NCBI RefSeq assembly: GCF_030269925.1 | Contig: NC_085133.1 | Span: forward strand, 7,336,001-7,400,000 | DNA: 64,000 bases | Direction of reading: 5' to 3' | DNA from: Bombyx mori | Lineage: Eukaryota > Arthropoda > Insecta > Lepidoptera > Bombycidae | In this document: one piece after another, positions 1 through 64,000 of the stretch | Layout of the letters: each line of letters starts with the position of its first letter | Numbering within the stretch: the first letter of the stretch is position 1 | Program-made: the position numbers and the translations under genes | The notes under the pieces: model-generated | Database searches by the model: none | What the model saw: the letters and a program-made list of their open reading frames with translations, nothing else | What the model was told of the DNA's origin: nothing

Positions 1-75
1 TTTTTAGAATCTTTCATATTATAGCCGCCATGATAATTTTGAAAAAAAAATTATTATTTTTTCGTTTCGTTTCAT

Positions 76-549
76 TTCGTTTCATCGAGTTTGAAATCAC
101 AACGATTCTAAAGAAGTTTCACTTCGATATATACTTTTTACTCACAAAGGTTTCATTTTTACCCCCCAAAATTTCATTTTAACCCATTTGGGGTAATTTA
201 CCCCGGTTCCCCGACCGCTGAGCTAAGGTTACGCTGAAATAGCCTCTCAAGGCTATCAGCTAAATTAGGAAAAAAAAAAAAAGTGATTTTATAGTATTCT
301 GGACGTACGTGTTGGAATAGGAGCCGTCGCAACCAACTGCGGCAATATCGAATTTGTAGTTTCGTCGTTTCTCGCAGTTCAGCGGGTATCGGACACGGAG
401 GCGGGCTTCGTTTTCGTCTATCACCATTATCTAGAACGAATAAAATAAAAATAGTACCAAAAATAAAAACTAATTTTATTTATTTACTTAAATTTTTGGA
501 AGTGAAAACTGCTTTAGAATCGTTGTGATTTCAAATCGGATGCAACGGA
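76..549. repeat. foldback element with ~48-bp inverted arms
   Basis: Positions 76-125 and 499-548 are near-perfect reverse complements; both arms carry the core AGAATCGTTGTGATTTCAAA. The enclosed ~370 bp is AT-rich and contains a short LINE tail (228-286). This is the shape of a non-autonomous DNA transposon with long terminal inverted repeats. No transposase is present and I found no clear target duplication, so the superfamily is unknown. A related one-arm sequence occurs near 40830-40855. Confidence 0.5.
228..286 (+). mobile_element. extreme 3' tail of Jockey-like LINE (family A)
   Basis: This short segment ends in the hairpin ATAGCC-TCTCAA-GGCTAT followed by AGGAAAAAA. The same 3' terminus, in reverse, closes the RT-bearing LINE at 61818-63727 and the copy at 44595-44894. 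Only about 50 bp of the 3' end was copied, an extreme 5' truncation. Confidence 0.65.
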
Positions 550-799
550 AAAAACGACAGGTAAGAGACACAAATACAAAAATGTGTAGGATGAAGCCAG
601 CAAAGAATGAGACAGAAATATACATACTATTTAATACAGCGCCATCTGTTAGATTTTTTAATACTAACGTGTGTATGAAAGCTCTTGTAGTGAATTTTAA
701 TTTAGGATTATACGTGAAATTAAAATATCAATTCACAGAGGGCGCTACCTTACAATTATTTACTAATGACAAAATTTTACATATACTTAAGACGTTTAG

Positions 800-1170
800 G
801 ATAATTGTATTTTAATTTTGGAAGGTTTCACTTCTACCACGTGTGAATTGCACACATGTAATTTTTTTTATTTTTTATTGTCCTTATATCGGGGTTTGAA
901 AGGACGTTTGGTTAAAGCGATATTCCGCTTAATACGTGACATTTATCTTTGTTATAAAATGTGCGTTTTATTTAGTACTAGCACCAACAATTCGATGTTT
1001 TTAATTGAACTTCAATTAAGTTTACTCCATTCAAAAAGGAATGAACATGGAAAAGTTTTTTTTTGTTATGATACTTTTCCCAAATTTTCGTCTTTAATTG
1101 GCTCTCGTGTAAAGTTGCAAAAGTGCCGCTTAAACCAAATGACATTTCACCCCTCGATATGATTTCATAG
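800..1170 (-). repeat. unclassified dispersed repeat X, copy 1
   Basis: On the minus strand this shares long blocks with 41450-41720 and 57950-58197 plus 58698-58770. Shared blocks include TTTGGTTTAAGCG, the GAATTGTTG...TACTAA block and ATAACAAAGATAAATGTC. The order of blocks is conserved, so the three are copies of one element. No coding capacity or clear terminal repeats are seen. The translations through it on the plus strand look like chance. Confidence 0.5.
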
Positions 1171-4087
1171 TTTACGAATACATTTTAGTTTGGAAGCAGT
1201 TTTAATTATGTTTAAGACTCGCAGTGACAGTATAAAAAAACTTAAAATCAGTTTAGAAATATTGAAAGCTTTATATAGAAGTCTTTCACTGTTTTTCTAG
1301 TAAACTATGACCTGAAAACTAAAGTATAAATGGATTTAAAGTAGTAGGTACAGGTATGATTTTTTGTAAGTTCCATGTTTTCCATTTTGTTGAATCAATG
1401 CAATGAATGTATAATACCATCAGTGACATGACTACTACAAATGCTATCTTTAACTACGTTTAAAACATCTATCATAAACAATTCAGGTAAGATAATTATA
1501 CAATAACAAAACCTCGAAATGGCCCGAGTATTATTGAATATTAAATGTAGCGAAACAACAAAATGTTTTACGGAGCGATCCCGGTAAAATTGATATCAAC
1601 GCTATTACTTTGGGATATTTTCGGGTCATTTCGAACTAATGAAATTTCATTTAAGCGGAAATTAAGTTGCCAGGTTATTAATCGGACCACGTTTTCACTT
1701 TGTGGTACATACCTTTGTTATGTTTATTTTTTAGATTTGTTTTTAAGCTATTGCATAGATTTTATCGCGGGCCTTGAGCGCGGCTTGAGAGTGGAATCGT
1801 GAAATTCCGTAACGAAAAAAACCTTCCGCCACTCACTACGCCTACTATGTAGCTCGCGTTCAACACATTCACACGTTGCGCTTGTGTAGTGTTTAAAGTA
1901 AGAAGTCTAAACACCAATTTATGTACTATCAAAATATGTGATATAATTTCGTGGGTAACACAACAATAGGGCGATTCAGCTTTTGCGTCAAGCGCCATCT
2001 ATCGGCGACAAACGGAATTGTAAAGTGGAAAATTATATTTTATTTTTGTTATATTAAATTATTATTGTCGATTTATAATTGCATAAGTTGATAATAAATG
2101 CTATGCAATAGCTTTACCGCGGCAGTCTGTTGTAATTCTGATTTTCCGCTCCAAATAATAGAGATAAGCTCTTACGTTAATTAGCTCTACAGACAACTAA
2201 CCCCCCATCGAACGTAATGCAAAATCCAGAGAGCGACAAGGTCTCCCTGTACACACAAAGTTCCCAATATCCTTTTCATTACGGTAAATGTGTGTGAATA
2301 TTCAAAAGGAAATGGCTGGTATTTGCGTACCCCCTCGTCTAAAGATGGGAGTAACACAGTACGCGAGGACTTGTAGAAGCCAATTTGGCACCTTCAAAGT
2401 GACTCCGATAATGGGAGCGGTTTTAAACTCGGAAAGTTGTTGGGATATATGAGCTACCATACTCGTTTGAGAGCAGGGGTCACTTAATTTCCTAAATAAT
2501 TGCCTAAGTATTAACTCCCTACTTCCAATCTTAGTACTGGCAGTACTGGTGGACATGTTACGTTTCCTAATAATAGCCCTTGTATCGATGTCATTAAAAT
2601 TCACAATCGCATACAATGTTATTAGATCGAAAGCAGCGGTATTCACGTCCTATCTACTCCCGGAAACCGCCTAACATCAGAATGCCGTCAGGAAACGGCG
2701 TCAGCTCGCCTGACCTTGGCTAATAAAATAGATTAGCATTGATCATCTAAATCGATGCCAAGACAACCTACAGTACGACATCTGACCCCACAATCCGTAA
2801 CAAAACGCTTCAATTTTGTATCACAATAAATCACAAACCGCTTCGCTCCGTTAAAATGTTTTCTATGTCATCATTTACTTGTCTTTGTCATCCGGGAGAG
2901 TAGCTTGATCGATCGTAAAGTAAAAGTAGAACAAACAAACGTTCCTTCGGCCGTGTTTGAACGGAATAATCCTCTTGAAAACAGACTGATACAGTTTCAT
3001 ACATTCCCGCGAGCTATATACGAAAGACGATTATATCAATTATTAGCTGATGTAATATTAAAATCGTCACTGACATTTCTGAAAATTCTGGCAGTTTGGG
3101 AAGGGTTTTCAAGAGATTTAGCAAACTAAGAAGGTATATAATTGCTGATAATTAAAGTGCGTTCATGTAGTTTATTCCTTTCAATTTTTCAATATCTTAA
3201 TATTACTATTGAATCAAGGATATTATAATTTAACTAATTGAGCTCTGCCCGTTTTGCTGGCCGAATTTTGATGTGACTCAGATCTGACCAAACCAAAACC
3301 AAACCTAACTTAGCAAACACAGTATTATTCATTCGACCAATCAGAGATTTCCTGAAAAATTTCCCGTAGTCTAGGTAACAAACATACATACATACACGCA
3401 TCAACTTTTGTAATTACAGAAGATAGAAGATATACCATGCCAAGAATATATTTAACTAACCTTCAATTAAAATAAAATAAAAATACATTTAGAACTTGTG
3501 TACGAGAAACTGCACAGCGAAGAAAATAATTAAAGCCAATACATAGTTGAATCAGTTCAAAGTCGTTGGAAATGCAGAAACTAGACGAGTTTCTGAGAAA
3601 TAAAATAAGATACAGAACTGCAGTTTCGAGTTATTGGCTTTTGGAAGCTTTTCCTCGCTGCGAGATATCGGAATGGCGTATTGAAACTTTTCGGAAGATC
3701 GGGACGTACTCGGTAAATGCATTTTTGGTGAGAAACTCCTCAAATAAGAAAGTAAAAATTTGCGTAGGAAAGAAAGTCTTAAGAATCTTCACCACGACAG
3801 CAATTTGATAGCCTTTGTAACTTATTATATAAAGATATTTACAGTATGAATTCAATGGACCAAGACAACAGTGACATTAGTTGATAAAATCCCACCAACA
3901 AAACACACAAAGCCTTTTAAAAGTTACGGCGTATGCAAAAGTTTGCATGAACTAAACAAAGAAGAAGAAGAGTATTTGTGCAATCAATGTATGAATCAGA
4001 AACAACAACTTTTCAAGATATTCTGTCTATTGATTCAATTTCATTACGTCAAATACGTTGCTATGTTTCTAAGTTAGCTATGGTTCT
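1171..4087. other. AT-rich DNA, no supported gene
   Basis: No exon with matching splice sites, RNA gene or recognisable transposon is seen. Several open frames of 60-114 codons (for example 2302-2646 minus, 3566-3808 plus) occur on both strands with no recognisable domain, so I treat them as chance. This may be intron of the gene whose exon lies at 10825-10985. Confidence 0.5.
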
Positions 4088-4100
4088 TAATGTATCGTCT
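4088..4100. repeat. target-site duplication, left copy
   Basis: TAATGTATCGTCT, 13 bp, directly followed by the poly(T) that is the poly(A) tail of the minus-strand LINE. It is repeated exactly at 10420-10432. The pair fixes both ends of the element. Confidence 0.92.
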
Positions 4101-4435
4101 TTTTTTTTTTTTTTTTTTTTTTTCGGGGGGAAATCCTCATGGACTACCTTCGCCTAGGGAAAAGCGAAGGGGCGTGCCGGACTCCTACCGGCTAAAACCA
4201 CCCCGGTGTCCACCCACACGTGCGCGCAGGGCCGCGGGAATCCAAAATTCTTCCGCAGCCCCACACCAGTGCTGGCCCGGTCTATCCAGGCCTCGTCTCC
4301 TGCACGGAGTAGTGAGGCGTTCAGCTACTCCGTGCATCGCCTCAGAGGCACGCGCCGACACCCGCATGCGCCTCCGTCTCAGGTCCATCGAATAGGGGGC
4401 GAGGGCTTTCCCAAGTCCCTCGCCCCTGGACCCAT
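4101..4435 (-). other. 3' UTR and poly(A) tail of R1-clade LINE
   Basis: Between the ORF2 stop and the target duplication lie about 312 bp of GC-rich sequence and a 23-nt A tail (T run at 4101-4123). In this clade the 3' UTR is recognised by the ORF2 protein to begin target-primed reverse transcription. No AATAAA is obvious directly before the tail, so the A tail could be element-encoded or added at integration. Confidence 0.75.
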
Positions 4436-7400
4436 TCATGGGGGGCGGAAAAGGGCATTGTCCGCCCTTGTTCTGCGCCCGGTGCGCCTTCTGCGGCCGG
4501 GAAAGGGAGTCGAGATCTCCCTCTCCCGTTCTGCAGTTTCCTTCTGCGACATCACGTCCTCGCAGAAGGACACCACCGCGTCCCACGACTCTGCGCTGCC
4601 GACCATCCTCCGCACTACGGCCGGCAGCGACAGATCGCTTCCTACTTCATTTGTGAGGACACGGCGCTGCTCCTCCCAAGCTACACACTCGGCGAGCGTG
4701 TGTTGCGCCGTGTCCTCCCCGCAGTGGACGCAGTGGTGGCACCGAGCGTCCGGCTCCCTGTCTATGCGGCACAGGTACTTGCCGAAGCAACCGTGCCCCG
4801 ACAGCACCTGTGTCACCCTAAACGACAGGGATCCGTGCCTTCTCCCGAGCCAGTCGTCGAGTACTGGCCGGATCGCCTCGACGGTTGCGAGGCCGGCGGT
4901 AGGGCGCAGAAGCCTTTGCCGCCATTCCTCCACCAAGGCCAGACGGAGCTCCTCTCGGCGCAGCGCGATCTGCCGCTGCACCAGCCTCGAGCCCCGTGCC
5001 CGCTCTTCCTCGCGCCATCGATATAATGACGCGAGTACTTTCGCCTCTAGGTCCCAGGGCGGGGATCCGGCCAGGACGCAAGCCGCCTCGTAGGAAATCG
5101 TGCGGTACCCGCGGATGACTCTGACGGCCATCACCCTCTGCGGCTTACGCAGAATGGCGAGTGTGCTGGCCGTCATGTCCATCGCCCACACAGGGGCCCC
5201 ATACAGGGCCATGGACCGCACGATTCCCACGTACAACCGCCTACAGGCGGCGCTCGGGCCCCCCAAATTGGGAAGCAACGTTGAAAGCGCGCCCGCTGCA
5301 CCCATCAGCTTGGGCACCAGCCGCCGGAAGTGGGGCCCGAATTCCCATCGGCTGTCGAGCACCAATCCCAGATACTTCATGGTGGACTCGACAGCTATCC
5401 GGGTCCCACTTACCACGATGTGTGATCCCGGCGCCGGCGCACGTCGGGGGCCATGAAACACCATAGCCTCCGACTTGTTTAGGGCCACCTCCAGGCCCAG
5501 GCGCCGGATGCGGTTCACCACCAGTGACACCGCAGCCGCGGCTATCAACGTCGCTTCCCTGTGCGAGCTCCCCCGGGCAGTGACAAGCGTGTCGTCCGCA
5601 TAACACGTCAAGTTGGCGCCCGACGGGAGCTCGCCTCTCAGCACCCAGTCGTAGCCGATGTTCCACAGGAGCGGTCCCAAGACCGATCCCTGTGGAACAC
5701 CGCACGACATGAGGTGCCGACCGGCACCGTCACGTCCCCGATAAGTGACGCATCTACCCTCCAGATAAGCCCCTACCGTGCGGCGGAGGTAGGGAGGCAC
5801 GCGATGGTATTTCAGAGCCTCCCGAATACAACTCCAGGGTAGGGTGTTGAAAGCGTTGGAGATGTCTAAAGACACCGCCAGTACCACCCCACCCCGGGAC
5901 ACCGTCTCCTCCGCCAGGGCCCTCACGCGCATGATGGCGTCTATGGTGGAGCGCCCCCGACGAAAACCAAATTGGTTGTCATCCAGGTCCGGCCCCTCCC
6001 TGCACAAGTGGCTGACGAGGCGATCTGCGATAATGCGCTCAAAAAGTTTGCCCGCCTCATCGAGCAGCACTATGGGCCGATACGCGGACGGCGAGTCCGC
6101 GGGGCGCCCCTCCTTCCTGAGCAGGACCAGCTTCCCCTCCTTCCATACACTAGGAAACTGACCCTGCTCGAGACATGCCGTAAAGAGCCCCCTCAGCTGG
6201 GGCTCTAGCTCCTTCAGAGCCAGGACGAGTGCTCGACCAGGAACTCCGTCGGGTCCCGGGGCCGTGTTCTTAGACCGGAGTCGCGACACGGCCGCTCTCA
6301 TTTCTGCTTGCGTCACCTCGGGGACATCGGTGCTTTCCTCTTCTCGAGAGTCTGTGGCTGAGGGTGAAGCCATCGCCGGGGAAACGTATTCCGCTCGCTC
6401 AGGGAAGAGGGCCGATACAACCGCTTCTAGCAACTGGGGTTGCATGCTTTGCGCCAGTGGAGGCGCCCAGGCACGCAACTTGCCCCGTACCCAACGGTAG
6501 GGGCGCCCCCACGGATCCCGATCTAGGGACCCCAGCAGCTCCTCCCTGGCACGCGACTTAGAGTCGCCGATGGCCAGCCACAGAGTCTCCTTAGACGCGC
6601 GGTACGCCTCATACAGCGCGTCTTCCTCGACGGAATCCCGTCGACGTCGTCTCCGGTATCGCGTGTACCGGCGGCGAGCCGCGACGCACTCAACGCGCAG
6701 CCGCGCGATCTCGTCGGTCCACCAGTACACCTGGCGCCTTGCGGACTGTTGGTGGACACGGGGCATGGACGCGTCGCAGATCTGCGTCATCGCCCCTCGA
6801 AACCACAGCGCCACCGCTTCGACGTCGACGGGACTGTTCATTGTCGACTCCCAAATCCAGGACTGGACTAAGGCAGCTTCCTCGAGTAGCTCCTCGTCGA
6901 TGCGCTTAAGTGCCCAGCGTGGGCCGTCGTTAATCGGGGCGGTTGGCTGGCGGCCGCTCGCGGTCTGGGCAGAGACGTCGAACCGGATATACCGATGGTC
7001 CGACAGCGTCTCCACCTCCACGGCGACACGCCAGTCGCGGACTCGGCTGGCGACAGAGGGGCTAGCAAACGAGACGTCCACTATCGAGCCGCCCCGCTGC
7101 CGCACGCACGTGTATTCCGAACCCCGATTCAGGACGACCAGACCAGTTGTCACCGCCCACTCTTCTAGCACCTCGCCCCGATGGTCAGTGACCGGAGATC
7201 CCCACGCCGATGATTTGGCGTTGAGATCCCCGAGCACCAGAACGGGACGAGGGTGATAGCGGCCTACGACGGCGCCCAACTCGACGAGGAACCCCTCAAA
7301 GTCGGCGAGACTCTTGTTGGGAGAAAAATACGCCCCTACAATGCCGATACCGTCCGAGACCGCAGCAACCCAGCCGCGGCCCCGAGACGGGTTGATCAGA

Positions 7401-7582
7401 GTCTGGCCGATAATGGCCACCAAGCCGTCAATGCTCCCCAGCCAGTTGTCACGGGCGGGGACAAAGTACGGTTCGGCGACCGCAGCCACGTGGATCGACC
7501 ACTCTGCCATGCTCTGGAGTAAAATATCCTGAGCTCTGGCACAGTGATTGATATTGCCCTGGAGGAAATGGAATTGTGCCAT
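4436..7582 (-). CDS. ORF2: APE endonuclease / reverse transcriptase
   Basis: About 1,048 residues if translation starts at the UAAUG methionine (7582); an in-frame AUG three codons upstream at 7591 gives 1,051. N-terminal apurinic-like endonuclease: GNINH near residue 12, AEPY near 39, GDLNAKS near 121 and the terminal SDH near 197. Reverse transcriptase, about residues 430-780: SLDISNAF (motif A) near 574, GVPQGSVLGP near 631, YADD near 664. A C-terminal CCHC knuckle (CVHC...H...C) sits near residue 955. The protein would nick the target, prime on the nick and copy element RNA. All catalytic motifs appear intact and there is no internal stop. Length and layout match R1-clade ORF2 proteins. 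Its translation is probably coupled to ORF1. Confidence 0.94.
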   Translation of the reverse strand: MAQFHFLQGNINHCARAQDILLQSMAEWSIHVAAVAEPYFVPARDNWLGSIDGLVAIIGQTLINPSRGRGWVAAVSDGIGIVGAYFSPNKSLADFEGFLVELGAVVGRYHPRPVLVLGDLNAKSSAWGSPVTDHRGEVLEEWAVTTGLVVLNRGSEYTCVRQRGGSIVDVSFASPSVASRVRDWRVAVEVETLSDHRYIRFDVSAQTASGRQPTAPINDGPRWALKRIDEELLEEAALVQSWIWESTMNSPVDVEAVALWFRGAMTQICDASMPRVHQQSARRQVYWWTDEIARLRVECVAARRRYTRYRRRRRRDSVEEDALYEAYRASKETLWLAIGDSKSRAREELLGSLDRDPWGRPYRWVRGKLRAWAPPLAQSMQPQLLEAVVSALFPERAEYVSPAMASPSATDSREEESTDVPEVTQAEMRAAVSRLRSKNTAPGPDGVPGRALVLALKELEPQLRGLFTACLEQGQFPSVWKEGKLVLLRKEGRPADSPSAYRPIVLLDEAGKLFERIIADRLVSHLCREGPDLDDNQFGFRRGRSTIDAIMRVRALAEETVSRGGVVLAVSLDISNAFNTLPWSCIREALKYHRVPPYLRRTVGAYLEGRCVTYRGRDGAGRHLMSCGVPQGSVLGPLLWNIGYDWVLRGELPSGANLTCYADDTLVTARGSSHREATLIAAAAVSLVVNRIRRLGLEVALNKSEAMVFHGPRRAPAPGSHIVVSGTRIAVESTMKYLGLVLDSRWEFGPHFRRLVPKLMGAAGALSTLLPNLGGPSAACRRLYVGIVRSMALYGAPVWAMDMTASTLAILRKPQRVMAVRVIRGYRTISYEAACVLAGSPPWDLEAKVLASLYRWREEERARGSRLVQRQIALRREELRLALVEEWRQRLLRPTAGLATVEAIRPVLDDWLGRRHGSLSFRVTQVLSGHGCFGKYLCRIDREPDARCHHCVHCGEDTAQHTLAECVAWEEQRRVLTNEVGSDLSLPAVVRRMVGSAESWDAVVSFCEDVMSQKETAEREREISTPFPGRRRRTGRRTRADNALFRPP

Positions 7583-7584
7583 TA
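7580..7584 (-). promoter_or_regulatory. UAAUG stop-start translational coupling site
   Basis: On the minus strand the ORF1 stop UAA (7584-7582) shares its last A with an AUG (7582-7580) in the ORF2 frame, giving UAAUG. This arrangement is known in the silkworm R1-clade element SART1, where ORF2 is made by termination-reinitiation. An earlier in-frame AUG at 7591 overlaps ORF1 by 10 nt. Seen: the exact overlap. Inferred: that the second AUG is the main start. Confidence 0.7.
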
Positions 7585-9756
7585 TTGACATTCCATTCCC
7601 TCGGCAACGGTCCTGGGCCGGGAGTCGGCTACGGAGCTACTAGCCTGCGGGGGTGGCGAGGTTTCCCCGGCAGGTTTTGAGTTCCTCTTCTTCTTCTTGG
7701 CCTTGCTGGCTGGTGCGCCACAGGCTCCTCCACCCAGCCTGTGTCCCGCTGGCTTCCCTGCAGCTGAACACAAGCTGCAGTTGAGCGCCGCGGAACACTG
7801 AGCCGCCTTGTGGCCGGGCTGACCGCAGCGATAACAAAGGTCACTGCGGTCAACTTCAGCGGTGCACTTTGCCCGGACGTGCCCCTTATCCAGGCACCGG
7901 AAACACCGCAAAGCCCGGGGCTGTAGAAGTTTCACCCTCGCTGCAACCCAGCCAACCAGCAATCTGCCGCTTAAGGCGATCTTTTTCGCCGACGCTACAG
8001 GGCACCGAACCCAGACCACGCCGAGTCCGGTGGCATCGGTGCGTATATCGCCGGCCCGCACCTTGTCCGATGGACACTCTCCACTTCGGGCAACGGCCGC
8101 TACCACCTCCTCAGAGGTCACGGAGTCATCCAGTCCAGCAATCCGCACCTCTGCGGTTTTCATTGGCCTGGAGACCCGGACGTCCTCGGGGCTGAGGACC
8201 TCCCTCATCTTGGCGGCCAGAGCGTCCGCCTTTTCGGCACTGCCACTCGTAGTACCAGCCACCTCGAACAACCGTGCACCCGTGGCAGCCTGCCTGTGGG
8301 TGACGGCCTGAAGACCAAGATCTGATAATTTGATCTTGGCCTTTGCTTCGGCGATGACCGACTGGTACGTTACGCCGCGCTCCGCAGCTCCGGGCTGTAG
8401 CGTGAGCGTCACAGCTTCGGAACGCGGAGCACGTATCTCCGGTCCTTTGCGACCGCCTTTGGCAGCCCGCCGCGCAGGCTGCGCAACCGCCTTTGCGGTT
8501 TGGCCGGGCGCATGCGTTGCTGCTGAGGCCGCCTTGGCGACCCTGCGTGCCTTCTTGCGGCCCACGACTGTAACCCAGGTCTCACCCTTAGACCCAGCAG
8601 TCGTGGGCTGATCGCTCGATGGGGCTCCCTCGACGGGCTTTTTGACACCCTCCGCGGGCTTCCCCTCCCTAGGCTTAGGTCTCGGCGGCTCCTCAGCCCT
8701 CCGCCGTGTATCGGCCGCTAGTGGCGGACGGAGGATTTCCGCAGGGAGGCGCCGAGAAATTGCCTCCATACGAGCATTGACCATGCTCCCGCACTGGAGC
8801 ATACAGAGCCGGACAATGCGCTCGACCTCGTCGTCGGTATGAGTGCTTGTCGGTCTCGGTGCGGGAGCCGGGGTCACTACCGATGCGGCATCAGTGGACG
8901 TACGCCGCTGCTGCTGCTCGCTCAACGCAGTGACTCGTCGCCGGAGGTCCTCCATATCATTTCGGAGACGGCTGTTTTCCTCCTGCAACTTCGCAACCTC
9001 GTCAGAGGCCGTCCTGTTGAGGAGGATGCCAATCGCCTCCTTAATGTCCGCGGCAGCTTCTTTCAGACCGCGGGTAAACGTGCCCTTCAGGCTGCCGGAT
9101 TTGGTGGCAACCTTCAGGACTAAGTCCACCCCGTCCAAGGCAAGCTGACTTAGGGCCACCGCAGATGGTTCCCCCCCTTCCGCCGCTAGAGTAGCGCGTC
9201 GCTCGCGTGCGCGTCGGGCCATTTCCGACACTTCGTCGGCCGCGACAGCTTTGCGCTGCTCTCTTCGGGCGGCGTTGATCTCCGCCTTTGAGCTCCCTAG
9301 CGAGGCACAGCTCTCGCCACCAGGGTCCTCGGTAGTGACCCCCATGTCACTATCTGCTTTGCTGGCAGCCGGAGTATTGGAGCACACGAACCTACCCTGT
9401 GCGTTCCTCCGCGGCCGTGAAGCACTCACTCCTCTCGAAGCCTGCCGACCTCTCCTCGTGGTCGGTAATTTCTTGGGGGGCAGCAAGCCTTCCTCATCTG
9501 AGGACAGATCCACCGACCCATCTCCCACTGGAGCATTGTCGCGTGAGCGTTTTCTAACGGAAGACGACCCACGCGGTCCTCCGTCAATATTTTCAAAATA
9601 ACTGCTTCCAGTAATATTATCAGCAACAGGGGCCTGGTCGCCTACTCCTGCGCGTCCATCGGTAACCAATTTATCACTCGCAGGCCCGGGTACCTGCGAG
9701 CGCCGGGCGTCAGCCGGGTCGCATGACAAATCTCTCTCATAGTTAGCCATTTTCAT
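7582..9756 (-). CDS. ORF1: gag-like nucleic-acid-binding protein with CCHC knuckles
   Basis: 724 residues from the first in-frame AUG at 9756; a second AUG two codons on (9750) has a better context (A at -3, G at +4). The frame stays open upstream to 9780 but only from a GUG. The N-terminal half is charged and low-complexity. A leucine/glutamate-rich stretch near residues 255-290 could be a coiled coil. The C-terminus has three zinc knuckles: CFRC-x4-H-x4-C, CYRC-x4-H-x4-C and a stretched third, CSLC...H...C, followed by a basic tail with KAKKKKR. This is the standard R1-clade ORF1, which binds element RNA and forms the RNP. It is uninterrupted and ends inside the first four codons of ORF2. 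Confidence 0.9.
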   Translation of the reverse strand: MKMANYERDLSCDPADARRSQVPGPASDKLVTDGRAGVGDQAPVADNITGSSYFENIDGGPRGSSSVRKRSRDNAPVGDGSVDLSSDEEGLLPPKKLPTTRRGRQASRGVSASRPRRNAQGRFVCSNTPAASKADSDMGVTTEDPGGESCASLGSSKAEINAARREQRKAVAADEVSEMARRARERRATLAAEGGEPSAVALSQLALDGVDLVLKVATKSGSLKGTFTRGLKEAAADIKEAIGILLNRTASDEVAKLQEENSRLRNDMEDLRRRVTALSEQQQRRTSTDAASVVTPAPAPRPTSTHTDDEVERIVRLCMLQCGSMVNARMEAISRRLPAEILRPPLAADTRRRAEEPPRPKPREGKPAEGVKKPVEGAPSSDQPTTAGSKGETWVTVVGRKKARRVAKAASAATHAPGQTAKAVAQPARRAAKGGRKGPEIRAPRSEAVTLTLQPGAAERGVTYQSVIAEAKAKIKLSDLGLQAVTHRQAATGARLFEVAGTTSGSAEKADALAAKMREVLSPEDVRVSRPMKTAEVRIAGLDDSVTSEEVVAAVARSGECPSDKVRAGDIRTDATGLGVVWVRCPVASAKKIALSGRLLVGWVAARVKLLQPRALRCFRCLDKGHVRAKCTAEVDRSDLCYRCGQPGHKAAQCSAALNCSLCSAAGKPAGHRLGGGACGAPASKAKKKKRNSKPAGETSPPPQASSSVADSRPRTVAEGMECQ

Positions 9757-9782
9757 ATTAAAGAAGTGGGTGGTACGCACAT
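9753..9782 (-). promoter_or_regulatory. nine-codon upstream ORF overlapping the ORF1 start (AUGA)
   Basis: An AUG at 9782 opens nine codons that end in UGA at 9755-9753. That stop overlaps the ORF1 AUG at 9756-9754 as AUGA. It mirrors the stop-start join between ORF1 and ORF2 and suggests ORF1 may also be reached by reinitiation. It could equally be incidental, with the AUG at 9750 used instead. Confidence 0.45.
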
Positions 9783-9892
9783 AACTTCCCCAAGGCGATG
9801 TGGCCGCTCTTTTTGGGAGGGTGTTTGATCCTCCCGAGGCCCGCAGATGCCTCCGGTGCAGGATATACCGCCCGCTGGTCGGTATCTACAAG

Positions 9893-9895
<3 letters not shown>

Positions 9896-9974
<79 letters not shown>

Positions 9975-9989
9975 TATATATATATATAT
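9896..9989 (-). repeat. internal A(~75) run next to (TA)n in the LINE 5' UTR
   Basis: A T run on the plus strand (9896-9971) abuts (TA)n to about 9989. Read in the element's sense it is (TA)n then about 75 A, roughly 140 nt upstream of ORF1. Such a tract is odd inside a 5' UTR and looks like the tail of a separate RNA. The exact length may be unreliable in assembly. Confidence 0.85.
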
Positions 9990-10043
9990 GAACTAGCTAA
10001 ACTAAACGAAACTAAACTAACTTAAACTAGCCACCACCCGGCA

Positions 10044-10178
10044 CCGTGGTTTAATCACCTCGCCACGGATGCCCCTAGGCCGCAGGTTGAGGAGCAACCC
10101 ACGGTCTTCTCCACCTCGATCACCGCGACGTACACGTAGCGGAGACCCCTAGGCCACGAACTGTAAAACAGCCCGTGG
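10044..10178 (-). ncRNA. repeated hairpins in the LINE 5' UTR
   Basis: Two stem-loops about 74 bp apart (10154-10178 and 10080-10104) lie in an imperfect tandem repeat, each followed in sense by CCTAGGGG. Arms of the first pair over 11 bp with two G-U pairs. Arms of the second pair over 10 bp although several bases differ, so changes on one side are matched on the other. A third, shorter CCGTGG/CCACGG stem lies at 10044-10068. Likely a structured leader; its role is unknown. Confidence 0.5.
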
Positions 10179-10256
10179 TCTACCCCTCCTTGCTCCCTAG
10201 TCGTGTACTCTGCAGCTGCGCAGATAGAGAGCCCTCGGGAGCGACTCCTCCGCCCC

Positions 10257-10419
10257 GGCAGAAATTCGCCGTGGGCAACAATCTCCTCTTTCTCACCCCT
10301 CACGAGGAGATTGTTGCCCACGCCCAGGGTGCACCGGCCCAGCGCCTGCTCGTCCTCTCAAGAAAACAAAAGGACCAGCAGCCACTGAACACTCGGGGAG
10401 GTTTTCTGCCAGGCACCCC
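10257..10419 (-). ncRNA. HDV-like self-cleaving ribozyme at the element 5' terminus
   Basis: Sense-strand helices in HDV topology: P1 GGGGTGC (10419-10413) with GCACCCT (10332-10326), 7 bp, opening with a G-U wobble at the cleavage site as in HDV. P2 GGCAGAAA (10410-10403) with TTTCTGCC (10264-10257), 8 bp perfect. P3 ACC (10402-10400) with GGT (10335-10333). L3 begins TCCCC and holds an extra ~16-bp stem. P1.1 can pair GG at 10325-10324 with CC of L3. P4 is an 18-bp perfect stem (10321-10304 with 10288-10271). J4/2 is GGCGAA, with the presumed catalytic C at 10268. G1 is the first base after the target duplication, so cleavage would release an RNA with exactly the element's 5' end, as established for R2 and some other LINEs. 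Confidence 0.83.
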
Positions 10420-10432
10420 TAATGTATCGTCT
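10420..10432. repeat. target-site duplication, right copy
   Basis: Exact repeat of the 13 bp at 4088-4100. Its inner edge coincides with the first base of the ribozyme. Confidence 0.92.
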
Positions 10433-10824
10433 ACTTTATCTTAAACTTAATCAGTTGTGTTTAATTCCGAATCTTTAATTTTTTTAAATCTGAATCCATG
10501 TCTGCCTCTTGTAGACTCGTAGAACTTCGACCGTGTAGCAAGATGTCTGAATATTTATCGAACCGTTAGCGGCTTGAACATTTAATTCTATCAAAAGCAA
10601 TTACTATGGCTAAGTAATATCGTGCATTATTTTAAGTACCATATGGTTCATGTTTACTTAAATTTATGTGGTTTTAGATCTTGTTTATTACTGGTGGCTA
10701 TAAACACAATTGGACGTTCTTACAATAAAACGTCATAAGTATAATTGTTTGTACACGCTTGTATTTTAATAGCTATAAAGACTAACTCTTTGAGTTTGTG
10801 ATGGAATTCTCTAAAATTAATTAC

Positions 10825-10985
10825 CTCAAAAGGGGCCTCTCCATGATGTATGTTGTTTAGTATCAGGAAGGAACAGAGCGGTCCCCGGGCACGGATCGGA
10901 GGAGTCACTTCGACCAGGGTCTCGTTCTCCTTGATCAGCCCATGATAACCCTCATCGGGCTCGTCCAACTCCAGATATGGGATTT
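10825..10985 (-). CDS. Cals: internal exon of a calsyntenin-like cadherin protein
   Basis: A 161-bp exon with a strong acceptor (TTTTTTATTCTACAG just upstream at 10986) and donor (GAG|GTAATT at 10825/10824). It is entered in phase 1 and left in phase 0, coding 53 complete residues. The peptide runs from EIPYLELDEPDEGYHGLIKEN through TPPIRARGPLCSF to HGEAPFE. It follows the N-terminal cadherin region of calsyntenins: family pattern YHG-x-I/V-x-EN, then PP-x-x-A, then ICGF/ICAF-x-I, then PFE. Calsyntenins are type I membrane proteins of neurons and the secretory pathway. Signal-peptide, second-cadherin and later exons were not found. The R1-clade LINE lies in the next intron in the direction of transcription, oriented with the gene. 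Assignment is by remembered family pattern, not by a search. Confidence 0.65.
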
Positions 10986-11680
10986 CTGTAGAATAAAAAA
11001 GCACTGTTAGGATATGCTAACATGGGTAAATAATAAAATTTCCGAAGAAAATATAGCAGGTAATAAAACTCCAATTAGAAGATTGTATAAATTTTGTGTA
11101 TTAATATGAAATTAAAGTTACACAATAACGCTATCGGAGATATTTCTCCAATTCCTTCTAAAGCTAGTCGATTAGACGAAACGGATCATTGCATTTATTG
11201 TTCGACAAGAATGGATTTGAATTACAGTCCGAATCATTTTCATGACACAATATGGATCCACGTGAAATAAATATATTCGTATGACGATACTGATTATCCA
11301 AAGCCCAAAAGAATTTGTGTTACAAGGGGATTAATGTGTTTCTTCCATTCTTGCATATATCAAAACACCAATAATATACATCAATAATAAAATAATGTAC
11401 AAGACTCTTACAGAGAGATTTCGTCAAAGTAACATTAACGATTCGTGCCTAATTACTTTTCAAGGAAATTAATAAATTAGCATCTTTAAATAATTCAATG
11501 TTGAGCATGCAATTACAAACTTCTTTATCATGGCAAAAGTTTCAGTCGAGTATGGCGCATATCTTTAAGTTTAGGCATAGCTGTTGATCCTACAAATAAT
11601 CTATACAGCTGTTTTGTGTAAAGATTTAGACTGGCTTTCTCACTCGAATTATTAATAACTAAAAGTCAAGTAAATTTAAT
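10986..11680. other. AT-rich DNA upstream of the exon, no feature seen
   Basis: This is presumed intron, reading the host gene on the minus strand, since the exon has an acceptor and enters in phase 1. No exon, repeat or RNA gene is recognised. Confidence 0.4.
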
Positions 11681-11919
11681 GGTGGTAGGACCTCTTGTGA
11701 GTCCGCGCGGGTAGGTACCACCGCCCTGCCTATTTCTGCCGTGAAGCAGTAATGCGTTTCGGTTTGAAGCGTGGGGCAGCCGTTGTAACTATACTGAGAT
11801 CTTAGAACTTATATCTCAAGGTGGGTGGCGCATTTACGTTGTAGATGTCCATGGGCTCCAGTAACCACTTAACAACAGGTGGGCTGTGAGCTCGTCCACC
11901 CATCTAAGCAATAAAAAAA
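11681..11919 (+). mobile_element. Bm1 SINE, 5'-truncated
   Basis: Standard body from GGTGGTAGGACC to CATCTAAGCAATAAAAAAA. The tRNA-like head is missing. It is one of the cleaner copies and serves here as a reference for the family. Confidence 0.88.
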
Positions 11920-12229
11920 CATAAAAAATAAACTTAAACGTTATATTACATTCGTTACAAATAAATCACATTGAAGTTATTTTTAGAACAAATCCAATGG
12001 CAAACAGTCAATAACATTATAATATTCAAATCAGTGTTTAACTAAATTTAAGGGAGACGAGATAAGGAAGATCTTCCACCGAACTGGTCAAATTGCTCGG
12101 TAGACCGATGTTCGAATCTTATATGTGTACATGTATGCAAACTTATCTGGAAAATGTCTTTAGCGAGATTCGGGCATCTATCAAATATCTTGTGATCTGT
12201 AATAGCTACCCACTACACAGCCGAACATT

Positions 12230-12392
12230 CTAGTTTGATGGATAAGATGACAGTCACAAAATAGAATTTGATATTTTGACCTAAGGTCCCTAGGTTTATG
12301 GCATTCACGTTGGTATGTCTATATGTTCAAATGACCATTTAATAACAACCGGACAATGTGTTCGTTAACCGATCGGCACAATAAAAAATAAA
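12230..12392 (+). mobile_element. decayed Bm1 SINE fragment
   Basis: The block order of the Bm1 3' half is still visible (GACCTAAGGTCC, CATTCACGTTGG, GACCATTTAATAACAA, GGCACAATAAAAA) with many substitutions. An old copy. Confidence 0.5.
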
Positions 12393-12971
12393 GAGTCCCA
12401 ATGAAGGTTCTATACGGAATTTTAATTCTGCTAAGTATAGATAAGTATCAAAAGCACTATAGAATTTTCTTTTGTGAATAAAATATCTGTGTTACAAGAT
12501 TGTGCCAATTTAACTGACAAAATAAGGGTTTGTCAGATTGTCTACTTGAGTAATCTCATTACTTATACTTTGAAGTCGAGGACACTCGTCTAGAGATCAA
12601 TGGACATTTCATCATTCATTAATTGAATAACATGAAAGAAGAATCAGAAAGTACCAATTATCCAATTATTTTTCGACGCTAGGATGCACGGTTTTAGGAT
12701 GCTGAACAAATTCAGTAATAAGTAAAGGGTTAAAGGTTAAGTATCGCTCTTAGAAATCAGTCATGCCAGCAACATAGGCAAGACGCCGTCTAAGACGAAG
12801 GACTTCTCTAAAATCTCAAGCGCAGTGTGGACGAGAGTAAAGGTTCAGCAGGGGATGAGGTCTGCTCCGGTGGCGAATTATGTGGAAGAGTAATTCTTCA
12901 AATGAATCAACTGTCACAAGACAGATGATTTTCTCGTGGTACAAACTGTTCAGGATAATATAAAAATACTA

Positions 12972-13180
12972 GCTCACCCGACAAATATTTTGCCATATAA
13001 ATTATTTCTAAGAAAGATAAATAACCTAGATACCGACTGCAGCGCCATATGCTGGGCTGATTTGTAAATCTAAACCATTCTCGAATCCACTTGAAGGTAA
13101 ACAGAAAATTTCATTAAAATCGGTCCAGCCGGAGGAGGAGTTCAGTGACAAACTCACGCACACAAGAAATATATATGTAA
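12972..13180 (-). mobile_element. Helitron-like non-autonomous fragment
   Basis: It begins on the plus strand with ACTAGCTCACCCGACAAATATTTTGCC and contains AAAATCGGTCCAGCCGGAGGAGG. These resemble the CTAG-ended elements at 37294-37584 and 38945-39198, read in reverse. The other end near 13180 is not sharp. Confidence 0.4.
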
Positions 13181-13610
13181 AGATTAACAAGATAACTATC
13201 GCCCGCTGTAGTCTCGGAACGATATCCGTCTAAATTTAAACTATACTATTTCCACGTGTCCGATATAAGTTTGTATCTAAACAGCTTGGCTCTTGAGCAT
13301 AGCTTAAACAAATTCTACTGACATTGAACTTGATCATGCCTAAATGATTTTGTAAATGTAGCAATGGCTATGGCTATCGTAAAACTAAAAATATTTGTCA
13401 AAGATCAGAATCGCGTAAAATATTTTTTTAATAATGAATAAATTTGCGTATATAGTATATACTAATTCCGAGCAACAACATTCGAACCGTCGGTCTACAG
13501 AGTCATTTCAGCAGATCAGTTGAAAATACCCTCAAATAAATAAAAACTAATAAAAGCGACGTAAATCATTCGAGTTAGGGATATAAGTTTGTAACATAAT
13601 ATATATACCA

Positions 13611-13859
13611 TTTTTTATTTATTTATTGCTTAGATGGGTGGACGAGCTCACAGCCTACCTGGTGCTAAGCGGTTACTGGAGCTCATAGACTTCTATAACG
13701 TAAATGCGCCACCCACCTTGAGATATAAGTTCTAAGGTCTCAGTATAGTTACAACGGCTGCCCCACCCTTCAAACCGAAGCGCATCACTGCTTCACGGCA
13801 GAAATAGGCAAGGTGGTGGTACCTACCCGCGCGGACTCACAAGGGGTCCTACCACCAGT
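13611..13859 (-). mobile_element. Bm1 SINE, 5'-truncated
   Basis: Reverse-oriented copy from the T-rich tail through ATTGCTTAGATGGGTGGACGAG to CCTACCACCAG. TACCA occurs at both edges and may be a short target duplication. Confidence 0.86.
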
Positions 13860-14785
13860 ACCAAATCTCACCCCAAATATTTAAACATTACATGTAACGT
13901 TGCATGAATTAACTATTACGCAGTTTAATAAATGAATAATAAGTGATCTCTTACATCGCGTATACACGGGAATGACGCTTCATTATTGTTAAGGATCTCT
14001 AAATCCCCCTCCAAACAAGTTTTTATTCTCGCCTTCCAACGAGCTTCACTTCATCGAGCGATCGCGAACGCATAGACATCTTTAACGATTACATTATCTA
14101 ATGCACTCATATTGCACTTCATTATTATTTGTTCTTCAGTTTTTATCTTTTAATAAACCTGTAAATACGAGCCAAATCGTTTCATTGAAGAGAACAACAA
14201 GACAATGTATAGCTTATCACAAAATACTAACTAACGTCGCATATTTGTTTAATATCATTCCCAAAATCGTAGTTTACCCTGTTCACGTAGCTTGTAAATA
14301 ACTAAACTTTGATTATCAGGATTATTGGTGGTTGTTTCCAAATTTTAGCTTATTGACTAATAGGATGTTAGATCTCGAAGGCGTGTAAACGAAAATCGTG
14401 ATTCGTGTTTGTCTTATTAGTTTGCAACTTCTAAAGCTATCAATAAATTTTAATGCGAATTCGATTTTCGCAGGACGATTCCTATATTCCTAACAAAAGT
14501 TTATTTTATTATAGATATATAAATACAATATTTCAGTCGTTAAAAACGTTCGTTTCTGTTAGTTTCACGGCACTTTAAAAGAACACACATTCTTTTTGGT
14601 TTCTCCGCCTGTAATAATTAGTGCTGTCAAAAGGTTTGAAATATTTGGCAAACAATTAAATTTCGATTAATAATCGAATAAAAATCGATTCTTAGCATAT
14701 GATTTTGGAAGGTTAACGAGAAATGGAAGACGTTGTACCAAGCACGTGTAGACCGACAATACTTTTGTTATTGTCCCAAAGATAC
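13860..14785. other. AT-rich DNA, nothing recognised
   Basis: No supported coding or repeat feature. The 66-codon open frame at 14101-14301 has no recognisable domain. Confidence 0.4.
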
Positions 14786-14992
14786 AGCCCAGTGAGTTTC
14801 TTGCCGGATCTTCTCAATGGGTCGCGATACCGATCCGGTGGTAGATTCTGCGAAGCACTGCTCTTGCTAGGGCTAGTGTTAGCAAATTCTCTTAGGTTGA
14901 GTCCATGTGAGCTCGTCTACTCGTCCAAGCGTAGCTGGAGTAGGCCCCTAGGCCACCAGCGAATAGATAGAGGAAAAAAAATGTTATTGTTC
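14786..14992 (+). mobile_element. LINE family A 3' UTR fragment
   Basis: Contains CCAGTGAGTTTCTTGCCGG, CGATCCGGTGGTAGATTCTGC and GCTCTTGCTAGGGCTAGTG, then ends in GAGGAAAAAAAA. The same blocks occur in reverse in the 3' UTR of the LINE at 61818-63727. Confidence 0.72.
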
Positions 14993-15546
14993 GAAACTAG
15001 TATTTACGCAAACTTAATTTGAAAATATCGTTATCGTTCAGACATCTTTCATCTTGTGTTCTATGATAGGTACCAGCTACGCCAAACATTTACTTATTGA
15101 TTTAACATACGTATATTTGTCTTTTTCAAAAAAGAAACAAATTATTCTCATCTACATCGCTTTGATGTACAAATGAGTTCGGTTTGCTGAAATGTTTTGC
15201 CGTCATTGTTATGATAATTCGAGTAAAAACAAACGCTCAAGAGCGCCATAAATGCAAAAGGGATCGGAATTAGCGCTCGACTGGGGCGCTCAATGATTTT
15301 CAAAGGAGCCCGAGGACCGTTTGAAGCTATTCCGTTATGTATCCCACTTGATTATCGTCTTTGAGATATTCAAATAAATACTGGCGATTTGGTTGGAAAC
15401 TGCAATTGTTTTTAGTTCGCGATTTGATTGAGCTATTATCGTTGCTGAGGTTCATGGCTGTACATAATCACTTTATATGAGAAGTGCAATAGCGATGAAA
15501 TTATACTTACTCATTTATTGTAAAAAATTTGGAAGAATCGTAAGTT

Positions 15547-15870
15547 TTTATTTTATTTTTATTGCTTATATGGGTCGACGAGCTCACAGCCCACCTGGTG
15601 TTAAGTGGTTACTGGAGCCCATAGACATCTACAACGTAAATGCGCCACCCACCCTGAGATATAGGCGGTAGTTCTTTTGACGTTCAACAAGTATGTACTT
15701 TCATTTATGTTGAATAAAACTTTTTTGATTTGATATAAGTTCTAAGGTCTCAAGTATAGTTACAACGACTGCCCCACCCTTCAAACCGAAACGCATTACT
15801 GCTTCACGGTAGAAATAGACAGGGTGGTGGTACCTACCCGCGCGGACTCACAAAAGGTCCTGCCAACAGT
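15547..15870 (-). mobile_element. Bm1 SINE interrupted by a 68-bp LINE tail
   Basis: A reverse Bm1 body split at GATATA. The halves 15547-15663 and 15732-15870 rejoin to a normal 5'-truncated Bm1. The tail end carries ATTGCTTATATGGGTCGACG and the far end CCTGCCAACAGT. Confidence 0.85.
15664..15731 (+). mobile_element. 68-bp retroposon tail inserted in Bm1
   Basis: Flanked by GATATA at 15658-15663 and 15732-15737. It ends TTGAATAAAACTTTTTTGATTT: a polyadenylation signal followed by a TTGATTT-type tail, as seen in RTE-like or CR1-like LINE ends. Confidence 0.65.
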
Positions 15871-16730
15871 AAAAGTTTAACTGATTCGGTGGTGCAGTTG
15901 TTGACACCCCTGAATGTTGAACGAGAAATATTGTGGTGAACAGGTCTGTTTGCTCTTTGTTTGAGTGTTTATTATCTATTTATGTATTTTAAACATATGT
16001 AGGTATTGCTACGCGCTGGGGTTCGGGATAAATCATTTTTTTACCAAAGTGTAAATTAAAACTGTATTTAACACTTTAAAATGTTCAATTGGCTTCTTCC
16101 GCTTCGCTTCAGGTGATCCGTTCGCTGTTTCGCTTCGAGTAGTTCCGATTACTAACTGACTTCGTGCCATCTCTGCAACGCTTTTATAGTCGATACGACA
16201 CCCCTACATTTATCGAGAGCATTCTGCGCAAGTCGAGTAGCTTCGATGTGTGTTTCCGCTATCTGACAATAGATGGCGTTGTACTTCTCGAACGTTCTCG
16301 ACGTTACTAGTTCCTTTGATATCCGTTTCTGCTATTCGACAATAGATGGCTTTGCCGGTAAGAACCGGCGTAACAGTATGTTTATTAGTCTCTGGTTCTC
16401 GTGACATAGGAAATCCTAAATTGGGGCCGGACACGACCGTGCGTGATTTTTTCCCAGTTATTATTACAATTAAAAACAAAAAAAGCGTGTGTGTGTACAA
16501 ACTTTATTGACTTGTGTTCAAAGCCTCCCAGGCCGACCAACTTCGAAAATTACCTGCTCACATTCCCGTCAACTATCAAAATATGCTTAAGCACCCACAA
16601 TTCCGACTCACCTTGACCCATATTTTGCGTGACGCGAGATCATTAGTTGCGCCCTTATCTATGGTAGAAAAAAAATCGTCTGAGAATAATTGGTGTGTTC
16701 TAAAAAGACATTTCCTTTTTTTATTTACTG
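15871..16730. other. no supported gene
   Basis: AT-rich with no recognised element. ATAGATGGCGTTGTACTTCTCGAACG (16270) and its near repeat ATAGATGGCTTTGCCGG (16343) show a short direct repetition; related blocks occur in reverse near 34905-34995. Confidence 0.35.
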
Positions 16731-16831
16731 TCTGTGTAGGCAGACGAGGATTCGGCCCACCTGATGGTGAGTGGTTACCGTCGCCCATGTCGTCGTCCAC
16801 CTTGTCCACCTATCTAAGCAATAAAAAAAAA
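16731..16831. mobile_element. back-to-back LINE-B tail (-) and Bm1 tail (+)
   Basis: Positions 16731-16795 are the LINE family B tail in reverse (GTAGGCAGACGAGG...GTTACCGTCGCCCATG). Positions 16796-16831 are a Bm1 tail forward (CCACCTATCTAAGCAATAAAAA). The two A tails point outward. Confidence 0.6.
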
Positions 16832-19350
16832 ACACCGTACTCTTATAACGCATTTTCATATTACGCGATTTCAACCCCTCGTATAAACACGGGTGCGGAT
16901 TTCACACGTTATATTTTCTCTACTCTGAAATTTATAATGATTTGTACATTTCATAATTACATGATTTCGCGCAACTTTGCACATTGTGTCCATTGTATTG
17001 TTATAAAATTAAAATAAATGAATTTATTAAATTTGTGTTCTAATTTTTGAATTGTAACAAGATTGATTACATCATATTATATTTATATATTATATTTGAT
17101 AATAACGCGTTATATGGGGTTATACAAGCGCAATGCGAGAATAGTCCTACAACGCGTTTCCTATAACGCGTAACGAATCTACCGTGTTATATCTGATGAT
17201 CGATTCCCATTTCTTTCTAGCTTGGATTTCAAAGTGTTACCACCGGCGCAGTTCACTTTCCAAAGCTGCTCCACATCGCCGAAACGCTACTGCCTATATG
17301 TTATTGATCTGTGCACACTTCGACATTAACAAGATCACGTTCTTGAGCACAAAATCACCTTTATCCGTGTAATAACAATTTGATTTAACAGGACCCGTAA
17401 ACAGGTCCCAGTTTCGAGATTAAACACGTTCTAATACCCTCTATACTATCCTGGAAGCATAACTGTAACATTAAATGTATTTACGACTTATCGCAAATGT
17501 TTTTTTACATATACAGGGTGTTCCAGAAAGAATGGATAATCCTGAAACACTTCATAGTAGAGCTATTGGGAAGACAAATTTTTTTCAATAATCCAGTACG
17601 AAAGTAAAATTAACAACGAATACGTTTTGAAAATTATCACCGAAATTTTCGAAGCGGATATTGGTGTAACATAATTTTTATCTGTTTCAATTACGTCCAG
17701 GTTATTATACCAAGAACGGAACTATTGTAGATTATCTTCTGTGAATCACCACCTATGATTATCATCAATCACTTCTGCTTCATCTATAATTCGTAACCTA
17801 TCCTTTATAGATCATTTTAGCGAGAAATTCGAAATCTGTTCTTAAAAACAACTAAAATACGTAGCAACTGTAATTTACATTATTTTTAATTCCAATACTT
17901 TCATTGTTTCAACTGTTCATACAGTTACAAAGATAATCATATTGAAAATATAGCAGGACCGAGTTGCTGTCTAATATTTTTATTCTTCCACATTAGCGTC
18001 TAGTTTCGTGGATATATATTTTTATTGACAACTTCAGTTCTAAACTAAAGTTCAATGAACCGTATCTCTATGATCAGCAGAGACTTGGCAACTAACTGCC
18101 TTCAAAGTGCAAGCCAACTTAAGAACTCGTGTCACAGTTTTTACTTCAGCCCGCCATGTCAATTACAACTTTGCCAGTTTTCGTGCAAACTTCAATGGAG
18201 GCTTTATGAAACTATTAAATACAGTAGAAGTTTTAGAATAATTTCATGAACAACTTATCTGTGGGGCTAAAAATATGAAATACCGTTTTGGACAAATAAT
18301 TTTCCATATCCATGATTGTTTCAGGTATATTGTTTGTTTGCCGGAGAAGGACTTGTGCTCAACTCCGGCCCCTGTAGGAGGCGACCTCCCTCCCCCCCGG
18401 TGAAGGTTACTGTCGTCCCGTAACCTGAAGGGGAGAGACCGCGCTACCTGCGCTTTTGCGCGCTACATGGCAACAGTTCTACGGAACTGTTGTGTAAGAA
18501 CAACTGGTTGGCGGTTTATCGCGTTCCGACCTGGCAGGCTAGTTCTGGTTCAGCGGGGTATTCCGGAACACCTATGTTATTTGCTTAAACTTCTTCTAGT
18601 CCTGTTTGTAGAGGTACTATTTAGTTTAAAATGTGGGCAATATCAGGAAGATCTTTCGCTTTTCTGAATTCACATCTTACCACAAAGATAATATCTACAA
18701 AATATAATATAATATCCACAAAGCCACAAAAGATACTATCTTGTAGTGAACTGTTGTATATATGAGATGTGGAGTCGTATATTTCCATACATTTTAAATA
18801 TTTCTTCTTTCTTTTTATTTCATCTGGCTTTTTGTATTACAGTCGTACTCCAAAAAACATTATAATCTAAGTTTTCAATTTAAAAAAAAAACAATATTGT
18901 ACAATTATGATTGTTAATGTACCCACATTCAAATTATCAGCTAAATACACCGCGAGCGGGCAATGTACAAGCTTTTATGATCATTACCGAGTCAACATGT
19001 GTAATAATTAAACTAATTAACTTTGCCATGTCAAAATTCTCCATGTTACAGTGAATATGTGTATACTGAATTTGTAGAAAAACGTGTTTGTTATGTGAAG
19101 CGAGTCCTCAGAAGTTATTTATAGCACTATTACACGTATCATTAGGACGCCATTTTGTTTGTGTTCCGAGCACCGCCATTTTGGTTTGTACATTACGTTT
19201 CCCTCAATTCCGTCTAATAGACATACACGCTTGCTACAGTTGGCTAAGTCATAATGGCGGAATAAGTTCGCCTGTTTTGTAACATAAGCAACATCATTTA
19301 AACATGAAAAGGGTTGTTTTCCTAGAATTAATACTTTCGCTGGCGGTAAG
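16832..19350. other. no supported gene; minor repeats
   Basis: ACAGGGTGTTCCAGAAAGAATGG at 17515 resembles the end of widespread insect elements but no partner end was found. A GC-rich island at 18340-18560 holds the inverted repeat CAACAGTTC/GGAACTGTTG at 18472-18493 and is otherwise unrecognised. Confidence 0.35.
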
Positions 19351-19600
19351 TTTTTTATTTTTTTATTGCTTAGATGGATGGACGATCTCACAGCCCACCT
19401 GATGTTAAGTGGTTACTGGAGCCCATAGACATCTACAACGTAAATGCGCCACCCACCTCGAGATATAAGTTCTAAGGTCTCACTATAGTTACAACGGCTA
19501 CCCCACCCTTCGAACTGAAACGCATTACTGCTTCACGGCGGAAATAGGCGGGGTGGTGGTACCTACCCGTGCGGACTCCCAAGAGGTCCTACCACCAGTA
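19351..19600 (-). mobile_element. Bm1 SINE, 5'-truncated
   Basis: Reverse copy from the T-rich tail to GGTCCTACCACCAGTA, close to the family consensus. Confidence 0.87.
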
Positions 19601-19796
19601 AACCAGTTGATAATTGGAAAAAAAATTGAACTTTTCCCTAACATTTTACTTTTTTCCGGTTCAATAATTACATCACTTTTTGTGACAAATTAGTCTAAAA
19701 ATGTTCCGCAGATAATTTTCATGATTTACATTGTCCCGTCGCTCTTTTTCATTTGGACTAATTAAAACCAATGAATGATAAAGAATTATATATTTG

Positions 19797-20010
19797 ACGG
19801 CCGTCTGGTGTAGTGGTAAGTGACATGGTCACAACACAAGGTGGTCGCGGGTTCGAATCCCGCCAAGGGAAGATATTTGTATGAATAATATAAAATGTCT
19901 TTTCCAGGGTTATGAATGTATATTAAATATACGTATGTGTATAATAAAATCTGTAACACAAGTTCTTTACGAACTTACCACGGGACCAGTTAACGTGGCG
20001 TTATTGACAG
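19797..20010 (+). mobile_element. tRNA-derived SINE, not Bm1
   Basis: The head has pol III internal promoter boxes: A box TGGTGTAGTGGTAAGTG (from 19806) and B box GGTTCGAATCC (19850-19860). The unrelated body (AAGATATTTGTATGAATAAT...TTTTCCAGGGTTATG) shows that this is a SINE, not a tRNA gene, and the head does not close into a full cloverleaf. The 3' boundary is approximate. Confidence 0.7.
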
Positions 20011-21446
20011 TAAAAAATAATAATTGCATTTCAATCTACCGACGAAATGACATTACAAACTGATCCCGTAAATAAACTCAATAGCTATAAGCTATAATAA
20101 AGCTCATTTCAACAGTAAGCATACAACAAAAAAGAAAATGTAAATAACTGAAGGCACCGAAAAAAAAAAAAAACATTCAATTTCTTTTCTAGAAAAACGT
20201 AATTTCCTCATAGCATTTTTACGTTTACGTCAAGAAAGCAATAAATTATATTTCCGCTAAAACATTCAGCGTTTACTAAGCTCGACGTTAAAAAGGCTTT
20301 TTGTAGGCATTTTCATTGATCCTGTCGTAAAAGCGAGTTATAAAGAGCAACGGATTAATCCTTATTGGCTTTCGCGAATTTAGTGCAAAGACCGAAATTT
20401 AATAGTTACTCGACTGTAATAAAAAAAAAACAGATTCCAAACTTAAAAATTTAACATCTGTTATTTTTTAGTCAAAGACAACAAACCTACTTTTTAAACG
20501 GACAACAATGGTAATATATTACAAACAAACTAGCACATAATATGGTAATTTTAAGGATATAAACCACAAACTTTTCTTTTAGCATACACTTTCCCCTTAA
20601 AATCACGTAGTCTAGACGGCAGTTTCAAAAAGGACAAATGACTTTTCTCGTATTTTCATGAAAAACTCATACGAACGCGTGAGGGACCGACTTCACTTGG
20701 TCCGGAACACGTTAATTCGGGACAAACAAGTGTGATTCACATGATAATGGTAATCCCTACCCTCTTTACGAGGGGTGGAACCTCCCTTTAAGGCCGTATG
20801 TCTGTGTTGCCAGATTGATTTTGAATGCGAGCGAACTCAGCGTGATCTTTGAGATTGAAAATTGTCAGAGCCTTATTAGTCGTATCGATTTTATTATTCT
20901 AAATTAGTAGACGATGGCATTGTACTTGGAAAGTATTAATTAGGAAGGTGGCAGCCTTAAGATTTGCAATAGTACTTTTTGATCCTAATACAGACTCTAG
21001 CTCTTTCAAAGTTTTATTCTAAGATGACGCATTTATTTCAATTATTATTGTAATTATATAAAAACGACAATGCCCTTTTAATCACAATTAAACGATATGT
21101 TTGTTTTATTATTTCAAGAAAATGAGACCTCTTTAATGTTATTGGAAACATCAAACGTTTTTCTTTTCCATTTGCTTCTTCCGGTACACGAGACAATGTT
21201 CTTGAAGCAATGGCTAAGAGATGTGAAACAAATTGAAACTCTTGATATATCACTGCTTTTTTTTTAAATATTGTCATCAAATATAATTTTTTTTAATTTT
21301 TTTTTACACAAATCATACCCCATGATATCACTTAAGGCTAACAGCTGTTTAAAATTGTTAATTAGATTTTTTTTTCTTTTGCCCACAAATGACGTCATTT
21401 ATAGTGAAGTCTTTCTGAAAAACATGCATCAGACTGAACAAGAACA
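20011..21446. other. AT-rich DNA, nothing recognised
   Basis: No exon, RNA gene or transposon is supported. A more GC-rich patch at 20675-20810 is unassigned. Confidence 0.35.
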
Positions 21447-21565
21447 GTAATGCGTTTCGGTTTGAAGTGTGGGGCAGCTGTTGCACTACACAACTGAGAC
21501 TTAGAACTTACGTCTCTTCCTAACACCAGATGAACAGTGAGCTAGTCCGTCCATCTGAGCAATAG
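21447..21565 (+). mobile_element. decayed, internally deleted Bm1 fragment
   Basis: AGTAATGCGTTTCGGTTTGAAG and GTGGGGCAGCTGTTG are clear. The stretch between TACGTCTC and CTAACACC is missing, and it ends CCATCTGAGCAATAG. Confidence 0.65.
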
Positions 21566-22456
21566 ATATGGAATCCTTGGAATCTTCAAATATACTTTTT
21601 TTGTCGTACTGTTAACATTTAAATTTAGCCTATTTTTCCGCTGTTTGTAAAATTGCTGTAACATGTCATAGTGTGTTATAAGAGATTGCTGTACATGCCT
21701 GTAACTGGCTTGCATACCAGTACTTAATTTTTTACATGTTAATTTTAAGCTTGAATGTTTTGTGTGAATGTTGGTGTGTCTAAATAAATAAATAAAAAAT
21801 AAACAAAACATTCTTTCTCATTAAATGTGTCGAAAATAGAAATTCTTAAGGGTAACGCACTGGCAACCTCAAGAATGAGGCCAAATTAAGCAAAAACTGC
21901 GCGAGGAAACGTGACGCGTCACTGAGGAAATTGATTCAGATTGGAAACAGGCCGCGAAAGGGAAATGTGTTACAGCTGATGGACTGCCACGAGAAAATTA
22001 CCGACACTTTAGTACACATATGTTTTTGTTTGACAAACTTCCTTCGTTTATTTGTAGCTTGCTCTTCTTAGGTTTTAGTGTTTTATAATTATGGACGAAT
22101 GATGTACGTGGTAATTAAAATAGTTATATAGCACCATTAGAATTGAAGTGGATTTTAATACTTTATTGTACAAACAGTTAGTACAATATAATAATTGCGA
22201 AAAGTTATAAAAATGGCGAACTTAAATAAAACAATTGAGTTATCTACCAGCTAACCGTTCTTAAAGAGGGTGAGCTTTACATAGGTGAGTAGAAAAGTAC
22301 AATCTAATCAATTTACTTCTTGATACAGTACATTTAAGGTAGGCGCTTTATTTTAAAGAAACGGAAAGAGTACTTTGTCTTTTTCTAGACTAAAATAATC
22401 TGTTTAATTTTATAAACTGATAGACTACATCTTTATAAGGCGTTCAAATTCATTTT
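21566..22456. other. AT-rich DNA, nothing recognised
   Basis: No supported feature. An 89-codon frame at 21542-21811 (minus) starts in Bm1 debris and has no recognisable domain. Confidence 0.35.
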
Positions 22457-22680
22457 CATTCTCCTTCCCTTCTCCCAGTCACCTGTAGTCGGCGCAACAT
22501 GTTTTCTCCCTCCATACTCCTCTATCATATACCATTTCTTCGCCCACTCCCTCCTTACCCATATCATCTTTCACGCAATCCATCCATTTCTTTTTAGGTC
22601 TACCTCTTCCTCTATATCCTTCCACATTCATAGTTAACACTCTCTTACCAACCTCATTTTCATTTCGTCTCTATTTCAAC
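22457..22680 (-). pseudogene. C-terminus of an RTE-like LINE reverse transcriptase
   Basis: Minus-strand translation gives a peptide with GYRGRGRPKKKWMDC, then KDDMGKEG and DRGVWREKTCCADYR, followed by a stop. This basic GRGRPKKRW-type motif followed by W-R and a short tail is typical of the C-terminus of RTE-type LINE polyproteins. The remainder of the polyprotein is absent, so this is a 5'-truncated dead copy. Confidence 0.6.
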
Positions 22681-23396
22681 TATGTTATATGATTCAGTTA
22701 ACCGACTATATTATGTATTAATGTAAAATTTTGTATCTACATATTGATATTTTTAAACACTGTCATTACTTACTGTGGGACATCTCAGGTTTACGAGAAT
22801 TATGGTAAATTTCATTAGCATTAAGAATCTGGTAATATGAACTTCAGTAGAATTTCATTCATGATTCATTAAATAATTCTATATTAAAACGATACCATGT
22901 ATGTACTAAGTACATAAAAGCTTACATACAAAGCAATGTTACGCGAACAAATTTAAATGTTTTGCAAAGTTACAATCCAATAACAAACAAATTTCACACA
23001 TAAACCCTCTGATACATGGATCGTGTGACGAACAAACAACAACACGAAACTTCCTTTAAATTTGACAAGTAAATTATTGTACTTTTGGGTACGCTTTTTT
23101 GTATGAAAAATTATGTAGTTTTTTTAAAATAAATATAACCCTAAAACTTTAACCCTAATCATACCAACACTTACTGGTTCCTATTTCTACTATAGCGGGT
23201 AGATAAAGGTATACGACAAGTATTACTCGAAATAAACAAAACAAAACAAAAAAATATATAATAACTGTAGATTAACTGGTAAGAAAATGTCGTGAAGTCA
23301 AATGCACAAAAGCAATAACACGATACGTGCAATTTCAATGCTAAAGTTCAAAAATGGGTCAATTTAACCCGTTATGGTATGTTTAGTGTTAAATGA
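22681..23396. other. AT-rich DNA, nothing recognised
   Basis: No exon, RNA gene or repeat is supported in this stretch. Confidence 0.35.
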
Positions 23397-23640
23397 ATAT
23401 TCTTCTTCTTAGTCGCATACTTCATTGCTGAAGGTCGTGTCCCTGAAAGCCCTTCGTGGCTCTTTGTACCATCAGCTTCTATTTCTTTCGGTTTTCGGCT
23501 ACTCTCAGGGCGCTCGCAACAGAGAGTCCGATGAGCGCAGTTACCTGATCCGACCAACGGTTTGGTGGCCGCCGGCGGGTCTTTTCCCTTCTATCTTGCC
23601 CACAATTACCTTGCCCTTTTCCCTTCTAGCTTGCCTATAT
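23397..23640 (-). pseudogene. RTE-like LINE 3' end with (GAA)n tail
   Basis: Minus-strand reading yields RRRPPNRWSDQVTAL followed by VASALRVAENR, then after a stop GHDLQQ and another stop. RTE-type elements carry a similar R-x-P-x-RWSD...A-x-DR...QQ tail. It ends in a short GAAGAAGAA run, as simple-repeat tails do in this clade. At least one internal stop and the missing upstream RT mark it as dead. Confidence 0.58.
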
Positions 23641-23699
23641 TTGCCAGTCAATTTTAAATGAATATTAAAAAGAGACAATTGTCATGGTAATCTTATGAT

Positions 23700-23818
23700 C
23701 GCGTTGTTTCCAGGGAGACCTTCAAACGAGATTTGCGGAGAGACCTCATATCTCAGAGAGTAGGTCGCTTATCATCATGCGCTGTATGATCGTCTGCCAA
23801 TAAAAGCAATAAAAAAAA
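23700..23818 (+). mobile_element. diverged LINE 3' tail related to family B
   Basis: CCTTCAAACGAGATTTGCGGAGAG and GATCGTCTGCCAATAAAAGCAATAAAA match the layout of the family B tail (TTCAAACGAGGCTTGTGGAGAG...CGTCTGCCTACAAGGGCAATAAA) with a different middle. Confidence 0.5.
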
Positions 23819-24027
23819 TGTTATATTTTATCTACGCATCCTCTCTGTAACATTTTTTTGCCTTTTGTTAGCTTTAGAACTAGTAGGCAATATCGAACAG
23901 CACCGAGATTGGATCAGGTTTGGTTGCTACGTGTACCTGATCAGGAGTACTGTTAGTAGCCACGATAAGGGAGTTTTATCATGTCGCATGTTGTTATATC
24001 AAGGCCGTCCAACGCCGCCTAACCGTG

Positions 24028-24476
24028 TTTTTTTTTTATTGCCTAGATATGTGGACGAGGTCACAGCCCACTTGGTGTTAAGTGGTTACTGGAACCCATA
24101 GACATCTACAACGTAAATGCGCCACACACCTTGAGATATAAGTTCTAAGGTCTCAGTATAGTTACAACGGCTGCCCCACCCTTCAAACCGAAACGCATTA
24201 CTGCTTCACGGCAGAAATAGGTGGGGTGGTGGTAACTACCCGTGCGGACTCGAGATCACAAGAGGTCCTACTACTAGTAATTACGCAAATTATAATTTAA
24301 TTTTGCGGGTTTGATTTTTATTACACGATGTTATTCCTTCACCGTGGAAGTCAATTGTGTACAATTGTTAAGTACGTATTTCATTAGAAAAATTGCTACC
24401 CGCCTGCGGGATTACACCGGTGCATCGCTTCATACGAATGCACCGGACGTCTTATCCTTTAGGCCACGACGACGAC
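24028..24476 (-). mobile_element. full-length Bm1 SINE, ~450 bp
   Basis: The only complete, uninterrupted copy here. Reading minus: tRNA-like head GTCGTCGTGGCCTAAAGGATAAG... (A-box-like GTGGCCTAAAGG; the B box is eroded to GGTGTAATCCC), then a central body TTTTTCTAATGAAATACG...AAATTATAATTTGCGTAATTA, then the usual ~250-bp 3' part ending in the A tail. It shows that the shorter copies elsewhere are 5' truncations of this unit. Length agrees with published Bm1 (about 450 bp, from memory). Confidence 0.82.
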
Positions 24477-25211
24477 AATTGTGTGTACTAGACAAGGCTT
24501 TTCTTCAAGCCGCATTTCAAAGCAGGAATAGTTCCAGATTACCAACCTCTTCTTTCTCGATGGCAATTACATCAATAGTCTTAAAATTATCAACAGTGAA
24601 TACAGTAGACAAAACAAAAAACTATTACTGGCAGCAAACTGGGGTATTAACAATATCATTCTTTCAGTTCCAAGCATATATAATCATATTTCCTTCATCT
24701 TCGGTCGGTTAATAAGGAAAGGCAAGGGGTATGTTGGAGTGAGCCGTATATTTATCATATGTACTAGCACGACTAACCATGTAATTAGATTTATACTGAC
24801 CTCAGATTGTAAGAGGTTAACTCGATACAGAGGTTCATGGGCGCACGGACAGTTTCTGTATTAGAATTTTAATTTCGCGTTTATTACTATGTTTGTTATT
24901 ATTGCTATGTTTATATGTATGTTTGTGTATTATTATTATGTGTATTATGTATTATTACTATGTTATGTTTAATATTATTATGATAACTACCGTCAAATTT
25001 TCTATAACATTCATCAATCAGCCTTTTTGAGAACTGTCCTTCTTTTCATCATAGGGTTTTTTTTTCAGTTAATCTAGTATGAAAGTTAAAGTAATTAATT
25101 ATGAATTCGCTTCGGATTTTATGAGCTGTGGTATTAACACGTAAAGCCGTAACCGCATGTAATTATCTACTGCTGAATGTAGTAATCAGACGCGTGGTAT
25201 TCAATAGTAGG
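24477..25211. other. AT-rich DNA, nothing recognised
   Basis: No supported gene. A run of TATTATTATGTGTATTATG-type microsatellite lies near 24890-24970. Confidence 0.35.
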
Positions 25212-25345
25212 TATGCTAGGCAGCGGCTTGGCTATGCCCCTGGCATTGCTGACGTCTATGAGCGACGGTAACTACTCACCATCACCACCATCACCACCCG
25301 GATGGGCCGTATGCTTGTCTGCCTACAAGGGCAATAAAAAATCTT
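25212..25345 (+). mobile_element. LINE family B 3' tail
   Basis: GGCAGCGGCTTGGCTATGCCCC through GCCTACAAGGGCAATAAAAA, with a local CACCATCACCACCATCACCACC expansion in the middle. Confidence 0.72.
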
Positions 25346-25672
25346 AGTTGTCAAAAGGTCCTAGGCGCTTTCTGCGTCTTAAAATTGTTTTAAATGAACA
25401 CTAGAACTTACTGTAGGTACATTTAATACATAAATACAAAGTATGGAGGCAATCTAAACAAATCCCCAGTTTAAAATAAGCTCGTTTCATGTACAGCATT
25501 AACATCCTCGCACGTACTCCGCATAACACGTAACACGTTTCACGATGTAGGCCCGTCTGTGTTCGCCGATCAAGTTATAGCTGATATAAAACGTTATTAG
25601 ACAACGAAGACTGGGGCCCGTTAAATGTTCCAACATTTTAGTGTTCTTTTGGAAGTGATTATTTTAATATTT

Positions 25673-25985
25673 TAACCGACTTAAAGAAAGGAGGAGGTTC
25701 TCAACTTGCGACTGCATTTTTTTCGGTATTTTAGATATCACCACAATGTTAATCTATTCCCAATTTGACTACAGAATAACATTAAACAAAAAATTACATA
25801 TACGTGTGTGTGTCAAATACAATGTGTATGTAATGTTTTTTTAATGGTTTAATGTATTTTTTAGGCATATGAATATTCTACACTCCTTTTCTACATTCTC
25901 TATAAGTGTGGGAAATTTCATACTCCTCCGTCTGCGGAATTTTCGTAAAAAGAGGTACAAAGTTTTTGCTTCACGTATTAATATA
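25673..25985 (-). repeat. dispersed repeat, inverted relative to 36885-37170
   Basis: TCTCTATAAGTGTGGGAAATTTCATACTCCTCCGTC and the following TTTTCGTAAAAAG...ACAAAGTTTTTGCTTCA reappear in reverse at 36885-36990. At 25677 the block CCGACTTAAAGAAAGGAGGAGG resembles a widespread lepidopteran RTE-type 3' end. Class not certain. Confidence 0.5.
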
Positions 25986-26033
25986 TAGATTATTATAGAC
26001 CCACCCGTATTCGGCATGGGAACGAAATGAATA

Positions 26034-26298
26034 CAATAAAAGCTCCTCATTAGCACTTCCTCTATTTGCGTTTTCACTATTCGCGGATTTAAAAAAAATG
26101 CTAACCCAATTTCCATGTTCGCGGCAAAAGATTTCTTTATTCGCGGATCCAATCGGTAATACACATTGATAAAAAGATTCCAATATGTAGATATCCAACC
26201 GAATATCTTTTATAAGCGCGCTTTTATGCATATTCACGGTTTTTATATTCGGGGCATATTCAAGGAACCAGTGCCCCGTGAATAAAGAGCTTTTACTG
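26034..26298. mobile_element. pogo-like MITE
   Basis: 265 bp flanked by TA (26032-26033 and 26299-26300). Terminal inverted repeats: left CAATAAAAGCTCCTCATT, right (reverse) CAGTAAAAGCTCTTTATT. TA target and CAGT-type ends fit the pogo/Tigger branch of Tc1/mariner. The inside repeats ATTCGCGGAT-like motifs. No transposase; overlapping open frames are chance. Confidence 0.62.
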
Positions 26299-26300
26299 TA

Positions 26301-26751
26301 CTTTATTTAGTAAATTAAGGAAAACTAAAAGTTGTAACTAAAAGCTTTGTTAGGACCGAAACTGTGAAACGTTAGCGTTGTGTAAGCAAAACAGGGGTGT
26401 TGGAGTCACCCTTGACCTTAGAATCGATTAGCGAGACAATGCTGAGGAAATCGTCAGAAAGTTGCGGAGACAGGTTTATACAGAAAACTGAGCTATTAAC
26501 ATGGTGAACGCCACATGAAAAATCGAGAATATTCATTCAGGCCCAGTGCTCACCGGTGAGCCTTATCTTACTGAATCTTTCGGGCCATGAGGGTCACCCA
26601 TGAGGGCCAACGTAAATGCTTCCTACAAGCCACAGATTTCATTTATCAAAGAAAAGGCGTATGGAAGTGAACCGCGTGGCCTTTTAGCCGAACCGGATGA
26701 CTTAGTTTTCCAATCCTATACTCAATAGAAAGTTGAAGTTTTTTACCAAGT
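26301..26751. other. no supported feature
   Basis: AT-rich to mixed composition without a recognised gene or repeat. Confidence 0.35.
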
Positions 26752-26996
26752 TTTTTTTATTGCTTAGATGTGTGGACGAGCTGACAGCCCACCTGGTGTT
26801 AAGTGGTTACTGGAGCCCAAAGACATTTACAACGTAAATACCGCCACCCATCTTGAGATATGAGTTCTAAGGTCTCAGTATAGTTACAACGGCTGCCCCA
26901 CCCTTCAAACCGAAACGCATTACTGCTTCACGGCAGAAATAGGCAGGGTGGTGGTACCTACACGTGCGGACTCATAAGACACCCTACCACCAGTAA
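26752..26996 (-). mobile_element. Bm1 SINE part of composite repeat
   Basis: Reverse body from TTTTTTTTATTGCTTAG to ACCCTACCACCAG, including the shared CACCC variant. Confidence 0.85.
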
Positions 26997-27470
26997 CCCG
27001 TTGTCTTCCAAGTCGTGGGTGCTTGCGAATTCATGAGCAATTCTAAAAACCAATACGATATTCTCATAACCGAATTTCGGAAAAGAAACTTATTACAGTT
27101 TTCGCTTGGAACGCGTCGCAACCGAGTTTACATTGTTCCTGTCCCTTTTGTCCCTTACGATCTCGATCGTTATTGAGCCCTTTGAAGGGCGTCTGCAAAT
27201 GTACTTATACGATAACAGACCGAATACTTTTTGCAATGTTTTCTAATAAGCAAGAATGTTGTGCCAATAGTCTAGAAGGTGAACAGACTTTTGGGTATCG
27301 ATGTTTGTGAAGAATAGAATTGAAAAAAGGGTTTTGATTCAAGTATTACAGCCCTTTACGGGCCCTATTGGAATCCTATTTCACAACTGAGAAGATTCAG
27401 TAAAAAACGAGAACTTCTGGGTCTTACAGAGAGATTTCGGTTCTCTGTATCGTTATATGCTATCTATACT
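26752..27470 (-). repeat. composite repeat: ~475-bp unique head fused to Bm1 tail, copy 1
   Basis: Bm1 3' part at 26752-26996, then about 475 bp (27000-27470) that recurs inverted at 35110-35580, again fused to Bm1. Both copies share a diagnostic change at the join (GGGTGTCTT in place of GGACCTCTT). The far end carries the hairpin TACAGAGA/TCTCTGTA. No coding capacity. Confidence 0.72.
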
Positions 27471-27480
27471 TCTATACTAA

Positions 27481-27766
27481 TATTATAAAGAGAAAAGATT
27501 TGTTTGTTTGTTTGTAATGAATAGGCTCCGAAACTACTGAACTGATTTGAAAAATTCTTTCACTGTTTGAAAGCTACACTATTCCCGAGTGACATAGGCT
27601 AAAATCTTTTTTGAAAAAAAAATAGAGATCCTTACTAAAACTCCAATAATGTAACTCAAGGTGTAAAAAAATTACCTATGATATTCTTTACATGGCGTGC
27701 CTTGCGAAAACTATTGATGATAGAATAAAATAATGTACTACGACATTGTAGAACACATTATTTACA
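27481..27766 (+). mobile_element. Helitron-like 5' end, 3' side not identified
   Basis: Begins TCTATACTAATATTATAAAG, followed by GAAACTACTGAACTGATTTG. This start is shared with 31096 and, in reverse, with 38945-39198. No CTAG terminus is seen before the Bm1 copy at 27767. Confidence 0.5.
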
Positions 27767-28033
27767 TTGCGTAATCACTGGTGGTAGGACCTCTTGGGAG
27801 TCCGCACGGGTAGGTACCACCACCCCGCCTATTTCCGCCGTGAAGCAGTAATGCGTTTCGGTTCGAAGGGTGGGGTAGCCGTTGTAACTATACTGAGACC
27901 TTAGAACTTATATCTCATGGTGGGTGGCGCATTTACGTTGTAGATGTCTATGGGCTCCAGTAACCACTTAACACCAGGTGGGCTGTGAGCTCGTCCACCC
28001 ATCTAAGCAATAAAAAAAAAAAAAAAAAAAAAA
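27767..28033 (+). mobile_element. Bm1 SINE, 5'-truncated
   Basis: Starts within the head-body join (TTGCGTAATCACTGG) and ends in a ~24-nt A tail. Very close to consensus, so probably young. Confidence 0.88.
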
Positions 28034-28754
28034 TATGTATCTATTCTAAATATCTACAAATAACCGAATAAAGTTGATGTAATATGTTCTCTATAGAATC
28101 CAAAACGGTCGGACCGATTTTGAGAAAATTTTCCGGAAATTATCAGATTGTCTGTCTAACTGATGAGTTTGACAGCGATCAGACCAAAGTCAAATGAATG
28201 ACCGTTCAACAATGGTTTGGCTAGTAATAAATGAAGAATATAGCTATCAATGGTCGTTTTCTTTCACAATACATTATAGACAAAACTTGACCAGAAAGTT
28301 AGCGAAAAATAATTCACGAATAAAAATCGTAATAATGAATTTATATTAAGCAAAAACATTAAACCGGTCACAGGTTAATTGTGACAAACCGGTGTAATTA
28401 AAGGTTTTCAAGAGCCTCTCTGTAAAGTGAATCCTTTTTGTGTAAGGCACAAGTCATCCAAAGACTTGAGTTTTCACTGTCATCCAAAATCGTGGAAGGA
28501 TTGAAAATTGAATTAATTGTAGCGAACACGAATTCATCTTGTGAGCAACGTAATCCAGGAGGCTTATGTGCCAGCACGGATAATCCGCCAGATTTGAGTG
28601 GTATACGTGCAGCTCCTCGTGTGAAGATTTTGCGTGGCACATTTAAACTCTACGGGTTTTAGTTTTGACGTAGATATTCGCTGACATTGTGGATACTTTA
28701 GTCATGTTATTCCATTCTTTGATTCAATTCTAAAATTCATTAATAATTACGAAT
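28034..28754. other. no supported gene; open on both strands at 28398-28662
   Basis: At 28398-28662 frames of 74-80 codons are open on both strands and the composition is more even than in the flanks. I recognise no domain on either strand and see no matched splice sites. It may be transposon debris. Confidence 0.3.
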
Positions 28755-29000
28755 TTACTGGTAGTAGGACCTCTTGTGAGTTCGTGCGGATGGGTACCAC
28801 CACCCTGCCTATTTCTGCCATAAAGCAGTAATGCGTTTTGGTTTGAAGGGCAGCCGTTGTGACTATACTTGAGACCTAGAACTTATATCTCAAGGTGGGT
28901 GGCGCATTTACGTTGCGGATGTCTATGGGCTCCAGTAACCATTTAACAACAGGTGGGCTGTGAGCTCGTCTACCCATCTAAGCAATAAAAAAATAAAAAG
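28755..29000 (+). mobile_element. Bm1 SINE, 5'-truncated
   Basis: Body from ACTGGTAGTAGGACC to CATCTAAGCAATAAAAAAA. It lacks GTGGG in the GAAGGGTGGGGCAG block, a small internal deletion. Confidence 0.86.
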
Positions 29001-29346
29001 ATGAAGAACCATAATTGGACAATCCAAATCCTGTGTGCAAACCAAGCTGGACTATTATAAATCTCTAGTAACCCAGTTTTATATTGCCTTGCACGAGCTT
29101 ACAGCCCGTTAAGTTGGTACCGGTGCCCGTACACAACGAGAATGTTACCGCCTAGCTTTAGACATAATGCCGAAGTCTGGCATGGAAAAAATATTGGCCG
29201 ATTGACCTTTGTGCGAAATGTGTCAGTGTATCATCTTGCAGAAACAAATGTGGCGGCATCAAACCAATCTTCTTTTCCATCGCCCGACTGCAGTAGATTT
29301 TTTATTAAAATGTAAGATTTATGATATCGCTTTTAGTGGAGGTGAA

Positions 29347-29580
29347 TAACGATCTTCAGTGAAAAATCTTCGGTGGAAATTCTGGTTCGATAGTCAAACA
29401 TGAATCTGAATGGGCAGTTATACTAAAATGCAAGCCGTTAAACGCAGAAACGGATGAACTAAAAGAAATATTAAAAGAAGAAACAAAAAATCCCTCCATA
29501 TGGCACGTTGCAACGGACTGGAAGGAGGATTTACACCAGGCAGACGGCCAGTCGTAAAACTCATACCAAATCCCTATGCA
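29347..29580 (+). pseudogene. unassigned open segment, probable retroelement debris
   Basis: A plus-strand frame without AUG runs from about 29365 (KIFGGNSGSIVKHESEWAV...) for 64 codons to TAA at about 29557, with a coding-like composition (KPLNAETDELKEILKEE, then DWKEDLHQADGQS). I do not recognise the family. No splice sites or domain support a host exon. Confidence 0.3.
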
Positions 29581-30133
29581 ACAGGATGAGAGGGCATACT
29601 GAACCCACATCACATAATGTGGGATAAGGCCAAGACGATGAAGCTTTATCAAATGAGCATGTCACTAACAAAGATTGTTTTTAAAGAAAATTACTTCTTT
29701 TACAAATAATAACTTCAACAAAAGATTCAAAACACAAATCCAATTGTTTTGTTCGAAAGCGGAAACTTCGTCAGTCATTTTCTAAAAGAACAAGAGTAAA
29801 TTAAGGTCCCGTTTAGTTTCCTTGTAAAAAGTTACTAAAAGACATTGGACAGTCGAGAATTGCAAATTTAGCTGAACTTGTACTTCCCTTTTCTACCAGA
29901 CTTCGAGAACGACCGGAGTTATCATTATTCGATTGATTTTTTTATTTGTAATCTTGATGATTCTTTTATTTGAAAGCCAGTGCCTGTCACGCAGTCCCGC
30001 GTCAATTTTCATCTGACCAGCAATTTTTGAGTTATCTTTAAATGTGCATGCTTAACCTATTGACTATCATCGGTGTCCTACGTGGTGCATTGAAGTAATT
30101 ATATCGGTTTCTATTACTAAGCGTCTGGAGAGC

Positions 30134-30340
30134 CTTTTTTTTTTCGGGTCGCGGGCCGACCCCTCTAGAGAACCCCGCGGCGCCTCACCCAACTTGAGAC
30201 GTGAAGTCGAAATCTCAATTTGTTTTACGGCTATTGCATCCTTCCGGCTAAATTTTTACCGATCTGAGGTATTTAAAAACTAGAATATTCGCGTCTCTAG
30301 ACACAAGTAATCTGTGCGAGCATTAAAATAGTGATATCTG
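30134..30340 (-). mobile_element. possible LINE 3' end (poly-T bounded, GC-rich)
   Basis: A T run at 30137-30149 is followed by GGGTCGCGGGCCGACCCC and CCCCGCGGCGCC, unlike the AT-rich surroundings. It looks like the tail of a minus-strand retroposon. No target duplication was identified. Confidence 0.4.
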
Positions 30341-30342
30341 GA

Positions 30343-30761
30343 GACTTTTTAGTGGGAACGCGAGGAGTGAAGTTGTGTGATTTGTTTTATTTTGTCAATT
30401 TAGTGTTTCTTCAGATTTAAATGTGTAATAACGGTGGCTTATTAACTGTTTAATATCTGTGAAAGTGCACAAATGTGGGAAAATGAAACAAAGGCCCTGG
30501 ACGTAACTTCTCGGAATCCTCCAAAAAGTCTACTGAAAAAGTCTTAGTAAAGGACCACCAGTTTACTGAGTTTATATTTCATTCTGTATCATCTCATCCC
30601 ATTTCATTTAATTATATTCCAGTTGATTAATGTCTCAAATGAATCATCTTCAGTTCATTTCACTCCACATTATCATTTTTCATAAAAATAAGAATATAAA
30701 TTAAAATAAGACATGACCTAAAGGCCTTAGTTACCAGGTCATAAAATCGCTTAAAAAAAAA
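30343..30761 (+). mobile_element. 419-bp poly(A) retroposon with 13-bp target duplication
   Basis: AGTGATATCTGGA is present exactly at 30330-30342 and 30762-30774. The insert ends in A(9-10) and contains GGCCCTGGACGTAACTTCTCGG. It has no long ORF, so it is a truncated or internally deleted LINE, or a SINE of unknown family. Confidence 0.78.
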
Positions 30762-30774
30762 AGTGATATCTGGA

Positions 30775-31095
30775 AGTTTCTGTGGTAATTTAACACGCAG
30801 ACCCTCCGATAAACTCGATACGGTTAATTCAAGATCATTCGATTTATAGGCAATCTACTGCAACAACAACCGACGGTTTGTTTGCGTTCAAAGAAGAAAT
30901 CAATTGCGCGTTGTATTTTTAGGATACTGACCTCCTTCGTAATGACGTTTGACATTTACGGGAATGGACAAACAAAAACATTTTGAATGTCATACGACAA
31001 CACCGCACAGGATTCCAAATAAAATCTAATTTGTTTTTTGTTATTATTATGTGTCTTTATTTCAGTAAAGAAACCATACATTTTCTTAGTAAGTA
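30775..31095. other. no supported feature
   Basis: Mixed-composition DNA with no recognised gene or repeat. Confidence 0.35.
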
Positions 31096-31380
31096 TCTAT
31101 ACTAATATTATAAAGCTGAAGAGTTTGTTTATTTTAACGCGCTAATCTCAGGAACTACTGGTCCGATTTGAAATTCTTTCAGTGTTAGATAGCCCATTTA
31201 TTGAGGAAGGCTATAGGCTATATAACATCACGCTAAGATCCATACAAATGGAGCACCAAAAACCGTTTCAAAATAGGGGTTTAAATAGCTCCTTTACACT
31301 CTATAATTCAAAAATATTTTCACTTTCTACGTAATTAAAGTGGGGGGTAAAATTTAGCGTTATGCCAAAGTAACGGTCAC
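31096..31380 (+). mobile_element. Helitron-like 5' part
   Basis: Starts TCTATACTAATATTATAAAG after an A, then AACTACTGGTCCGATTTG and GAGGAAGGCTATAGGCTATAT, typical of lepidopteran non-autonomous Helitrons. A 3' CTAG end was not located. Confidence 0.5.
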
Positions 31381-32600
31381 GACCCAGCACTGAGGAACAC
31401 GACGCACGGAGGAGTAGTTTCTTTAGCTTGTTCCCAATTTTGCTACAATAAACATATTTTTCTTTTAGTGCGCCTGAAATAGAATGGGCAGTTGGCGCTT
31501 TGGAGGTTAAGACCCCAGGATCTTAGCCTCCCACGTTCCACTTCTAGTCGGAGCACCAGCGGAATTAATGACGTAGCTCCTGATTGGATTTATATAGCAA
31601 TTAATTAATTATGTTTATGTACATTGCAGCAATGATATTTAAGTTACTTGTAATCATGGAGTTAATAAGTACCTACAACTGGAGTGCTGTCTAATGCCGA
31701 GAAATCGGTCTCGAAAGAGAATACTTTTTGGTCGCGGTGTCCTTGTCTAATATGGTGACCATATAATTTTTTTTTATAGGATAAAATTATACACATGCGT
31801 CAGTTTTGAATTTACCTTAAGTAATTCTGTGTAACCCTATGTAAATACAAAACACGTGCTTGCAACGTTTTATTTATGTAAATTCAATTCTAAACATTGC
31901 TTCGTCGTCATGGTGACTTTTTTCCGACGGTTTTTTTTTGAAATTGCTGCGTTGTCGAAAATCGCACTGAAAAGAGCACTGAGTTTTATTACAAACATCA
32001 TTACCTCAGTTCTATTACTTAAACTTCCTCAAACTCATGTTTAACGTCCGAATACTCAACCGCGACTTAAATAATATATTATGTTGAACTTAATTACGCA
32101 ATTCCTACTTTAATGTACTGGCTAAGTGGGCCGTGCAAATTAATATTTGACACACTGCAACACACATGGTCTGTGCGTATCGGGTGCTCTTTTCTTACAT
32201 TCACATCTTCAATTGATTTAAAATTGCTTGTATTTTTACTTCTGTGCTATTTTCATGACACGTGTATATTAAGTCTACTAGTTACATTTTAGGAAATAAA
32301 ACACAATGGGTAATAAAATGAAATGAACTCAAATTCATTTATTTGTTATATGTAGACAATTAAATAACTCTTAAATGACAAGTCAATACACATAACACGA
32401 TACACATAGTACTTGATCTCTATTTACAAAATATTGGTTATATTATTATTATTAAGTTCAGTTAATTTTCTGTAGTCTTATAATATAACATTTCCTCTAT
32501 ATTAAGTAAATTCTTTTTTTTCAACGTAATACATAATTTATTTTAATCAATATCTAAGTGGACCATGAGTATCATTAAAATTTCGCAATTTAAATTTCAA
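31381..32600. other. AT-rich DNA, nothing recognised
   Basis: No exon or transposon supported. The 62-codon frame at 31856-32044 has no recognisable domain. Confidence 0.35.
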
Positions 32601-32605
32601 TTCAA

Positions 32606-32800
32606 TTAAAAATCGCCATTTTTCTTTAATAAATCTAAAATCGACTTTATATTTACAATTACTATTTCGCGACTTTTAAGTTTTTGTTTCAATACCTTAA
32701 CATCTTGTCGTAATTTTGCTTTTCTTGGGGTATTTTTTATTTCTTGCGTTTGAGTACTTGATTCTTCTTGTTTGACCTTTATATAGAACAGTTTCCAGAA
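32606..32800 (-). pseudogene. possible THAP-protein / P-element-like coiled-coil remnant
   Basis: A minus-strand frame of about 62 codons without AUG reads ...EESSTQTQEIKNTPRKAKLRQ, then DVKVLKQKLKSRE and a leucine-spaced end before a stop. The STQT...TPRK-x-KLR...L-x-x-KL-x-R pattern resembles the linker and coiled coil after the THAP domain in THAP proteins and P-like transposases. No THAP zinc finger or catalytic domain was found nearby, so this is a fragment at best. Confidence 0.35.
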
Positions 32801-34053
32801 ATTCTAACGTCATATTTACTAGAAGATCCTTCTCGTTCGCTTAACGTCAGGCAAATGATATACATGCTTGCGTGCGACGCTATTCAATACAATAAAAAAG
32901 TTCAAAAAATACCACGTGATGGCTCTTATAATATGAAAAATACATTGCAAAATTATAGTTTTCACGATTGTTTTTTCAAATTTAGTATATGACATAGATT
33001 AAGTACAATTTACAAGACAAATGGTATTAAATATTATAATGAGAAAAAATATCTCACATTTTAAAAATATATGCTCACACTAGTAAAAATTTATCAATGA
33101 ATTTGTAATATGGAAGAATATTCCACAAACTGGAGAGGATTCTCGCTTAAAACCACTTACATTAAAAGTGTTCACCATGATTACACGGAAACTTTCACGA
33201 TTTTCGAAAAAAAACAAGCCACAAGCTGTATCAGTGCCATTTTAACTTCGTACTACAAACGTAAATAGACGCCATTTTTCTTTTAATCCATTCATTGCTC
33301 TTTTTCGGTGATGCCAACAATTAATCTGGCTTCCCACCAAATTCAATATGAAAACCATCAGAAATCTACGTACCTACCATTAAATTTTCCATTAAACAGA
33401 GTTCTTATTAATATAGAACAATATTTTTTTGTTAATAAGCTTTATTAATATATGATGTTCTATTAATCTAATCAATATTTCTTATATAATTTATTTTAAT
33501 AAATTTCACCATAACTTTGTACGTTTATTTTGAACCAATTTAATTTTTGACGTTGATGGAAATTCTAAATTCTCGCAACATTTTCTAGTTAAGTTTAAGT
33601 CACATCGTTTAAATAATATGTATTTAGATATATTATTGTCATAAAATGTTTAAAATCCTGTAAAGTGGATTGATTTTAACCTTTTCGATAATTTTCAACA
33701 ACGCCCAAGCTACTAAAAAATCCACTAACCACTAAAAGCCATTTTTGATAACTAAGACGGGGGTCCAAATTCCGAGATTTTATGGAAAATCCTCTAAGCT
33801 AGCAACACTGCTTTTTGCTTGTAAAATGTGCGAGAGGGACACCACCACTTAATAATCATTCTCTTTTCAGACCGTTTTTCCTTACATCTTTTGCTATTTA
33901 AAAATAAACTTTAAGCCATAGAGATAAAGTATATTTTTAGTTTTTATGTCAAACGAAGTAAGCACTCCAGTTAGAATAGTAACTCTATGCTTGTAATTTA
34001 TAAAGTAATGTATGTTTATAATACCAAAGTTTGCAAGCTAAATTAGAACCTTT
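32801..34053. other. AT-rich DNA, nothing recognised
   Basis: No supported gene or repeat. Confidence 0.35.
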
Positions 34054-34178
34054 TTTTTTATTGCTTAGTTGGGTGGACGAGCTCACAGCCAACCTGGTGT
34101 TACTGGAGCCCATAGACATCCACAACGTAAATGCGCCACCCACCTTGAGATATAAGTTCTAAGGTCTCAAGTTTAGTT
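34054..34178 (-). mobile_element. Bm1 SINE, 3' part only
   Basis: Tail and first ~110 bp of the reverse body, missing the TAAGTGGT block, ending at GGTCTCAAGTTTAGTT. A decayed scrap with GCGAGGCAGTGATGCGTTCCC lies at 34391-34411. Confidence 0.8.
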
Positions 34179-34449
34179 CTTTACCGTAACCGATAGAATT
34201 TTTACAAGTTAGTTTAGTAGTAGTAGTTAGTAGTGTAGCGTTTCCAGCAACGAATTAAATTTAATATCAACAATCCCAATCGATCGATTTGTCGAATGGA
34301 AAAGGTCACGCGTACAAACGAAAATAGAATTATACAAATGTCAAAATGAGTATGTTGTCTTGACAACTGAAGGCATCACTATGATTTCCGCCGCGAGGCA
34401 GTGATGCGTTCCCATTAGTGTAGAGTGGGACAAATGTTATCGATATATT

Positions 34450-34673
34450 TTTTAAAATCACTACATAGTATAAAACAAAGTCGCTTTCTCTGTCCCTATA
34501 TCCATATGTATGCTTAAATCTTTATAACTACGCAACGGATTTTGATGCGGTTTTTTTTTTAATAGATAGAGTGATTGAAGAGGAAGGTTTATATGTATAA
34601 TAACATTCATTAAATAGTGGAGAAATCAATAATAAATTACAGTTTCCGAAGCGAAGCGAGGGCGGGTCGCTAG
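34450..34673 (+). mobile_element. Helitron-like 3' end
   Basis: Ends GAAGCGAAGCGAGGGCGGGTCGCTAG, immediately followed by T. The CTAG terminus preceded by a GC-rich hairpin-forming stretch is the Helitron 3' signature. The internal AACTACGCAACGGATTTTGATG block is typical. The 5' end is approximate. Confidence 0.55.
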
Positions 34674-35109
34674 TATACTTATAGAATAAATGCGTGAGCG
34701 GTACTGACGTTGTGGTCTATAGCTTCCGTAACAAACACTACGGCAGTGTGGGAGTACGGTTACCTATCATCAACACCTACCTTACCTACTTACGAACAGA
34801 TCAGTTGGAAAAAGTATTCTTAACACATCGTATTTCTTTAAGACGTATCGTATGATGACATATTTTAGAATACTTCAAATGCTAATAGTGTTATGCTGGT
34901 AAGAGTAACGCCATCTGTCATTAGATAGCAGAAACGAATATCAAAACTAGTATTACAGGGACATTCGAGAAGTGTAACGCCATCTATTGTCAAAAAGCAA
35001 AAACAGATATCGAAACGAATTGTAGAAATCTGCTCCGATGGCGATCGGTGCGATATTAAAAAGAAGATGACGGTATTACCTCAAACAGGGCCTCGAAACG
35101 ATTCCCAAT
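34674..35109. other. no supported gene
   Basis: The GCCATCTGTCATTAGATAGCAG/GCCATCTATTGTC blocks at 34910-34995 repeat locally and match, in reverse, blocks near 16250-16370, so a low-copy repeat may be present. Confidence 0.35.
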
Positions 35110-35837
35110 CATATAACATATAACAATACAGAGAATCAAAGTCTCTCTGTAATACCCAGAAGTTCCCGTTTCTTGCCGAATCTTCTCAGTTGTGAAACAG
35201 GATTCCAATAAGGCCCGTAAAGAGCCGTAATACTTGAATCAAAACCCTTTTTTCAATTCTATTCTTCACTAACATCGATACCCAAAAGTCTGTTCACCTT
35301 CTAGGCTATTGGCACAACATTCTTGCTTATTAGAAAACATTGCAAAAAGTATTCGGTCTGTTATCGTATAAGTACATTTGGAGACGCCCTTCAAAGGGCT
35401 CAATAAAGATCGAGATCGTAAGAGACAAAAGGGACAGGAACAATGTAAACTCGATTGCGACGCGTTCCAAACGAAAACTGTAATAAGTTTCTTTTCCGAA
35501 ATTCAGTTATGAGAATATCGTATTGGTTTTTAGAATTGCTCATGAATTCGTAAGCACCCACGACTTGAAAGACAACGGGTTACTGGTGGTAGGGTGTCTT
35601 GTGAGTCCGCACGGGTAGGTACCACCACCCCGCCTATTTCCGCCGTGAAGCAGTAATGCGTTTCGGTTCGAAGGGTGGGGTAGCCGTTGTAACTATACTG
35701 AGACCTTAGAACTTATATCTCGAGGTGGGTGGCGCATTTACGTTGTAGATGTCTATGAGTTCCAGTAACCACTTAACACCAGGTGGGCTGTGAGCTCGTA
35801 GGCAATAAAAACCTCTGATCACTAGGCAATAAAAAAA
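35110..35837 (+). repeat. composite repeat: unique head fused to Bm1 tail, copy 2
   Basis: Inverted partner of 26752-27470. Head 35110-35580, then the Bm1 part with the shared GGGTGTCTT variant. The Bm1 tail is modified: after GTGAGCTCGT it reads AGGCAATAAAAA and GGCAATAAAAA again, a short duplication. Confidence 0.72.
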
Positions 35838-35852
35838 TATGTGTACTGAATG

Positions 35853-35999
35853 CGAGTTTTTTAATTTCTCAATCGCGCAAAAGTTAATTCAAATTTGTAT
35901 GGAGTTGTAACACTTCTCTTCGTTTGCCGCTAGGGGCGCTGTTCAAACTCCATACAAATTTGAGTTAACTTTTACGCGATCGAGAAGTTAAAATACTCG
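35853..35999. repeat. foldback MITE with ~50-bp arms
   Basis: Left arm 35853-35906 and right arm 35953-35999 are near-perfect reverse complements (AATTCAAATTTGTATGGAGTT facing AACTCCATACAAATTTGAGTT, then CGAGAAGTT at the ends). The ~45-nt loop has GCCGCTAGGGGCGCTG. No transposase. Confidence 0.68.
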
Positions 36000-36227
36000 A
36001 ACTAGGCACACAGAAATGTCAGGCACAGCGAAGCCGCCAATTGTATATATTGAATATGTATAATGCATAGCGCATTTAGAGAGAAATTTTGAGCAATTCT
36101 TACGATATTTAGCGTAGACGTGGGTGTACAAGTTTTCCACCCACCTCGCATAGTCACCCACCGCCCATAGTCGCCCACAGTAGCACCAACGAATATTCAA
36201 AACTTCGCAATTTCATTAATAGGCAGC

Positions 36228-36472
36228 TTTTTTTTTATTGCTTAGATGGGTGGACGATCTCACAGCCCACCTGGTGTTAAGTGATTACTGGAGCCTATAG
36301 ACATCTATAACGTAAATGCGCCACCCACCTTGAGATATAAGTTGTATGGTCTCAGTATAGTTACAACGGCTGCCCCACCCTTCAAGCCGAAACGCATTAC
36401 TGCTTCACGGCAGATATAGGCGGGGCGGTGGTACCTACCCGCGCGGACTCACAAGATGTCCTACCACCAGTA
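36228..36472 (-). mobile_element. Bm1 SINE, 5'-truncated
   Basis: Reverse body from TTTTTTTTTATTGCTTAG to GTCCTACCACCAGTA, close to consensus. Confidence 0.87.
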
Positions 36473-36884
36473 TTATCATATTTCATGAAATTAAACAACT
36501 CAAAACCCACACTCTTCACAAAATAGCTGTATTATTGAACGACCAACTTTAAAATCCATCGCCTAAATTGAAACCCGAATCCCTCGATCCGGTCAAAGCA
36601 CGCCGTCGCCATATTTATTACGATATCACTCCAGCTACCAAAAAGGCACTTGAAAGAAAAATAAGCACTCACATAAATTACCTGTTACGACGGCGGCTTT
36701 TCGCTTTAGAAAAAAAAAGAAAAAAAAATAACCAAGAAAATTCTCGAATCCGATCATATAAATCAAGGTTTCTGAACACAATACTGTTCAGTTTAATCCT
36801 TGTTTTATCCGGGCGTGGCTTATCTACACCCGGCAAGCGACAGCAAGCCAACTTCCTAAATGATATCTAATAAATCTTTAAATT
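36473..36884. other. no supported gene
   Basis: The frame at 36568-36870 (100 codons) has a lysine/arginine-rich middle and no recognisable domain; likely chance. Confidence 0.35.
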
Positions 36885-37170
36885 AATACTTGAAGCAAAA
36901 ACTTTGTATCCCTTTTTACGAAAATCGCGCGGACGGAGGAGTATGAAATTTTCCACACTTATAGAGAATATAGAGAAGAAGTGCACAATGCTAATATTTT
37001 TTTAAAGTAATGCATAAAAGTTACATTAAATCAAAAAAGAAAACATTACACACACTACATACCATTTATTTGACGCACACACGCATGCATACTATTTATT
37101 GTCAAACTTTTGTTCTTGACTTCTGTTGTCAATTTGAGAATAGATTAAATATTGTTTGTCTTTGTTGATA
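36885..37170 (+). repeat. dispersed repeat, partner of 25673-25985
   Basis: AAGCAAAAACTTTGTATCCC through GGAGGAGTATGAAATTTTCCACACTTATAGAGAATATAGAG matches the earlier copy in reverse, followed by AT-rich sequence and GAGAATAGATTAAATATTG, also shared. Confidence 0.5.
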
Positions 37171-37293
37171 TTTTTTATAGTGTAGCCTTGGCGAAATTTG
37201 TGATTATAGAAGTATAAAATACAATCATAATAGTATACAAACTTACAATTACAATTAATTATAGTCGAATTTCGACTACTGCGGAACCTCTAG

Positions 37294-37584
37294 TCTATGT
37301 ATATAAAAATGAAACCCGTTTTCCGTTGTCACGACATAACATGAAAACGGCTGGACCGATTTGGCTAATTTTGGTCTTGAATTATTTGTGGAAGTCCAGA
37401 GAAGGTTTAAAAGGTATAAAAATATGAAAGTTCCCGGAATTAAATAAAAATAACAATTTTGTTTTCTCTTTGACGTGTCCCCCGTCGGACGGATTCCTTT
37501 TGTTTGTTTTAAGTTTATTCTATATAAAAGTTTAGGTCTTTTATTTATCGATTGAGGCACTACGAAGTCTGCCGGGTCAGCTAG
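37294..37584 (+). mobile_element. non-autonomous Helitron, both ends visible
   Basis: 291 bp, starting TCTATGTATATAAAAATGAA and ending GCCGGGTCAGCTAG followed by T. Contains AAACGGCTGGACCGATTTGGC. Start TC, end CTAG and no duplication agree with Helitrons. The base before TC is G rather than the usual A. Confidence 0.58.
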
Positions 37585-38500
37585 TTTTATATAAATAAGC
37601 TACACTGCAGATCCGTGTTTCAGGGGAACGTGACTGAATCGGAAGATTTGAATGAATATCGTCGCAGAGTTTCTGAGCGATAAATGATATTCATTCGCAT
37701 AATAAGGTGTGGTTTTGAGAAGCGATTTTTTATCTTTGCTTTTGCAGCCGAAATATCTTTGAACATCGTTAGCTGTTGTTATGATAACCGTGCGGTAAAA
37801 AACCCGAAATGCATTGTAAGAATATTCTTGCATAACGCGCTTAAATGACCCCATATAACGAGCTAAGTATAAATATTATACATCAATACATAAAAATATA
37901 ATATAATATTACCAATGTTTTTAAAATTGTAGGAAAGAAAATTTAATAAATTAATTATATTAAATTTATAACAATACAATTGAGACATGAGTGGATGAAG
38001 GGGTTAAGTATCATTTTTAAGATTTTTTAATTTTTACATTGAATGAAGGTGTTATGTTAGACACATAAATAAACCATATTAGACCTTAAAATTCCGGGTT
38101 TAAAGGTTATTTTTAGAAATTGCATGTGATGTAGGACTTATGTACGAAGAAAAAGTAGGTACAAGTAATAAAAGTTTGTTGCCCGTTTTCTCAAAATTAA
38201 CAAATGTATCATATCTCCCCTTCATCCACTCATGTCTTCAATTGATACAATGGCAAAGGTACGCGAAATCAATTACGAGCTGTACCTACAAATCATTATA
38301 AATTTCGCAGTGTACAAAAATATGAACCGTGTGTAAGTCCCGCGTTATATGGGGAATACCCGTGTTATAAGGGGGATTACTGTAATAATGTCAATAATCT
38401 GTATGTGTAAGTATTTATTTAATTCGGCGGTAGTTATATAACCGGCGAACACACACGCGCTCTATTTCAATATGTTTGAGAATTATGGTACATGCCAATA
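37585..38500. other. AT-rich DNA, nothing recognised
   Basis: No exon, RNA gene or transposon supported. Confidence 0.35.
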
Positions 38501-38720
38501 CGAGTCTTTTCAATCAGTCAATTCTTCTTCGTTTCGCCCTTGTCCCACTTTACCCTACGGGTCGGCGCTGCATATCTTCTTATCATGCTGCATAGGGATT
38601 TGCGTGAGTATTACGACAGGTTGCCTGTCTGACCTCAATCCTTAGAAATTTTGTGATTAACACAAGATGATACTTAAAAAAAGTCCCTTAGTCGCCTTTT
38701 ACGACACCTAAGAACAGACA
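38500..38720 (-). mobile_element. likely LINE-derived segment
   Basis: GGGTCGGCGCTGCATATCTTC and TTGCCTGTCTGACCTCAATCC, then CCCTTAGTCGCCTTTTACGACACC, resemble a common lepidopteran LINE-derived repeat. A related TATCGCCTTTTACGATATCCC occurs at 53350 inside the BEL/Pao leader. Class uncertain. Confidence 0.35.
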
Positions 38721-38944
38721 AGGGTCTAACACTAACTACACTAACACTCAGAAGACAACGTCTATAAGACAGTGCGTCTATTTTAATAGGTAACATAATA
38801 ATAACTTCTGGTGTTTTCTTCGTAATTATCTAGTTGTAGACACAATTAAAACTACATATACAGTTTAATTTTGCTTTTTTAATTGTCATTATATTATTTC
38901 CGCGGACTCAATGTAATAACTTTTGCGCTATATTTATGAACTTA

Positions 38945-39198
38945 CTAGCTGTACCCGTCCGCTTCGCTGGGCATTTAAAATTAACATTATTACTTCTCAC
39001 CCCCACAAAGATTCTCATCTTTAACGCCCCCACAACTGGTGTAGGGAGTCCAACACTCATATAAATATTAGCCCATCATCCATTAAGTACATGTATTTTC
39101 TACATGGATACCAAGTTTCAAGTCAATCGGATGCACGGTTCAGTAGTTATAACGGAACATCCGTAAAAACCACTGTAAGATTTATATATTAGTATAGA
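38945..39198 (-). mobile_element. non-autonomous Helitron, both ends visible
   Basis: Reading minus: TCTATACTAATATATAAATC at 39198 after an A, ending GGGTACAGCTAG at 38945 before a T. 254 bp inserted between A and T, as Helitrons do. The GCGAAGCGGACGGG stretch before the end gives the usual 3' hairpin. Confidence 0.65.
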
Positions 39199-39402
39199 TA
39201 ATCCGAAATCTTTCTTACAAGACGTGCTTGTTGCATTCATGACACATTTCCAAAGTCCGACACGTCACATTTAATGTGACAGATAATTTGTAGAAAAACA
39301 TAACAGGGACGTTTGTTCCCATACTATCGTTTGACATATCGATGTCACGTAATAATCGAATTATTTTCCGTTCGGGATAACACCGTAATAAAAATTACCT
39401 TA

Positions 39403-39548
39403 AGCCTTCGTCAAACAGAACGCTTATAGCGCTGGCGCTCTGTGTGACGGTATGTTACCATAGTAGTACAACACATTCCGGCGTCATAGTGCGGCGTCAG
39501 TTTAGCGCTCTGACGCGCGCTAATTACGCGTTCTGTTTGACGAAGGCT
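39403..39548. mobile_element. Harbinger-like MITE
   Basis: 146 bp with perfect inverted ends AGCCTTCGTCAAACAGAACGC (left) and its complement (right), flanked by TTA at 39400-39402 and 39549-39551. A 3-bp TTA duplication suits PIF/Harbinger. The interior is GC-rich with CGTCAGAGCGC/GCGTCAGTTTAGCGC-type sub-repeats. No transposase. Confidence 0.65.
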
Positions 39549-39927
39549 TTAAGTTTCCTTCCTGCGTTCATAGTTTAGGTCGTTCCAAAAATACAATGTC
39601 TCCGAAATCTATGAATCATGCAAATATTTTATTGACCACTTCGAAAAACTGGAGGGTTTTAAAGGTCATACTTTTTTAATTAGAATCTGGTGCTTCTCGT
39701 TTGGTCTAATCTAAATTTTAATCAAGATCTGACCAGTCGTTTTTGAGTTGTGCGTTATAATGCTAATTATCTTCGACTATTCATTTTTGTTAAAATTTAG
39801 TATCTTGCTAAAGTAAACGAGTATATTTCTATTAGGTTTTGGGAGATTTATTGACCTTTTGGCGTTGGAATCGTATCTACAATATCAGGGAGGAACGATT
39901 GTCCAAACTACATTGGATGTTAAACCA
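39549..39927. other. no supported feature
   Basis: AT-rich DNA between the MITE and the next retroposon. Confidence 0.35.
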
Positions 39928-39943
39928 CGCCTTGTGACGAACG

Positions 39944-40195
39944 GGTGGCGCCGCGTGTCTGGTTGTAGTGTTGACCGCCGGAACCCCTCTACTCTGACCG
40001 GGTTTTGACCCCGGACGGAGATCGGACGTCGGGTGTAAGAGTGCAGGGGAGTCGTTTAGTGGGTGGGCCCTAAAATTCCTTGGACCCGCGGTCTGCTCTC
40101 AACACCTGCAGATCGTTGAGTCCCACATACCCCGCGCGTCCCCTAGGCGCGGGGACCTCGTAGGAGGTTCGGCACCAGGCCCGCAAAAAAAAAAT
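39944..40195 (+). mobile_element. 252-bp GC-rich retroposon tail with 16-bp duplication
   Basis: CGCCTTGTGACGAACG occurs exactly at 39928-39943 and 40196-40211. The insert ends GGCCCGCAAAAAAAAAAT. High GC and a GGCGCGGGGACC-rich 3' UTR suggest an R1-like LINE family different from the full-length one, but there is no coding region left to test this. Confidence 0.75.
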
Positions 40196-40211
40196 CGCCT
40201 TGTGACGAACG

Positions 40212-41098
40212 CCCGAATAATGTGACATCATTTTTGAAAATCCACATAACCTATGTTATTGTTGCAATTTTCAAGAACTAAACAATTCGGTTTCATTTTT
40301 TATTTAAGCCCACACAATTTATATTATGATCTGTCGGACTATTATTGTAGTTTAAACTTCTTGCTACAACTTCTATAGTCTCATCTGCAACTGATCTTTT
40401 ATCTTCTTGTTCTAAAACTAGTTTGGTAGTACCATCTAATTCTGCAGCAAAACAATCACCCGTTCGATCGGAAGGCCTATATGAGACTTCAATATTGTCT
40501 AATAGTGGTTAGCAGCATTAATGTTTATGGATAGAACCTAATCCTAGGCCTAACCTAATCCTGGCCTTAGAACAATAAAGACGAAAATCAATGATTTCGA
40601 ATTTGAAGATTAAATAAATCGTATCCGTAACGATCCCAATGTTCGCAGATATTATTAAGATATGTAAAATATATTGTATTCTCAGGTTCTCATATCCTAA
40701 AACAAAATAAGATCGGGGTGCAGTTCACACTCGAAATAAGTGCAATAAATAAGGTCATGAGTTTTCTATCTCATTCGCAGGCTAAATACCATACGAGTAT
40801 ATGTTTGTCTCTTTTTAGTGTCGCTTTTTCGTTTCATCGAGATTCAAATCACAACAGTGCCATTACACACACACTACATACATACACATACTAAACTCAA
40901 AAGGAGTATAACTTGTTTTAATTTTTTCTAAAATCTAAAATATTGGAATTGGAAACTAGTGGACTTCACTACATCAGCCACGCAGACCTCTGTAGCTTAT
41001 AAAATGTCTTATACTAGTCACGTAAGCTAATAAAATAAATGCACCATCTACGTGCACTTTTATTTTGTACTTTACTGCGCTTTTTTTATGTTTATATT
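40212..41098. other. AT-rich DNA, no supported gene
   Basis: Contains CGTTTCATCGAGATTCAAATCAC near 40832, related to the foldback arms at 76-125. Otherwise nothing recognised. Confidence 0.35.
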
Positions 41099-41449
41099 TA
41101 TTTTCTTTCCTGGTTTTTGTTTTAGTAATTTAATAGCCTAAGCATAAACTTTGGTACAAAGAGTTTGTTAAGTTCTATCCGCGACGACAATGGTCGATTG
41201 TATTTTAACCTAACCTATTTTCTTTCCTGATTTTTGTTTTAGTAATTTAATAGCTTAAGAATAAATTTTGGTACAAAGAGTTTGTTGTGTTCTAGTCACA
41301 ACGACAATGGTCGATTTTATTTTAACCTAACCTATTTTCTTTCCTGATTTTTGTTTTAGAAATTAAATAGCTTAAGAATAAATTTTGGTACAAAGAGTTT
41401 GTTGTGTTCTAGTCACAACGACAATAGGCGATTGTATTTTAAGTTAACC
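41099..41449. repeat. three tandem copies of a 117-bp unit
   Basis: Units begin TATTTTCTTTCCTG at 41099, 41216 and 41333. Copies 2 and 3 are nearly identical, while copy 1 differs at several sites, so copies 2 and 3 duplicated most recently. It is followed directly by repeat X. Confidence 0.85.
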
Positions 41450-41720
41450 TAAAGGATATTTGGTTAAACGATATTTTTGCAATTGTACAGAAGAGCCATT
41501 TAAAGTATAAAAATTGATAAACAAATCATAACAAAAAATGTCTTCAGCTATTTGAACAGAGTAAACTTAATTGGAAGTTCAATTAAAACATCGAATTGTT
41601 GATACTAATACCAAATAAAACGGGCCCTTCATTACAAAGATAAATGTCGCGTATGAAGCAAAAGATCACTTATACTAAATAACCTTTTATTATTTGATAT
41701 GTATTTTAATTATAATTTGA
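41450..41720 (+). repeat. unclassified dispersed repeat X, copy 2
   Basis: Same block order as 57950-58770: GATATTTGGTTAAACGATATTTTTG, GAGCCATTTAAAGTATAAAAATT, AACATCGAATTGTTGATACTAATAC, GATCACTTATACTAAATAACC. It is cut on its right by Bm1. Confidence 0.6.
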
Positions 41721-42081
41721 TTTTTTTTTTGCTTAGTTGTGTGGACGAGCTCACAGCCCACCTGGTGTTAAGTGGTTACTGGAGCCCATAGACATCTACA
41801 ACGTAAATGCGCCACACACCTTGAACTATATTGAGATATAGTTCTAAGGTCTCAAGTATAGTCACAACGGCTGCCCCACCCTTCAAACCGAAACGCATTA
41901 CTGCTTCACGGCAGAAATAGGCGGGGCGGTGGTGCCTACCCGTGCGGACTCACAAGAGGTCCTACCACCAGTAATTACGCAAATTATAATTTTGCGGGTT
42001 TGATTTTTATTACACGATGTTATTCCTTCACCGAGGAAGTCAATCGTGAACATTTGTTGAGTACGTATTTCATTAGAAAAA
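41720..42081 (-). mobile_element. Bm1 SINE with central body, head missing
   Basis: Reverse 3' part to CCTACCACCAG, continuing into the central body (TAATTACGCAAATTATAATTTTGCGGG...ATTTCATTAGAAAAA) but stopping before the tRNA-like head. This intermediate truncation links the short copies to the full-length one at 24028-24476. Confidence 0.83.
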
Positions 42082-42450
42082 ACAAACTAAGCCTTACTTT
42101 AAACTATGTTACTGACGTGACAATAAATAAATATTTATAAATTAGTTAAGGTACACGGAATATTCCGTTAAATTTCCGATAAATTTTCGTACGAAAACCG
42201 AAAAGAGACAGATAACGTCTCTTTTATGTTGTTTGAGCCTAATGGACGTAAATATTAAGTGTTGGCCAAGAGCTATCATCTGTCTTTGTCGGACGGTGTT
42301 TGTCCGAGCGGACGGTCTAGGGGCCATCCGTCACGGCAGACACGACGCGACGTGCCTCGCTGTAGTAAATGGGTTTTAGTTTTAGCTCGTTTCGGGTCTA
42401 GATTTGTTATATTTTTTCAAGTATTTGCCCAGGTTTATGAACACTAGCGA
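42082..42450. other. no supported gene; more GC-rich patch
   Basis: 42280-42370 is GC-richer with no recognised element. The small open frames on both strands lack recognisable domains. Confidence 0.3.
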
Positions 42451-42453
42451 TCC

Positions 42454-42625
42454 AACACAAATTCTGCAGTGTCTTTGATAAACGAAAATTATTATAGAGG
42501 TCTTTAACGATTGAAATGAAAGAGTGAACACTACTGTTTCAAAACCTAACACAAATTCTGCAGTGTGTTTAATTAAAGAAAAATATTATAGAGGTCTTTA
42601 AAGAATGAAATGAAAGAGCTTTGGT
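42454..42625. repeat. two tandem copies of a 94-bp unit
   Basis: AACACAAATTCTGCAGTGT at 42454 and 42548 is followed in each by ATTATAGAGGTCTTTAA and GAATGAAATGAAAGAG-type sequence, with moderate divergence. Confidence 0.75.
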
Positions 42626-42821
42626 AAAGAAAGCATACTTCGAAAATTTCATTATAATATATCTGTTGTTTAACAAAATTTATATTTTATTGAAATTCCA
42701 TTGTATTGCTCTAGTTGGAATAATTAGTAATTTTGGTGGAGAAATCCTTAGAGATAAAGAGATAAACACCCTTAGAGATGAATTCAACGACTGATCTGCA
42801 CTGTATATTTATTTAGCTATA

Positions 42822-43061
42822 TTGGTGGTAGGACTTCTTGTGAGTCCGTACGGGTAGGTACTACCACCCCGCCTATTTCTGTCGTGAAGCAGTAATGCGT
42901 TTCGGTTTGAAGGGTAGGGCAGCCGTTGTAACCATACTGAGACCTTAGAACTTATATCTCAAGATGAGTGGCGCGTTTACGTTGCAGATGTCTATGGACT
43001 CCATTAACCACTTAACACCAGGTCGGCTGTGAGCCCGTCCACACATCTAAGCAACAAATTT
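42822..43061 (+). mobile_element. Bm1 SINE, 5'-truncated
   Basis: Body from TTGGTGGTAGGACTTC to CACATCTAAGCAACAAA. The tail is T-rich rather than A-rich after AAGCAACAAA, so the end has been altered. Confidence 0.84.
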
Positions 43062-43102
43062 TTTTTTGTATGAAACTATGTATTGAAACTGAAAATCTGA
43101 TT

Positions 43103-43150
43103 ATTATCGCGACCTACTGAGAAGATCCGGAGAGATATTCAGTGGGCCAT
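43103..43150 (-). mobile_element. scrap of LINE family A 3' UTR
   Basis: CGACCTACTGAGAAGATCCGG and ATTCAGTGGGCC match the reverse 3' UTR blocks of the LINE at 61818-63727. Confidence 0.5.
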
Positions 43151-44512
43151 TTAAAGGTTCGCCACGAACAATAACTAAGATGTTGTTAAGTCTGACATTT
43201 TGCTTATGAATATTATTCGCTAGCGGTCCGCATCAAGCGAAATCTGTCGCTCATCAAGAGTCTCTCCGTTGAATAAATTGTTTTAATCTGACATCCATTC
43301 TACCGGCTTGCGAAATATGACAGATTACGTTCCATCTTAGCTCCCGCCTTCCTCGGCATCTCCTACGGCTACAATTCATAATGACCAATTAAAAAAATGT
43401 TATTTTCTCCTCAGAAAAAAAAAAATCGGAGGAAAATTTGCACACTTTACAAGGCCTACTTCGGAAGCTTCCAAAGGTTCACTTCCCTATTACTGATTAA
43501 TTAACAGCAAGCAACGTTCATAATAATGGATGGGGACTCCCTCGCCAGATTAAGTTTTTGTGGATCCGGTCACAGCTTGGAGGGACGTGTTTTGCTTATT
43601 CAGCAGGACCGGAGTCCGTTTGCGGAAATAGTCCCGAGGCATGTTGGAGTTTCTGTTCTGTGTTCATAAATTAAACTTCTTTAGACAAGATTAGGAATCG
43701 GACTACGATTGAATTACGAAATTGGCGCGCAAACTTGAACAAACATGGCTGAAGGTGTGTGACGTCATTTTGTATCAAAATGGACGATCTCTCCTTATAC
43801 GTCTATTGGGGTGAATCGGGACCCTTTCCAAATCAAACACAAATTTTTAATGATTTATCTTAGGGTAATACCAATAAAATTGAGATTAAAATGGTTCCGG
43901 AGGCTTAAATTTTTATATACGATGCTTTTATTATACATAGTTCATTACAAAATATATGCATAAACTGAAAAAATAGCTTGACCTGATTCACCTTGTTCTT
44001 TGGGATGAATCAGGTTACGTATGGGTACAATAGAGTTTTTCCATAGGGCTGGTACTATTTAGTTGTTAGGTAGGTGCCTAACTTTAGGTAATTAACTTTT
44101 TAATATCTTTAATGAGTTACAAAACTTTGATGATTAAATTAAACTATTTAATATTCTTAAACACAAAATAAAAGTCATTTTCAATTCAACAAAGTTAAAT
44201 CTAACAACTCGACAAAAGTATTGTGACATCCCAGAGTTGACGTAAAAATATATTAGATTTGTAACATCTTTTTAATGATTTAATTTATAAATGTGTTGTT
44301 TGAAAGGTCATTCTAATTTAATTAAGATAGTTAATAAGTACTTATTTAGTAGTACTTACTAATTAATAAGTACTTTTTTAGATAATTTCATTCGTGTTGT
44401 TCGGTACTTACGTGAGTTCTTATTAATATTTAAAAGAAACACATTCAGGGTCACCTGATACTTATCTTTATAAATTGGGCGACATTCAATTATTTATTTC
44501 ACGATTATTAAA
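43151..44512. other. AT-rich DNA, nothing recognised
   Basis: No exon, RNA gene or transposon supported. TAATAAGTACTTATTTAGTAGTACTTACTAATTAATAAGTACTT near 44330-44375 is a local palindromic microrepeat. Confidence 0.35.
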
Positions 44513-45016
44513 GTCGTCGTGGCCTAGAGGATAAGACGTCCGGTGCATTCGTATCTAGCGATGCAACGGTATTCGAATCCCGCAGACAGGTACCTTTTTT
44601 TTCCTACCTAAGCTGATAGCCTTGAGAGGCTATATCAGCGTCTTATAACGTCGTAACGTCGTATATAACAGCGTTAACTAGTAGGTGAGCTCACGGGGCT
44701 CAAACCTGATGACGTTGCTAACACGAACCCTAGCAAGAGCCGTGCTTCGCAGAATCTACCACCGGATCGGAAACGCGACCCACTGAGAAGATCCGGCGAG
44801 AAACTCAGTGGGCTGTGTCTGAGGGTTAATTTACTCGTCGAGCCCTTCATCGCAAGCGCCGGGTTCGACGAGAACGGTGACCGGTGCTTGAGGTACAGGT
44901 ACCAATTTTTCTAATGAAATACCTGCGTATCTGATGTTCACAAATTACTTCCATGGTGAAGGAATGGGTATTGTGTAATAAAAATCAAACCCGCAACAAT
45001 TATAATTTGCGTAATA
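44513..45016 (+). mobile_element. Bm1 head and central body split by a LINE
   Basis: 44513-44594 is the tRNA-like head: GTCGTCGTGGCCTAGAGGATAAG, then the B-box-like GTATTCGAATCCC. 44904-45016 is the central body (TTTTTCTAATGAAATACC...AATTATAATTTGCGTAAT). The usual 250-bp 3' part is absent. The head keeps a better B box than the full-length copy. Confidence 0.78.
44595..44894 (-). mobile_element. LINE family A 3' end nested in Bm1
   Basis: ACAGGTACC at 44586-44594 and 44895-44903 is the 9-bp duplication. The insert holds a T8 tail, the GATAGCCTTGAGAGGCTAT hairpin and the same 3' UTR as 61842-62100, truncated at GGTGCTTG. 300 bp. Confidence 0.85.
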
Positions 45017-45738
45017 AATATAAGCATTTACCATTCAGTTGTTGTACTATAAAACTGAAACTTACAACGCATATCTTCTTAAGGTGCCGGCATTAATGTG
45101 ATTGAAAGCTATAACTTATCTAAGTAATAAAAACCAATAAAAATAAGGGGCAGGTTATTATTGAATTTAATACTTATTTTTAGATTTATTTATAAAATAT
45201 AAGAGCATAATTAGAATTATTGTCCCATTCGAATACATAATAAAGATTTTCTATTGAAGCATTTTGTTGGATGCTACACGTTTCCACTTGTTTCTTAATA
45301 TTAATTACGAAGAGTATTAAATAAACTGAATTGTAAACTTCGTAAATTGGCTAGCCGAACAACATTCGACTGTTCCCGGAATATTTACTTTAAAATTAAT
45401 TAATTGTCTGTAATTAATTTTGGAGGAAGATTTCGAAATTGCTAGGTAATAATCGAATAAGGTTAAATTAAGTATTATAATTTCTGTTTGAGTTTTTTCC
45501 CTCTGGAGTTTCTATTAAAAAGGCATTTGAAAAGAATTTTTGTTCTTTGTGAGAAAATGAAGTAACATTTTCAATTATCTTTTTATTTGCTTTTATTCTG
45601 AAATATTTAATGTGTATAAATAAATAAACGAGAGTATTTAATTTTAAATTAAGACGATAAATAGCTACATTTTTCTTTTTAATGAATATTTTTTTTGAAT
45701 TTTAAAGGAATGCGAATATTTTAGACAGCTATTTATCA
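45017..45738. other. AT-rich DNA, nothing recognised
   Basis: No supported feature; AT content is high throughout. Confidence 0.35.
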
Positions 45739-46037
45739 CTTTTTTTTTGGTCAGGAAGAAATCGCCGAGCCCTTCACTGGGGATGGCGGGCGGGGTATGT
45801 CAGAGTCGAACTGACTAAAACCTCCTGGCACTCAACAACCAACATCCAAACCTCGCATGAGACAGAACTCATGAAAAGGCAAAGGGGGGGAAAGTGAAGC
45901 GTTTAGTGCGGAGCACATCTCTTCCATCACCCTCCCCCTCGGGACGCCGGACCGGCGGTCGTCGGCGCCACGACCACCAGCCCTCTCGGTCGGCAGGCAG
46001 TCCGAAGCCCGCCTAGATGGCGCCGGTTAGAGTAAGT
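45739..46037 (-). mobile_element. 299-bp GC-rich LINE 3' end with 12-bp duplication
   Basis: AGCTATTTATCA (45727-45738) and AGCTAATTATCA (46038-46049) differ at one base. The insert begins with a T run and is GC-rich (GACGCCGGACCGGCGGTCGTCGGCGCC), unlike the flanks. Likely the 3' UTR of another R1-like LINE family. Confidence 0.65.
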
Positions 46038-46049
46038 AGCTAATTATCA

Positions 46050-46454
46050 TAGTCACATTTTCTAGTGAACGTATTCTTTACGTTACAGAACCAACGTTAT
46101 TTGAAGTTCAGAGTACATTTCGATTCGAGATATCTTGAACAAATAAACAAAAAATATATATTAATATATGTTGAATACGTACGTACAGTTTGTATCAAAG
46201 ATTTTCCATTACCAGAACCACGGTAAGGAAGTGCCTTTGACCCGGCTCGTTACCAAAACCGTTTTCAATGAAACAGGGTTCGGCTGCGATCCGGGGTCCG
46301 GATATCGGTTTTTAGCACAACCTTCAAGGGTTTTTGCGTACCTGGAACAAAGAAGACGGGTCTCTTTAGTCCGCGAGAATGTTTAGTTTTGAAATGTGGA
46401 ATTTTTATACGGTTTTCAAACACGAAATTTCTTACAGATCATTCAATTTAGATA
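46050..46454. other. no supported gene
   Basis: The frame at 46168-46386 (72 codons) is richer in GC than the flanks but has no recognisable domain or splice signals. Confidence 0.3.
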
Positions 46455-46687
46455 TTTTTTTATTGATTAGATGGGTGGTCGAACTCACAGCCCACCTGAT
46501 GTTGAGCGGTTACTGGAGCCCATAGGCATCTGCGCCATCCACCTTGAGATATAAGTTCTAAGGTCTCAGTATAGTTACAACGGCTGCCCCACCCTTCAAA
46601 CCGAAACGCATTACTGCTTCACGACAGAAATAGGCGGGGCGGTGGTACCTACCCGTGCGGACTCACCAAGAGGTCCTACCACCAGTA
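46455..46687 (-). mobile_element. Bm1 SINE, 5'-truncated, small internal deletion
   Basis: Reverse body from TTTTTTATTGATTAGATGGG to CCTACCACCAGTA. CTACAACGTAAA of the consensus is missing. Confidence 0.85.
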
Positions 46688-47328
46688 AGTATTTTATGTA
46701 ATTTATGATAAAGTATTTTATCATAAAGCAATCATAAGAATTGCTTTCACATTCCTCAAGGCGTATACGTAATTTTAAAATTATCTTGCTTTAAGCAAAA
46801 ACAGATTTAAATTGTTTCTTCAAGATTTATTATTTAATTTTATTAAGTTACTAGCTTAATAAGATTTACAACAATAAAGCGTGACATCAGTCAACTATGC
46901 AATATTAATTATTTTTTTTAAATATGTTATAAATATAAATAATCCCTCTCTCTATATAATAAATTCACAAACAAATTACAGGCGAAAAAAAAACGTGTAA
47001 TATTTCTCGAACAATCTTATCTCACTCGCAACACCTATGTATCACCGTAATATGCTTTAGAAGAAAACTGTGATATACGCGACGCAAGGTATTGTCGCTC
47101 GTAAAAGCAGCGGTAATTGTGCTTCAAAAAACAATCACATACGCTATTAAGCTGAACGAGTTTTCTGAACGAGAGCGTAAATCGCTTTAAAGCCAATTTA
47201 TTGCCAGCCCTGCGATGGCGGGTCTGTTTTCTGGAAAATCTGGAACAGACTTTGGATTAGCTTGTTGATGTACCGTTCCTTTCACGGTAATAACCGTATT
47301 GAAAAGTACAAACATCAGTGTGCTTCTT
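46688..47328. other. AT-rich DNA, nothing recognised
   Basis: No supported feature. Confidence 0.35.
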
Positions 47329-47470
47329 TTTTTTTATAGGCAGACGAGCATACGGCCCACCTGATGGTGATTGGTTACCGTCGCCCATGGACTTCAGCAA
47401 TGCCAGGAGCAGAGCCAAGCCGCTGCCTACCGCTTAATACTCCCCACAAGCCTCTTTTAAAGAAGGACAC
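47329..47470 (-). mobile_element. LINE family B 3' tail
   Basis: Reverse tail from TTTTTTTTTATAGGCAGACGAGC through CCGCTGCCTACCG to CCTCTTTTAAAGAAGGAC. Confidence 0.72.
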
Positions 47471-47516
47471 TCCTGTCATATATGGAGAGCCAGGTTTTAT
47501 TACTAGATTAATTATC

Positions 47517-47716
47517 ACTTTTTTCCCCAACCTATTTGATGGCATAAGAGGCTATTCCAGTTACGCCCGGGTAGGTGAGCTCACGGGCTCGACCTGAGAG
47601 AATTTGCTAACACTAGCCCTAGCAAGAGCAGCGCTTCGCAGAATCTACCAACGGATTGTTATCGCGACCTACTGAGAAGATCCGGCGAGAAACTCAGTAG
47701 ATTGTGTCTATGGAGG
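47517..47716 (-). mobile_element. LINE family A 3' UTR fragment
   Basis: TAGGTGAGCTCACGGGCTCGACC, CTAGCCCTAGCAAGAGCAGCG and CGACCTACTGAGAAGATCCGG are in the order of the reference LINE 3' UTR. The terminal hairpin is partly eroded (AAGAGGCTATTCCAG). Confidence 0.72.
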
Positions 47717-47763
47717 AGTAAGCTTTATTGCACACCATTGAAAATTTTACGAGCTCACAGCCT

Positions 47764-47936
47764 ATCTGACATGTCCCTCTTCAAACGAGGCTTGTGGAGA
47801 GTATTAAGCGGTAGGCAGCGGCTTGGCTCTGCCCCTGGCATTGTTGAAGTCCATGGGCGACGGTAACCACTCACCATCAGGTGGGCCGTATGCTAGTCCG
47901 CCTACAAGGGCAATAAAAAAAAATAAAAAAAATCTG
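47764..47936 (+). mobile_element. LINE family B 3' tail
   Basis: CATGTCCCTCTTCAAACGAGG to GCCTACAAGGGCAATAAAAAAAAA. Forward, inverted relative to the copy at 47329. Confidence 0.74.
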
Positions 47937-48062
47937 GTGTTAAAAGATTACCGGAGCCCATATACATCAGATGGCTATCCCGCCAGACACGAGTTCGAGT
48001 CTCACTTTCTATAGGGTGGTGGTACCCGTGCGGGCTCACAAGACTACCACCGGTAAGGTTTC
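47937..48062 (-). mobile_element. decayed Bm1 with internal deletion
   Basis: TCTGGTGTTAAAAGATTACCGGAGCCCATATAC and GGGTGGTGGTACCCGTGCGGGCTCACAAGACTACCACC flank a foreign middle (GAGTTCGAGTCTCA). Confidence 0.6.
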
Positions 48063-48245
48063 AATGGCATTCAAGATACAGCTATCCCACAAACATTTAA
48101 TTTAATTATACACTAGCGAACTACGTCTCCAAAAACGAAATAATCAGTTTAGGGAACTATTCCCGATTGTTTTTGACAAGATTGCAACAAAACATTCATT
48201 TTTTCCATAGATATAAGTTCATAGTCAACGAACACTTACGTGACG

Positions 48246-48250
48246 GGGCG
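48246..48250. repeat. target-site duplication of LTR element, left
   Basis: GGGCG, repeated at 54142-54146 immediately outside the other LTR. A 5-bp duplication fits BEL/Pao elements. Confidence 0.8.
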
Positions 48251-48648
48251 TGCAGACGCGAGATAAGCAAACTACGAAAAATATTTGAAATTTGGTCGTT
48301 GCAAATGAAGGACACAGACTGCGGGAAGAAACGATAAGAAGCGGCAGTTCTGCGTTAAAGGAAGGATGCACAATACCTTTATGTAGTCCTTACTGCAGAC
48401 TCGTACCACTTCGCGATGAGAAACACCAACGATTTCACTTATTTACGTATTTAACATAACAAAGACACGAAGCGCGCGCGCGGTTGTTCCGCCATATTTT
48501 TTCGTCTTTGATGTCACCACACGATCTCGCTCGCACGCGTCCGTAGGTAAAGTGCCGGAGAGGGATGGGACAGGATTTGCAAAACCAAATTAAAATGTTG
48601 CTATTTTTCGAAACCTAAAACTAACTAAGTTTTAAACCAGCGCAACCA
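48251..48648 (-). repeat. 3' LTR
   Basis: 398 bp, TG...CA bounded in either orientation, with TGCAGACGCG at the outer edge. Contains the alternating GCGCGCGCG stretch. Preceded on the minus strand by a short purine tract, GGGGGAA (48655-48649), the likely plus-strand primer. Confidence 0.92.
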
Positions 48649-48868
48649 TTCCCCCGGGCTTGAAGGGACGCCTTCAAAGTATTATCTAACTAAAACGTGT
48701 ATTATCTAACTAAAAAACTAAAAAGTGTATTATCTAACAAACGAATAACAATAAATTCAAATAAGTACGCTACGTTTATCTATTATTACGCTATGTTCCT
48801 ACAAGAATTAAGAATTTATACTATATCTATATACAACTAACCTAAATAATATGAAAAATCTAAATGAG

Positions 48869-50962
48869 CTACTGGTTGGGTAGTGGACAGAGTCGCACCA
48901 CGGGACGCAAATACGATCCGATCGCTGTCTTAACCCGTGCAATGCGTGTAACTCCCGTAGAGTCCGGAAACACTTCTTCCACGACACCCAAAGGCCAGTG
49001 TAGAGGAGGCGAATTATCGTTAATCAGAATCACCACCGAGCCGACGACGACTGGATCGACCGGCGTGTTCCATTTGCGGCGTGATTGCAACGTATGAAGG
49101 TATTCCCGTCTCCAGCGCTTCCAAAACGATTGAACTAATTTGTCTAGCAAATCGTGTCTAGCAAGAGTAGTTAAATTTTCATCGATTTCTTCCGCAGGCA
49201 AGCATTTCAAAGGCGTGAGATTCAAAAAATGCGCAGGAGTTAAGGCAAGCGGTTCTGAAGGATCACTAGAGAGTGTTCTACATAAAGGTCGTGTATTCAT
49301 TACCGATTCGATCTGAGTGAGAACAGTACATAGCTCTTCAAATGAAAGAATTGTATCACCTATAACGCGATATAGATGAGACTTTAAGGTTTTGATATTA
49401 GCCTCCCAATTCCCGCCAAAATGGCTAGCTGTCGGTACATTTAGGGACCAATCAATGCGATTTTCAGCTAAGACGTGACCAAACTTTGTATTATGATACT
49501 TTGAACAAAGAAATTCATGAAGTTCTGAAAGCTTGCGTTTAGCACCTATATAATTCGTTCCATTGTCCGAATAAATTCTACCCACCGGGCCTCGTCTAGA
49601 TAGGAACCGCTTGAAGGCTCCCATGAAACTAGCTGTGCTTAAATCACCAGCCAGTTCTATATGTACCGCGCGCGTAGTCATGCAAACAAATAAACACACG
49701 TAAGCTTTGGTAGAACGAATACCTCGCCCACGTGTTATGGTAACCTTGAAAGGGCCAGCATAATCTGTACCCGTGTGAATGAAGGGTTTAGCGGATTGAA
49801 CGACACGACAAGAACGATGATCCGCCATTTCAGGGAATGTTGGCTTAGGACGAAGTCGAAAGCAAGGCATGCATTTGTGTATCCTATTCCTAATTAAATT
49901 ACGAGCAGAAAGTATCCAATACTTCTGACGTAAGTGCGCCATCAGCAGGTCAGGACCGGCGTGACAATTTAATTTATGATGATATTCGACAAGTAAATTC
50001 AAGATCGGATCTTTTCTCGGAAGCAAAATGGGATATTTCTCGTCGTAGCTCAAGTCAGAGTTTCTTAAACGTCCCCCTACTCTAATTAGTCCATCTTTAA
50101 GAAATGGTTTTAAGTGTCGAAATGCAGGGCTACAAACTTGACCTTCCTCGAGCTTCGCGATCTCAGCGCGAAAATAAAACCGTTGAAGTTCACGAAGAAT
50201 TAATAACTCAGCGAACTCATAATCCGATGCTGACATGCGATATCTGTGAGGTAACAATTTTACAAATCGACAAACGAAAACTACACTGCGCAATAGTTTA
50301 GACCAAGATGAGATACGATCTCCTAGTGATAATATAAGAGATTTTTCATTTAAAGTAGCGGCGAGAAAAGTCTGTTTCTTTTCTTCCGGCGCCTCAGGCT
50401 CTACGGAAGGGTTAAAAGGAACAGCAGGCCACTGCGCGACATCCAAATGTGCCCAAGGGGGGCCACTAAACCAAAGCGGGTGATTAATTATTTGGGAAGG
50501 AGTGAGGCCACGCGACAAACAATCAGCGGGATTGTCTTTACCAGACACGTGATATAGATTTTGTGGAGATAAATAGCTTTGTATCTTCGTCACTCTGTTA
50601 GCCACAAAGGTGCTCCATCGATGAGGCGATGAATGTGTCCAACAAAGTGCGACTGTTGAGTCTGAAAACGCGAATATATTGCGAAAAACAATGCGATTTT
50701 GACAAGCGACTACTACATTTTTTATGAGCTGAGCGAGTATGAGAATCGCGCAAAGCTCAAGTCTGGCGAGCGACACAACCTTTTTAGGAGAAACCTTTGA
50801 TTTTGCTGTTATCAAACGTATTGTACTATCATTGTTATTTTGAACGTGAAAATATATCACCCCACCATATGCTTTCTCACTGGCGTCCGCGAAACCTAAG
50901 ATAGTCGCGATGCTGTCGACGTTCATACCTACGTGACGTGGGATCTTTATATGAGAAAGCAA
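48869..50962 (-). pseudogene. pol 3' part: RNase H and integrase
   Basis: 697 codons open from a non-AUG codon, so this is the downstream end of a fused pol, not an independent gene. RNase H, first ~130 residues: FADASEKAYGG, LARLELCAIL, FSDSTVALCW and NPADCLSRG hold the acidic residues. Integrase: the zinc-binding region YHHKLNCHAG...CMPC, catalytic D in HTGTDYAG, D in IYSDNGTNY and E in GGNWEANIK, all intact. A basic C-terminal region follows (KRWRREYLHTLQSR...), as in BEL/Pao. The frame differs from gag-protease because of the deletion junction at about 50950-50975. Known job: removal of RNA template and integration of the cDNA. Confidence 0.9.
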
Positions 50963-53132
50963 AGGAAGTTCTTTCTAAGCAGTAAAATCGACTTTCACTT
51001 GCCTGACGCGAATTACCGAGAGTGTTAACATCACCTTTAAAGGGCAAAGCCACCACGTATCGTCCGTCACTATCTCGTGTGGTAGTACTGGTATAAAACT
51101 CCTCAGACATTTTGTCCTCGGGGCTGAGTACAGACGGCACGTCTACCTCCTCTAATTCCCAAAACTTCCGAATTGTGGAGTCTAACGGGTCTCCGGTACA
51201 GCAATATGAAACGCTCTCGTTGCTAGCTACACGAACGGGAGCGTCACCAACAATAACATAACCGAGGATAGTCTCTAACGCGATCGGCGAGGCATGCGAA
51301 GGCCGTCCTTGAACCTTGTTCGATAAGAGCAGATGCGGGAAAATCGAAGCTCCAATCAACAGTTGGATCGGGCCTGGGTTAAAGTAAGTATCGTCTGCCA
51401 ATGCTATGTCTTCGAAATTCGATAAAAGAGAGGCATCAACTGTGGTAGTCGGTAAACGTTCAGTAATTTTATCTACTACTAACGACTCCATAGTATAATT
51501 TACGTTACGATCGAAACGAGAATAAAATTTTATTTCTACAGAACCTTCAATTGTTTTGCTAGAACCTCCTATTCCCTTTACTACGGAACAAGCAGGTCTA
51601 TTATTTATGTTCAAACCCAATCGTCGACAACAATCACGAGTGACAAAATTGCTTTGAGACGCGCCATCCAACAACGCGCGTACACAATGCTCCCTACCAC
51701 GTGAATCAATAATAACTACACGTGCGGTCGCAATTAGTACCGTAGTAGGACTGCGTAAGATGCGGTTATAATCTTTCGATAAAGTGCACAGCGTTACGTC
51801 ATCCGTGCTGACGCGAGCTGGAGCAATGCCCATATCATTTAAGCCTACCGAAGAAGGCATGGAGGGCCGTGCGACAGCCGATGCTCGTGTACCTGGTGAC
51901 TGCGTGCGTCTAGCATTCGAATGCGCTTTACTCGCGACGGGTTCATTTCCGAAACATAATAAAGTGTGATGCTTAGAATTACATTTTTTACATAAAGAGG
52001 ACGACCTACACGCGGAAACACGATGACCGCTACTTAAACAATTTATACATAAATTGTTCGATTTGACGAATTGAAACCGCTCATTCGGTTTATAACTATT
52101 AAAAACCCTACATTTATAAATGTGATCATGTTTGTCACGACACAGACTACATACCGTTGACTCAGAACTAGATGTATAAGCCTGTGTAGATGATAACTTA
52201 GAGTCAAACTGCCCTTTGTTGGCAGCCTTGGGAACTGATGACGTGCGCTCTAATACTTTTATGTGATCACGAACAAAAGACACTAGATCTACAAACAATG
52301 GTATTTCGCATCCCTTATTATTTAAACGCTGATAGGATTCAAACGCACGGGCAGTGTCTGTGTCTAATTTTTTAAGCGCAACATGCAAAAATGTAAAATC
52401 TGATAGGTCATTGACCTTCAAGTTTTTTAAAGCGGCTACCGACGATGCGAACTTGTCCAAAAACAATTCCAAATTACTAGGTTTTGCAGAAGAGATAGGT
52501 TTGAATTCAAATAATTGATCTAAATACGCAGTAGCAGATAGACGTTTATCTTCGTATTTGCTATTTAATAAATCAAAAATTAACGAATAGTTTTCGGCGC
52601 TTGGAGTAATTCCCGCGCATATGGAACGAGCCCTGCCGGTTAATTTGCCTATCAAATAATAAAGTTTCTCAGAGTCCGTTAACGATGTATTATTATGTAC
52701 GACATTCCGAAAGCTAGAGATAAACAAAGGCCAGTTTTTTATATCGCCATTGAATTCGGGAATTTCTATTGGGGGTAGTTTCGGAATCCTATGTTGACCA
52801 GCCAGCGTAACGTGATCCCCCGTTTGCGATTGCGATTGTAACCTTTTTGCAGCTCGTTTCACGCAGCCTAAGAGATCTTCAAACGCCGTAAGAGGTTGAT
52901 AATTAACTAAATAATCGGGATTAGCCTTTAACTCCAACAAGATTATTTTATCGAGCACACCTTCAAAATCTTCACGCAATGAATCTACTGTTTCAAAGTC
53001 GCACAAAAAAGCGTCAGCGTTGAATGACTTTGAATCCATATCTCTAACTTGGCTAGAAATGCTTTGCATGCGGGAGAATATCCTATCTCTTTTGGCATAT
53101 AACATCTTTAAATTAGTATCTGAAGGTGCCAT
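50877..53132 (-). pseudogene. gag-protease polyprotein, ending at the RT deletion
   Basis: Start taken at AUG 53132 in good context (AAAATGG); the open frame extends ten codons upstream only via UUG. 751 codons. Gag core with PEFNGDIKNWPLFISSF near residue 135, typical of BEL/Pao. CCHC-type knuckles near residues 362-393 (CINC-x4-H-x4-C, then CKKC...HH...C). Protease near residue 487 reads ALLDGASQ where D-S/T-G would be expected; whether this is functional is unclear. The frame then enters the RT leader (GRYVVALPFKGD, NSRQASESRFYCLER) and after TS becomes an out-of-frame tail of about 28 residues over the RNase H coding region. Internal deletion, not point mutation, broke pol. Confidence 0.9.
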
Positions 53133-53162
53133 TTTAAGATAAACGTAAAATAAATATTTCAA

Positions 53163-53718
53163 ATTAACAAACTAACGATATTCGAAGCGGCGGGAAAGGT
53201 AAACACCTACCTACGAGTACAAATTTATGCGAATAGTACAAATGTTAATAAATATTTTATAGTAAAAAACTAAAGATAATATTCGAAGCGGCGGGTGTTA
53301 TTAGCACACAGGAATACGCTACTACCCGTCGCCTGGCGTTTCCTATCTATCGCCTTTTACGATATCCCAGGAAGAGGCGGGAGTGGTGCTATTCTACGTA
53401 AGGTGCCCGACACCACACGGGGAACCTACACTGAATACCTAAACTAATGTATGCGGCCGGCTCGAGGCGTACGCTCGACCGGTGATCTAACAAAGTAACT
53501 ACTGTTTTCAATAACCGATATAATTATGAAACCAGAACGCGGGTTTTCTATCTACCTAATTTGATATTGTAAATAAGTGATTATAATGTGAACGAAAACG
53601 ATATTTAAGACGAAAGCAGGAAAAGCGATATTTTTTCGAAGTACCTACTTGGTACGCGGTTCTAATGATATTAGGTAAATTAGGTAACCTAGGCAATGGT
53701 TGGCGCTGATTTAATACG
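53163..53718 (-). other. leader (5' UTR) of the BEL/Pao element
   Basis: About 550 bp between the PBS and the gag AUG, presumably holding the packaging signal. GATAATATTCGAAGCGGCGGG at 53277 and a near repeat at 53178 (GATATTCGAAGCGGCGGG) form a ~100-bp spaced direct repeat. Confidence 0.6.
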
Positions 53719-53738
53719 AATCCGGCTCGTTTGGACCA
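53719..53738 (-). promoter_or_regulatory. primer-binding site, tRNA-Tyr-like
   Basis: Five bases inside the 5' LTR, the minus strand reads TGGTCCAAACGAGCCGGATT. This complements the 3' end of a tRNA ending ...CCA. It resembles the complement of insect tRNA-Tyr (from memory) except for the AAA segment, so the primer identity is tentative. Confidence 0.6.
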
Positions 53739-53743
53739 AAAAA

Positions 53744-54141
53744 TGTATACGCGAGATAAGCAAACTACGAAAAATATTTGAAATTTGGTCGTTGCAAATG
53801 AAGGACACAGACTGCGGGAAGAAACGATAAGAAGCGGCAGTTCTGCGTTAAAGGAAGGATGCACAATACCTTTATGTAGTCCTTACTGCAGACTCGTACC
53901 ACTTCGCGATGAGAAACACCAACGATTTCACTTATTTACGTATTTAACATAACAAAGACACGAAGCGCGCGCGCGGTTGTTCCGCCATATTTTTTCGTCT
54001 TTGATGTCACCACACGATCTCGCTCGCACGCGTCCGTAGGTAAAGTGCCGGAGAGGGATGGGACAGGATTTGCAAAACCAAATTAAAATGTTGCTATTTT
54101 TCGAAACCTAAAACTAACTAAGTTTTAAACCAGCGCAACCA
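53744..54141 (-). repeat. 5' LTR
   Basis: 398 bp, identical by eye to 48251-48648 except positions 3 and 5 of the plus-strand end (TGTAT here, TGCAG there). It should contain the promoter and, in U3-R-U5 order, drive the minus-strand transcript. Confidence 0.92.
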
Positions 54142-54146
54142 GGGCG
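54142..54146. repeat. target-site duplication of LTR element, right
   Basis: GGGCG, matching 48246-48250. Confidence 0.8.
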
Positions 54147-54393
54147 TATTATAAAGTCGACGATTAGTATAATTTTGTATTTTCCGCCACTTCCGATATA
54201 TTTTCGTATAATTTTAATTTCAACAAAAACAAACTCCGAACGTCGGTCCCGGGACATATCAACGTCACTTAATGCAAAGAGCATTATGTTGTACATACGA
54301 AGGCCCCCGGGTGCCATTTAGCTAACGCGCCGCAAACATAGAGTCGGGAAAATAATTCCGGAATAACGGGATTACGAAATTTATAAACATTTA

Positions 54394-54481
54394 AGTTGTA
54401 GAGGACTATGGGCTCCAGTAACCACTTAAAACCATATGGGATGTGAGCTCGTCCATCCATCTAAGCAATAAAAATAAAAAA
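54394..54481 (+). mobile_element. Bm1 SINE, 3' end only
   Basis: GTTGTAGAGGACTATGGGCTCC to CCATCTAAGCAATAAAAATAAAAA; its A tail runs straight into the T tail of the next, inverted element. Confidence 0.75.
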
Positions 54482-54850
54482 TATTTTTTTTATTGCCGTA
54501 TAGGCAGACGAGCATACGGCCCACCTGATGGTGAGTGGTTACCGTCGCTCATGGACGTCGGCAATGCCAGGGGCAGAGCCAAGCCGCTGCCTACCGTTTA
54601 ACACTCTCCACAAGCCTCGTTTGAAGAAGGACATGTCATAGCGCTAGGGAAACACCGTGGAGGGGAGCTCATTCCATAGCCGGATGGTACGTGGCAAAAA
54701 AGATCTCTGGAAACGCACTGTGGATGAACGTAGTGGCTCCAGGTAGTATGGATGAACTCTACTCCGGTGGCGGGCGTTGCGATGGTAAAAGCGAGATGTC
54801 GGTATCATCTCGAACAATTCCTCAGAGCACTTATAAAGTTAGTGTCTTTC
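54482..54850 (-). pseudogene. LINE family B: C-terminus of RT and 3' tail
   Basis: Minus strand gives SRVHPYYLEPLRSSTVR, then RSFLPRTIRLWNELP and RYDMSFFKRGLW, a pattern found at the C-terminus of Jockey/CR1-type LINE proteins (F-x-x-R-x-x-x-LWN-x-LP). TAG replaces the codon before RYDM, and upstream RT is absent. The 3' UTR (GGTAGGCAGCGGCTTGGC...GGCAATAAAAA) identifies the short family B tails elsewhere in the window as pieces of this LINE. Confidence 0.72.
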
Positions 54851-55487
54851 ATAGGACCCCTAATTTTTTTTTTAGTAAGCTTATACACAGGACAAGTAGC
54901 ATAGGAAGCTTTTGTTGCGGAAAAGTTGCTCTTGTTATACTATTTTAGAATTATTTTACTGTACCAGTCTGATTATAGTTTTTGATCTTCTGACTTTCTC
55001 TTTCAATGTGAATTATTGTTAGCGTTACAAAATATTGTCATGAACACGAGACATTTACGGCGCCGTCTTAAATGTCTTCAAACAGTAACACGATATTTTG
55101 AAATTGTACACTATAAATCTAGGGATGGCGATAATTTATACGATTGTATTAAGAAATTAACAATGAGTGACAGATTTAGTATACATTAGTGAATATTTCG
55201 TTCAGTTATCCATTCAAATTCAATCAATTAGATTCAAAAAAATTGCATACAAATACATTTTTCACTCTCAATTCAGGGGAGTCATGTGAGATGATTAACA
55301 AAATCCCACATTAAAACACAAAATCCCGGGTTCGCGTCATCCCTACGTACTGTTTCTTTTTGTTTTATTTGCAAGAAAGGGCCCGGAGTGGCGTAATTTG
55401 AAACCCTCTTTGCTATTATTGAATGTTATAAAAAAAATTGTGAAATGTTTTCGCTTACGCTTCGTTTCCTACGTCGATTAGTTGAAT
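54851..55487. other. AT-rich DNA, nothing recognised
   Basis: No supported feature. Confidence 0.35.
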
Positions 55488-55602
55488 CAGTAGGCAGCGG
55501 CTTGGCTCTGCCCCTGGCATTGCTGAAGTCCATGGGCGACGGTAACCACTAACCATCAGGTGGGCCGTATTCTCGTCTGCCTACAAGGGCAATAAAAAAA
55601 AA
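55488..55602 (+). mobile_element. LINE family B 3' tail
   Basis: GTAGGCAGCGGCTTGGCTCTG to CCTACAAGGGCAATAAAAAAAAA, close to consensus. Confidence 0.76.
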
Positions 55603-57182
55603 ATATCTACCCATCAGATTCTCAACTGAAATCAGTACATAAAAACGGGCATATTAAATTAGTCTAACAAAGATTGTATTTCCAAATTTTTGTAGGTATT
55701 TTGAAACTGAACTTATATTGAAAACTGATAGTTTCAAAGAAAATTATTTCTCCCTTTACTCAATCATTCCAGCTTAAACAATCTGTTGCGGGTGAATAGC
55801 ACAAGTGATACTGTTTGCTTAAACATCTTGAAATAACATGTCTAGACAGACAGAGGGTGTCCATATTGCTAATCCATCGCCAATGATAATTGTCAAAATC
55901 TCAAATCAAAGTATCCATCGTTGTGACTCTAATTTTCTATTTATAAATAATATTTCGTACAGTATATACTTGGGTTATAGTTGGGGAGTTTTTGTAAAAT
56001 ATTGACTGCGGAGAGTTCTCTGAGGAATTGATTGAGATGCGCGTCACTCACCCGAAGATTTATTTCTACTACCTGGAACTAATGTATTCATGCACAATGC
56101 TCTTGAGATATTTTTGTGTCAGCAAGCTCTAGAATCAATAGCAAAAGCAATCAATGTGCTTTTTCAAACGAGATTTAAAAGAGTTTTAACATCACAAGGC
56201 GGTGTCCAGAAGCAACTAATACTACCCAGCTAGAGTTACCTACCTGGCTTCGACGACTGACGACTAGGTAATTTTCACTCAAATCATAGAGATATTACGA
56301 ACATTCGAAATAAATTTCATAATACCAATAGTCTCTTTTTACAGGTACAGGATGCGAAGAAATGAAATTACAGATAAGATTCTCTGAAAGCCTTTATTAA
56401 CCTCATATTTCAGTCCATTTTCATGTTGAAATTTCAGCTATTTTTTTTATGTGTTTATTTATTCGTCGAAAATGGAGAACGATTTAGGTCTTTGGGCAAT
56501 TACTTTCACAAAATCAATTATTGAAGCGGTCGAAAGGTAATTTGAATCTGTTTGTTTGGGCCCGAGAGTCTCGGAAATTGTAATTAGTTTTAATATTGTT
56601 GAATTTGAATTCTTGGATTCTCTCTGCTGAAAATTAAGTCAAATCATTTTAATAATTATAATCTTTACTGTATCTTTGATTCTCGATCTTAAGGTATTGT
56701 GCGATTGATTTGTAAATCTGAGTGTCAATACTTAGTATTCATTGGAAGCCGTATACGTCTAGCTAATCAAAAGTATGAATAGCAGTATCAACATTATAAA
56801 TACTTAAAATATTCAAATCAAATATTATATATTTGTTTGAATACTTTATCCGAATAAACTTTCGCAAAACATACTCATCTCATACACAGCTACAGATTTA
56901 GAAGATAAAGGTAAACCCTACGTTCGCGAAATTATTGAATACATGTTCCATACAAAAATATTAAGGGTACTGAAAAGGGTATAGAAGGGTTGAAAACGAA
57001 ACTTGTGAGGGTATCCCGGTTTATTGGAAAACATAATTTAATTTCTCGTAAGTCAATTCTAGAGAAGGTCCGTGAAAGATTAAATTTTAATCTTTGAATT
57101 GAAGATAGTCTTATTTACTGTGCCGTAAGAAAACGGTTAAATTTAAATAATATACAGTAGAAAATAATGTAACGGAATGTAC
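55603..57182. other. AT-rich DNA, nothing recognised
   Basis: No exon, RNA gene or transposon supported over 1.6 kb; the least repetitive stretch of the window. Confidence 0.4.
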
Positions 57183-57305
57183 GGTAGGCAGCGAGCGGCT
57201 TGGCTCTGCCCCTGGCATTGCTGACGTCCATGAGCGACGGTAACAACTCACCATCAGGTGGTCCGTATGTTCGTCTGCCAATAGGCAACGAAAAAGAAAA
57301 AAAGT
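57183..57305 (+). mobile_element. LINE family B 3' tail, degenerate
   Basis: GGTAGGCAGCGAGCGGCTTGG (with a GCGA duplication) to GTCTGCCAATAGGCAACGAAAAAG. Confidence 0.68.
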
Positions 57306-57735
57306 AAGAAAACAGTTGGGGTAAGCATCTCCTACTGTTTTTTCAAAGCTAAAAAGCTATTAGTAAGAAAAACACAAATGAAAAAAAGGTTCTTTCCTCA
57401 ATCACGAAAAGAATTAATAGCCCAGATGAAAATAAAAACGAACAAGCAAGACTATGTATCCGATATTATTAATGTCCTTACAAATGGTATTTAGCCACAC
57501 GGGTGATATCTTGACTTTTCTACTGGACTTAGTCTGTAACGAAGCCCTATTTACCACTCCCCGGAGACAAAGTAATGAGCACAATTAGTCTATCCATTAC
57601 TCGTTCACGGAGTCTAGTCTAGTCTAGTTAGTCTCTTCTTAATTAACTTAAATCACTTAATACGTAAAAGCGTACTTAGGGTACAGTTACAAATTGTTTT
57701 AAACATTGGCGGCTATCTACATTACATGACCCACG
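57306..57735. other. no supported feature
   Basis: AT-rich; a TCTAGTCTAGTCTAGTTAGTC microsatellite near 57611-57632. Confidence 0.4.
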
Positions 57736-57872
57736 CTAAATTTCGCGCCGGTGGTAGATTCAGTGAAGCACTGATCTTGCTAGGGCAAATGTTTGGCAAG
57801 ACTCCCAGGTTGAGCTCGTATAGACCCCCGAGTTTACTAACAGAAGGTAGAGAAAAAAAGGAAAAATCCACA
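57736..57872 (+). mobile_element. LINE family A 3' UTR fragment, diverged
   Basis: CGCCGGTGGTAGATTCAGTGAAGCACTGATCTTGCTAGGGC and GGTTGAGCTCGTATAGACC, ending AGGTAGAGAAAAAAAGG; parallel to 14786-14992. Confidence 0.65.
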
Positions 57873-58197
57873 AAACACATAGTGTGTTTTATTAATTACC
57901 ATTTTTAATTTTAAATAACATTTAAAAGATTCTTTGCACGATTTTGCAATGAAATTTCATATTGAGGGCTGAAAGATTATTTGGTTTAAGCGACATTTTT
58001 CTAAATTTTACAGGAAAGCCATTTAAAATATAAAATTAGGAAAAAATATCATGAAAAAAAATCTTCAGCTATTTATTTAGCTATATAGTGAAAACATAAT
58101 TGAAGTTGGATTAAAAAACATTGAATTGTTGATACTAATACTAAATAAAACGGGCTTTTAATTACAAAGATAAATGTCGCCTATTAAGCGAAAGATC

Positions 58198-58697
58198 CAC
58201 GAGACCACGTACCGGTAAGCGCAGCGTTGGGCGTCCCCTTGCCCGTTGGACCGATGACTTGCGGCGATATGCTGGGAAAGATTGGATGCGGAAGGCGGAG
58301 ATTCGTTCATTGTGGCGAACTATGGGATATGAGCGTAGTAAAAAGGAAAGGGGCATCCTATTGGAGTACGCAACTAAAATAGCCAAACGAATAATAAAAA
58401 GGAATAAAGAAGCCTGACCCATGCTTCCACCTTATTAGGTATAATATGGCCTGGCAAGCATGGGGTACATATTGTTTAAAAAATAGTGTAACTAAACAGA
58501 AATTATTATGGAAAGAAAAATTGAAATCAAAAACTAAGTAGACAATAAATCAAATTTATTAAAACAATTTACATTAAGATATATATAAGAGCTCTGACAA
58601 CGTCAGGGGGAAAACGGGAAATAAGATAAAAAAAAAAAAAAAAAACTATGAGATATGCCTACATCCAGCAGTGGAGAGATACAGGCTGATGATGATG
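58198..58697 (-). mobile_element. RTE-clade LINE 3' end (strand by coding: +), split by a second insert
   Basis: Reading plus, 58200-58331 encodes RGRPLARWTDDLRRYAG followed by KDWMRKAEIRSLWRT, and 58658-58690 encodes AYIQQWRDTG and a stop, the standard RTE C-terminus, ending in TGATGATGATGA. The coding strand is plus; the strand field should be read as uncertain only because of the nested insert. AAGCGAAAGATC flanks it. 5'-truncated and dead. Confidence 0.7.
58332..58643 (+). mobile_element. poly(A) retroposon nested in the RTE fragment
   Basis: Bounded by AACTATGGGATATG (58318-58331) and AACTATGAGATATG (58644-58657), a 14-bp duplication with one difference. Ends in about 18 A (58628-58645). 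Contains AATAAATCAAATTTATT; no recognised domain. Confidence 0.7.
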
Positions 58698-58770
58698 AAG
58701 CGAAAGATCACTTATACTAAATAGCCTTTTATGACTCGATATGTATTTTAATTATAATTTTATAATTTAT

Positions 58771-60316
58771 TTTTAGTTTGTAATATTTCTGTAACCAAGG
58801 TGCAGAACTAACTTACAAAATGCACCACGCTTAACCGCTTAGGTGACACGTAATTAACCATATCTGAAAATTCTTAATGAGACCTCAATTCTGCCTTGGG
58901 ATATATGTCGTTTTCTTTAAAAAATTCTTATTAAGCGAAATCTCCCTTAAGCCGAAAAAGTCTTTCACTACTTGATATAATTTTTTATATATTTTTGCGA
59001 ACCCAGTAGGAAGTTGGTTTAGGTTTTGGAAGACCTATGAATTGCGAAGGCGTTCAAGATAAGTTTTGAAACTTTAGGGGATATGTTTGACATGTGTCCG
59101 GATGTAGTCTTGAAGTAAGTTGTAAACTCTGGCAATAATACTCGTATAGATTCGTTTCTCAGAATTAATTTTTCTATGAATTTTCTATATGTATATACAT
59201 ACATGCGCGTTAACTTTTGTTTTTTTTTTGTTGTTTTTGTTATTTAATCTCTCTCAATATATGGTACAACTCACTCAATTTATTTAGCTTAGGTTTGTCA
59301 CCACATCACAAGCGGTGCCCACTAGTTCACAATTAACATATCCCAAGTGATTTAACTACTTTCAATTCACAAAGATTTTCTAGAATATTCACCGTAAGCT
59401 TCTTCGTCGGGGGACATGAATTTTCCTACCTCACCGAGATTAGCTAAGGATGCCACATTTTAATTATTATATTAATTAAAAAAATATAGGTATGGGATGT
59501 TACAACGATAAATACTCTAGTGAAGTGTAATCAGTTTTTAATGGCGATATCTCAAGTGAACACGCGTTAACTATTATAAGTATATAATAACATTTTCGTC
59601 ATCACAAAAGGGAAACTAAAAGTGTGAACAATAAGTATTTTTGCAACTTTTAAATAAACGTCTACTTTTAAAGATTGGAAATAAGACTGGCTAAAACTAT
59701 ACGAAATATATCCAATAGCTATTTCTAATCTAGATTAAAAGATAATTGTGTTCAATCTGATTCCTTTTCGTTTCATCGGCTGACCAATTCTATCGAGATT
59801 CAGTATAATCACGTTTGACTACCCGAGGACGGAGATGACATCAAGTTCCCTCGCAATGTTTTTATTTGTTAAATAAGAATTGTTCCAAAATTTGCAATCC
59901 AAAAAAATATTAAACAAGTTCTATAGAAGCAGAACTGTGGCCTCGTAAATCGAATAGGTAAAATTTAAAAGGCAACAATAACTTTTTAGTATCCAATACT
60001 TAATTGCTTTAAAAATAAAAATTGGATTAAAGTAATTGTTACAACCCTATAGCCGGTTTTATGGTATCAGTCGACTGACGCGTTCCGGATCCGTCAATTT
60101 GTTCGGTCGTCCGTTATAAATTTAATAAAATTTAATTTATATTCGACGTGAAAACGTCGAGTGACCGATTTTGTGTTTTATTAAACTTAATTATTATGAT
60201 TAAATTGATTTATTTTTTCGTTTACAAGCACGAAAATAGCTTTTCGTGGCATTTTAATTATTTACCAGAGACGCAGAAAGATTTCAACACTGATTTTGTT
60301 TTTCTTCCTACACTGC
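58771..60316. other. AT-rich DNA, nothing recognised
   Basis: No exon, RNA gene or transposon supported. The TTAAGCGAAATCTCCCTTAAGCCG block near 58932 echoes repeat X and may be its continuation. Confidence 0.35.
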
Positions 60317-60560
60317 TACTGGTGCTCACCTCTTGTGAGTCCGCACGGGTAGGCACCACCATCTTGCCTATTTTTGCCGTTAAGCAGTAATGCGTTTCGA
60401 CTTGATTGGGGCAGCCGTTGTAACTATACTGAGATCTTAGAACTTATATCTCAAGGTGGGTGGTGCATTTACGTTGTAGATGTGTATGGGCTCCAGTAAC
60501 CACTTAACACCAGGTGGGCTGTGAGCTCGTCCAACCATCTAAGCAATAAAAATAAAAAAA
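60317..60560 (+). mobile_element. Bm1 SINE, 5'-truncated
   Basis: ACTGGTGCTCACCTCTTGTGAG to CATCTAAGCAATAAAAATAAAAAAA; moderately diverged, with a small deletion at GACTTGATTGGGGCAG. Confidence 0.83.
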
Positions 60561-61291
60561 CTACCCTCTCTAGCTTTGTATCCTAACCTATTTATGGAGG
60601 ATATATTTATTTATCTGTTGTATTAATCTTCCTTATCAGATACTTGACGTATTGAAGAACACGAGTCACCTTAGCTGTAAACTTTTTTTTTTCATATTTA
60701 TATAATACCAACTTTATTCATATTTACCTATTATTCATACATTTTATGATTACTTTAATAAAATTGTTTTATAGTGTTTATTTTTTATTTTTAATGATTA
60801 CATTATACGAACATAAAATAATAAATAAATAGCAAAAGGAACTCCTTTTCGACCTAGTATCCATGAGACACACTCTTTTTTCTGTATTACGTCGCCAATT
60901 CTGTTATAAAAACTCTGGCGAACACTATTACACCTTTGCCAAAAGGCCCTTAAACTTCACAACATTTGACGGGTGGGGGCTTGTTGAAGCGGGCTTTATA
61001 AACGTTTTCTCGTCACGTCAGGGTCCCTGACAAGGGTATGCGCCGGCCCTGCTGCTCCCAAAGGTATGTGTATTGGCTTCATATCGTAAATTGGACTGTA
61101 CGCGGTTTTATACGAAGTTTCGTTGTAAATTGGACGATGGACGAATGATAATGGGGTCTTTACGCAACACACTTTATGCTAGTTTATATTCTGTATGTTC
61201 GAGGGCACGTGCTCTAACTTATTGTTGGAGATGATTCCGTCACTTTCTCGCACCGCCCCAACTTAGTATCCCTAAGGCAGCGGCTTCCCTC
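60561..61291. other. no supported feature
   Basis: AT-rich to mixed; no gene or repeat recognised. Confidence 0.35.
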
Positions 61292-61412
61292 GGTAGGCAG
61301 CGGCTTGGCTTTGCCCCTGGCATTGCTGAAGTCCATGGGCGACGGTAACCACTCACCATCAGGTGGGCCGTATGCTCGTCTGCCTACAAGGGCAATAACA
61401 AAAAAAAAAAGA
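61292..61412 (+). mobile_element. LINE family B 3' tail
   Basis: GGTAGGCAGCGGCTTGGCTTTG to CTACAAGGGCAATAACAAAAAAAAAA. Confidence 0.76.
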
Positions 61413-61778
61413 AAAAAAGCCCTTCTACCTGAAACTACTGTGTGCATCGTAAGAACGATTTTTGACCAAAACGATCAAGCCTTAGAGTTGGGCCATTTCG
61501 ACAAGTTCCCCAAGCGCTATGTTACGCTTTTTCAAACGAAACTACAAAAAGTCATCTGAAGTAGGTTCACCTGCCTTCGAAGCGATTAAAAAATCATCAA
61601 AATAGATACTTAATATTTTCAGGCATTTGATTTCAATGCTATTCGGACCCAATTTAAATTTACTTTTAAGTGGCTATTTCACAGTATTTGAATGTTAGTG
61701 ACTTTAAAAAATAATTGGTAAATAAAACGACATCGGTATAGTGTCGGACAATAAAACTTAATGTTGAAATAAAAATAA

Positions 61779-61806
61779 CTAGCTTTTGCCCGCGACTTCG
61801 TACGCG
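61779..61806 (-). mobile_element. Helitron-like 3' end, element continues after 63739
   Basis: CTAGCTTTTGCCCGCGACTTCG is, in reverse, a Helitron-type CTAG end with GC-rich sub-terminal sequence. The element resumes at 63739 (ACATATAATGCTTTC...AACGTTATAGTGAGCC), having been split by the LINE. Confidence 0.5.
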
Positions 61807-61841
61807 TGGAATAGTTCTTTTTTTTTTCTTTTTTTTTTTTT

Positions 61842-62035
61842 TCCTACATATGCTGATAGCCTTGAGAGGCTATTTCAGCGTACCCTAGCTTGTGTAGGTG
61901 AGCTCGCGGGGCTCAAACCGGAGAATTGCTAACACCGCCCTAGCAAGAGCAGTGCTTCGCAGAATCTACCACCGGATCGGAAGCGCGACCCACTGAGAAG
62001 ATCCGGCGAGAAACTCAGTGGGCTGTGTCTGTGGG
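61842..62035 (-). other. 3' UTR of family A LINE with terminal hairpin
   Basis: On the minus strand it ends with ATAGCC-TCTCAA-GGCTAT and a short A-rich tail. The same end is present at 228-286 and 44595-44894. A conserved 3' hairpin suggests recognition by the RT. Confidence 0.75.
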
Positions 62036-63727
62036 TTAATTCGCTCGTCGAGCCCTTCGTCGCAAGCGACGGGTTCGGCGAGGACGGTGACCGGTGCTTG
62101 TATTGCCTAAAAGCACCGTTAGTGGATCAGGAGGATCCGTGATGACGTGCTTTGGGCGACGTCGACGGTTTACCAAACGGTCTACAGGATCGGGTATGTA
62201 GTTTCCGGCGGCCACGACAAGAGGGTTCTCATGTCGTGCCGCCTTCTCAAAGTGGCGCAGCGATGCCGACTGTAGATACTTACTGACGGGGTCGAGCTCC
62301 AGGTCATCGTGGAGGTCCACGTTCCTCTGGAACCATGGTGCTCCGACGGCTATCCTGCAGAATCGGGATTGTATTACCTGAAGGGGTTTCAAGTTGGTGC
62401 GGGCCGCGTGAGCGAACACTACGCTTGCATACGTCATGACGGGGCGTATGCAAGGTTTGTAGAGGGTTACCTTGTTACGGAGGGACAGTTTGCTTCGTCT
62501 ACAAAGCATTGGGTAGAGTCGTCCTAGTATAAACGCGGCGCGATCGCGTACCGTTTTTACGTGGGGACGGAATGTCATCCCTCTGTCGAGGGTGACGCCT
62601 AGGTATTTGACCTTCGGGGCCCACGGTATGGGCTGGTCAAAGAGAGTGATGGGGCTAACGGCGGAGGTGTTTACGCGCCTACTGGGGAGTGGGGTGCTCG
62701 AAGTGGTATTCGGAGGGCGACCCCTTTTGAATAGCACCGCTGTGCTTTTCGTGGGGTTAATGTCTATTCGCCACTTCCGGAACCACTGTCCCATGGTGGT
62801 TACTGCGGTCTGGAGTCGCCGATGAAGCAACGACATCTTCCTACACGAGTAGTAGATAGCCGTGTCATCGGCGAAGAGCGCTAGATGGGTCTCCGGAGAC
62901 CGGGGTATATCGTTGATATACAAACTAAATAGTAACGGGGAGAGTGCGGAGCCTTGCGGGACTCCGGCAGTCAGATGACGGGGACGAGAACGAGTTCCCT
63001 CTACTCGATATCGAAACGAACGGTTCGACAAGAAGTCTCGTATGATGAGCACGAGTCTGTCTGGCACTCCCATGTTGTACAGTTTGTAGATCAAACCGTT
63101 GTGCCAGACTTTGTCGAACGCCTTCGCTACATCGAAGAAGAGGGCGCCGGTCGGGATTTGTTTACGCCTATTTAGCCCTATTAAGATGTGCTCCGTGAGG
63201 CGGTGCACTTGTTGTACGCACGAGTGTTTGGCGCGGAATCCAAACTGCTCGTCTATTAGAATTTTATTCGCGGTAACGAAGTCCCAGAGGCGTTTCCGAA
63301 GGAGCCGTTCGTAAATTTTGCCTATCGCTGGGAGGAGACTAATCGGTCGGTAACTAGCGGTTTCATTATTCGGTTTGCCCGGCTTGTGTATACCGATAAC
63401 GTCTGCTTCTTTCCATACCGCCGGAAAGATGCAGTGCGTCATAGCAGCATTTAAGATGGTAGCCAACATTGTTATCAGTTGGACTGGTAAGAGTTTTAAC
63501 GCGCGGTTGCGGATGCCGTCGGAGCCGGGTGCCTTCTTAGGTTGAAGGTTGTCTATTACTTCTCTAACTTCGTCAGAGGTAATGGGGGGTAACGCGTCCG
63601 AGGGTGGCAGGGAAGCTCTGCGCTCGACCTCCCTGTCGACTGCCTCGGTGTGTTCGGGGTCCGCGTATTGAGTGCTGGTGGTGCACTGCTCTTGCAGTGC
63701 ATCGGCCAGCAACTCTGCCTTGTCATC
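62036..63727 (-). pseudogene. reverse transcriptase part of LINE ORF2, N-terminus missing
   Basis: About 560 codons open to the natural stop at 62036. RT begins near ITSDEVREVIDNLQPKKAPG. Motifs: SYRPISLLPAIGKIYERLL, QFGFRAKHSC, GALFFDVAKAFDKVWH (A), AGVPQGSALSPLLFS (B) and LFADDTAIY (FADD, motif C), with YLGVTLDRGMTF downstream. FADD and the K-x-APG motif are usual in Jockey-clade RTs. The reading frame is intact throughout, so the copy is recent, but lacking endonuclease and ORF1 it cannot move by itself. The apparent first codon is internal, not a start. Confidence 0.9.
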
Positions 63728-63738
63728 TGGAATAGTTC

Positions 63739-64000
63739 ACATATAATGCTTTCTTTTAGAACAAATTTGTTTAGCATAAAAAACGTTATAGTGAGCCAAC
63801 CTTAATATATAGACATATGCTGTCGCGGACTTTTTTAGATCTTTTATAGGGGAACAATTCTGTCATCCATTATTTTAGCGAAACTTTAACCGTTTCTGCA
63901 GCGCATGCAGCAGAAGCTCTCAAAAGGTAAAAAGAACCCTGATTTTGAAACATTCTTTATTGGTGCTCCGCTTGTATTGGTCTTAGCGTGATGTTATATA
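63739..64000 (-). mobile_element. continuation of the split Helitron-like element
   Basis: Sequence resumes after the LINE's right duplication with AACAAATTTGTTTAGCATAAAAAACGTTATAGTGAGCC, a common lepidopteran repeat. The outer end lies at or beyond the window edge. Confidence 0.4.

What the first reader, a model, noticed from the sequence alone, without database searches (positions are those of the whole stretch)
10257..10419. HDV-like ribozyme whose predicted cut site is the LINE/target junction
The first 163 nt of the R1-clade element fit every helix of the HDV fold: P1 7 bp with the G-U pair at the cleavage site, P2 8 bp perfect, P3 3 bp, possible P1.1, P4 18 bp perfect, and J4/2 GGCGAA with the catalytic-type C. 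L3 carries an unusual extra stem of about 16 bp. G1 is the first base after the 13-bp duplication, found independently of the fold, so two lines of evidence meet at one nucleotide. HDV-like ribozymes that process co-transcribed LINE RNA are known (R2, some others). An example with an enlarged L3 in a non-rDNA R1-clade element may be new.
Basis: partly seen in the sequence, partly recalled or inferred. Interest (0 to 1): 0.92.

Follow-up and report, generated by a model that had tools for sequence, protein, structure and literature searches.

The report
Telomere-seeking LINE with delta-like ribozyme
In what is likely a moth genome, a jumping element found partly in telomere repeats begins, in 23 of the 28 copies examined, with a sequence that matches the fold of the hepatitis-delta-like self-cutting RNA and is predicted to cut itself free exactly where each copy starts; the kind is known, but this one carries an extra hairpin in its active-site loop.

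Summary
Window 10419-10257 (minus) has every part of an HDV-like ribozyme: P1 7 bp with G1-U94, P2 8 bp, P3 3 bp, possible P1.1, P4 18 bp, J4/2 GGCGAA with C at 10268, and a 48-nt hairpin inside L3. A strict descriptor, written after seeing it, hits the window once, never in 19.2 Mb of shuffled windows or 20,000 local shuffles, and in 34 fetched loci only at the first base of 23 family copies. Of 28 family loci 25 start at G1; 12 of the 16 non-telomeric ones abut a target duplication directly. In the diverged copy L032, 0 of 50 core positions changed against 19 of 113 others. HDV-like ribozymes in 'telomere-specific SART' are already published (passage of PMC11620745); the L3 hairpin is the unusual part. 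Cleavage is untested, Rfam finds no HDV family, P1/P2 covariation is lacking, and a nested alternative fold competes. Verdict: new variant of a known kind.

The parts
10257..10419 (-). HDV-like ribozyme, first 163 nt of the LINE
   Evidence: Strict descriptor hit, unique in window; same hit at the 5' end of 23 of 28 family loci
10413..10419 (-). P1 5' strand, G1 at 10419 = predicted first base after cleavage
   Evidence: Pairs with 10326-10332 incl. G1-U94
10326..10332 (-). P1 3' strand
10403..10410 (-). P2 5' strand
   Evidence: 8 bp with 10257-10264; one P2 pair broken in L026 and in L028, which is identical to it
10257..10264 (-). P2 3' strand
10400..10402 (-). P3 5' strand (pairs with 10333-10335)
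10394..10399 (-). L3 core UCCCCG; C22,C23 can form P1.1 with 10324-10325
   Evidence: unchanged in the 7 rows of alignment A1
10340..10387 (-). Extra hairpin inside L3, between the L3 core and the P3 3' strand
   Evidence: Predicted stem; in L032 two internal G-G mismatches become A-U and C-G while one terminal pair is lost
10304..10321 (-). P4 5' strand
   Evidence: 18 bp; the substitutions seen in the 7 rows of A1 keep a standard pair
10271..10288 (-). P4 3' strand
10265..10270 (-). J4/2 GGCGAA with candidate catalytic C at 10268
   Evidence: C152 kept in the 7 rows of A1; L031 has a change at the next base
10420..10432 (-). Target-site duplication, 5' copy
4088..4100 (-). Target-site duplication, 3' copy, after the poly(A) tail
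9896..9971 (-). Internal poly(A) tract in the 5' UTR (T run on + strand)
7582..9756 (-). ORF1 with CCHC zinc knuckle, from its first ATG
4436..7582 (-). ORF2 (endonuclease, reverse transcriptase), likely start at the ATG that overlaps the ORF1 stop in TAATG
   Evidence: that M is an invariant column in the 8-row alignment A3

Best explanation
The first 163 nt of this SART-like LINE match the HDV-like self-cleaving ribozyme fold and are predicted to cut a co-transcript exactly between target sequence and element. Shown by sequence: the complete fold, its place at the first base of 23 of 28 loci, G1 as the start of 25 of 28 loci, and telomere-like targets. Inferred: the element would be transcribed from outside (including from telomeric repeat), the ribozyme would remove the upstream target RNA and leave a 5'-OH G1, and reverse transcription that runs to this end would give the uniform 5' junctions seen. 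The L3 hairpin is likely a peripheral domain that leaves the catalytic core in place and may stabilise it. Each full-length copy carries the ribozyme along, so it would work at any site where it lands.
For: Complete motif: 0 hits in 19.2 Mb of shuffled windows and in 20,000 local shuffles; 23 hits in 34 loci (244,719 bases, both strands), all at G1 of the family and none elsewhere. 25 of 28 family loci start at G1; of the 16 non-telomeric ones 12 have a duplication abutting G1 with no extra base. Two copies truncated inside the ribozyme (L034, L036) also have duplications, so a full-length start is not forced by insertion itself. L032: 0 of 50 core positions changed against 19 of 113 (Fisher one-sided 0.0006, one lineage); its P4 changes keep pairing, one of them two-sided, U100-A148 to C-G. 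A 592-nt internally deleted copy (L010) keeps the ribozyme and the 3' end and has a 14-bp duplication, like the R2 short internally deleted elements mentioned in PMC3774820 (passage).
Against: No cleavage data. No Rfam HDV match. P1, P3 and P1.1 never vary in A1 and P2 varies only by one broken pair, so these helices have no covariation; the whole-structure measures are reached by 174 of 500 shuffles. The predicted nested optimum (-94.5 kcal/mol) extends P1 and leaves P2 unformed; P2+P3+L3+P4 alone scores -73.6, with P1 not countable beside it. A 56%-identical family with SART-like junctions shows no hit of a relaxed descriptor and only three weak hits of a laxer one at its 5' end (score 14-15 against 25). 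Exact G1 starts are also what a promoter at +1 would give. The abstract of PMC3774820 reports variable 5' junctions where R2 RNA is cut at its own 5' end; here they are uniform.
Confidence: 0.85

Rival explanations
1. The uniform 5' end is set by an internal promoter that starts transcription at G1; the structured 5' end serves RNA stability, packaging or translation and does not cut.
For: 25 of 28 loci start at G1, which a +1 start would also give; the predicted nested fold leaves P2 unformed.
Against: It does not explain why the pseudoknotted HDV core with the J4/2 C is complete and unchanged in the diverged copy L032.
Confidence: 0.08
2. Dual system as reported for L1Tc (passage of PMC8256844): the same stretch is both internal promoter and ribozyme. 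This is compatible with the best explanation.
For: L1Tc precedent; copies with both ORFs open lie at unrelated sites and must be expressed somehow.
Against: No promoter evidence was sought here.
Confidence: 0.2
3. A decayed or misfolding ribozyme that the family no longer needs.
For: Alternative fold; one P2 pair broken in L026 and L028, a J4/2 change in L031.
Against: 16 of the 25 loci with a G1 start are identical over the first 166 nt, and 18 of 28 loci keep both ORFs open at full length.
Confidence: 0.05
4. Chance fold.
For: Loose helix-only criteria give 201 places in the window.
Against: Strict motif 0 times in shuffles and only at G1 of family copies in 34 loci.
Confidence: 0.01

Closest known systems
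HDV-like ribozyme of telomere-specific SART elements (Ruminski et al. 2011, as listed in a passage of PMC11620745)
   Different: The primary paper is not held, so structure and species could not be compared; it is not excluded that this very element is among its examples, or that its L3 is enlarged too
R2 ribozymes (PMC3774820, abstract and sections 12, 13, 15, 16, 18, 19 read)
   Same: 5' position, cut at the junction in Drosophila R2, catalytic C, release from a co-transcript
   Different: R2 inserts in 28S rDNA; many R2 have a long J1/2 and cut upstream in the 28S. Here J1/2 is 2 nt, the long insert is in L3 and the predicted cut is at the junction. L3 spacing is noted as deviant in one R2 (Nasonia vitripennis)
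SART1Bm (PMC7265360, abstract, sections 3 and 5 and passages read)
   Same: Insertion between T and A of TTAGG with poly(A) joined to AGG, two ORFs; UAAUG stop-start (title of a reference listed in PMC2881922)
   Different: SART1Bm is 6.7 kb and needs at least three TTAGG repeats; this element is 6.3 kb and also uses dispersed TTAGG-like sites
drz-Agam-2-1 (PMC4908430, abstract and passages read)
   Same: Large HDV-like ribozyme with a peripheral helix
   Different: Its helix P1.2 is in J1/2, here the helix is in L3

Membership tests
HDV-like ribozyme | Nested double pseudoknot P1-P2-P3-(P1.1)-P4 | tested here: met
   Descriptor and pair table; sequence level only
HDV-like ribozyme | Catalytic C in J4/2 followed by A | tested here: met
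   GGCGAA, C at 10268, kept in 7 of 7 rows of A1
HDV-like ribozyme | L3 core with conserved G | tested here: met
   UCCCCG at 10399-10394, then a long hairpin in place of a short loop
HDV-like ribozyme | Compensatory changes in P1 and P2 | tested here: inconclusive
   No variation in P1, one broken P2 pair
HDV-like ribozyme | Mg2+-dependent self-cleavage 5' of G1 | not testable with these tools
   needs a bench assay
Rfam HDV ribozyme families (a detection test, not part of the structural definition) | Score above threshold with an Rfam HDV model | tested here: not met
   No HDV family among the matches; the enlarged L3 may explain it, not tested. Membership of these particular families is not claimed
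SART (telomere-specific R1-clade LINE) | Insertion between T and A of TTAGG, poly(A) joined to (A)GG | tested here: met
   6 of 28 loci have both flanks of this kind, 3 more the 5' flank
SART (telomere-specific R1-clade LINE) | Insertion in telomeric repeat only | tested here: not met
   18 of 28 loci (16 with a G1 start, 2 truncated) are at dispersed sites; the nick sites that could be read resemble TTAGG repeat. Hence 'SART-like', not 'a SART'
SART (telomere-specific R1-clade LINE) | UAAUG ORF1/ORF2 coupling | tested here: met
   TAATG here and in the 56% family; sequence only
SART (telomere-specific R1-clade LINE) | Groups with SART in a reverse-transcriptase tree | not tested
   No protein named SART was among the listed hits (best 120 of 298)

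The most novel reading that the evidence does not exclude
This is an HDV-like ribozyme of a new architecture: a conserved helical domain is inserted in the active-site loop L3 between the conserved L3 G and the P3 3' strand, it releases a telomere-seeking LINE from read-through transcripts wherever it lands, and the uncapped product is then translated with help of the long poly(A) tract in the 5' UTR.
Probability: 0.25. Interest if true: 0.75.

Novelty: new variant of a known kind. Interest (0 to 1): 0.55.

Why it matters
In the papers I read, large variable inserts of HDV-like ribozymes lie in J1/2 and P4; a stem inside L3 would show that even the active-site loop tolerates a domain, and might explain why covariance-model scans miss such cases. 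The family has many nearly identical copies at mapped sites, so the link between RNA 5' end and DNA 5' junction can be tested directly, and its target range connects telomere-specific and dispersed R1-clade elements.

Tried and rejected
Relatives outside this genome: ORF2 against viral contigs (no pattern match), alignment A3 against genome contigs (45 pattern matches) and viral contigs (273 pattern matches), none of them confirmed by tblastn; the first 20 nt as an exact pattern found 0 in viral contigs and 0 in genome contigs. So no cross-species covariation could be made. The own-genome protein search for ORF2 relatives did not complete. A covariance model R1 was built, but this genome is not searched by models. 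Reading subtelomeric stretches gave one 56%-identical family (L040, L041, L042); its 5' end gave no convincing HDV fold. Considered and rejected: helix content alone as evidence (201 loose hits); reading the absence of G at -1 (0 of 25 G1-start loci) as ribozyme preference, because a copy's own -1 base is set after cleavage. Literature: searches for 'HDV-like ribozyme' with 'SART', for SART, R1 clade and ribozyme and for 'HDV-like ribozyme' with 'loop L3' each gave 0 papers; HDV, ribozyme and 'L3 loop' gave 2, seen as listing only and by title and abstract not on HDV L3. The SART statement came from a passage of PMC11620745. Ruminski 2011, Webb and Luptak 2011, Webb 2009 and Kojima 2005 are not held.

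Full report
Setting. The window is G000:C27:7336001-7400000 of a 461.7-Mb assembly in 30 contigs. Its Rfam matches are miRNA families that I recall as silkworm ones, and the best named protein matches are from Helicoverpa and Parnassius, so a moth is likely; no tool names the organism. The element lies on the minus strand, from G at 10419 to a poly(A) ending at 4101, with ORF1 (CCHC zinc knuckle) and ORF2 (endonuclease and reverse transcriptase). Solved relatives by sequence include LINE-1 and R2 proteins and the TRAS1 and R1Bm endonucleases.

Observation. J1/2 is 2 nt; L3 starts UCCCCG and then holds a hairpin of 48 nt (10387-10340) before the P3 3' strand. Rfam 15 reports no HDV family, at gathering scores for the window or at E up to 10 for 10200-10500.

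Chance. A loose helix-only descriptor hits 201 places in the 64 kb, both strands, so helices alone prove little. A strict descriptor (P1 7 pairs, P2 at least 6, P3 3, L3 YCCxxG, then GG for P1.1, then xxCxA in J4/2, then P4 at least 6), written with the candidate in view, hits the window once at its full level. 150 dinucleotide-shuffled windows (19.2 Mb, both strands) give 228, 11, 2 and 0 hits at the four successive levels, and 20,000 shuffles of the 400-nt region give 78, 3, 0 and 0. On 34 fetched loci (L009-L042, 244,719 bases, both strands) it hits 23 times, always at the first base of a family copy.

Copies. The first 180 nt match 29 places in the genome; two of them fall in one stretch, so 28 loci were read. 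25 of 28 start at G1. L030 has a damaged P1; L034 and L036 are truncated inside the ribozyme but flanked by duplications. Of 16 non-telomeric loci with a G1 start, 12 have a 13-16-nt duplication abutting G1, L013 has two extra bases, and L012, L023 and L035 have no duplication found. L032 and L033 share their 5' flank and are not independent. 16 of the 25 are identical over 166 nt. 18 of 28 loci keep ORF1 and ORF2 open at full length, which suggests a young family.

Conservation. Seven rows were aligned (A1): one of the 16 identical copies, and L025, L026, L027, L029, L031 and L032; L028 equals L026; L033 and L035 are rearranged inside the ribozyme and were left out, as were L030, L034 and L036. 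L032 is the most diverged: 0 of 50 core positions differ against 19 of 113 others (Fisher one-sided 0.0006); the core was defined by me as P1, P2, P3, L3 core, P1.1 and J4/2. The P4 changes in L025, L031 and L032 keep a standard pair, one of them two-sided. In the L3 hairpin of L032 two G-G mismatches become A-U and C-G, and one terminal pair is lost. Against: P1, P3 and P1.1 never vary, L026 breaks a P2 pair, L031 changes the J4/2 base after the C, and the whole-structure measures are reached by 174 of 500 shuffles.

Folding. The nested optimum of the 163 nt (-94.5 kcal/mol) extends P1 and leaves P2 open; P2+P3+L3+P4 alone scores -73.6, and the pseudoknot cannot be scored this way. Misfolding is a real possibility.

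Target. Nine loci have telomere-type 5' flanks (five perfect over 25 nt, four with 22 of 25), and six of these also have GGTTAGG after the poly(A). At the 15 non-telomeric sites with a duplication the eight bases before the nick resemble GTTAGGTT (63 of 120 matches, null mean 32.3, 0 of 20,000 draws), and the bases after it are A 14, G 11, G 10 of 15 (leading As can be confused with the poly(A)). PMC7265360 (abstract, sections 3 and 5, passages) gives the same junction for SART1Bm. The TAATG overlap of ORF1 stop and ORF2 start matches the UAAUG coupling in the title of a SART1 paper listed in PMC2881922. I therefore call the element SART-like; because 18 of 28 loci are not in telomeric repeat, I do not file it as a SART. 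A second family, 56% identical in ORF2, sits near the start of contig C4 and has TAATG too; a relaxed descriptor found nothing in six subtelomeric loci and a laxer one three weak hits at its 5' end.

Mechanism. Shown: fold, position, uniform starts, targets. Inferred: co-transcription from outside, self-cleavage before G1, use of the trimmed RNA as template. The R2 work (PMC3774820; abstract and sections 12, 13, 15, 16, 18, 19 read) is the model. A 5' UTR run of 17-100 A is present in 22 of 28 loci, 10 A in L025, none found in L010, L012, L013, L031 and L035; as an untested idea, it may help to translate an uncapped RNA.

Known or new. PMC11620745 (passage) lists HDV-like ribozymes in R2, R4, R6, RTE, telomere-specific SART, Baggins and L1Tc. 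This is thus of a known kind; the stem in L3 is the variant feature. Two searches of the held library for an L3 loop gave nothing on an enlarged L3, but the primary papers are not held, so I make no claim that it is absent from print.

Noticed in passing
9896-9971: A run of 76 T on the + strand is a poly(A) tract inside the 5' UTR of the element; 22 of 28 loci have a run of 17-100 A there.
   Followed up: partly
L010:301-892: A 592-nt internally deleted copy: the first 435 nt with the ribozyme fused to the last 157 nt, with poly(A) and a 14-bp duplication, like R2 short internally deleted elements.
   Followed up: partly
4436-7591: Very close ORF2 relatives are listed from Helicoverpa armigera (92% over 100% of the query) and Parnassius mnemosyne (91% over 67%, 94% over 61%), which is high for such distant insects; horizontal transfer could be tested.
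   Followed up: no
L037:1138-9997: The end of contig C6 reads as about 8.9 kb of perfect TTAGG repeat next to a 44%-identical ORF2 relative.
   Followed up: no
L012, L019; L016, L023, L035: Several insertions lie at the same place of other dispersed repeats: L012 and L019 in one, L016, L023 and L035 in another (flanks).
   Followed up: no
35884-35968: mir-2807 family matches on both strands of the same stretch, which must be close to palindromic.
   Followed up: no
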